From: Chitinophagaceae bacterium
GTDB taxonomy: Bacteria; Bacteroidota; Bacteroidia; Chitinophagales; Chitinophagaceae
Direction: 5' to 3'
Assembly: GCA_947447005.1 (NCBI GenBank)
Contig: CANFHO010000022.1
Location: 1-32,725 of the forward strand
Length of the DNA stretch: 32,725 nt
Below are positions 1 through 32,725 of the stretch, piece after piece (within the stretch, counting starts at the first letter, position 1; every line of letters starts with the position of its first letter). Below the pieces are notes generated by a model. The model was not told the origin of the DNA, did no database searches, and worked only from the letters and a program-made list of their open reading frames with translations. Made by a program: the position numbers and the translations under genes.

Positions 1-352
1 AGACAGGTACTTCTTTTAAACCTGCAATTTTGGATGCACGCCATCTTCTTTCACCTGCAATCAACTTGAATTTACCGTTGGCCATTTTGGTTACGGTAAG
101 TGGTTGTATTATATCATGCATTCTGATAGAAGCAGCCAATTCTTCAATGGCTTTTTGATCAAAATCCTGACGTGGTTGCCTGGCATTTGCCACAATATCT
201 TCAATTGCTATCTTGGAAGTATTGGTGGTTTTGGCTACAACCTCAGGTTTGAGATTGCCAGACGCATTTTTCATGTCAGCATCAATGCTTCCCAACAGGG
301 AGCGGATGCCTCTATTCAATGCCTCTTTTTTATTTGAAGGGTTATTGCTCAT
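1..352 (-). CDS. parB: ParB chromosome-partitioning protein, N-terminal part (partial)
   Basis: Translating the minus strand from ATG at 352 gives an open frame of 117 residues that leaves the window at base 1. The stretch around residues 57-65 (NARQPRQDF) and the end ([20 protein letters not shown]) are the ParB N-terminal boxes, including the GERRxRA motif that binds CTP in the ParB/Srk fold. By family knowledge ParB loads at parS sites, spreads as a CTP-dependent clamp and works with ParA to segregate origins. The gene overlaps the end of parA by 11 bases (342-352), so the two are probably translationally coupled. The helix-turn-helix and dimerisation domains lie outside the window. I found no parS-like palindrome here. 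Confidence 0.93.
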
Positions 353-1157
353 CTTCGATGTTTAAGGTTCTTTCTGACTGCTTTATGCGGGTCAAATCGT
401 TTTTTTGTAAAATTTCTTTCGCTAAATCAAGATAATTCTTTGAGCCTTTTGAGTCAGCATCATATAAGATAACAGGCTTACCAACACTTGGTGCTTCACT
501 CAATCTTGAATTCCTGTGAATCATAGTGTCAAAAACCATATCCTCAAAATGTCTTCGTATTTCAGCAGCAATTTGATTGTTAAGTCTTAAACGTACATCA
601 AACATCGTCATCAAAATACCCTCAATGGATAATTCCGGATTCAATCTGGTTTGTACAATTTTTATGGTATTGAGTAGTTTGCCAAGACCTTCCAGCGCAA
701 AAAATTCCGCCTGAACAGGAATGGCTACTGAGTCGGATGCAACAAGTGCGTTAACTGTAATCAATCCCAATGAAGGAGAACAATCAATGATAATAAAATC
801 ATATTCATCCCTGATGTCATCCAAAATCTTTTTGATGACATTTTCCCTTTCAGGATAATTGATCATTTCCAGTTCTGCACCTACAAGGTCGATATGAGAA
901 GGAATAAGATCTAAATTAGGAATTTCGCTTTTCAGGATCACATCTCTTGCAATGCTTTCCCCAACCATACAATCATAAATACTTTGCTGGATATTTTGTA
1001 GATCAAAGCCAATACCAGAAGTGCTGTTTGCCTGTGGATCAGCATCCACCAACAACGTTTTATATTCCAAAACCGCCAAACTCGCTGCCAGGTTGATGGC
1101 AGTTGTTGTCTTTCCAACACCACCTTTTTGATTTGCTACACCAATGATTCTAGCCAT
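342..1157 (-). CDS. parA: ParA/Soj chromosome-partitioning ATPase
   Basis: A protein of 271 residues, the usual size for chromosomal Soj/ParA. It begins [20 protein letters not shown], so the deviant Walker A (KGGVGKTT) is at residues 11-18 with the signature lysine K11. Walker A' is LLVDADPQ at about 35-42, and Walker B is FIIIDCSPS at 121-129. The family is an ATP-dependent dimer that binds DNA non-specifically and moves ParB-parS complexes. It is first in a parA-parB pair transcribed leftward, with an 11-base overlap. There is no N-terminal DNA-binding extension, which points to the chromosomal rather than the plasmid type. The gene is divergent from the phosphoesterase at 1356. Confidence 0.96.
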
Positions 1158-1256
1158 GAGTAATTAACTTTTTTGTAAAATATCAAATTATTGTCTTAGC
1201 TCCTAATGAAATGCAAAATCTGTTGCAATGTATGTTTAGGTTAAGTGACAGGATGA

Positions 1257-1264
1257 CAAAAATA
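1257..1264 (-). promoter_or_regulatory. possible -7 box of the parAB promoter
   Basis: On the minus strand these bases read TATTTTTG, an exact match to the Bacteroidota -7 consensus TAnnTTTG, about 100 bases upstream of the parA start. I see no convincing -33 TTTG at the right distance, so this is weak. The remaining bases between parA and the phosphoesterase (1158-1355) show nothing else clear. Confidence 0.3.
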
Positions 1265-1355
1265 ACAATTTCGGCACCATTTTGGGGAACATAATGTTTA
1301 AATTAATGTTAGTAGTATACTGAGATGGCATTTCGCCACCTTTAATCGTTAAATC

Positions 1356-2603
1356 ATGAAAAGACTTCTTGGCTCTGGTATCTTCATTTTAGTAATGTTG
1401 TTGATTGATTTATATGTTTTTCAGTCACTTCGGCTGGTTACGTATACCTTACCTGTTAGAACCAAATGGACTATTTATGCAATTTATTGGTCATTTACAG
1501 CAGCGGCAGTCCTGATATTCTTTGCCATACCATACATAGGTCTTGAAAAATTCCCTCCATTTGTCAGAAATTATGTCTTTGCGATCATTATGGGACTATT
1601 TATCGCCAAGATCATTGCTTCTCTGTTTTTTTTGATGGATGATATCAGACGGATATTTCAATGGGGCGGCACACTTGCTTATACAGCCATTACAGGAAAG
1701 GGAACAACCAATCCGGATGGTATTACAAGGTCAGTATTTCTTTCCTGGTTGGGAATAGGATTGGGGAGTAGCTTGTTTGGCACCATGTTATATGGATTCA
1801 ATAACAAATACCGTTATCAGGTTCGAAAAGTGAGGATGCGCTTTTCAAATTTACCAGAAGGGTTCAAGGGGCTAAAAATTGTTCAAATTTCTGATATTCA
1901 TTCAGGAAGTCTTGATGATAGAAATGCTGTTGAAAAGGGAGTGCATCAAATTTTGGAATTGAAACCAGACTTAATCCTTTTTACAGGGGATCTGGTAAAT
2001 AATGAGGCAAGTGAGATGCATGAATTGAAACATGTTTTCTCAAGATTAGAAGCCCCATTGGGCGTTTTTAGCATTCTTGGAAATCATGATTACGGTGATT
2101 ATAAACAATGGGCTAGTCCGGAGGAAAAACACAACAATTTGGAAACGCTTAAAGGAATCCATGCAGAAATGGGTTGGAAATTACTCTTAAATGAACATGT
2201 TGGATTGGAAAAAAATGGCCATTCCATGGCATTGATTGGAATTGAAAACTGGGGTGCTAAAGCCAATTTTAGTCGATATGGTGATTTGAAAAAAGCCTAC
2301 GATGGTTCAGAAAAATTTCCTTTCAAAATTCTAATGAGTCACGATCCTAGTCACTGGGAAGCACAGGTGTGTAAAGATTATACAGATATTGATTTGATGT
2401 TAGCAGGACATACGCATGGCATGCAGTTTGGAGTGGAAATTCCAGGATTTAAATGGAGTCCAGTTCAATATTTATACAAACAATGGGCCGGAATTTATGA
2501 AAAAGATACCCAGCGTTTGTATGTAAACAGGGGATTTGGATTTCTTGGATATCCTGGCAGGGTTGGTATACTTCCAGAAATAACGTTCATCGAACTTATC
2601 TGA
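1356..2603 (+). CDS. Membrane-anchored metallophosphoesterase (YkuE/YaeI-like)
   Basis: This protein of 415 residues has about four predicted membrane helices (near 5-29, 40-60, 72-94 and 127-148), followed by a calcineurin-like phosphoesterase domain. The metal-binding motifs occur in family order: QISDIHSG (D180, H182), FTGDLV (D212), LGNHDYGD (N243, H244), LMSHDP (H329) and AGHTHGMQ (351-357). The last motif usually reads GHTHGGQ, so the second glycine is replaced by methionine; the metal-ligand histidines are kept. Relatives such as YaeI and LpxG act on UDP-diacylglucosamine or other phosphodiesters at the inner membrane, but the substrate here cannot be read from sequence. It stands alone behind a short AT-rich leader and is followed by a nested hairpin. 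Confidence 0.88.
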   Translation: MKRLLGSGIFILVMLLIDLYVFQSLRLVTYTLPVRTKWTIYAIYWSFTAAAVLIFFAIPYIGLEKFPPFVRNYVFAIIMGLFIAKIIASLFFLMDDIRRIFQWGGTLAYTAITGKGTTNPDGITRSVFLSWLGIGLGSSLFGTMLYGFNNKYRYQVRKVRMRFSNLPEGFKGLKIVQISDIHSGSLDDRNAVEKGVHQILELKPDLILFTGDLVNNEASEMHELKHVFSRLEAPLGVFSILGNHDYGDYKQWASPEEKHNNLETLKGIHAEMGWKLLLNEHVGLEKNGHSMALIGIENWGAKANFSRYGDLKKAYDGSEKFPFKILMSHDPSHWEAQVCKDYTDIDLMLAGHTHGMQFGVEIPGFKWSPVQYLYKQWAGIYEKDTQRLYVNRGFGFLGYPGRVGILPEITFIELI

Positions 2604-2605
2604 TT

Positions 2606-2651
2606 TTAACAAATGAATTAGCCATTTAGGCTTAATTTCCAACTTTGTTAA
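2606..2651 (+). other. Nested inverted repeat after the phosphoesterase gene
   Basis: The outer arms TTAACAAA (2606-2613) and TTTGTTAA (2644-2651) are perfectly complementary. An inner stem, AATTA-GCC (2616-2623) with GGC-t-TAATT (2629-2637), has one bulged base and a 5-base loop. It begins three bases after the TGA stop. No U-run follows, so it could be a weak terminator, an mRNA 3'-end stabiliser or a leader structure of the next gene. Confidence 0.45.
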
Positions 2652-2670
2652 CATTTACTAAATAAATAAA

Positions 2671-3711
2671 ATGTTCTATTCTCTCAGGTTATTTAGTTGT
2701 TTTTGGATTTTCTTTTTGTCCATTTGTGTAAGTAAGGCACAATCTCAAGTTAAGGAAAGAACTGTTGATACTTCTGCACTTATGAAAGAGTTTACAGATC
2801 TAAAAGGAGATAGTTTGCTTTCAGAACTGAGATCAATGATGGATTCAATGAGCAAACCGAGTAGCTTTTTCTCAGTAAATACTTCTGTTAGCAACAAACT
2901 ATTCAGTACGAATAATAATGCACTCAATTCTCAACAAGCGAATACAAATGTTTTAGCTTTCATACCTACTGTTTCATATTTCAATAAATCAGGAGTTGGA
3001 TTGTCTGTAGCCAGCTATATGCGAAATGTAGATGGAAAATTTTCATTATATCAAACTGCGATCACACCATCATATGATAAAATAGAAAAAAAAATAATGT
3101 ATGGGATTTCATATACACATTATTTGAAAACCAATAAAGTCAGCAGTTCAACAACCCCGTCCACACCTTACAACAATGATGTTTATACATATATTCAAGG
3201 TCGTAAAACATGGCTTAAACCTTCATTGGCATTGGGCTGGGCTGGTGGTGGATATGAGGATGTTTCAACCATTCCTATCAAGCGAAATGGGAATTATTAT
3301 TGGATCAGAGATACAGCTACAGTTAAATTAAACGATCTTACACTGATAGCAGGTGTGTCTCATTCTTTCAATTTTTCAGATGTTTTTTCAAAAGGCGATG
3401 GTGTTTCTTTGATGCCACAATTAAGTATAACTGGTGGACAACAAAATTTTACAACAGTTCATAAAGTACCTTTACAAGGCATTATTGATAGGCAAATAGA
3501 ATTGGAACGACTTCAGAAATTGGTCAGAAGTTACAATTCAAGCTCATCTTCAAAGCCTTCATTGCAATCTATTGGGCTGTCTACAAATTTGTCTTACATG
3601 AAAAATATTGTCTCCCTTTCAATGGGATATTATTTGGGTTATTATTTTAACTCCTCAAGTGGGAATAACCTGATTCATATCATAAACATGAACATCAGTC
3701 TAACATTTTAG
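2671..3711 (+). CDS. Exported protein, probable outer-membrane beta-barrel, function unknown
   Basis: I do not recognise a named family. This protein of 346 residues starts with a hydrophobic signal peptide (about 1-23, ending SKAQ, a plausible signal peptidase I site). A polar Ser-rich stretch follows, then many alternating, aromatic-rich segments such as GVGLSVASYMRN and MGYYLGYYF. It ends in INMNISLTF, and a final aromatic residue after alternating hydrophobics is typical of outer-membrane barrels. The Ser-rich run near residues 290-297 looks like an extracellular loop. It sits between a metallophosphoesterase and a small porin-like protein, all in the same direction, and may be co-transcribed with the latter. 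Confidence 0.65.
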   Translation: MFYSLRLFSCFWIFFLSICVSKAQSQVKERTVDTSALMKEFTDLKGDSLLSELRSMMDSMSKPSSFFSVNTSVSNKLFSTNNNALNSQQANTNVLAFIPTVSYFNKSGVGLSVASYMRNVDGKFSLYQTAITPSYDKIEKKIMYGISYTHYLKTNKVSSSTTPSTPYNNDVYTYIQGRKTWLKPSLALGWAGGGYEDVSTIPIKRNGNYYWIRDTATVKLNDLTLIAGVSHSFNFSDVFSKGDGVSLMPQLSITGGQQNFTTVHKVPLQGIIDRQIELERLQKLVRSYNSSSSSKPSLQSIGLSTNLSYMKNIVSLSMGYYLGYYFNSSSGNNLIHIINMNISLTF

Positions 3712-3748
3712 TATTTTTTTATAAATGGGATTATATTAATTAACGAAA

Positions 3749-3770
3749 ATGATACTTAATCTTGTATCAT
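3749..3770 (+). other. Inverted repeat upstream of the porin-like gene
   Basis: ATGATAC (3749-3755) and GTATCAT (3764-3770) form a perfect 7-base inverted repeat with an 8-base spacer. It ends 23 bases before the preferred ATG at 3794. It could be an operator or a 5'-UTR hairpin. The first arm contains an ATG in frame with the gene, but that reading would put extra residues ahead of a good signal peptide, so I do not use it as the start. Confidence 0.4.
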
Positions 3771-3793
3771 CGTTCACAATTAAAATCCTCATT

Positions 3794-4378
3794 ATGAAAA
3801 AAATCTTATTTATTTCATTAGCTGTTCTTGGTTTCTCATTTTCACAGGCACAAGGGTTGAAAGTAGGAGTTAAAGGTGGAGCAAATCTTTCGGATGCTTC
3901 GGGTCTTTCGTTTAAAGATGGATTTCAGTACGGTTATCACGGAGGTATCTTTGTTGAACTCATGATATCTAAAAAGTGGGGTATTCAACCAGAAGCATTA
4001 TTAAGTGAAACAAATCTGAAAACAGCATCTCAATTCAGCCAAATATACTCTGGGTTGACATTGGCCTCCGTGTCAAGAATAAGGCTTCAATATTTGAATA
4101 TTCCGTTACTTCTTAATTACAGGCCAGTGAAAATGATTTCTCTACAAGCTGGGCCACAATTTGGAATTCTTATGAATCAGACTCAATCAATTTCAACAAA
4201 TGCTGGAAATGCATTTAAAAATGGTGATTTTTCCATGGTAGCAGGTGCCCAGTTGAATTTGCTTAAATTTAAAATTTATGGCCGTTATGGTGTCGGCTTA
4301 AGCAACATAAATGATATTGATAACAAGGATAAATGGAAAAGCAAAACCCTGCAGTTAGGGGTTGGTATTGCACTTTAA
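3794..4378 (+). CDS. Small outer-membrane beta-barrel (porin-family) protein
   Basis: Starting at ATG 3794 gives a protein of 194 residues with a textbook signal peptide, MKKILFISLAVLGFSFSQAQ, cleaved after residue 19. An upstream in-frame ATG at 3749 would add 15 residues ahead of it and is unlikely. The mature part opens with GLKVGVKGGANLSD, typical of the Bacteroidota outer-membrane beta-barrel family (PF13568-like). Strands rich in Gly and aromatic residues follow, such as YLNIPLLLNYRP and GPQFGILMN, which recur across that family as an 8-stranded barrel. The role is unknown. A strong terminator follows 24 bases after the stop, so the transcript ends here. Confidence 0.78.
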   Translation: MKKILFISLAVLGFSFSQAQGLKVGVKGGANLSDASGLSFKDGFQYGYHGGIFVELMISKKWGIQPEALLSETNLKTASQFSQIYSGLTLASVSRIRLQYLNIPLLLNYRPVKMISLQAGPQFGILMNQTQSISTNAGNAFKNGDFSMVAGAQLNLLKFKIYGRYGVGLSNINDIDNKDKWKSKTLQLGVGIAL

Positions 4379-4402
4379 ATTGAATAAGTTTGTTGATTTG
4401 CT

Positions 4403-4430
4403 GTCCCGGTTTTTAAGCCGGGACTTTTTT
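4403..4430 (+). terminator. Rho-independent terminator after the porin-like gene
   Basis: GTCCCGG (4403-4409) pairs perfectly with CCGGGAC (4418-4424) around an 8-base loop, and is followed directly by TTTTTT (4425-4430). This is the GC-rich stem plus U-run expected of an intrinsic terminator, and it separates the outer-membrane genes from lon. Confidence 0.85.
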
Positions 4431-4440
4431 ATTGGCATCA

Positions 4441-4502
4441 AACTTGTCATATAAGGAGATTACTCTCATATTAGTATAATATTTAAATGAGGGTGACAAG
4501 TT
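4441..4502 (+). promoter_or_regulatory. Nested inverted repeats in the lon leader
   Basis: The outer arms AACTTGTCA (4441-4449) and TGACAAGTT (4494-4502) are perfectly complementary over 9 bases. Inside them, ACTCTCA (4462-4468) pairs with TGAGGGT (4488-4494) with one G-U. The centre is ATATTA-gta-TAATAT (4468-4482). The array ends 9 bases before the lon start. It is not the CIRCE element. It may be an operator cluster or a folded mRNA leader such as a thermosensor. Confidence 0.45.
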
Positions 4503-4511
4503 GACGTAAAA

Positions 4512-6923
4512 ATGATTGACATGGATTTGATGAAAAATTACTTACAACAGGAAGATGAAATGGACTTTATGCCAATCATTCCACTCAATGAAGGAGATGG
4601 TAATGGTTTAGATGAAACACCTGTCCCTGCTGAATTGCCTTTGTTGCCTCTGCGAAATACTGTTCTTTTTCCGGGAGTTGTAATTCCCATCACAGTTGGC
4701 CGTGATAAATCCATCAAAGCAATTGAAGAGTCATATAAAACTGACAAATTGGTAGGTGTATTGGCCCAAAAGGACAGCAATGTTGAAGATCCTGGTGTGG
4801 CTGATTTGGTAAGTGTTGGAACCGTTGCAAAAATCATCAAGCTCATCAAAATGCCTGATGGAGGTACCACCGCAATACTTCAGGGTAGAAAAAGATTTTT
4901 GTTGAAATCAGTCACGGCAGAAGAACCTTATTTTAAAGGTCAAATCGATGCACTGGATGATGAACTGGTAAAGGATGATCAATCATTTGATGCTTCCGTT
5001 TCCTCCATCAAAGATTTGGCTGCTCAAATCATACAACTATCGCCAAATATTCCAACAGAGGCTTCCATCATTTTAAAGAATATTGAAAGTCCTGCGTTTC
5101 TGATTCATTTCGTTGGAAGTAATCTGAATTGCGAATTGATGGAAAAGCAGCAATTACTCGAGTTGAATGATATCCGTGCAAGAGCAGAAAAATTACTTAA
5201 GCTGCTGCAAAAGGAATTGCAATTTGCCGAACTTAAAAATAAGGTAACAACCAAAACAAAGACCGAGCTGGATAAACAGCAAAAGGAATATTTTCTTCAG
5301 CAACAATTGAAAAGCATTAAGGAGGAATTAGGTGGGGATAACAATGATAAGGAGTTGCAGGAAATGAAAAAAAAGGCTGAAGGAAAAAAGTGGCCTATAT
5401 CTGCAAAGGAATTATTCCAAAAGGAAATTGAGAAATTGGAGAGGATGCATCCAAGCACTCCAGATTATTCAACTGTGTATAATCATGTTGATTTGATGTT
5501 GGATCTTCCTTGGGATGAATGTACAGTTGATAGCTATGATCTCAAAAAGGCCAAAAAAATTCTTGATCATGATCATTATAGCATGGATAAGATCAAAGAA
5601 AGAATTCTTGAATATCTGGCTGTATTGAAATTGAAAGGGGATATGAAAAGTCCAATTTTATGTTTTGTGGGTCCTCCCGGTATTGGTAAAACATCATTGG
5701 GTAAAAGCATTTCCAATGCCATTGGAAGAAAATATGTGAGGTTCAGTTTAGGTGGTCTGCATGATGAAAGTGAAATTCGAGGACATCGTAAAACATATAT
5801 TGGTGCCATGCCGGGCAGAATTTTACAATCACTCAGAAAAGTGAAATCTTCTAACCCAGTCATGATTCTTGATGAAATTGATAAGGTAGGAAAAGATTTT
5901 AGAGGAGACCCTTCTTCTGCATTACTTGAAGTGCTTGATCCAGAGCAAAACAATACCTTTTACGACAATTACCTTGAATTGGAATATGATCTGAGCAAGG
6001 TATTGTTTGTTGCTACAGCAAACGACATCCAAAGTATTCAGCCTGCATTAAGGGATAGGCTTGAAATAATTGATTTGACGGGATATGCTGTAGAAGAAAA
6101 AGAAAAAATTGCACAAAAACATTTGCTTCCAAAGCAATTGGAATTACACGGATTGAAGAATAATCCTATAAAGATCAGTACTCCTGTAATGACATATATT
6201 ATTGAAAATTACACCCGTGAAAGTGGGGTAAGAGAACTTGATCGCCAATTGGCCAGCATTATGAGGAATTTGGCTAAAACAGTGGCTGTTAAAGGCAAGG
6301 TGAAATCAACTCTTACACAGCCAGATGTAGTCAAGATACTTGGCAAGCCAAAGTATAGTAATGATTTATATAAAATTGCCAACATGCCAGGAGTGGCTGT
6401 GGGGTTGGCCTGGACCTATGTAGGAGGCGATATTTTGTTTATTGAAACAAGTCTGAGTGATGGAAAAGGCGAAATGCAGTTAACAGGAAATCTGGGAAAT
6501 GTAATGAAAGAAAGTGCTTCAACTGCACTTTCATATTTAAAGGCGAATGCGAAGAAAGTGGGTATAGATCCGGAATTATTCAAAACAAAATCTATACATA
6601 TCCATGTGCCAGAGGGAGCTGTTCCAAAGGATGGACCTAGTGCAGGTATTACCATGATGACAGCACTGGCCTCAGCCTATTTAGGTAAAAGAATCAAGCC
6701 ATATCTGGCAATGACTGGTGAAATTACCCTGAGAGGTCAAGTGTTGCCCGTTGGAGGAATCAAAGAAAAGGTTTTGGCTGCAAAAAGGGCCGGACTCAAA
6801 GAAATCATCATGTGCTGGCAAAATGAAAAGAATGTATTGGAAATCAACCCGGAATTCATCAAAGGAGTTAAATTTCATTATCTTAAAACCATGCAGCAGG
6901 TGCTGGATATCGCATTGGGTTAA
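4512..6923 (+). CDS. lon: ATP-dependent Lon protease
   Basis: A LonA-type protease of 803 residues that degrades misfolded and regulatory proteins in the cytoplasm. The N-terminal substrate-binding domain begins at ELPLLPLRNTVLFPG (about 41-55), and a coiled-coil stretch lies near 225-310. The AAA+ module has Walker A GPPGIGKT (387-394) and Walker B MILDEIDK (451-458). The C-terminal protease domain holds the Ser-Lys dyad: S710 in PKDGPSAG and K753 in GGIKEKV. These are 43 residues apart, as in E. coli Lon. ATG codons at 4512, 4521 and 4530 are all possible starts, and I use the first. An acidic N-terminal extension of about 40 residues precedes the Lon domain. Expression may be set by the inverted repeats just upstream. 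Confidence 0.97.
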   Translation: MIDMDLMKNYLQQEDEMDFMPIIPLNEGDGNGLDETPVPAELPLLPLRNTVLFPGVVIPITVGRDKSIKAIEESYKTDKLVGVLAQKDSNVEDPGVADLVSVGTVAKIIKLIKMPDGGTTAILQGRKRFLLKSVTAEEPYFKGQIDALDDELVKDDQSFDASVSSIKDLAAQIIQLSPNIPTEASIILKNIESPAFLIHFVGSNLNCELMEKQQLLELNDIRARAEKLLKLLQKELQFAELKNKVTTKTKTELDKQQKEYFLQQQLKSIKEELGGDNNDKELQEMKKKAEGKKWPISAKELFQKEIEKLERMHPSTPDYSTVYNHVDLMLDLPWDECTVDSYDLKKAKKILDHDHYSMDKIKERILEYLAVLKLKGDMKSPILCFVGPPGIGKTSLGKSISNAIGRKYVRFSLGGLHDESEIRGHRKTYIGAMPGRILQSLRKVKSSNPVMILDEIDKVGKDFRGDPSSALLEVLDPEQNNTFYDNYLELEYDLSKVLFVATANDIQSIQPALRDRLEIIDLTGYAVEEKEKIAQKHLLPKQLELHGLKNNPIKISTPVMTYIIENYTRESGVRELDRQLASIMRNLAKTVAVKGKVKSTLTQPDVVKILGKPKYSNDLYKIANMPGVAVGLAWTYVGGDILFIETSLSDGKGEMQLTGNLGNVMKESASTALSYLKANAKKVGIDPELFKTKSIHIHVPEGAVPKDGPSAGITMMTALASAYLGKRIKPYLAMTGEITLRGQVLPVGGIKEKVLAAKRAGLKEIIMCWQNEKNVLEINPEFIKGVKFHYLKTMQQVLDIALG

Positions 6924-7018
6924 TTTTTTTAATTGACAATTGAACCATACCTGTATTTGAAATGTTATTGAGGCATCAGCATAGCTCATATGTTGGTTGT
7001 TTTAAGGGTTAAAGATTT

Positions 7019-7045
7019 TCCCCCATTTCGATGGGGGATTTTCAT
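7019..7045 (+). terminator. Hairpin terminator with a UUCG loop after lon
   Basis: TCCCCCAT (7019-7026) and ATGGGGGA (7031-7038) form a perfect 8-base stem closing a TTCG loop, the very stable UUCG tetraloop in RNA. A T-rich run (TTTTCATTTT) follows. It lies 34 bases before the porQ ATG, so a porQ promoter would have to overlap it, or porQ would depend on read-through from lon. Confidence 0.75.
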
Positions 7046-7072
7046 TTTGTAAATACTTGTTTAATTTAGGGG

Positions 7073-8092
7073 ATGATTCGACTCTTTGTGATCATCATAT
7101 TTTTGTTATCTGGTGGCAATTTGCAGGCTCAAACCATTGGTGGCTCATCCATATATAACGTATTGACATTGCCACAACACCCGCTGGTAGCTGCATCAGG
7201 TGGGAGATTGGTTAGTAGTCTTTCTAATGAAATGGGTCTCATCTTAGAAAATCCTGCATTTTTAGTGCAAGAGCATAACGGTCTGATTTCATCAAATTTT
7301 ACCTCCCTTTCACCTGGATCAACATTTGTAAATGCAATAGGGGGATATCATAGCGAAAAACTCAACACTAATTTTGCACTTGCCGTCAATCATTTTTCTT
7401 ACGGGCACACTAATCAAACAGATGCTGTTGGCAATTCAATTGGATCAATGATTGCATATGACCAATCTGTTCAACTTACATCATCGCACGTATATGGCAA
7501 ACATTGGAATTACGGACTTGCTATTAAATACATCATTTCAAAATATGGCATGTATTCAAGTCAGGCCTTGGTTTCAGATATGGGACTGAATTATACAACG
7601 GAAGACAAGCAAATGCAAATGGCCTTTTCAATAAAAAACATGGGACTACAGCTGAAGCGATACGCTACACAAGGAGAAGATCTGCCATTTGATTTGAGTA
7701 TTGGCGTATCAAAAAAACTGGAAAATGCCCCTTTCCGTTTTTCTGTCAATGCCCAAAAAATCCATCAATTTGATATTTTATACAATGACACCTTATTTAG
7801 TAATGCTAATGGATTATCTCAAATAAAAAATGGTTTTGCAGGAAAATTGATAAATCATGTGATATTATCTGGTGATATTTTGTTGGGTGACAAAGTGGTT
7901 ATTACGTTAGGGTATAATTTTCTCAAAAGAAAGGAATTGTCCATTCAACGAATGTCGAATGGCCTAGCAGGATGTAGCTATGGTTTAACCCTTCACTTAA
8001 AGCGAATGAATTTTTATTTCAGCAGGGCACACTTTCAAAGTTCAATGGCCTATTTACATGCGGGGATCACTTACAATTTAAAAAACAACTAG
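7073..8092 (+). CDS. porQ: Type IX secretion system protein PorQ
   Basis: A protein of 339 residues with a signal peptide (MIRLFVIIIFLLSGGNLQAQ, cleaved near 19). The mature start, GGSSIYNVLTLPQHPLVAAS followed by an ENPAFL motif near residue 61, is the pattern of PorQ family proteins. Later repeats of Gly and aromatic residues look like a PorV-type outer-membrane barrel, and the end (LHAGITYNLKNN) fits the last strand. By family knowledge PorQ belongs to the T9SS attachment complex with PorU, PorV and PorZ, which anchors cargo to the cell surface. No other T9SS gene is in the window. The gene is convergent with the M42 peptidase gene, and their stop codons share the bases CTAG at 8089-8092. 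Confidence 0.8.
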   Translation: MIRLFVIIIFLLSGGNLQAQTIGGSSIYNVLTLPQHPLVAASGGRLVSSLSNEMGLILENPAFLVQEHNGLISSNFTSLSPGSTFVNAIGGYHSEKLNTNFALAVNHFSYGHTNQTDAVGNSIGSMIAYDQSVQLTSSHVYGKHWNYGLAIKYIISKYGMYSSQALVSDMGLNYTTEDKQMQMAFSIKNMGLQLKRYATQGEDLPFDLSIGVSKKLENAPFRFSVNAQKIHQFDILYNDTLFSNANGLSQIKNGFAGKLINHVILSGDILLGDKVVITLGYNFLKRKELSIQRMSNGLAGCSYGLTLHLKRMNFYFSRAHFQSSMAYLHAGITYNLKNN

Positions 8093-9201
8093 AAATAACT
8101 CAGGTTGGTTTTTGGTGTCAATGCCAGTAAAGTTTCATACATAAGTTTGATTGTTTGTTCAATATCATCCTTGTGCAACATCTCAACAGTTGTGTGCATA
8201 TAACGAAGTGGAATGGATATCAATACAGATGGGCATCCATCGTTTGCATATGCAAAAGAATCAGTGTCAGTACCTGTGCTTCTGCTTGAAGTACGCATCT
8301 GAACATCAATCTTGTTTTTATCCGCTACTTCTTCAACAAAATGCAATAATTTATTATGAACTGCAGGACCATAAGACAATGAAGGTCCTTTTCCGCAAGC
8401 AACATCCCCTTCAATAATTTTATTTATCATCGGAGTACTTGTATCATGCGTAACATCGGTAATAATAGCGACATCCGGTTTGATGCGACGGGCAATCATC
8501 TCGGCACCCCTAAGTCCAATTTCCTCTTGAACGGCATTTACCACATACAAGCTATATGGGAGTTTTTTCTTATTTTCTTTCAAAAGCCTTGCTACTTCTG
8601 CAATCATGAACCCCCCAACACGGTTATCCATGGCTCTTCCAATCAGGTAGCCATGTGCCAATTCATCATAGCCTTCTTCATAGGTTGCAACCGCTCCAAT
8701 ATGTATTCCTAATTGTTCAACCTCTTTTTTTGATCTTGCCCCTGCATCCAGAAAAAGATTTTCAACTGCAGGTTGTGGATCTTTTCTTTCTCCACCACCG
8801 ATGCGGGTATGAATGGCTGGCCATCCGAAAACAGCTTTTACAGGGCCTTTTTTCCCGTGTATCCAAACCCTTTTACCTGGTGCAATTTGATGATCTACGC
8901 CACCATTGCGTTTTAAATATATAAGACCTTCGCTGGAAATATAATTTACAAACCAGCTGATTTCGTCTGCATGTGCTTCAATCACCACTTTGAATTTTTC
9001 ATTCGGGTTGATAATACCAGCAGCAGATCCATAAGGGTCAGTAAGTATGTCATCTACATATGGTTTGATGTACTCAAGCCAGAGTTTTTGTCCGCCCGAC
9101 TCAAACCCAGTAGGAGATGGGGTGTTGATGAGTGTTTTAAGAAATTCGTAAGATGACTTAGGAAGAAATTCTTTAGATTTTGATTTGCTGGATTTAGCCA
9201 T
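8089..9201 (-). CDS. M42-family metallo-aminopeptidase (FrvX/YsdC type)
   Basis: A cytosolic peptidase of 370 residues with all the expected M42 metal and catalytic residues: H77 and D79 in EAHADEIS, bridging D192 in AMDNRVGG, E226 and E227 in VQEEIGLRG, D249 in TDVTHDT, and H336 in YMHTTVEM. By family, two metal ions (Zn or Co) trim N-terminal residues from peptides within tetrahedral dodecamers. The Lys/Ser-rich N-terminal tail (MAKSSKSKSK) is an extension. The leftward transcript probably also includes the small lipoprotein gene upstream, with a 25-base gap. Whether the preference is glutamyl or broad cannot be read from the sequence. Confidence 0.9.
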   Translation of the reverse strand: MAKSSKSKSKEFLPKSSYEFLKTLINTPSPTGFESGGQKLWLEYIKPYVDDILTDPYGSAAGIINPNEKFKVVIEAHADEISWFVNYISSEGLIYLKRNGGVDHQIAPGKRVWIHGKKGPVKAVFGWPAIHTRIGGGERKDPQPAVENLFLDAGARSKKEVEQLGIHIGAVATYEEGYDELAHGYLIGRAMDNRVGGFMIAEVARLLKENKKKLPYSLYVVNAVQEEIGLRGAEMIARRIKPDVAIITDVTHDTSTPMINKIIEGDVACGKGPSLSYGPAVHNKLLHFVEEVADKNKIDVQMRTSSRSTGTDTDSFAYANDGCPSVLISIPLRYMHTTVEMLHKDDIEQTIKLMYETLLALTPKTNLSYF

Positions 9202-9226
9202 GATATGTTATGTTTTCAGAACGCTG

Positions 9227-9658
9227 CTAACGTTTAATAATAATGGATTGGGTCTTGGCAGTATCACTTTTATTACCCTTTGCATCTTTCATCCAGAAGC
9301 TGAATACTGCTGTGTCTGCCTTATTACATCTGGGCTGTAATTCAATAGCATATGATAAGGTGATAAGCACTTCACCATCAAAGTTTTTTGTTCTGGGTGT
9401 TTCAGGAGGTATACGATATAAAACAGAATCTGTAAAATCACTTGAAGTGCATCGGGTAGTTTTCTTTTTAATCCAAACTGTATCCACAAAATCACCTTCC
9501 TTGTCAGTAAGTCGCATTCTTACAACAAGATCATCACCAATGGCGATTGTTGAACTGCTTACACTTTTGATGCTAAGTTGGGGCTTCGACTGAATAGAAT
9601 CTTTTCCACAGGAAAGAATAAAGAGCAGAAGAAGGCTATAAATGAAGGATTTTGTCAT
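9227..9658 (-). CDS. Small lipoprotein, function unknown
   Basis: A protein of 143 residues with a lipoprotein signal: hydrophobic residues 5-15, then LSCG with the acylated cysteine at C17. The mature part is mostly beta, with VVRMRLTDKEGDFVDTVWI near 45-65, which resembles the domain found in many uncharacterised Bacteroidota lipoproteins. Two further cysteines (in TTRCTS and QPRCNK) may form a disulphide. It ends in charged residues. It lies just upstream of the M42 peptidase gene on the same strand, and its 5' end overlaps the assumed TTG start of the divergent LuxE-like gene by seven bases. No function can be assigned. Confidence 0.7.
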   Translation of the reverse strand: MTKSFIYSLLLLFILSCGKDSIQSKPQLSIKSVSSSTIAIGDDLVVRMRLTDKEGDFVDTVWIKKKTTRCTSSDFTDSVLYRIPPETPRTKNFDGEVLITLSYAIELQPRCNKADTAVFSFWMKDAKGNKSDTAKTQSIIIKR

Positions 9659-10704
9659 GTACCTTTGTTGATCATTTCAAAATTAACCGATTCAGATTGA
9701 AAAACCTATTCGGAAATAGTCATTTTAAAGAAGATTTAACCCTCATCAAGGACCCCCTTTTTGAACAAAAGGCTTTGGAGCTCTTCCAAAAGCAGTCCAT
9801 TGAAAACAAAATCTACAGTGAATTTATCCAACATTTAGGGATTGACCCACTTGCAATTAACCAAATTGAACAGATACCTTTTCTGCCAATTAGGTTTTTT
9901 AAATCTCACCAACTTACTACAGGGGAATTCAAGCCAGAAGCCATTTTTGAGAGTAGTGGCACCACAGGCATGGTTAATAGCAGACATTTGATTAAAGATT
10001 TGTCTGCATATTTTTTAAACGCAGAAGCGAATTTTGAAACCTTTTTCGGTGATTTGAATAACTATTGTATTCTGGCACTTTTACCATCTTATTTAGAGAG
10101 AAATAATTCCTCATTGGTCTTCATGGCTGAACATTTTATTAAAAAATGTGGTCATCCCAAAGCAGGGTTTTTCTTACACAATCATGCGGAATTATATAAA
10201 ATTATGATGGAATTAGAGAAGTCGTTTACCCCCGTTATTCTCATAGGCGTCACATTTGCATTATTGGATTTTGCAGAAAACCATCACATGCATCTTAGAC
10301 ATACGCATGTATTGGAAACGGGTGGTATGAAGGGCCGGAAAAAGGAAATTACCCGATCTGAATTACATGATATCTTATTCTCCAGTTTAGGTACAGATAA
10401 AATAGGCGCTGAATATGGAATGACTGAACTACAGTCCCAAGCCTATTCGTATAACAATGGAATTTTTTATGCACCCCCCACCATGCGTGTGCTTATGCGT
10501 GCATTGGACGACCCATTTGATATTTGGACAGATAATGATGGTGGAGGCAGAACAGGCGTTATAAATGTGATCGATTTGGCTAACAAGGATAGTCTGGCAT
10601 TTATTGCTACGGATGACTTAGGCAGGTTCCAGGCTGATGGCGGATTTGAAGTCTTGGGAAGGGCTGATAATTGCGATATACGTGGATGCAGTCTGATGGT
10701 GTAA
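9652..10704 (+). CDS. LuxE-like acyl-protein synthetase / acyltransferase
   Basis: This protein of 350 residues belongs to the ANL-related acyl-protein synthetase family (LuxE, PF04443). The diagnostic stretches are IPFLPIRFFKSH (75-86) and the phosphate loop FESSGTTGMVNSRH (99-112). A region around GAEYGMTELQSQAYS follows, as does a C-terminal segment (GRADNCDIRGCS) typical of adenylating enzymes. LuxE activates fatty acids as acyl-AMP and passes them to a cysteine. Many Bacteroidota carry an orphan copy without lux genes, and its substrate is unknown. No ATG lies before the conserved region: the start is TTG at 9652, or TTG at 9697, which would avoid the overlap with the divergent lipoprotein gene. 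The start is therefore uncertain. Confidence 0.85.
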   Translation: MSCTFVDHFKINRFRLKNLFGNSHFKEDLTLIKDPLFEQKALELFQKQSIENKIYSEFIQHLGIDPLAINQIEQIPFLPIRFFKSHQLTTGEFKPEAIFESSGTTGMVNSRHLIKDLSAYFLNAEANFETFFGDLNNYCILALLPSYLERNNSSLVFMAEHFIKKCGHPKAGFFLHNHAELYKIMMELEKSFTPVILIGVTFALLDFAENHHMHLRHTHVLETGGMKGRKKEITRSELHDILFSSLGTDKIGAEYGMTELQSQAYSYNNGIFYAPPTMRVLMRALDDPFDIWTDNDGGGRTGVINVIDLANKDSLAFIATDDLGRFQADGGFEVLGRADNCDIRGCSLMV

Positions 10705-10803
10705 AAAAGATGAAATGTTATGAGTCGGTTTTCTTTGCTATAAAAATTGAATATTTCTTGATGATGATTAAACCGTAACTTAGAGCTATAAGCTACCACG
10801 ACT

Positions 10804-10971
10804 ATGTCCATCCTAAAACAGATTGCAACATATCTTTATCTCCGAAAAAAAGATGAAGACACGCCCAATTCTTCATTTGTAAAATACATGCATGGTATAA
10901 ACAGGATATCGATATTGCTGTTCATATTTGCAATTATTGTTATCATCATCAAGTTGGTGATAAAAAAGTAA
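10804..10971 (+). CDS. Short single-span membrane protein, 55 residues
   Basis: An ATG at 10804 opens a frame of 55 codons ending at TAA 10969-10971. The product starts MSILKQIATYLYLRKKDED, has KYMHGINRIS at 27-36, then a membrane helix (about 37-53) and a basic end (KLVIKK). This matches, from memory, the short conserved Bacteroidota proteins annotated as DUF6728, with their YL-RKK and MHGINRIS motifs; I cannot search to confirm. The composition (charged head, single helix, positive tail) is that of a real inner-membrane microprotein and not a chance frame. It lies 99 bases after the LuxE-like gene and ends seven bases from the convergent lpxB stop. Confidence 0.75.
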   Translation: MSILKQIATYLYLRKKDEDTPNSSFVKYMHGINRISILLFIFAIIVIIIKLVIKK

Positions 10972-10978
10972 TACCAGA

Positions 10979-12100
10979 CTACATCATATTGTGAATAATC
11001 TCTGCTGCTTGCTTAGATGCATCGCCCCCTGCACAAAGCAAAGAATGTAGATTTTTATAATCTTCTTGCATTCTGGAGATTTCATTCTTGTCTAGTAAAA
11101 TTTTCTTTAATGATTTTTCAATGTTGTCAGGCGTAAGTTGATGTTGTATCAATTCATCCACTACCGGTTTGTTCAAGATCAAATTCACTAAAGAAATAAA
11201 CGGTACTTTAATCAGTCGCTTGCCAATTGCATAAGAAATTGCTGAGCCCTTGTAGCAAACAACTTCAGGCACTCCAAACAATGCTGTTTCAAGCGTTGCC
11301 GTACCGGAAGTAACCAATGCAGCATCGGCTATTGAAAGTAATTTATATGTTTCACCCTTTAGAAGTCCCACATTGGGGAAAGATGCTGTATAAGCTTTGA
11401 TCATTTCATCAGGTAGGGCAGTAGCTTGGGCAACAATGAAATGAATGTCTGGAAAACGCTTCGTTACTTCCAACATGATTGGAAGTTTCTTGTGTATTTC
11501 TTGCTTTCTTGAACCTGGCAGCAGCGCTACGATTTTTTTGTCGGAGTCCAAACCAAGTTCTTTCTTGGTTGCATCTGGATTATTTGTTTGTTTAAAACCA
11601 TCAATGATTTCAATGAGTGGGTGACCAACATAGTCTGTTTCATAATCCCATCTTTTATAAAAATCCTTTTCAAATGGGAGTATTACAAGCATTTTATCTA
11701 CCACTTCACGAATTATTTTCACCCTTTTTTCTTTCCAGGCCCATACTTGTGGGGAAATATAATAGATAGTTTTTAAGCCATTTTCTTTGGCAAATTTTGC
11801 CATTGGAATATTGAAACCAGGGTAATCAATGAAAATCACTGCATCAGGTTGATATGCCAGCATATCTTGTTTGCAAAATTTCATATTCCTTAGAATAGTC
11901 CTGATATTAGCTAAAACCTCAGCAAAGCCCATGAATGCCAAATCACGGTAATGTTTTACTACCTCAGCTCCCTCTTTTTCCATAAGATCGCCACCCCAAA
12001 CTCGGAAAACGGCAAGAGTGTCATTCGCCTTTATTGCACGAATCAGCCTGCTCGCATGCAAATCTCCAGAAGCCTCTCCTGCAATGATATAATACTTCAT
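10979..12100 (-). CDS. lpxB: Lipid-A-disaccharide synthase
   Basis: A GT19-family enzyme of 373 residues that joins UDP-diacylglucosamine and lipid X to form the lipid A disaccharide at the inner face of the inner membrane. Signatures are the N-terminus YYIIAGEASGDLHASRLI (3-20), the block YYISPQVWAWKEKR (113-126), YVGHPLIE (157-164), the nucleotide-site segment LLPGSRKQEI (193-202), and the C-terminal VTSGTATLETALFG. It is last of three overlapping leftward genes, surE, a small membrane protein and this one, and it overlaps the small gene by four bases (ATGA), which suggests coupled translation. The substrate-supplying enzymes LpxA, C, D and H are not in the window. Confidence 0.96.
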   Translation of the reverse strand: MKYYIIAGEASGDLHASRLIRAIKANDTLAVFRVWGGDLMEKEGAEVVKHYRDLAFMGFAEVLANIRTILRNMKFCKQDMLAYQPDAVIFIDYPGFNIPMAKFAKENGLKTIYYISPQVWAWKEKRVKIIREVVDKMLVILPFEKDFYKRWDYETDYVGHPLIEIIDGFKQTNNPDATKKELGLDSDKKIVALLPGSRKQEIHKKLPIMLEVTKRFPDIHFIVAQATALPDEMIKAYTASFPNVGLLKGETYKLLSIADAALVTSGTATLETALFGVPEVVCYKGSAISYAIGKRLIKVPFISLVNLILNKPVVDELIQHQLTPDNIEKSLKKILLDKNEISRMQEDYKNLHSLLCAGGDASKQAAEIIHNMM

Positions 12101-12396
12101 GAAAAGAATTTGAATGCAAGTGCAGAAACTGCATATATGAGTGTAACAGTGAATATACCCTTTGCTGTACGGTCATTTCTGCCATTGATGTAAATTGTGA
12201 AAATGACAATATTCATCAAAAGGCATGGTATGGTAATGGCTGTAACAAGCTGCTTGTTGGTTTTTAATACACCCAAGAATTCATCAAATCCAAACAGGCT
12301 GAATTTCCAATAATAATAGCCAAAGAAACTTAAAATAGGCATGAGAAGTCCCAGTAATACACCGAATACAAACTGATCTCTTTTAAAAATTACCAT
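12097..12396 (-). CDS. Small multi-span membrane protein between surE and lpxB
   Basis: This product of 99 residues matches no family I can name. It is very hydrophobic, with likely membrane helices near 8-28, 47-68 and 77-97, separated by short charged loops (KTNKQ; NGRNDRTAKG). The start ATG at 12396 lies within surE (7-base overlap), and the stop overlaps the lpxB start by four bases, so translation of all three genes is probably linked. That position, directly ahead of lpxB, suggests a role linked to lipid A or the envelope, but this is inference from neighbours only. Confidence 0.7.
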   Translation of the reverse strand: MVIFKRDQFVFGVLLGLLMPILSFFGYYYWKFSLFGFDEFLGVLKTNKQLVTAITIPCLLMNIVIFTIYINGRNDRTAKGIFTVTLIYAVSALAFKFFS

Positions 12397-13184
12397 TTAT
12401 ACGATTTTTCAATTTTCTTTTTTAATATATAATTGGTGAGGTCGAATTGCACAGGCACCACACTAACAAAATTGTTTTTTAGTGCCCATACATCTGTATC
12501 CGTTCCTTTATCAAAATTGACAAATTCTCCTGTGAGCCAATAATATTTTTTACTCATGGGGTCTTTGCGTTCTTGAAAATCCTCCTCATACTTTGCATAT
12601 GCTTGCCTGCAAACCTTGATTCCTTTGATCAAAGACTCATCTGCATTGGGAATATTTACATTCAAGCAAAGATGTTTGTCTGCTTTCTTAGACAAAATCT
12701 TTTCCACAATTAAACGGGCATATTTTTTTGCTGCAGTAAAATCTGCCTCCAGACTCATATTCAACAGTGAAAAGCCAATGGCGGGGATGTTTTCAATCGA
12801 TGCTTCGATTGCTGCCGACATCGTGCCAGAATAAATAACATTGATGGAGTGGTTTGCTCCATGATTGATCCCACTCAAACAAATATCAGGTTTCTTTCTA
12901 AGAACTTTGTCTACTGCGAGTTTTACACAATCAACGGGTGTTCCACTACAACTCCATGTTTCAACACCATCCATCATATGTACTTTGTGAAGCCTCAAAG
13001 GATAACCGATTGTAATGGCATGACCCATGCCTGATTGTGGTTTATCCGGGGCAACAACTACAACTCTACCCAGGTCTTTTACTGCCTCAATCAAGTGTTT
13101 TATGCCAGGGGCCGTTAAGCTATCATCATTTGTAATTAGTATAACAGGTTTGTCTTTCGTTTTTACACCCTTTTTCATGTACAC
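12390..13184 (-). CDS. surE: 5'/3'-nucleotidase SurE
   Basis: A phosphatase of 264 residues acting on nucleoside monophosphates (and, in some species, short polyphosphate). The metal-site residues are all visible: ITNDDS with D20 and D21, S51 in PQSGMGHAIT, and N106 in SGINHGANHS. The C-terminal dimerisation arm (residues about 220-250) includes DVWALKNNFVSVVPVQFDL. An in-frame ATG two codons downstream (MKKGVK) is an alternative start. It is first in the surE, small membrane protein, lpxB run. The 129 bases to the divergent XRE-S24 gene hold the promoters of both. Confidence 0.95.
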   Translation of the reverse strand: MYMKKGVKTKDKPVILITNDDSLTAPGIKHLIEAVKDLGRVVVVAPDKPQSGMGHAITIGYPLRLHKVHMMDGVETWSCSGTPVDCVKLAVDKVLRKKPDICLSGINHGANHSINVIYSGTMSAAIEASIENIPAIGFSLLNMSLEADFTAAKKYARLIVEKILSKKADKHLCLNVNIPNADESLIKGIKVCRQAYAKYEEDFQERKDPMSKKYYWLTGEFVNFDKGTDTDVWALKNNFVSVVPVQFDLTNYILKKKIEKSYKW

Positions 13185-13255
13185 ATGATTTAAAATTTAA
13201 AATTAGCATTTATTTAGGGGCTTTATGGATGAAAAAATATGAAAACTAAAAAAAG

Positions 13256-13315
13256 TTAGTAAAAAACTTGCATATCGCTAATATGTTTAGTAAATTGCTC
13301 TAAAATCATTAGTAT
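13256..13315 (+). promoter_or_regulatory. Three TTAGTA repeats before the XRE-S24 gene (candidate operators)
   Basis: TTAGTAAA occurs at 13256-13263 and at 13287-13294, and TTAGTATG begins at 13309, overlapping the start codon. The copies are 31 and 22 bases apart, close to three and two helical turns. CATAT-cgcta-ATATG (13271-13285) is a small inverted repeat between the first two, and TATGTTTA (13282-13289) resembles a -7 box with one mismatch. Autoregulation is plausible but unproven, and the region is AT-rich. Confidence 0.3.
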
Positions 13316-14072
13316 GTCACAGTCGTTCGCCGGTCAAAATCTCAAATACCTGAGAAAATTGAAAGGATTAACACAAGAAGAATTTGCCCAAAAACTACTT
13401 ATTAAGCGCTCTCTTCTAGGGGCTTATGAAGAAGAAAGGGCCGAGCCCCGGATTGAGGTTTTGGAAATCATCAGCGATCAGTTCAAGATTAGCCTTGATG
13501 ATTTGCTGAGGAGTGATCTTAGTGAAGTTAAGGGGAGTTATTTGTCTCGTAGACGTTCTATTAAGATGAGTAATTCAGACTCAAATCAGATACACTTTGT
13601 CCCCATGAAAGCAGCTGCAGGTTACTTAGCCGGTTATGCGGATGAAGAGTTTATTGATGAGTTGAATACATTTACACTCCCAATGCTTGGAAGTGGTCAG
13701 TTCAGGGCATTTGAAATCATTGGAGACAGCATGTTGCCTACTCCAAGTGGTTCAATAATAGTAGGACAAAAAGTAGAGGGTTTGGATGAAGTAAGGCAAG
13801 ATGCAGCTTATGTCGTTGTGAGCAGGAGCGAGGGAATCGTTTATAAGAGGGTGTCAGTAAATCAGAAAAGAAAAGGTCGAATTACGCTTACAAGCGATAA
13901 TCAAGACTATCAGCCTTACGATATCAAGGCTGAGGAGGTCCTGGAACTTTGGCAGGCCCAAATGGTCATCTCCAAAGTAGCCCAGCAACAGCGTTGGGAC
14001 GTTGGTCAATTGGCCAGCTTAGTTACAAATCTTCAGGACCAGATTAGTTCTCTCAAGAAGCAGATGAACTAA
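13314..14072 (+). CDS. XRE-family repressor with S24 (LexA/CI-like) self-cleavage domain
   Basis: A protein of 252 residues. Residues about 8-66 form an XRE helix-turn-helix (LRKLKGLTQEEFAQKLLIKR, then LGAYEEERAEPRIEVLE). The C-terminal half is an S24 domain with nucleophile S139 in EIIGDSMLPT and general base K178 in GIVYKRVS. An Ala-Gly bond (A102-G103, in MKAAAGYL) lies 36 residues before the serine, much as in LexA (84/85, 119, 156), and the Ser-Lys gap is 39 against 37. It could therefore cleave itself on RecA* stimulation, as CI and LexA do. The last 20 residues look like a short coiled coil. It is monocistronic and not embedded in a prophage. It may control a damage or stress regulon, or its own promoter. 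Confidence 0.88.
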   Translation: MSQSFAGQNLKYLRKLKGLTQEEFAQKLLIKRSLLGAYEEERAEPRIEVLEIISDQFKISLDDLLRSDLSEVKGSYLSRRRSIKMSNSDSNQIHFVPMKAAAGYLAGYADEEFIDELNTFTLPMLGSGQFRAFEIIGDSMLPTPSGSIIVGQKVEGLDEVRQDAAYVVVSRSEGIVYKRVSVNQKRKGRITLTSDNQDYQPYDIKAEEVLELWQAQMVISKVAQQQRWDVGQLASLVTNLQDQISSLKKQMN

Positions 14073-14150
14073 TTATTGGTAAGCTGCGGTGTACAAAATT
14101 TATTAACATCACGTTGATAACCTCCTCTTCATGGGGCAGGTCCATTCATT

Positions 14151-14158
14151 TATCTTTG
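14151..14158 (+). promoter_or_regulatory. Possible -7 box for the topoisomerase IV operon
   Basis: TATCTTTG matches the Bacteroidota -7 consensus TAnnTTTG exactly and lies 50 bases before the topoisomerase IV subunit B ATG. No good -33 TTTG is seen at the expected spacing. The rest of 14073-14208 shows no clear terminator for the repressor gene. Confidence 0.35.
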
Positions 14159-14208
14159 GCGCTACCTCAACCAGGGATATAATCAATTTTTTAAAACCAT
14201 AGTTCAGG

Positions 14209-16101
14209 ATGGCAAAGCAGGATCAGGATTTATTTGAATATAACGAGGACTCGATAAAAAGTCTTGACTGGAAGGAGCATATACGCCTCAGACCTGGTAT
14301 GTACATCGGCAAGTTGGGTGATGGCAGTAGCCAGGATGATGGAATTTATGTGCTTTTGAAAGAGGTGATGGACAATTGTATTGATGAACACATGATGGGC
14401 TATGGCAAGAGCATAGAACTGTCCTTGAATGGCAAGGAAGTAACCATACGTGATTATGGTAGGGGTATTCCACTGGGTAAATTGGTTGATGTAGTGAGTA
14501 AAATCAATACCGGTGCAAAGTATGATAGTAAAGTTTTTCAAAAGAGTGTAGGCTTGAATGGGGTAGGTACCAAAGCCGTGAATGCACTCAGTGCATATTT
14601 TAAGGTTACTGCTTTCAGGGATGGCAAAGAAAGGACTGCTGAATTCAACCGAGGGGAATTGGTTAAGGAACACAAGGAAGTTGCATCTAAAGAATCAAAT
14701 GGCACCCTGGTGACATTTATCCCTGATGAAACTATTTTTAGAAATTTTCATTTTATTTCCGATTATATAGATAAGCAATTGTGGAACTATTGTTATCTCA
14801 ATGCCGGTCTTGTCATTAATTACAATGGAAGAAAATTTGTAAGTAAAAATGGCCTTTTGGACCTTCTCCATCGGAATGCAAATGAGGATGAACTTCGCTA
14901 TCCGGTTATTCATCTCAAAGGTGAAGACATCGAAGTAGCTATATCTCACAACAATGAATATGGAGAAGATATTTATAGCTTTGTCAATGGTCAGTACACC
15001 ACACAAGGGGGTACGCATGTTGCAGCCTTTAGAGAAGCTTTTGTAAAGACAATACGTGATTTTTACAAAAAGGATTATGATACCTCAGACATCAGGCAAA
15101 GTATTGTAGCAGCTGTTGCCGTGAGGGTTCAGGAGCCTGTTTTTGAATCTCAAACAAAAACCAAATTAGGCTCTCAATATTTGTTTGAAGGGGGACCTAC
15201 AATGAAAAATTTCATGCTGGAATTTTTCTCCAAGGAATTGGATAATTATCTGCATAAAAATACATCTGTTGCTGAGGCACTAAAGAAGCGAATCGAACAA
15301 AGTGAAAGAGAAAGAAAAGAACTTGCAGGTATTAAAAAATTAGCAAACGAACGTGCTAAAAAAGCCAATCTACACAACAAAAAATTACGCGATTGCAGAA
15401 TTCATTTAAATGATGATGCACCCTCAAAAAACAAAGAGGAATACATTGCCAAGCAATTTCAAAGTACCATCTTTATAACCGAAGGCGATTCTGCAAGTGG
15501 GTCAATCACCAAATCAAGAGATGTGGAAACCCAAGCTGTTTTCAGCTTGCGCGGTAAGCCTTTGAATTCATACGGACTTACCAAAAAAGTAGTATACGAA
15601 AATGAGGAATTCAATCTCCTTCAACATGCTTTGAATATCGAGGAAGGAATGGATGATTTGCGTTACAATAACATCATCATTGCCACAGATGCTGATGTGG
15701 ATGGAATGCACATTCGATTATTGTTAATGACCTTTTTCTTACAGTTTTTTCCTGATTTGGTAAGAGATGGTCATGTGTATATACTTGAAACACCTTTGTT
15801 CAGGGTTCGGAATAAACAAGAGACCATTTATTGTTATAGTGATCAGGAAAAACAAGCAGCCATTAAGAAGATTGGTGTAAAAGCAGAAATCACTCGCTTT
15901 AAAGGGTTGGGTGAAATTTCTCCGGATGAATTTAAACGATTTATAGGGGCAGATATGCGTAAAACTCCTGTTATTCTTGAAAGTCAAATTCATATTCAAT
16001 TATTACTTGAATATTATATGGGTAAGAATACTCAGGAAAGACAGGATTTTATTGTATCCAATCTAAAAGTTGAATTGGATCAGATTGAAGAGGAAATATA
16101 A
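14209..16101 (+). CDS. parE: Topoisomerase IV (type IIA) subunit B
   Basis: An ATPase subunit of 630 residues. The GHKL ATPase has E52 and N56 in [19 protein letters not shown] (81-88) and [12 protein letters not shown] (115-126). The transducer lysine lies in QTKTKLGS (315-322). The TOPRIM domain has EGDSASGS (425-432), the metal aspartates DADVDG (494-499), and FKGLGEIS near the end. Pairing with a subunit A that lacks a visible GyrA box points to topoisomerase IV, which decatenates daughter chromosomes, and not to gyrase. The name parE follows from this; the family split in Bacteroidota is not absolute. It is first of three closely spaced genes, with an 11-base gap to the next. Confidence 0.92.
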
Positions 16102-16112
16102 ATAATTGAAAA

Positions 16113-16940
16113 ATGATACACGTAGTTTTCAATGAACCTGATATCGATGTGATTGCAAAAGCAATTGAATTGGATGAGACCTTGTCAGGATCCATCATGC
16201 TGGTAAGAGATGATTTTGCTGTGGGCCCTTTGGAAAATCTTCATACACCTGAAGGTGCAGCTACAAGAAAAGATTGGTGGAGAATGGTATTGGAAAATAG
16301 TGACCTTTCAAATGCAGTTGATAATGGACTCGTGAATGATGAGCAAGTGGTGCTTGATATAAAAGAAGCCCTTGCCAATGATGAGAATCAAATCCTGTGG
16401 ATTTGGGCAGCACAGAATAAACACGATGTCTGTGGATACTATTGGCTGATGAGTCAGCTGGCAGAATTTCACGGCAGGGTTTTTATCCTCTACTTGAATA
16501 ACCTGCCCTTTATTAATGAAAAGGGAAATATTTTTTACCCTGATTGGCTTAGTCAAATCCTTCCCAAAGAATTTATTAAAGCAAAAAAACTGGCAAGAGC
16601 AATTACCTCAAGTGAGTTTGAAGTGGATCCTGATGAATGGACAAAGATTTGCAATGAAGGTAAAATGGTTAGATTATTGGAAGGAGGTAAAAAACTCATT
16701 CAAAAGGATGAAGATTTTTATGATGCAGAGTTGCTGAAATATATATCAGTTGATGCACAAAAAGCCCATAAAATCATTCATCAGTGTATATCTAAAAGCA
16801 AAGACACCACAGGGGATGCTTATTTATTATGGAGGCTGAAGAAAATGATTGATTCCGACGAATTTGAAGTAACAGGTGAATTGAAAGGGATGAAAGATTT
16901 TGAAATAAAGAAACGTACTACTGTTCAGGCAGGTGAATAA
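16113..16940 (+). CDS. DUF1835/DUF3658 protein within the topoisomerase IV operon
   Basis: A protein of 275 residues without a known function. The N-terminal part (MIHVVFNEPDIDVIAKAIEL; then SIMLVRDDFAVGPL at 28-41, with a DWWRMVL segment) is typical of DUF1835. The C-terminal part (about 155-275, including YDAELLKYIS and DAYLLWRLKKMID) resembles DUF3658, the usual partner. There are no membrane segments or signal peptide, so it is cytoplasmic. It lies exactly 11 bases from the gene on each side and is certainly co-transcribed with both topoisomerase subunits. That points to a role near DNA topology or chromosome segregation, but this is inference from context only. Confidence 0.8.
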   Translation: MIHVVFNEPDIDVIAKAIELDETLSGSIMLVRDDFAVGPLENLHTPEGAATRKDWWRMVLENSDLSNAVDNGLVNDEQVVLDIKEALANDENQILWIWAAQNKHDVCGYYWLMSQLAEFHGRVFILYLNNLPFINEKGNIFYPDWLSQILPKEFIKAKKLARAITSSEFEVDPDEWTKICNEGKMVRLLEGGKKLIQKDEDFYDAELLKYISVDAQKAHKIIHQCISKSKDTTGDAYLLWRLKKMIDSDEFEVTGELKGMKDFEIKKRTTVQAGE

Positions 16941-16951
16941 AGAAATTATAC

Positions 16952-19462
16952 ATGGCAAAGTCAAAATTTAATGTTGAAACCGAATCGGAGTCAGGTGTCT
17001 CAGGTCAGTATAAAAGCTGGTTTTTGGATTATGCCTCATATGTAATTCTGGAAAGGGCAGTGCCTGATATTTCTGATGGTGTGAAACCTGTTCAACGAAG
17101 AATCCTTCATGCTATGAAGGAAATGGACGATGGTCGCCTTAACAAGGCCGCAAATATCATAGGACAAACCATGCAGTACCATCCGCATGGAGATGCCAGC
17201 ATTCAAGACGCACTGGTAAACTTGGGACAAAAGGATTTGCTGGTAGAAACCCAGGGTAACTGGGGAGATGTCCGAACAGGGGATGACGCTGCTGCTCCTC
17301 GTTATATTGAAGCACGCCTGAGCAAATTTGCCCTGGATGTGGCTTTCAACAGTAAAACAACGGAATGGCAATTGAGCTATGATGGGAGGAAGAAAGAACC
17401 TGTGAATCTGCCAATGAAATTTCCCTTGTTGTTGGCACAGGGAGCAGAAGGTATTGCTGTTGGATTGTCAACCAAAATTCTACCCCATAATTTCAATGAA
17501 TTGATTGATGCCTCCATCAAATACCTCAAGGGTAAAAAATTTGAATTGTTACCCGATTTTCAAACAGGTGGAATGATTGATGCCAGTAATTATAATGATG
17601 GCAAAAGAGGTGGTAGGATAAGATGCAGAGCGCATATACAAGAAATTGATAAGAAAAGTATCGTGATCCGTGATGTTCCATATGGTGTTACCACAACCCA
17701 ACTCATGGAATCAATTGTAAAAGCCAACGATCAGGGTAAAATCAAAATAAAAAAAGTAACTGATAATACGGCCGCAGAAGTAGAGGTATTGGTTGAGCTG
17801 GCAGCTGGAATTTCCTCAGATATTACCATTGATGCCTTGTATGCCTTTACCGATTGTGAGGTAAGCATTGCGCCCAATGCCTGCGTCATTGTAGATCAAA
17901 AACCGCTTTTTCTTACGGTTTCAGAATTATTGAGAATTTCAGCAGACAATACCAAGGAATTACTCAAAAAAGAACTTGAAATCAGATTAGCAGAGCTTGA
18001 AGATAAATGGCATTTCACTTCGCTAGAAAAAATATTCTTTGAAGAGAAAATATACAAAGAACTTGAAAAGAAACATGATGATTGGGAAACTGTTCTACAT
18101 GCAATTCACAAGGGTTTTGATCCATTTAAAAAACTTTTCAGAAAGGAAATCAAAAGAGAGGATATCATCAAGCTGACGGAAAAGCCAGTCCGTCGAATCT
18201 ATAAGCTAGATATTGATGAACTCAATCAGCAAATCAAAGCTGTTGAAGATGAAATTAAACAAACCAACCATCATCTTGCTAACCTGATTGAATATGCCAT
18301 CGCTTATTATGAAAATCTTCAAAGCAAGTATAGTAAGGGTAGGGAAAGGAAGACAGAGTTGAAACTTTTTGATGTAATTCAAGCCCGTCATGTTGCAATT
18401 GCAAATGCTCGTTTATACATGAATCGTGCAGAAGGATTCATTGGAACAAGTCTCAAAAAGGATGAATTTGTAACAGAATGTTCAGACTTGGATGATATTA
18501 TTGTATTTACCCGCAGAGGCATCATGAAAGTGGTTAAGGTGGACGCCAAAGCATACATCGGTAAAGACATCATCTTTGCAGCAGTCTTCCAAAAAACTGA
18601 TGAAAGGATGACCTATAACATGATCTATACAGATGGCACTAGCGGTATAGCGTATGCCAAAAGATTTAATGTTACAGGAGTAACTCGTGATAAAGAATAT
18701 GACCTTACAAAAGGGTCTGAGAAATCCAAAGTGAACTATTTTACAATCAACCCGAATGGCGAAGCAGAATCTGTAATTGTCAATCTTAGTCCTAATTGCA
18801 GTGCCAGAAATAAACAAGTTGATTTTTATTTCGAAACATTGGATATCAAGGGAAGAAGTTCAATTGGAAACCAGGTAACCAAATATCCTATCAAATCCAT
18901 TAAGTTAAAAGAAGCGGGTAAGTCTACATTGGGTGGAAAAGATATATGGTTTGATGAAACCTTCGGAAGACTTAATACAGATCAAAAAGGCTCATATCTT
19001 GGAAGTTTCCAGCCTGATGATACTTTGTTGGTTGTATATCATGATGGATATTATGAACTAAATTCAACAGATCTTACTCAAAGGTTTGATGTTGAACAAG
19101 TGATTAAAATCGAAAAGTTCAAGCCTTCAAAAATTATCACAGCAGTATATCTGGACAACGAAAAAGTTCAATTCAATGTCAAGCGTTTCAAAATCGAAAC
19201 AACTACCCTGAATAACAAGTTTTATTTCATAAAAGAGGTGGAAGGAAATCATGTTGAAGTAATTTCAACGGATCCTGACCCAATTGTTGTTATTCGATCT
19301 GGCAGAGGATCACAAATTCGAGAAACCAAAGTAAAGATCAATGATTTTGTTGAAGTGATGGGATGGAAGGCTATCGGAAATAAACTGGCAGATTACAGTA
19401 AATCAACCGAAATCGAATGCTTTGAAACTGGAAATGATAAAAATCAGCCTGAATTGTTCTAG
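16952..19462 (+). CDS. parC: Topoisomerase IV (type IIA) subunit A
   Basis: The DNA cleavage and religation subunit, 836 residues. The winged-helix region carries DGVKPVQRRILHAM (42-55), YHPHGDASIQDAL (76-88) and the active site AAPRYIEARL, with catalytic Y118 next to R117. A long coiled-coil region lies near 395-480. The C-terminal beta-pinwheel region (about 500-830) has no recognisable GyrA box (QRRGGKG-like), in line with a topoisomerase IV and not a gyrase. Third in the operon after subunit B and the DUF1835 gene. The stop is followed by a promoter for accD, so the operon probably ends here, although I see no clear terminator. Confidence 0.92.
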   Translation: MAKSKFNVETESESGVSGQYKSWFLDYASYVILERAVPDISDGVKPVQRRILHAMKEMDDGRLNKAANIIGQTMQYHPHGDASIQDALVNLGQKDLLVETQGNWGDVRTGDDAAAPRYIEARLSKFALDVAFNSKTTEWQLSYDGRKKEPVNLPMKFPLLLAQGAEGIAVGLSTKILPHNFNELIDASIKYLKGKKFELLPDFQTGGMIDASNYNDGKRGGRIRCRAHIQEIDKKSIVIRDVPYGVTTTQLMESIVKANDQGKIKIKKVTDNTAAEVEVLVELAAGISSDITIDALYAFTDCEVSIAPNACVIVDQKPLFLTVSELLRISADNTKELLKKELEIRLAELEDKWHFTSLEKIFFEEKIYKELEKKHDDWETVLHAIHKGFDPFKKLFRKEIKREDIIKLTEKPVRRIYKLDIDELNQQIKAVEDEIKQTNHHLANLIEYAIAYYENLQSKYSKGRERKTELKLFDVIQARHVAIANARLYMNRAEGFIGTSLKKDEFVTECSDLDDIIVFTRRGIMKVVKVDAKAYIGKDIIFAAVFQKTDERMTYNMIYTDGTSGIAYAKRFNVTGVTRDKEYDLTKGSEKSKVNYFTINPNGEAESVIVNLSPNCSARNKQVDFYFETLDIKGRSSIGNQVTKYPIKSIKLKEAGKSTLGGKDIWFDETFGRLNTDQKGSYLGSFQPDDTLLVVYHDGYYELNSTDLTQRFDVEQVIKIEKFKPSKIITAVYLDNEKVQFNVKRFKIETTTLNNKFYFIKEVEGNHVEVISTDPDPIVVIRSGRGSQIRETKVKINDFVEVMGWKAIGNKLADYSKSTEIECFETGNDKNQPELF

Positions 19463-19491
19463 TATATTCATTATCAATTGATTGTATTGGT

Positions 19492-19525
19492 TTTGATGTT
19501 GATTCGCAGATATGGTATATATTTG
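19492..19525 (+). promoter_or_regulatory. Bacteroidota-type promoter for accD-smpB
   Basis: TTTG at 19492-19495 and TATATTTG at 19518-19525 match the -33 (TTTG) and -7 (TAnnTTTG) elements of the Bacteroidota sigma-A promoter, with 22 bases between them. The predicted start lies near 19532, leaving a leader of about 60 bases before accD. This is the best promoter match in the window. Confidence 0.6.
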
Positions 19526-19594
19526 TACACTTCGAGAGACAGTTTCATCCGAACTGTTGATAACGGATAATCGGATAACCAAAAACATATAAAA

Positions 19595-20512
19595 ATGTCT
19601 TTAAAAAGAGAAGAGGATTTCAGCGCTCAACTTTCGGGTTCACTCCCAGAGCAGGATACTAGTTCTCATAGTTGGTTCAAACGAAGAAAAAAAGGGATTA
19701 GCACATCTACTGCTGAAAAAAAGGAGGCGCCAGATGGACTTTGGACACAGTGTCCATCTTGTAAATATACCTGCACAAGTACGGAGCTAAAGGAAAATCT
19801 ATTTGTTTGCCCTAAGTGTGATTATCATCACCGAATTGGAAGTGCTGAATATTTTGAAATACTATTCGATGGCAATGAATACACGGAATTGTTTTCTGAG
19901 GTTCGTTCCATCGATTTTTTGAATTTCAATGACCTAAAGCCTTATAAAAAGCGACTAACTGAAGCATATAGCAAAACAGGTTTAAATGATTCTATCTCCT
20001 CCGCTGTTGGAAAGGTAAGTGGGAATGCATTGGTTATTTGTTGTATGGATTTTAATTTCATCGGTGGTTCGCTTGGAAGTGTGATGGGTGAAAAAATTGC
20101 ACGTGCTGCTGATTATAGTTTGGAACACAAAATCCCACTTATGATCATCAGTAAAAGTGGTGGTGCACGCATGATGGAAAGCGCCTTTTCATTGATGCAG
20201 CTACCTAAAACATTGGGTAAAATCAGTCGACTTTCTGCTGCCCAAATTCCATATATTTCTCTCTGTACAGATCCTACTTATGGGGGCACAACTGCGTCTT
20301 TCGCAATGGTTGGGGATGTTAATATTGCAGAACCTGGGGCTATGATTGGCTTTGCAGGTCCTCGTGTCATCAAGGAAACCATCAAGCGTGACTTGCCAGA
20401 TGGTTTTCAGACTTCAGAATTCCTGATTGATCATGGCTTTTTGGATTTGATCATAGGAAGGAAACAATTGAAGGAGAAACTGGCTCAGCTTCTTTCTCTT
20501 TTTGCCAGCTGA
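19595..20512 (+). CDS. accD: Acetyl-CoA carboxylase carboxyltransferase subunit beta
   Basis: A protein of 305 residues that, with AccA, moves CO2 from carboxybiotin to acetyl-CoA in fatty-acid synthesis. The zinc ribbon is C53 and C56 (QCPSC) with C72 and C75 (VCPKC). The crotonase-fold segment has SGGARMMESAFSLMQLPK and GGTTASFAMVGDVNIAEPGA, holding the oxyanion glycines. The first 45 residues are a polar, variable extension before DGLWTQCPS, longer than in E. coli. The partner gene accA is not here. smpB follows after 31 bases, probably in the same transcript. Confidence 0.95.
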   Translation: MSLKREEDFSAQLSGSLPEQDTSSHSWFKRRKKGISTSTAEKKEAPDGLWTQCPSCKYTCTSTELKENLFVCPKCDYHHRIGSAEYFEILFDGNEYTELFSEVRSIDFLNFNDLKPYKKRLTEAYSKTGLNDSISSAVGKVSGNALVICCMDFNFIGGSLGSVMGEKIARAADYSLEHKIPLMIISKSGGARMMESAFSLMQLPKTLGKISRLSAAQIPYISLCTDPTYGGTTASFAMVGDVNIAEPGAMIGFAGPRVIKETIKRDLPDGFQTSEFLIDHGFLDLIIGRKQLKEKLAQLLSLFAS

Positions 20513-20543
20513 TATCCGGACCAATCCGGTTTTGAACTTAATC

Positions 20544-20978
20544 ATGGAAATCAAAAACAGATCTGCCAGCTTTGAATATTTTATCGAAGATAAATTCGAT
20601 GCAGGCATGATGTTGACTGGCACGGAGGTAAAAGCATTGCGTGATGGAAGTGTGAGTTTTAATGATAGTTATTGTTTGCTGGACCATGGAGCTCTTTACA
20701 TTAAATCACTGCATATTTCTCCATATGAGCACGGCAGTTACGCCAATCACAACCCAACCAGGGAAAGAAAACTCTTACTGCATAAAAAAGAGATCAACAA
20801 AATTGCCTTGAAATTAAAGGAGAAAGGATTTACCATTGTTCCCCTCAGAATCTATTTTAATGAAAGGGGATTTGCAAAGCTTCAAATTGGACTTGGTAAA
20901 GGGAAAAAGGTTCATGATAAGCGTGAAACCATCAAGAAAAGAGAATCTGATCGAGAAATCAAACGTTATCTTAAGTAA
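20544..20978 (+). CDS. smpB: SsrA-binding protein SmpB
   Basis: An RNA-binding protein of 144 residues that delivers tmRNA to stalled ribosomes in trans-translation. It starts MEIKNRSASFEYFIEDKFDA and contains GTEVKALRDGSVSFNDSY, YIKSLHISPYEHG and the basic C-terminal GKGKKVHDKRETIKKRE, all standard SmpB segments. I chose ATG 20544. An upstream in-frame TTG at 20502 lies within accD and would add 14 residues not found in the family. A separate ssrA gene is not visible in the window. Confidence 0.94.
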   Translation: MEIKNRSASFEYFIEDKFDAGMMLTGTEVKALRDGSVSFNDSYCLLDHGALYIKSLHISPYEHGSYANHNPTRERKLLLHKKEINKIALKLKEKGFTIVPLRIYFNERGFAKLQIGLGKGKKVHDKRETIKKRESDREIKRYLK

Positions 20979-21053
20979 TTAGAAACATCTAAATAATTTC
21001 CATAAGACACTATTTTTTTGGAAATTATCACAGATTTACCGAATTTCGTTGAA

Positions 21054-21110
21054 ATGAAAGCAAATAGAAATTCAAATAACAGTTGGCATTTAAACTCTGA
21101 TCAGGGGTAA
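21054..21110 (+). CDS. Candidate trp-his leader peptide (attenuator)
   Basis: A short frame from ATG 21054 to TAA 21108-21110 encodes MKANRNSNNSWHLNSDQG, 18 residues with adjacent Trp and His codons, TGG at 21084-21086 and CAT at 21087-21089. It lies 75 bases after smpB and 74 before trpE. Its last codons overlap the 5' arm of the candidate antiterminator (21100-21107), so a ribosome finishing at the stop codon would block that arm. The operon makes both tryptophan and histidine, so this Trp-His pair is notable. There is only one codon of each, so chance is not excluded. Confidence 0.5.
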   Translation: MKANRNSNNSWHLNSDQG

Positions 21111-21147
21111 TGCATGTGTTATTTGTATACATAATTAAAGCCCCGAT
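21100..21147 (+). promoter_or_regulatory. Candidate antiterminator hairpin of the trp-his leader
   Basis: ATC-a-GGGG (21100-21107) pairs with CCCCGAT (21141-21147), leaving A21103 bulged. TAAT (21108-21111) pairs with ATTA (21134-21137). ATGTGT (21114-21119) pairs with ATACAT (21127-21132), including one G-U, around a 7-base loop. This gives about 17 pairs in one elongated stem, and it uses the left arm of the terminator at 21137-21160, so the two folds exclude each other. The pairing was worked out by hand. Confidence 0.5.
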
Positions 21148-21167
21148 ACATCGGGGCTTTTGTTTTT
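21137..21167 (+). terminator. Attenuator terminator before trpE
   Basis: AAAGCCCCGAT (21137-21147) and ATCGGGGCTTT (21150-21160) are perfectly complementary over 11 bases, though the innermost pairs must open to form a loop. A T-rich tract follows (TTT inside the arm, then TGTTTTTG). The hairpin ends 24 bases before the trpE ATG. No promoter could fit in between, so trpE mRNA must read through it. That makes it an attenuator and not simply the end of the smpB transcript. Confidence 0.8.
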
Positions 21168-21184
21168 GATAAAAATTTGATTTG

Positions 21185-22636
21185 ATGAAAAAATTGTTAC
21201 TTGACACAAGCGTAATCAAAATGGCAGCCGACCTTTTCACACCGGTTGGAATTTATTTGAGGTTGCGTGATAAATACCGCGATACTATTTTGTTGGAGAG
21301 CACAGATAACAACAGTGCCGATAATAGTTTCTCTTTTATTGGGGTAAACGCAATTGGTGGAATTGAAATCAGTTCTACCAATAGGGTTGAGTTCAAATTT
21401 CCAGGGCAGGATCCGATCGAAGCCCCAATAGTCGAGAATAGCTCAGTCCCTGCATTGGTTTGGGAATATATGCAGTCGTATGAAATTAAAAGTACCTCTA
21501 AGGAAAAAGCTTTTGCACAAGGTTTATTTGGATATACTGCCTATGATGCCATTCCGTTTTTTGAAACAATCAAGTTTGCTGATAAATCATATGATGCAAC
21601 CGTTGATACAGTTGAAAAAAATGTTATTCCTTTGATGCGTTACCGATTATATCAATATGTTATTGCAATCGATCATTTCAGGGATGAATTATACCTGATT
21701 GAGAATCATATTGATGGATTGGAAGGAAATAAACAAGAAATTGCAAATATCATTTCGGGAAGAGATTTGCCTCAGTTTCCTTTCAATGCTGTTGGAGTAG
21801 AAAGTTCAAATCTGACGGATGAGGAATATGTGGAAATGGTAAAAAAAGGTATAGCCCATTGTTTTCGAGGGGATGTTTTTCAAATTGTATTGAGCAGAAG
21901 ATTCCAACAACAATTTAAAGGAGATGAATTCAATGTATATAGGGCTCTGAGAATGGTCAATCCTTCACCATATCTTTTCTTTTTTGATTATGGCGAATAT
22001 AAGCTCATGGGTTCTTCTCCTGAAAGTCAATTGATAATCAACAAAGGACAAGCAATTGTACATCCCATTGCAGGCACTTTCAAACGAACTGGTGATGATG
22101 CAATGGATCGAAAAGAAGCAGAACGCCTGTTATTGGATCCCAAAGAAAATGCAGAACATGTGATGTTAGTAGATCTTGCCAGAAATGATTTAAGCCGCGT
22201 TTGTGACCAGGTGAGTGTTTCACACTATCGCCAAGTTAAATATTATTCTCATGTAATTCATTTGGTGAGTGAAGTGGTGGCTCGTGTAAAGGAAGGATCA
22301 AATCCATTTGTACTGATGGCCAAAACTTTTCCTGCAGGCACTTTGAGTGGTGCTCCTAAATTCAAGGCAATGGAATTGATTGATCAATATGAAAATACTT
22401 CAAGATCATTTTATGGAGGCGCCATTGGTTATATGGGTTTTGATGGAACCTGTAATCAGGCAATCATGATCAGGAGTTTTTTGAGTAGAAACAATACCTT
22501 GTATTATCAAGCAGGAGCAGGAGTTGTTTCATCAAGTGTGCCTGAAAGTGAATTGCAAGAAGTAAACAATAAACTTGGTGCATTGAAGAGAGCTATTGTA
22601 TATGCAGCTGAAGTAAATGCAAATCATAACTTATAA
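21185..22636 (+). CDS. trpE: Anthranilate synthase component I
   Basis: A chorismate-utilising enzyme of 483 residues that, with TrpG, makes anthranilate, the committed step of tryptophan synthesis. The N-terminal LLES (36-39) is the feedback-site motif where tryptophan binds, so inhibition is likely retained. Chorismate-site segments are HPIAGTFKRTGD, the KYYSHVIHLVSEV stretch, TFPAGTLSGAPKFKAMELI and YYQAGAGVVSSSVPESELQE. I start at ATG 21185; a TTG directly before it is also in frame. It is the first gene of the trp-his run, behind the attenuator. trpG follows after 9 bases. Confidence 0.96.
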   Translation: MKKLLLDTSVIKMAADLFTPVGIYLRLRDKYRDTILLESTDNNSADNSFSFIGVNAIGGIEISSTNRVEFKFPGQDPIEAPIVENSSVPALVWEYMQSYEIKSTSKEKAFAQGLFGYTAYDAIPFFETIKFADKSYDATVDTVEKNVIPLMRYRLYQYVIAIDHFRDELYLIENHIDGLEGNKQEIANIISGRDLPQFPFNAVGVESSNLTDEEYVEMVKKGIAHCFRGDVFQIVLSRRFQQQFKGDEFNVYRALRMVNPSPYLFFFDYGEYKLMGSSPESQLIINKGQAIVHPIAGTFKRTGDDAMDRKEAERLLLDPKENAEHVMLVDLARNDLSRVCDQVSVSHYRQVKYYSHVIHLVSEVVARVKEGSNPFVLMAKTFPAGTLSGAPKFKAMELIDQYENTSRSFYGGAIGYMGFDGTCNQAIMIRSFLSRNNTLYYQAGAGVVSSSVPESELQEVNNKLGALKRAIVYAAEVNANHNL

Positions 22637-22645
22637 ATTATTATT

Positions 22646-23239
22646 GTGAAAAGACTGTTGGTATTGGATAATTACGACTCATTTACATATAACCTTGTTC
22701 ATTTGGTAGAGCATATACTAAAGGAAAAGGTTGATGTGTTTCGCAACGATGAGATTAGCTTAGAAGATGTTGGCCATTATGAAAAGATTCTTCTTTCTCC
22801 CGGTCCTGGTATTCCTGTTGAGGCGGGTATATTGCTCCCTGTAATCAAAAAATATGCTTCTACTAAATCCATTTTTGGGGTATGCCTCGGTCATCAAGCC
22901 ATTGGAGAGGCCTTTGGCGGTAAACTAACCAACCTTTCAAGTGTTTATCATGGAGTAGCTACTGATATATCTTTATTTGAAGAGAATGTAGTTTCTGCAT
23001 TTGACAATGATTGGTTCAAAGAAATGGAAAAAACATTGAAAGTAGGTCGTTATCACAGTTGGGTGGTTAATCAGGTTGATTTTCCAACTTCGTTGGAAAT
23101 TACTTCATCAGATGATAACGGAATGATTATGTCTTTAAGACATAAGGAATTTGATGTACAGGGTGTGCAATTTCATCCTGAAAGTGTACTTACACCCATG
23201 GGTGAAAAAATGATTCGCAATTGGTTGAAAACATATTAA
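22646..23239 (+). CDS. trpG: Anthranilate synthase component II (glutamine amidotransferase)
   Basis: A class I glutamine amidotransferase of 197 residues that supplies ammonia to TrpE. The catalytic triad is C80 in FGVCLGHQAIGE, with H177 and E179 in VQFHPES. The start is GTG at 22646 (peptide MKRLLVLDNYDSFTYNLVH), and the DNYDSFTYN motif at residues 8-16 is the family hallmark. It could in principle serve 4-amino-4-deoxychorismate synthase as PabA too, as in some bacteria, but its position in the trp operon makes TrpG the main call. trpD follows after 15 bases. Confidence 0.95.
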   Translation: MKRLLVLDNYDSFTYNLVHLVEHILKEKVDVFRNDEISLEDVGHYEKILLSPGPGIPVEAGILLPVIKKYASTKSIFGVCLGHQAIGEAFGGKLTNLSSVYHGVATDISLFEENVVSAFDNDWFKEMEKTLKVGRYHSWVVNQVDFPTSLEITSSDDNGMIMSLRHKEFDVQGVQFHPESVLTPMGEKMIRNWLKTY

Positions 23240-23254
23240 CGGTTAAATCATTGT

Positions 23255-24247
23255 ATGAAAAAAATATTGAATCACCTGTTTGAACATCGCAACCTGACAA
23301 GAGAAGAGGCGAAAGATGTTCTGTTGGAAATTGGAAAAGGAACATTCAATGAGCATGAACTCAGTGCATTCATGACTGTTTATCTCATGCGTTCTATTAC
23401 TTTGCCAGAGTTGAAGGGTTTTAGAGATGCACTACTTGAGTTGTGCGTTCCTGTTGATATGCAGGGAAGAAAAGTAATGGATATTGTAGGTACAGGCGGA
23501 GATGGAAAAAATACATTCAATATATCAACCTTGTCTTGTTTCATCGTAGCCGGGGCAGGCCAGCCTGTGGCCAAACATGGAAACTATGGTGCAAGTTCTA
23601 TTAGTGGGGCATCAAATCTGATGAATCATTTGGGATATCAATTTAAAAATGATGCTGATGCACTTCGAAATGAGGTAGATCAAACCAATATGTGTTTTTT
23701 GCATGCTCCTTTATTTCATCCTGCCTTGAAAATTGTTGCCCCCATCCGTAAAAATTTAAGGGTAAGAACTTTTTTCAATATGCTGGGTCCGATGGTAAAT
23801 CCATCCGATCCCATGTATCAATTGGTGGGTGTATACAACCTTGAGTTGGCAAGGGTTTACAACTACCTTTTACAAGACATAGCAGATAAATTTATGGTGA
23901 TACATTCGCTTGATGGATATGATGAAATTTCATTGACATCTGATGCAAAGATCATTTCTCATCTTGGCGAAAAAATGATGTCTCCTATGCAAATGGGCAA
24001 CATGCAGATCGATGGAAAAGAAATTTGGGGTGGAGATTCTGTTGAAGAAGCCGCCAAGATTTTTGTTGATATTCTTGTTGGAAGTGGTACACCTGCTCAA
24101 AATGCGGTTGTTACTGCCAATGCGGCTATGGCACTGTATATCACGGGTAATTATACTGATTATGCATCTGCCTTTGCTGCAGCAGATGAAAGTCTGAAAA
24201 GCGGAAAAGCAAATATGGTTCTCCAAAAACTAATGGCCATTCAATAA
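23255..24247 (+). CDS. trpD: Anthranilate phosphoribosyltransferase
   Basis: An enzyme of 330 residues that joins anthranilate and PRPP to give phosphoribosyl-anthranilate, the second step of the pathway. The PRPP-binding loop is VGTGGDGKNTFNIST (78-92), and the anthranilate-site segment KHGNYGASS (107-115) follows. The catalytic domain also carries RKNLRVRTFFNMLGPMVNP, as in the family. It is a stand-alone TrpD, not fused to TrpG as in enteric bacteria. The gap to trpC is 6 bases. Confidence 0.96.
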   Translation: MKKILNHLFEHRNLTREEAKDVLLEIGKGTFNEHELSAFMTVYLMRSITLPELKGFRDALLELCVPVDMQGRKVMDIVGTGGDGKNTFNISTLSCFIVAGAGQPVAKHGNYGASSISGASNLMNHLGYQFKNDADALRNEVDQTNMCFLHAPLFHPALKIVAPIRKNLRVRTFFNMLGPMVNPSDPMYQLVGVYNLELARVYNYLLQDIADKFMVIHSLDGYDEISLTSDAKIISHLGEKMMSPMQMGNMQIDGKEIWGGDSVEEAAKIFVDILVGSGTPAQNAVVTANAAMALYITGNYTDYASAFAAADESLKSGKANMVLQKLMAIQ

Positions 24248-24253
24248 GCTATT

Positions 24254-25033
24254 ATGAATATACTGGACAAGATTGTTGAAAATAAGCGATTGGAAGTGGA
24301 GCAGCGCTGCAAAGCAGTTCCGCTTGAACATCTTATTTCATCTGCATCTTATAATCGTATTCCCATTTCAATTTCAACCAAGTTGAATAAAGAAGGCGCT
24401 TCTGGAATCATTGCTGAATTTAAAAGGAAATCACCTTCAAAAGGAATCATAAATGACCAGGTAAAACCTGTAGATATTACAACTGGTTATCAGGAACATG
24501 GTGCTTCTGCAGTTTCCATACTTACAGATGAACAGTTTTTTGGAGGACATGATCTAGATCTAATTGCATGTAGGCCGAGCTTGAACATCCCTATTCTGCG
24601 AAAAGAATTCATCATAGACCCATATCAAATTCATGAGGCAAAAGCAATGGGTGCTGATTTGATTTTGTTGATTGCTGCTTGTCTTTCTCCTCAGGAAGTA
24701 ATATCTTATTCACGCCTGGCAACTTCATTGGGTATGGAAGTTTTGCTCGAATTACATGACGCAAATGAATTGGATCATGTATGTGAAGAAGTTCAATTGG
24801 TTGGTATCAATAATAGAAGTCTCAAAACCTTTGATGTTAATATAGAACGTAGCTTAAGAATGGCAGCTCAATTGCCTTCAGATAAAATTAAAGTTGCCGA
24901 AAGTGGAATTGATGATCCGGCGCAAGTGAGATTGTTCAGAGATAATGGATATAAAGGTTTTTTGATTGGTGAAAATTTTATGAAAACAAACAATCCTGCT
25001 TTGTCATTGAAGTCATTCATTGAAAAGATATGA
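24254..25033 (+). CDS. trpC: Indole-3-glycerol-phosphate synthase
   Basis: A TIM-barrel enzyme of 259 residues that closes the indole ring from CdRP. The first strand carries IIAEFKRKSPSKG (52-64), with E55 and K57. Further barrel segments are VSILTDEQFFGGH, IPILRKEFIIDPYQ (with the catalytic lysine in LRKEF), VGINNRSLKTF and KVAESGI. It is monofunctional, with TrpF as a separate gene next door (5 bases after its stop), unlike the E. coli fusion. It shares the strand and spacing of the whole operon. Confidence 0.96.
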   Translation: MNILDKIVENKRLEVEQRCKAVPLEHLISSASYNRIPISISTKLNKEGASGIIAEFKRKSPSKGIINDQVKPVDITTGYQEHGASAVSILTDEQFFGGHDLDLIACRPSLNIPILRKEFIIDPYQIHEAKAMGADLILLIAACLSPQEVISYSRLATSLGMEVLLELHDANELDHVCEEVQLVGINNRSLKTFDVNIERSLRMAAQLPSDKIKVAESGIDDPAQVRLFRDNGYKGFLIGENFMKTNNPALSLKSFIEKI

Positions 25034-25037
25034 AACC

Positions 25038-25682
25038 ATGATAAGACTCAAAGTTTGTGGCATGACTAAAATCGACCAGCTGAAACAGTTGGAAGAATTT
25101 GGTGTGGACTTTGCAGGACTTATATTTTATGACAGATCTCCAAGATATGTTACAAGGTTTGGGCTTACCCCTGATATATTAAAAAAAGAAAAATTGGGAA
25201 TCAATAGAGTTGGCGTTTTTGTAAATGAATCCATTGACAATGTTCTACGAATTGTGGATGATTGGAAATTACACATGGTTCAACTTCATGGAGTTGAATC
25301 GCCTCGTTATTGTGAGCAAATCAGTAATCATATCACAACAATCAAGGCATTCCGAATAGGACAGGATGATAATGTATCCTACAAAACATTTCCATATGTT
25401 GAAAATACAGATCTGTTTCTGTTCGATACAAAAGCAAAAGCGTATGGAGGTACTGGTGAAAAATTTGAATGGAGTTTACTAAAACAGCAACCCCTTTCTA
25501 AAGCATATTTTTTAAGTGGTGGAATAGGACCAGATGATGTCGGAAAAATTAAGGAATTTTGCAGCTCGGAAAGAAAGTTGTTTTCCCTGGATGTGAACAG
25601 CGTATTTGAAGTTTCTCCAGGCATAAAAGATATGTCTAAAGTCAAATTATTTAATGAAGCAATCAAAAGCAATATACCATGA
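25038..25682 (+). CDS. trpF: Phosphoribosylanthranilate isomerase
   Basis: A small TIM-barrel protein of 214 residues that performs the Amadori rearrangement PRA to CdRP, the same chemistry as HisA further downstream. Cys7 (LKVCGMT) is the general base, and the general acid should be the Asp in LFLFDTKAKAYGGTG; the phosphate site is AYFLSGGIGPDDV. I choose ATG 25038; an in-frame TTG at 25020 would overlap trpC. The stop overlaps the trpB start (ATGA), so translation of the two is coupled. Confidence 0.94.
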   Translation: MIRLKVCGMTKIDQLKQLEEFGVDFAGLIFYDRSPRYVTRFGLTPDILKKEKLGINRVGVFVNESIDNVLRIVDDWKLHMVQLHGVESPRYCEQISNHITTIKAFRIGQDDNVSYKTFPYVENTDLFLFDTKAKAYGGTGEKFEWSLLKQQPLSKAYFLSGGIGPDDVGKIKEFCSSERKLFSLDVNSVFEVSPGIKDMSKVKLFNEAIKSNIP

Positions 25683-26872
25683 ATAAAATATTTTCTGCGC
25701 CTGATGAACATGGCTACTATGGCGATTTTGGAGGTGCATATATACCCGAAATGCTTTTTCAAAATGTGGAGGAATTGAAATCACAATACCTCACAATTTA
25801 TAATGACCCAGTTTTTCAAAAAGAGTATGCTGATTTGCTTACTGATTATGTTGGCAGACCAACACCTCTTTTTTTGGCAGAGCGACTCAGTGAAAGATTC
25901 AATTCTACTATTTATTTAAAGAGGGAAGATCTCTGCCACACAGGGGCTCATAAAATAAATAATACTGTAGGTCAGATTTTGTTGGCTCAACGACTTGGAA
26001 AGAAAAGAATAATTGCAGAAACAGGTGCTGGCCAGCATGGTGTAGCCACAGCCACAGTTTGTGCTTTGAAAGGCATGGAATGCATTGTGTATATGGGAGA
26101 GAAAGACATTGAACGGCAGGCTCCCAATGTGGCACGGATGAAAATGCTTGGAGCCACTGTTGTACCTGCAACCAGTGGAAGCAAAACCTTGAAGGATGCC
26201 ACCAATGAAGCTATTCGTGACTGGATCAATAATCCAATTGATACACATTACATCATTGGATCTGTAGTTGGCCCACACCCTTACCCAGATATGGTTGCCC
26301 GTTTTCAATCTATCATCAGCAAAGAAATCAGAAGTCAATTATTGAACAAAACAGGAAATGAGTTGCCAACACGCGTTATCGCTTGCGTGGGTGGAGGAAG
26401 CAATGCCGCTGGTGCATTTTATCATTTTTTGGATGAACCCCAAGTTGAAATTGTTGCAGTTGAAGCTGCAGGACATGGCGTGTATAGTGGAATGAGTGCC
26501 GCGACAACACAACTTGGTGTTCCCGGAATTTTACATGGCAGCAAAAGTATTGTCATGCAAACTGCAGATGGTCAGGTTGTAGAACCACACAGTATTTCAG
26601 CAGGATTGGATTACCCAGGCATTGGTCCAATGCACGCCAACCTATATTCATCCGGAAGAGGTACTTTCCTTAGTGCAACAGACGAAGAAGCTTTGCATTG
26701 GGCTTTTGAAGTTTCAAAAATGGAAGGAATTATCCCTGCTTTGGAAACATCTCATGCATTTGCAGTTCTTCCTAATCTTCCTATGGCAGAAAATGACATT
26801 ACAGTGATCTGTCTGAGTGGACGAGGGGATAAGGATTTGGCCACATACATGAATGCAATGGAAAATAAATAA
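25679..26872 (+). CDS. trpB: Tryptophan synthase beta chain
   Basis: A PLP enzyme of 397 residues that joins indole and serine. The PLP lysine is K92 in CHTGAHKINNT, the substrate loop is ETGAGQHGVA (114-123), and the phosphate cup is VGGGSNAAG. The length and the start MNKIFSAPDEHGYYGDFGG are typical of TrpB1, the form that pairs with TrpA. It begins four bases before the trpF stop codon ends. The following trpA starts 10 bases after its stop. Confidence 0.97.
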   Translation: MNKIFSAPDEHGYYGDFGGAYIPEMLFQNVEELKSQYLTIYNDPVFQKEYADLLTDYVGRPTPLFLAERLSERFNSTIYLKREDLCHTGAHKINNTVGQILLAQRLGKKRIIAETGAGQHGVATATVCALKGMECIVYMGEKDIERQAPNVARMKMLGATVVPATSGSKTLKDATNEAIRDWINNPIDTHYIIGSVVGPHPYPDMVARFQSIISKEIRSQLLNKTGNELPTRVIACVGGGSNAAGAFYHFLDEPQVEIVAVEAAGHGVYSGMSAATTQLGVPGILHGSKSIVMQTADGQVVEPHSISAGLDYPGIGPMHANLYSSGRGTFLSATDEEALHWAFEVSKMEGIIPALETSHAFAVLPNLPMAENDITVICLSGRGDKDLATYMNAMENK

Positions 26873-26882
26873 AGTGAATCAG

Positions 26883-27653
26883 ATGAACAGAATAAAATCA
26901 TTGTTTGAAAAAAAGCCTAAACGTATCTTGAACGTATATTTTACGGCTGGTTTTCCTAAACTGGATAATACACTTGAAATAATGCAACATTTGCAGGATA
27001 GTGGTGTAGACTTGATTGAACTCGGTATGCCATATAGTGACCCGCTTGCAGATGGACCCATTATTCAAGCCAGTAGCCTTGTCGCTCTGCAAAATGGAAT
27101 GACAGTAAAAAGACTTTTTGAACAATTGAAAGGGTTTAGGTCAGGCATCACAGTTCCTGTTGTTTTAATGGGATACATGAATACCGTTTTGCAATACGGA
27201 TTTGAAAAATTTTGTGAAGATGCTGCTTCTGTTGGTATAGATGGACTTATCTTACCAGATTTGCCAGCCTATGAGTTTGAAAAAACGTATAAAGAAGTCC
27301 TTAACAGATATGGGCTCAATTTTATTTTTTTGGTTACACCAGAAACAAGCGATGAGAGAGTAAAAATGCTTGATTCAATGAGCTCTGGTTTTTTATATGC
27401 TGTTTCTTCATCTTCAACAACCGGCAAGGATAAACAATTTGGAGATATTTCAACATATCTCAAAAAACTGAACGGACTGCAATTGAAAAATCCATTGTTG
27501 GTGGGCTTCGGTATCAAGGACAAAAATACGTTTGAAGCTGTTCAGGAATACACCAATGGAGCCATTATTGGAACTGCCTTTATTCACGCCATTGCTGATT
27601 CTTCTGATTTGAAAAAAGATGTTACTTCATTTATACATAATGTATTAGCATAA
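26883..27653 (+). CDS. trpA: Tryptophan synthase alpha chain
   Basis: A TIM barrel of 256 residues that cleaves indole-3-glycerol phosphate to indole, which is channelled to TrpB. The catalytic residues are E46 in LIELGMPYSDP and D57 in PLADGPIIQ. The motif ILPDLPAYEFE and the phosphate segment LLVGFGIKDKN are also family-typical. I chose ATG 26883 because the upstream ATG at 26853 lies inside trpB and would add ten residues. The hisH gene begins 10 bases after the stop, with no terminator between them, which links the trp and his blocks. Confidence 0.96.
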   Translation: MNRIKSLFEKKPKRILNVYFTAGFPKLDNTLEIMQHLQDSGVDLIELGMPYSDPLADGPIIQASSLVALQNGMTVKRLFEQLKGFRSGITVPVVLMGYMNTVLQYGFEKFCEDAASVGIDGLILPDLPAYEFEKTYKEVLNRYGLNFIFLVTPETSDERVKMLDSMSSGFLYAVSSSSTTGKDKQFGDISTYLKKLNGLQLKNPLLVGFGIKDKNTFEAVQEYTNGAIIGTAFIHAIADSSDLKKDVTSFIHNVLA

Positions 27654-27663
27654 ATTCATTGGA

Positions 27664-28254
27664 ATGAAAATTGTGATGATAAAATATAATGCAGGCAATG
27701 TTCAATCCCTGAAATATGCATTGGAACGAATTGGTATAACGCCTGTTATCTCAGATGAACCAGGGGAGATACTCAGTGCTGATAAGATCATTTTTCCAGG
27801 GGTGGGTGAAGCGAGTTCTGCCATGAAGTATTTAAAGGAAAAAGGTTTGGATGAAATCATTCAGCAAGTATCTCAGCCTTTCTTAGGCATTTGTTTGGGT
27901 ATGCAATTGATGTGCAGTCACTCTGAAGAAAATGATACACCCTGCTTAGGCATATTTCCCGAAAAAGTTAAATTATTCAAATCAACTGATTCTTCACAGA
28001 AAATTCCTCAAATTGGATGGAATAATATCAGAGATTTAAAATCTGATTTATTTAAAAATATATCTGACAATAGCTACAGCTATTTTGTTCATAGTTATTT
28101 TGCAGACCTTGGCAGTGATACCATTGCAACTTCAGATTACTGTGGTGCATATAGTTCTGCTTTGCACAAACAAAATTTTTATGGTGTTCAATTTCATCCA
28201 GAAAAAAGTGCATCAGTTGGAGAATCCATTTTAAAAAATTTTATCAACTTATAA
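27664..28254 (+). CDS. hisH: Imidazole glycerol-phosphate synthase, glutaminase subunit HisH
   Basis: A glutamine amidotransferase of 196 residues that feeds ammonia to HisF. The triad is C77 in FLGICLGMQLM, with H178 and E180 in GVQFHPEKSA. The N-terminus MIKYNAGNVQSLKYAL (5-20) matches HisH. It partners with HisF two genes downstream. It starts 10 bases after trpA and ends 3 bases before hisA. The early genes hisG, hisD, hisC and hisB are not in the window. Confidence 0.96.
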   Translation: MKIVMIKYNAGNVQSLKYALERIGITPVISDEPGEILSADKIIFPGVGEASSAMKYLKEKGLDEIIQQVSQPFLGICLGMQLMCSHSEENDTPCLGIFPEKVKLFKSTDSSQKIPQIGWNNIRDLKSDLFKNISDNSYSYFVHSYFADLGSDTIATSDYCGAYSSALHKQNFYGVQFHPEKSASVGESILKNFINL

Positions 28255-28257
28255 CAT

Positions 28258-28992
28258 ATGCAGATTATTCCTGCAATAGACTTAATTGATGGTAAGTGTG
28301 TTCGCCTGACGGAAGGGGATTATTCACAAAAAACGGAATATGGTACTTCTCCATTGGAGTTGGCAAAGATGTACGAGGATATGGGGATTGTGCGATTGCA
28401 TTTGGTTGATTTAGATGGCGCAAAGGCAGGTTCAGTAAAGAATTGGAAAGTAGCTGAAGAAATTTCTTCAGGCACTTCTTTGAAAATAGATTTTGGCGGG
28501 GGAGTGAAAACCCGTGAAGAAGTCATTCGAATAATCGATCTCGGAATTGATTTGGTTACTGTAGGCAGCATTGCCGCAAAACAACCTGAATTATTTCAGT
28601 TGTGGTTGGAGGAATTTGGTGCCAACCAATTTATGTTGGGAGCTGATGTAAGAGATGAATTTATCATGGTTGGTGGTTGGATTGAAAAGTCCTCTATTTC
28701 TCTTATCCCTTATTTGCAAGATTATGTTTCAAAAGGGATTCAATCGGTTTTTTGTACGGATGTTAGCAAAGACGGCAGATTGGAAGGACCCTCCACAGAG
28801 TTGTATTTGAAAATTAAAAAACAAATCCCTGAAATACATTTGATTGCCAGTGGTGGCGTTTCTTGTATGGATGATCTGTATGCCTTGAAAGAGGCTGGTT
28901 GTGATGGCGTCATTATAGGTAAGGCGATTTATGAAAAAAGAATCTCTTTACAGGAACTCAGTGATTTTATCAATCAAAACCAACTCAATTAA
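28258..28992 (+). CDS. hisA: ProFAR isomerase HisA
   Basis: A TIM barrel of 244 residues that isomerises ProFAR to PRFAR, the fourth step of histidine synthesis. Strand 1 has [15 protein letters not shown] with catalytic D8. The [13 protein letters not shown] stretch near residue 130 should hold the second catalytic Asp. The phosphate segments are DFGGGVKT and [12 protein letters not shown] HisA that also did the TrpF reaction would be a PriA, but a separate trpF is present, so there is no need for that. hisF begins one base after its stop. Confidence 0.95.
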
Positions 28993-28993
28993 G

Positions 28994-29755
28994 ATGTTAA
29001 CGAAAAGGATCATACCCTGTCTTGATATTAAGGATGGCAGAACCGTTAAAGGAACAAATTTTGTTGACTTGCGTGATGCTGGTGATCCGGTAGAATTGGC
29101 TGCCATGTATGCTGAGCAAGGTGCCGATGAATTGGTATTCCTTGACATTACAGCTACCAATGAAAAAAGAAAAACACTGGCCGCCTTGGTGGATCGAATT
29201 GCACATCGAATCAATATTCCATTTACAGTTGGTGGTGGTATTAGTTCTGTTGATGATGTAAGAGTATTGTTGGACCATGGTGCAGATAAAATTTCAGTTA
29301 ACACTTCCGCATTCAAGAATCCGGATTTGATCAATAACTTGGCAAGCGAATTTGGAAGTCAGTGTGTGGTATTGGCTATTGATACAAAGCAACACGATGA
29401 TGGTGAGTGGTATGTATATCTAAATGGCGGACGTTTGGCAACACCTACAACATGCCTGGATTGGGCCAAAGAAGGTGTTTTGAGGGGTGCTGGTGAAATA
29501 TTGCTTACTTCCATGGATCATGATGGCACAAAACAAGGATTCGCAAAAGAGATTACTGGGTTGGTCTCCAGAAATGTGTCAGTGCCAGTGATTGCTTCTG
29601 GTGGCGGAGGTAAAGCAGAACATTTTGCAGAGATACTACATGGATATGCAGATGCTGCCCTTGCTGCAAGCATTTTTCATTTCAGGGAAGTAGATATCCC
29701 TGACCTTAAAACATATCTGGATAAACAAGGTATTCCTGTCAGAAAGAATATTTGA
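28994..29755 (+). CDS. hisF: Imidazole glycerol-phosphate synthase, cyclase subunit HisF
   Basis: A cyclase subunit of 253 residues that, using ammonia from HisH, converts PRFAR to imidazole glycerol phosphate and AICAR. Catalytic D11 lies in [11 protein letters not shown] and D130 in VLAIDTKQ. The phosphate-binding GGGISS and [10 protein letters not shown] are both present. The start is ATG 28994; an upstream in-frame start at 28931 lies inside hisA and would add 21 residues absent from the family. The spacing to hisA of one base implies coupled translation. Confidence 0.96.
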
Positions 29756-29777
29756 TTGATTAACTTTATTCATAATT

Positions 29778-30380
29778 ATGGATCTTAAGATAGATTTCGG
29801 AAAATATAATGACGGACTAGTTCCTGCCATCATTCAGGATATTACTTCATCAAAAGTGTTGATGTTGGGTTACATGAATCAGGAAGCATTTGATACGACC
29901 ATCTCTACTGGAAAGATTACATTTTTTAGCAGATCCAAACAGAGACTCTGGACAAAAGGGGAGGAGAGTGGTCATTTCATGGAGTATAAGTCTGTTTCAG
30001 TTGACTGTGATCAGGATGCCCTTTTGTTCAAAGTGCATCCAACCGGACCAGTTTGTCACACTGGCGCAGATACTTGCTGGAATGAAGTAAATCAGACTGA
30101 AGATTTTTTACAATACCTGGAGAATATAATCAGACTCAGACTTTCAGGTGATGATGAAAATTCATATGTTAAAAAATTATTCGCAAGAGGAATCAATAAG
30201 ATAGCCCAAAAGGTTGGAGAAGAAGCAGTGGAACTCGTAATTGAAGCGAAAGATAATAATGATGAATTATTTTTAAATGAAGCGGCAGATCTGTTATTCC
30301 ATTATTTGCTTTTGCTTAACAGTAAAGGGTTTAGTTTGCAATCAGTTAAGGAAATCCTTAAACAAAGACATAAAAAATGA
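29778..30380 (+). CDS. hisI: Bifunctional PRA-CH / PRA-PH HisIE
   Basis: A protein of 200 residues with two enzymes of histidine steps 2 and 3 fused in the usual order. Residues about 1-110 are the HisI cyclohydrolase (LMLGYMNQEAF, then SVSVDCDQDA, and GPVCHTGADTCW for zinc). Residues about 115-200 are the HisE pyrophosphohydrolase (KIAQKVGEEAVELVIEAK). With HisA and HisHF these genes cover steps 2 to 5. Its stop codon overlaps the start of the thioredoxin-family gene by four bases (ATGA). Confidence 0.95.
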   Translation: MDLKIDFGKYNDGLVPAIIQDITSSKVLMLGYMNQEAFDTTISTGKITFFSRSKQRLWTKGEESGHFMEYKSVSVDCDQDALLFKVHPTGPVCHTGADTCWNEVNQTEDFLQYLENIIRLRLSGDDENSYVKKLFARGINKIAQKVGEEAVELVIEAKDNNDELFLNEAADLLFHYLLLLNSKGFSLQSVKEILKQRHKK

Positions 30381-31459
30381 AAAAAATAATTTTTGCTTTT
30401 CTATTGTTGCCATTTATAAACATGGCACAAACTGCTCAAAATACATCCATTCAGGGAGTCTTAAAAGGAATGGCCGACAAAACCGAATTGGTTCTCCAAA
30501 AGTCTGATCAAGGGCAGGAAACCATTGCAACTGTTAAATCAATTGGAGATAAATTCACCATAACAGCTAAGATTTCAGAACCAGGTTTATATACACTTTC
30601 TTCCAAAAATAGTCAACAAAAGTTGGCAATGTTTATGGATGGATCTAATCTAAAAGTTCAAGGGGAATTTTTGAAAATACAGGCCGCATTTGTTTCTGGT
30701 TCTTCTGTTCAAAATGATTTTGTTACTTTCAATAACCAGTTCGGTCCTCTTTTTTCAAAGATTAGCTCAGCTGCCCAACAGTTGAACCAAGGTGTCAATG
30801 ACCCTGCAGGAATTATTCGAAAGCAGTATGCTGATGCGATGGAACAAATCAATACTCAGACTGACCAGTTCATTTCATCACATCCCAATTCAGCTGTTTC
30901 TCCATTTGTATTGATGGTGGCCATGCAGTTGAGCCAGGATCCTGCAGTTCATGAAAGAAGACTTTCAATGATCAATGAGAGTGCCAGAAATAATTTTTAT
31001 GGAAGAGCTGCTGCTGAAGCAATTGCCGAAAGTAAAATAGGTGCTATTGGAACTGTAGCTTCTGAATTTACTCAACAAGATGTAAACGGAAATGATGTTG
31101 CACTTTCAAGCCTTCGAGGTAAATATGTGTTGATTGATTTTTGGGCAAGTTGGTGTGGCCCATGTAGACAAGAAAATCCCAATGTAGTAAAAGCATATAA
31201 CAAGTATAAATCCAAAAACTTTACTGTTTTAGGTGTGTCACTGGATCGTGCAAAAGAACCTTGGGTAAAAGCAATCAGTGACGACAGACTTACCTGGACA
31301 CATGTGAGCGATCTCAAATATTGGAACAATGCAGTTGCTATGAAATATAAAATTCAGAGCATCCCGCAAAACTTTTTACTAGATCCAAATGGAGTCATTA
31401 TTGCAAAAAATCTCAGAGGTGAAGAGTTGCAATCAAGGCTGGAAGCACTTTTGAAGTAA
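30377..31459 (+). CDS. TlpA-like thioredoxin-family protein (DUF4369-type N-terminus)
   Basis: A protein of 360 residues with a signal peptide (about 1-17, ending NMA-Q). A beta-rich N-terminal domain follows (about 20-110, including SIQGVLKGMADKTELVL; DUF4369-like), then a helical linker, then a TlpA/AhpC-type thioredoxin fold from about 228. The redox motif is WASWCGPCRQE, with C260 and C263, and the cis-proline is in SIPQNFLLD. Family members are periplasmic thiol-disulphide reductases, often in cytochrome maturation or stress. It starts in the last four bases of hisIE, so it is translated with the histidine genes. Its link to amino acid synthesis is unknown. Confidence 0.9.
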   Translation: MKKIIFAFLLLPFINMAQTAQNTSIQGVLKGMADKTELVLQKSDQGQETIATVKSIGDKFTITAKISEPGLYTLSSKNSQQKLAMFMDGSNLKVQGEFLKIQAAFVSGSSVQNDFVTFNNQFGPLFSKISSAAQQLNQGVNDPAGIIRKQYADAMEQINTQTDQFISSHPNSAVSPFVLMVAMQLSQDPAVHERRLSMINESARNNFYGRAAAEAIAESKIGAIGTVASEFTQQDVNGNDVALSSLRGKYVLIDFWASWCGPCRQENPNVVKAYNKYKSKNFTVLGVSLDRAKEPWVKAISDDRLTWTHVSDLKYWNNAVAMKYKIQSIPQNFLLDPNGVIIAKNLRGEELQSRLEALLK

Positions 31460-31466
31460 ATCCATC

Positions 31467-31823
31467 CTAATAATATACATCCTCCAACAGAAAATATTCT
31501 ATATCATTTTCAGAAATGATGGTGATGGCGAGAATATTAAAACAGATCCATTTATGGGTAGGATTGAGCCTTAAATATTCGGTACCTGCGCTAATAAAGA
31601 AATGAAGCTTTTTCTTGTCAACACGATCCTCTGGATGCCCAAATGACCTTCCTTTGCGGGTCTTTATTTCAAAAAAATAAAGTTTATCATGTTGGGTTGC
31701 AACGAGATCTATTTCCCAATGCCCGCATCTCCAATTTTGCCTGATGATTTGATAACCTTGTTTTTGTATCCAATCAAATGCCAATTGTTCTCCTAATTTT
31801 CCTGTTTCATTGTGTGAAGCCAT
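31467..31823 (-). CDS. yraN: YraN family (UPF0102) nuclease-like protein
   Basis: A protein of 118 residues with a restriction-endonuclease-like (PD-(D/E)XK) core: GKLGEQLAFDWI at 8-19, then NWRCGHWEIDLVA (30-42) with E37 and D39, and YFFEIKTRKG (49-58) with E52 and K54. UPF0102 proteins have this fold but no established function; a link to Holliday-junction or DNA repair roles has been suggested from structure. The stop lies 7 bases from the convergent thioredoxin gene, and the start is 55 bases from manA, divergently arranged. Confidence 0.9.
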   Translation of the reverse strand: MASHNETGKLGEQLAFDWIQKQGYQIIRQNWRCGHWEIDLVATQHDKLYFFEIKTRKGRSFGHPEDRVDKKKLHFFISAGTEYLRLNPTHKWICFNILAITIISENDIEYFLLEDVYY

Positions 31824-31878
31824 AAACCTTATTCATTAACTTCGAAACTACTATTCAAGAGATCTAAAAAGAAGTGAA

Positions 31879-32725
31879 ATGCACCAATTAGAAGGAAGAA
31901 TTCAACACTATGCATGGGGTGGAAACAACTATATTCCACGATTATTTTCTATGGAAAATCAGGGAGAAACACCTTGTGCAGAATATTGGCTCGGGATTCA
32001 TGAAGGTGGCCCCACCCAGGTTAAATTGAGTGATCATGCACATACCACGTTGAGAGCCTTGATTGGATCTGATCGATATAGGTATTTGGGAAAAAAAGTT
32101 GCAGATCAATTTGGTAAACTACCTTACTTATTAAAAATTCTGGATGTAAAGGATATGTTGTCCATTCAGGTTCATCCGAATAAAAAGGATGCATTGGCTG
32201 GCTTTCTTAGGGAAAATGAAGCTGGAATTGATCTTAAAGCACCTCATCGTAATTACAAGGATGATAACCACAAGCCTGAACTCATGATCGCCCTTAGTGA
32301 TTTTTGGTTATTGCATGGTTTTTCGCCTGATTTAGAAAAGATACTTGAACAATATGATTTCCTTCATTGCTTCAAGAATATTCATCAGTCAGAAGGCATA
32401 AAAGGCCTCTATCAGAAAATCATGACTATCCCACAGGCATCTGTGGATGAGATATTGCAACCGTTGGCTGAAAGAATTGTGCCATCATATGAAAGAGAAG
32501 AACTTCAAAGGACGAGTCCTGATTTTTGGGCAGCACGTGCCATGAAAACTTTCAACATTGAGGGGAGGAAATATGATCGAGGTATTTTCTCCATTTACTT
32601 ATTCAATATTCTTCATCTTAAACCTGGTCAGGTAATATTCCAAGGTTCAGGAATGCCACATGCCTATATGGAAGGACAAAATATTGAGCTCATGTCCAAT
32701 TCAGACAATGTGTTGAGGGCAGGAT
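31879..32725 (+). CDS. manA: Mannose-6-phosphate isomerase, type I (partial, 3' end missing)
   Basis: Translation from ATG 31879 gives 282 residues before the window ends, with no stop codon. The zinc-site motifs are SIQVHPNKKDA (Q97, H99) and DNHKPELMIAL (E134). The C-terminal GMPHAYMEGQNIELM, followed by SDNVLRAG, matches the family's substrate-site segment. The enzyme interconverts mannose-6-phosphate and fructose-6-phosphate, feeding GDP-mannose or sugar use. It reads rightward, divergent from yraN. The intervening 55 bases show no clear promoter box. Confidence 0.93.
   Translation, partial: MHQLEGRIQHYAWGGNNYIPRLFSMENQGETPCAEYWLGIHEGGPTQVKLSDHAHTTLRALIGSDRYRYLGKKVADQFGKLPYLLKILDVKDMLSIQVHPNKKDALAGFLRENEAGIDLKAPHRNYKDDNHKPELMIALSDFWLLHGFSPDLEKILEQYDFLHCFKNIHQSEGIKGLYQKIMTIPQASVDEILQPLAERIVPSYEREELQRTSPDFWAARAMKTFNIEGRKYDRGIFSIYLFNILHLKPGQVIFQGSGMPHAYMEGQNIELMSNSDNVLRAG

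Follow-up and report, generated by a model that had tools for sequence, protein, structure and literature searches.

A putative attenuator with adjacent tryptophan and histidine codons before a trp-his gene cluster in the Chitinophagaceae

In a Chitinophagaceae bacterium the trpE gene, which heads a cluster of trp and his genes, is preceded by what is very probably a ribosome-mediated trp attenuator, and candidate control codons for the two operon products (TGG CAT) lie next to one another in its leader. Within the family of this bacterium (called f1 here) retention of the histidine codon goes together with the presence of his genes downstream, and on balance we favor a switch that would read tryptophan and histidine together, a reading that is supported in f1 but falls short of proof.

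Gene content and features of the window

Profile searches name smpB and then trpEGDCFBA-hisHAF-hisIE in the window (the whole 32,725-nucleotide stretch of DNA that was analyzed), in agreement with a previous reading made without database searches (the sequence-only reading), which had assigned the genes downstream of the leader to tryptophan and histidine synthesis. The names trpE and trpF lean on gene context as well, because their scores lie under the curated cut-offs of the best-matching models. The features are as follows.

21054-21110, + strand, leader peptide ORF MKANRNSNNSWHLNSDQG, 18 codons plus stop (ATG at 21054, TAA at 21108-21110)
21084-21089, + strand, candidate control codons TGG (Trp, 21084-21086) and CAT (His, 21087-21089)
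21073-21125, + strand, predicted 1:2 (protector) hairpin of 19 pairs that hides GGGG 21104-21107 (window fold; arm-swap test in relatives)
21100-21147, + strand, predicted antiterminator of 17 pairs, -11.9 kcal/mol (window fold; weak signal in relatives)
21137-21168, + strand, predicted intrinsic terminator of 10 pairs with T tract (window fold; relatives)
21185-22636, + strand, trpE (best match TIGR00564, under the curated cut-off; operon context)
22646-23239, + strand, trpG (subfamily TIGR00566, over the cut-off)
23255-24247, + strand, trpD (profile search)
24254-25033, + strand, trpC (profile search)
25038-25682, + strand, trpF, start codon inferred (best match NF002298, under the cut-off; operon context)
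25679-26872, + strand, trpB (profile search)
26886-27653, + strand, trpA, start codon inferred (profile search)
27664-28254, + strand, hisH, 10 bases past trpA (profile search)
28258-28992, + strand, hisA (profile search)
28994-29755, + strand, hisF, start codon inferred (profile search)
29778-30380, + strand, hisIE (profile search)

Elsewhere in the window, positions 16113-16937 encode a 275-residue protein that lies between two topoisomerase subunit genes and has no NCBIfam match at E 1e-10.

Leader, stems and terminator

When the parts are folded separately the window yields three mutually exclusive stems: the 1:2 hairpin, the antiterminator and the terminator. The terminator pairs 21137-21146 with 21151-21160 (-16.1 kcal/mol for 21137-21168) and is followed by its T tract; a gap of 24 bases separates its end at 21160 from the trpE ATG at 21185. 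The antiterminator uses the left arm of the terminator and is itself excluded by the 1:2 stem, in which both the GGGG arm and the CAT codon are paired (-16.9 kcal/mol for the hairpin within 21073-21125 when 21073-21136 is folded). The 136 nt from 21040 to 21175 fold 4.1 standard deviations better than their dinucleotide shuffles, none of 200 of which is equally stable. The sequence-only reading had described the 18-codon leader with its adjacent TGG and CAT and its stop codon, the terminator with its T tract 24 bases ahead of trpE, and the alternative 17-pair stem; each of these parts is present as described, but it overlooked the 1:2 hairpin. An Rfam scan of the window at gathering score gave no matches, and no Bacteroides-type promoter motif was found near the leader.

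Conservation of the element in relatives

Among 214 f1 genomes searched, 165 have a TrpE match at threshold, and 101 of these (set 2) were chosen by genus and contig before their leaders were viewed in this set; the short loci L083-L111, which this search also gave, received no separate analysis. Set 2 partly overlaps a previously viewed group of 80 named loci, which are the records with the nearest TrpE, many of them labelled Chitinophagaceae. A leader ORF that contains tryptophan codons lies upstream in 78 of the 80 named loci, the exceptions being L008, in which no leader was seen, and L032, which has only 65 bases of upstream sequence.

In set 2, 99 of the 101 loci have at least two adjacent Trp codons in the leader before trpE. 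The leaders fall into four types, namely WWWH or longer (84), at least three Trp followed by another residue (12), WWH (3) and W-H (2), and the adjacent Trp and His codons, whose conservation in relatives the sequence-only reading had proposed to check, are kept in most of them. In 96/101 loci the 700 bases before trpE contain a short ORF with at least three adjacent Trp codons. None of 101 base-shuffled copies of those 700 bases does; short ORFs there reach a run of two Trp codons at most (in 4/101). A terminator-like hairpin with a score of at least 18 follows the leader in 100/101 loci, as against 1/101 control stretches inside trpE and 2/101 shuffled sequences. This score cut was adopted because a looser terminator scan was unspecific on the controls, with matches in 87/101 stretches inside trpE and 85/101 shuffled ones. 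GGGG lies near the stop codon in 87/101 leaders, CCCC is present in the left arm of the terminator in 76/101 leaders with a terminator, and the stop codon and the terminator are a median of 34 bases apart. A ribosome-mediated trp attenuator is strongly supported by the conservation of all four: the leader, the GGGG arm, the terminator and the spacing.

One Trp codon and one or two His codons are present in the leader of the window and in those of its close relatives (L003, L004, L005, L010, L114 and L115). These relatives thus have a single W and retain H, and in two of them the leader reads WHH. Outside f1 a Trp run is common and the residue after it is varied (N, S, K, L, Q, C, P, R, F, Y or I); in a second family, f8, it is often H.

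The arms of the stems were also compared by a swap test, in which the pairing of a leader's own arms is set against that of arms exchanged among 97 f1 leaders, with relatedness not removed. The terminator arms give z -21, a value that is biased since these arms were chosen by pairing, and those of the 1:2 hairpin give z -5.8 and -5.9. The sequence-only reading had proposed a search for compensatory changes in the 21100-21147 pairing, and here the signal is weak: the antiterminator arms give z -3.1 with the GGGG:CCCC core and -1.1 without it, and an unrelated control pair gives -1.8. RNAalifold recovers only the terminator from a MAFFT alignment of whole leaders, and little except CUC:GGG from gapless subsets.

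The histidine codon and linkage to his genes in f1

All 60 set 2 loci with hisH, hisA and hisF downstream have a histidine codon after the Trp run (55 CAT, 5 CAC), as do 18 of the 26 loci with no his gene seen downstream, 5 of the 9 with a partial his set and all 6 with too little sequence. CAA and CAG occur among the unlinked leaders, and neither is found in the 60 linked ones. The named loci, which are partly the same genomes, have His in 47/47 linked, 6/9 unlinked and 18/21 cases of unknown linkage. For the comparison of the 60 with the 26, which leaves out the 6 loci on short contigs and the 9 with partial his genes, Fisher's test gives p 2.7e-5 without correction for descent. One of the linked loci, L163, has a gap of 7.8 kb between trpA and hisH.

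Descent was taken into account with a TrpE tree of 150 rows, a quick tree with many weakly supported forks, in which 87 f1 rows carry both traits; 14 changes of linkage and 5 of His are placed among these rows. All five His losses fall in lineages without his genes downstream, which make up 22.5% of the branch length (p 0.0006 for five of five). Two of the five share one genus, and when they are merged into one event p is about 0.003, so that the independent losses number only four or five. Likelihood ratios for dependence of His loss on linkage give p of about 5e-5 with one extra rate and 3e-4 with two; the full model also accommodates a His loss that precedes the loss of linkage. Independent-pair tests in f1 were not significant, with no pair opposed and too few events to decide.

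The genus g18 (L202, L204, L208 and L210) is a true exception to the rule: it has hisH alone past trpA, no hisA or hisF was found in the stretches examined, and the leader reads WWWQ, with glutamine, in all four loci. When g18 is taken as linked, the same likelihood ratios give p 0.0012 (one rate) and 0.005 (two rates).

The second family and pooled tests

In f8, sampled mostly with one genome per genus, His is present in 21/26 linked and 11/22 unlinked leaders (Fisher p 0.03). These counts omit L326, L335, L336, L337, L344, L373 and L380-L386, whose linkage or leader is uncertain, as well as six phylum loci (L387-L392); linkage was judged by coordinates except in L304 and L305. When corrected for descent the association is not significant (p 0.24 with one rate, 0.49 with two), and independent pairs split both ways. 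The five linked leaders without His have Q, N, I, L and Y in its place, and Asn-His comes after the Q. A codon count of 29 unlinked leaders gives 13 CAC and 3 CAT, hence His in 16/29; the Y of L363 (WYWH) was taken by script in this count, and its His by hand in the tree test.

A likelihood test on 150 rows (p 1e-7) was rejected as biased, because it had omitted those f8 loci that lack TrpE, among them five linked ones with no His. When the test was redone with 20 loci added, p on the pooled tree of 170 rows ranged from 5e-6 to 7e-5 depending on the model, and f1 carries the signal; six unlinked f8 loci (L374-L379) lie outside this tree.

By eye, f8 leaders such as L327, L333, L340 and L377 have a codon after WWW, a stop context GUGAAC and a terminator loop GUUCAC, with variants, that look complementary to one another, and they look like the same switch in a different layout. 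In L304, about 7.1-9.2 kb past the trpE start, two genes that appear by eye to encode a DAHP synthase and an aromatic amino acid hydroxylase lie between trpA and hisH.

Proposed mechanism

With no translating ribosome the 1:2 hairpin would mask the GGGG arm and the terminator would form; a ribosome at the stop codon would cover the same arm with the same outcome. A ribosome stalled with the Trp codon or the next codon, His, in its A site should break the 1:2 hairpin and leave GGGG free, and the free arm would allow the antiterminator to form and trpEGDCFBA-hisHAF-hisIE to be transcribed. The leader would thus act as an OR gate that shortage of either amino acid alone could open. The anatomy, its conservation and, in one family, the link of the His codon with downstream his genes are observations; where the ribosome stands, how the switch answers to either amino acid and in what order the stems fold we infer.

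From the start of the His codon to GGGG there are about 16 bases in the commonest f1 layout (72/101 leaders) and 17 in the window, and the distance from the first A-site base to the front edge of a ribosome is about 12-13 bases. A ribosome held at the Trp or His codon would therefore be expected not to reach GGGG, and one held a codon further on to begin covering it, which would place the His codon at the last position of use for sensing. The signal in the window itself is thin, with a single codon for each of the two amino acids.

Alternatives to shared sensing

The alternative that deserves most weight, though we consider it unlikely, is an attenuator that senses tryptophan alone and in which pairing in the 1:2 hairpin is the main reason to keep the codon that follows the Trp run, histidine being a by-product of RNA structure. 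That codon is paired in the fold of the window, lies in a pair of the 1:2 hairpin in almost every f1 leader folded and has a mean pairing probability of 0.81 over 60 linked f1 leaders (the window standing in for L205, in which no terminator was found). His is also frequent without his genes in f8 (the 16/29 unlinked leaders), where by eye many CAC codons lie opposite GUG in the GUGAAC at the stop codon and the CGC of the Arg leaders L333 and L340 faces GCG, so part of the conservation of His may stem from RNA pairing. In f1, however, the codons of eight unlinked leaders that lack histidine pair nearly as well (0.72), and the loss of His there tracks the absence of his genes in the likelihood ratios. 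His lacks an AUG partner at the stop codon in 28/60 linked leaders, and such a partner is present in 5/8 unlinked leaders that have lost His. The five CAC codons of the linked leaders, set against the CAA and CAG of unlinked ones, point the same way but are only suggestive, as the third base is mostly unpaired in two of the four linked CAC leaders folded and fully paired in the other two. Retention of His in f1 may exceed what pairing explains; the codon finds other partners too, and the comparison is not decisive.

That His is an inherited passenger of a Trp attenuator, with its link to his genes a chance product of few events, seems improbable. The small number of independent f1 losses and the lack of significance in f8 are what such chance would leave, but the f1 likelihood ratios (p 5e-5 to 0.005) and those of the 170 rows, carried by f1, speak against it. 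Least probable is decay of the element in the genome of the window, such that it senses neither amino acid well and the cluster depends on an upstream promoter and partial read-through. The single W and single H and the lack of a promoter motif nearby would fit decay; against it, leader, GGGG arm and terminator are intact, and one W followed by H also occurs in the six near kin. The shared Trp/His sensor proposed in the sequence-only reading gains from linkage in f1, also after correction for descent, and is weakened by the f8 result (p 0.24) and by the position of the codon within an RNA stem.

Relationship to known systems

In the multivalent attenuators of the thr and ilvGMEDA operons a single leader has control codons for two or more amino acids; for the thr operon, a 1987 paper by Lynn refers to Thr and Ile codons in its title. 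The window element resembles them in this respect, but differs in that it joins two separate pathways, tryptophan and histidine, in a fused operon. Like the classical Escherichia coli trpL-type attenuator (PMC1183508), it has a leader peptide that contains Trp, stems of the 1:2, 2:3 and 3:4 kinds and a U-tract terminator before trpE. Unlike that type, it has a His codon at the presumed last stall position that leaves the antiterminator free, his genes downstream and no Rfam match.

Filimonas lacunae and Thermoflavifilum thermophilum have trp genes inside the his operon (PMC8305728), the same gene arrangement as in the window cluster, and the available part of that paper describes no leader or regulation. 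Among sources likewise available in part, leader-peptide attenuation before amino-acid operons is mentioned in passing for Flavobacterium psychrophilum (PMC9723704) and leader-like small ORFs for Bacteroides (PMC7366714), and authors writing in 2010 knew leader peptides, beyond their own new cases from Firmicutes, only from Proteobacteria and Actinobacteria (PMC2965389). A literature search that left subscription journals mostly outside its reach found no record of a Trp-His attenuator or of a Bacteroidota trp leader of this kind. Lopatovskaya and others reportedly surveyed attenuation in bacteria in 2010, and that survey may list Bacteroidota trp leaders.

The hisG leader and operon history

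In the genome of the window hisG lies on another contig (locus L214, G000:C37, around 9115-9660) and has its own leader, MNLMNHTHHHVMP, with the residues HTHHH and, by eye, a terminator-like hairpin after it. In this genome, then, hisG is preceded by a His leader and the cluster with hisHAF-hisIE by a Trp-His one. In 61 loci examined (this genome and 60 others) a short ORF with at least three consecutive His codons was found upstream of hisG in 57, and none was found in L225, L246, L249 and L258. The hisG leader thus resembles the leader in the window in being a leader peptide before his genes with, in the genome of the window, a terminator-like hairpin, but its His run has no neighboring Trp codon (57/61 loci).

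Of the 30 linked f1 genomes tested (of 60), 19 have hisG on the strand of trpE and 4.6-8.2 kb upstream of it, 8 have it on another contig and 3 far away; among linked named loci, hisG or hisD is upstream in 21 and neither is found within at least 8.5 kb in 15. Where hisG precedes trpE, a his operon probably surrounds the attenuator, which would give it a reason to read histidine. In 24 of 26 unlinked f1 genomes hisF is within about 8 kb of hisG, so the trp leader there has no hisHAF to serve.

It is quite possible, though we offer it tentatively, that a trp operon was inserted with its own attenuator into an ancestral his operon, that the His codon made the attenuator an OR gate, and that lineages in which the two were separated again were free to lose it. 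After such an insertion a terminator that answered to tryptophan alone would cut hisHAF-IE off from histidine control and, when histidine is short, prevent expression of the second half of that operon, which the His codon would remedy. If this is correct, one codon can re-tune an attenuator upon operon fusion, linked and unlinked species form a natural test of which leader codons are sensed, and two pathways are under joint control throughout a family of Bacteroidota.

The gene order in L019, L028, L070 and L071 is hisG, hisD, hisC, two other genes, hisB, leader and trpE (hisG and hisD named by tblastn, the rest by eye), and in L071 an ORF on the opposite strand lies between hisB and trpE. The two genes between hisC and hisB in these four loci appear by eye to encode a sugar or sorbosone-type dehydrogenase and a cytochrome c.
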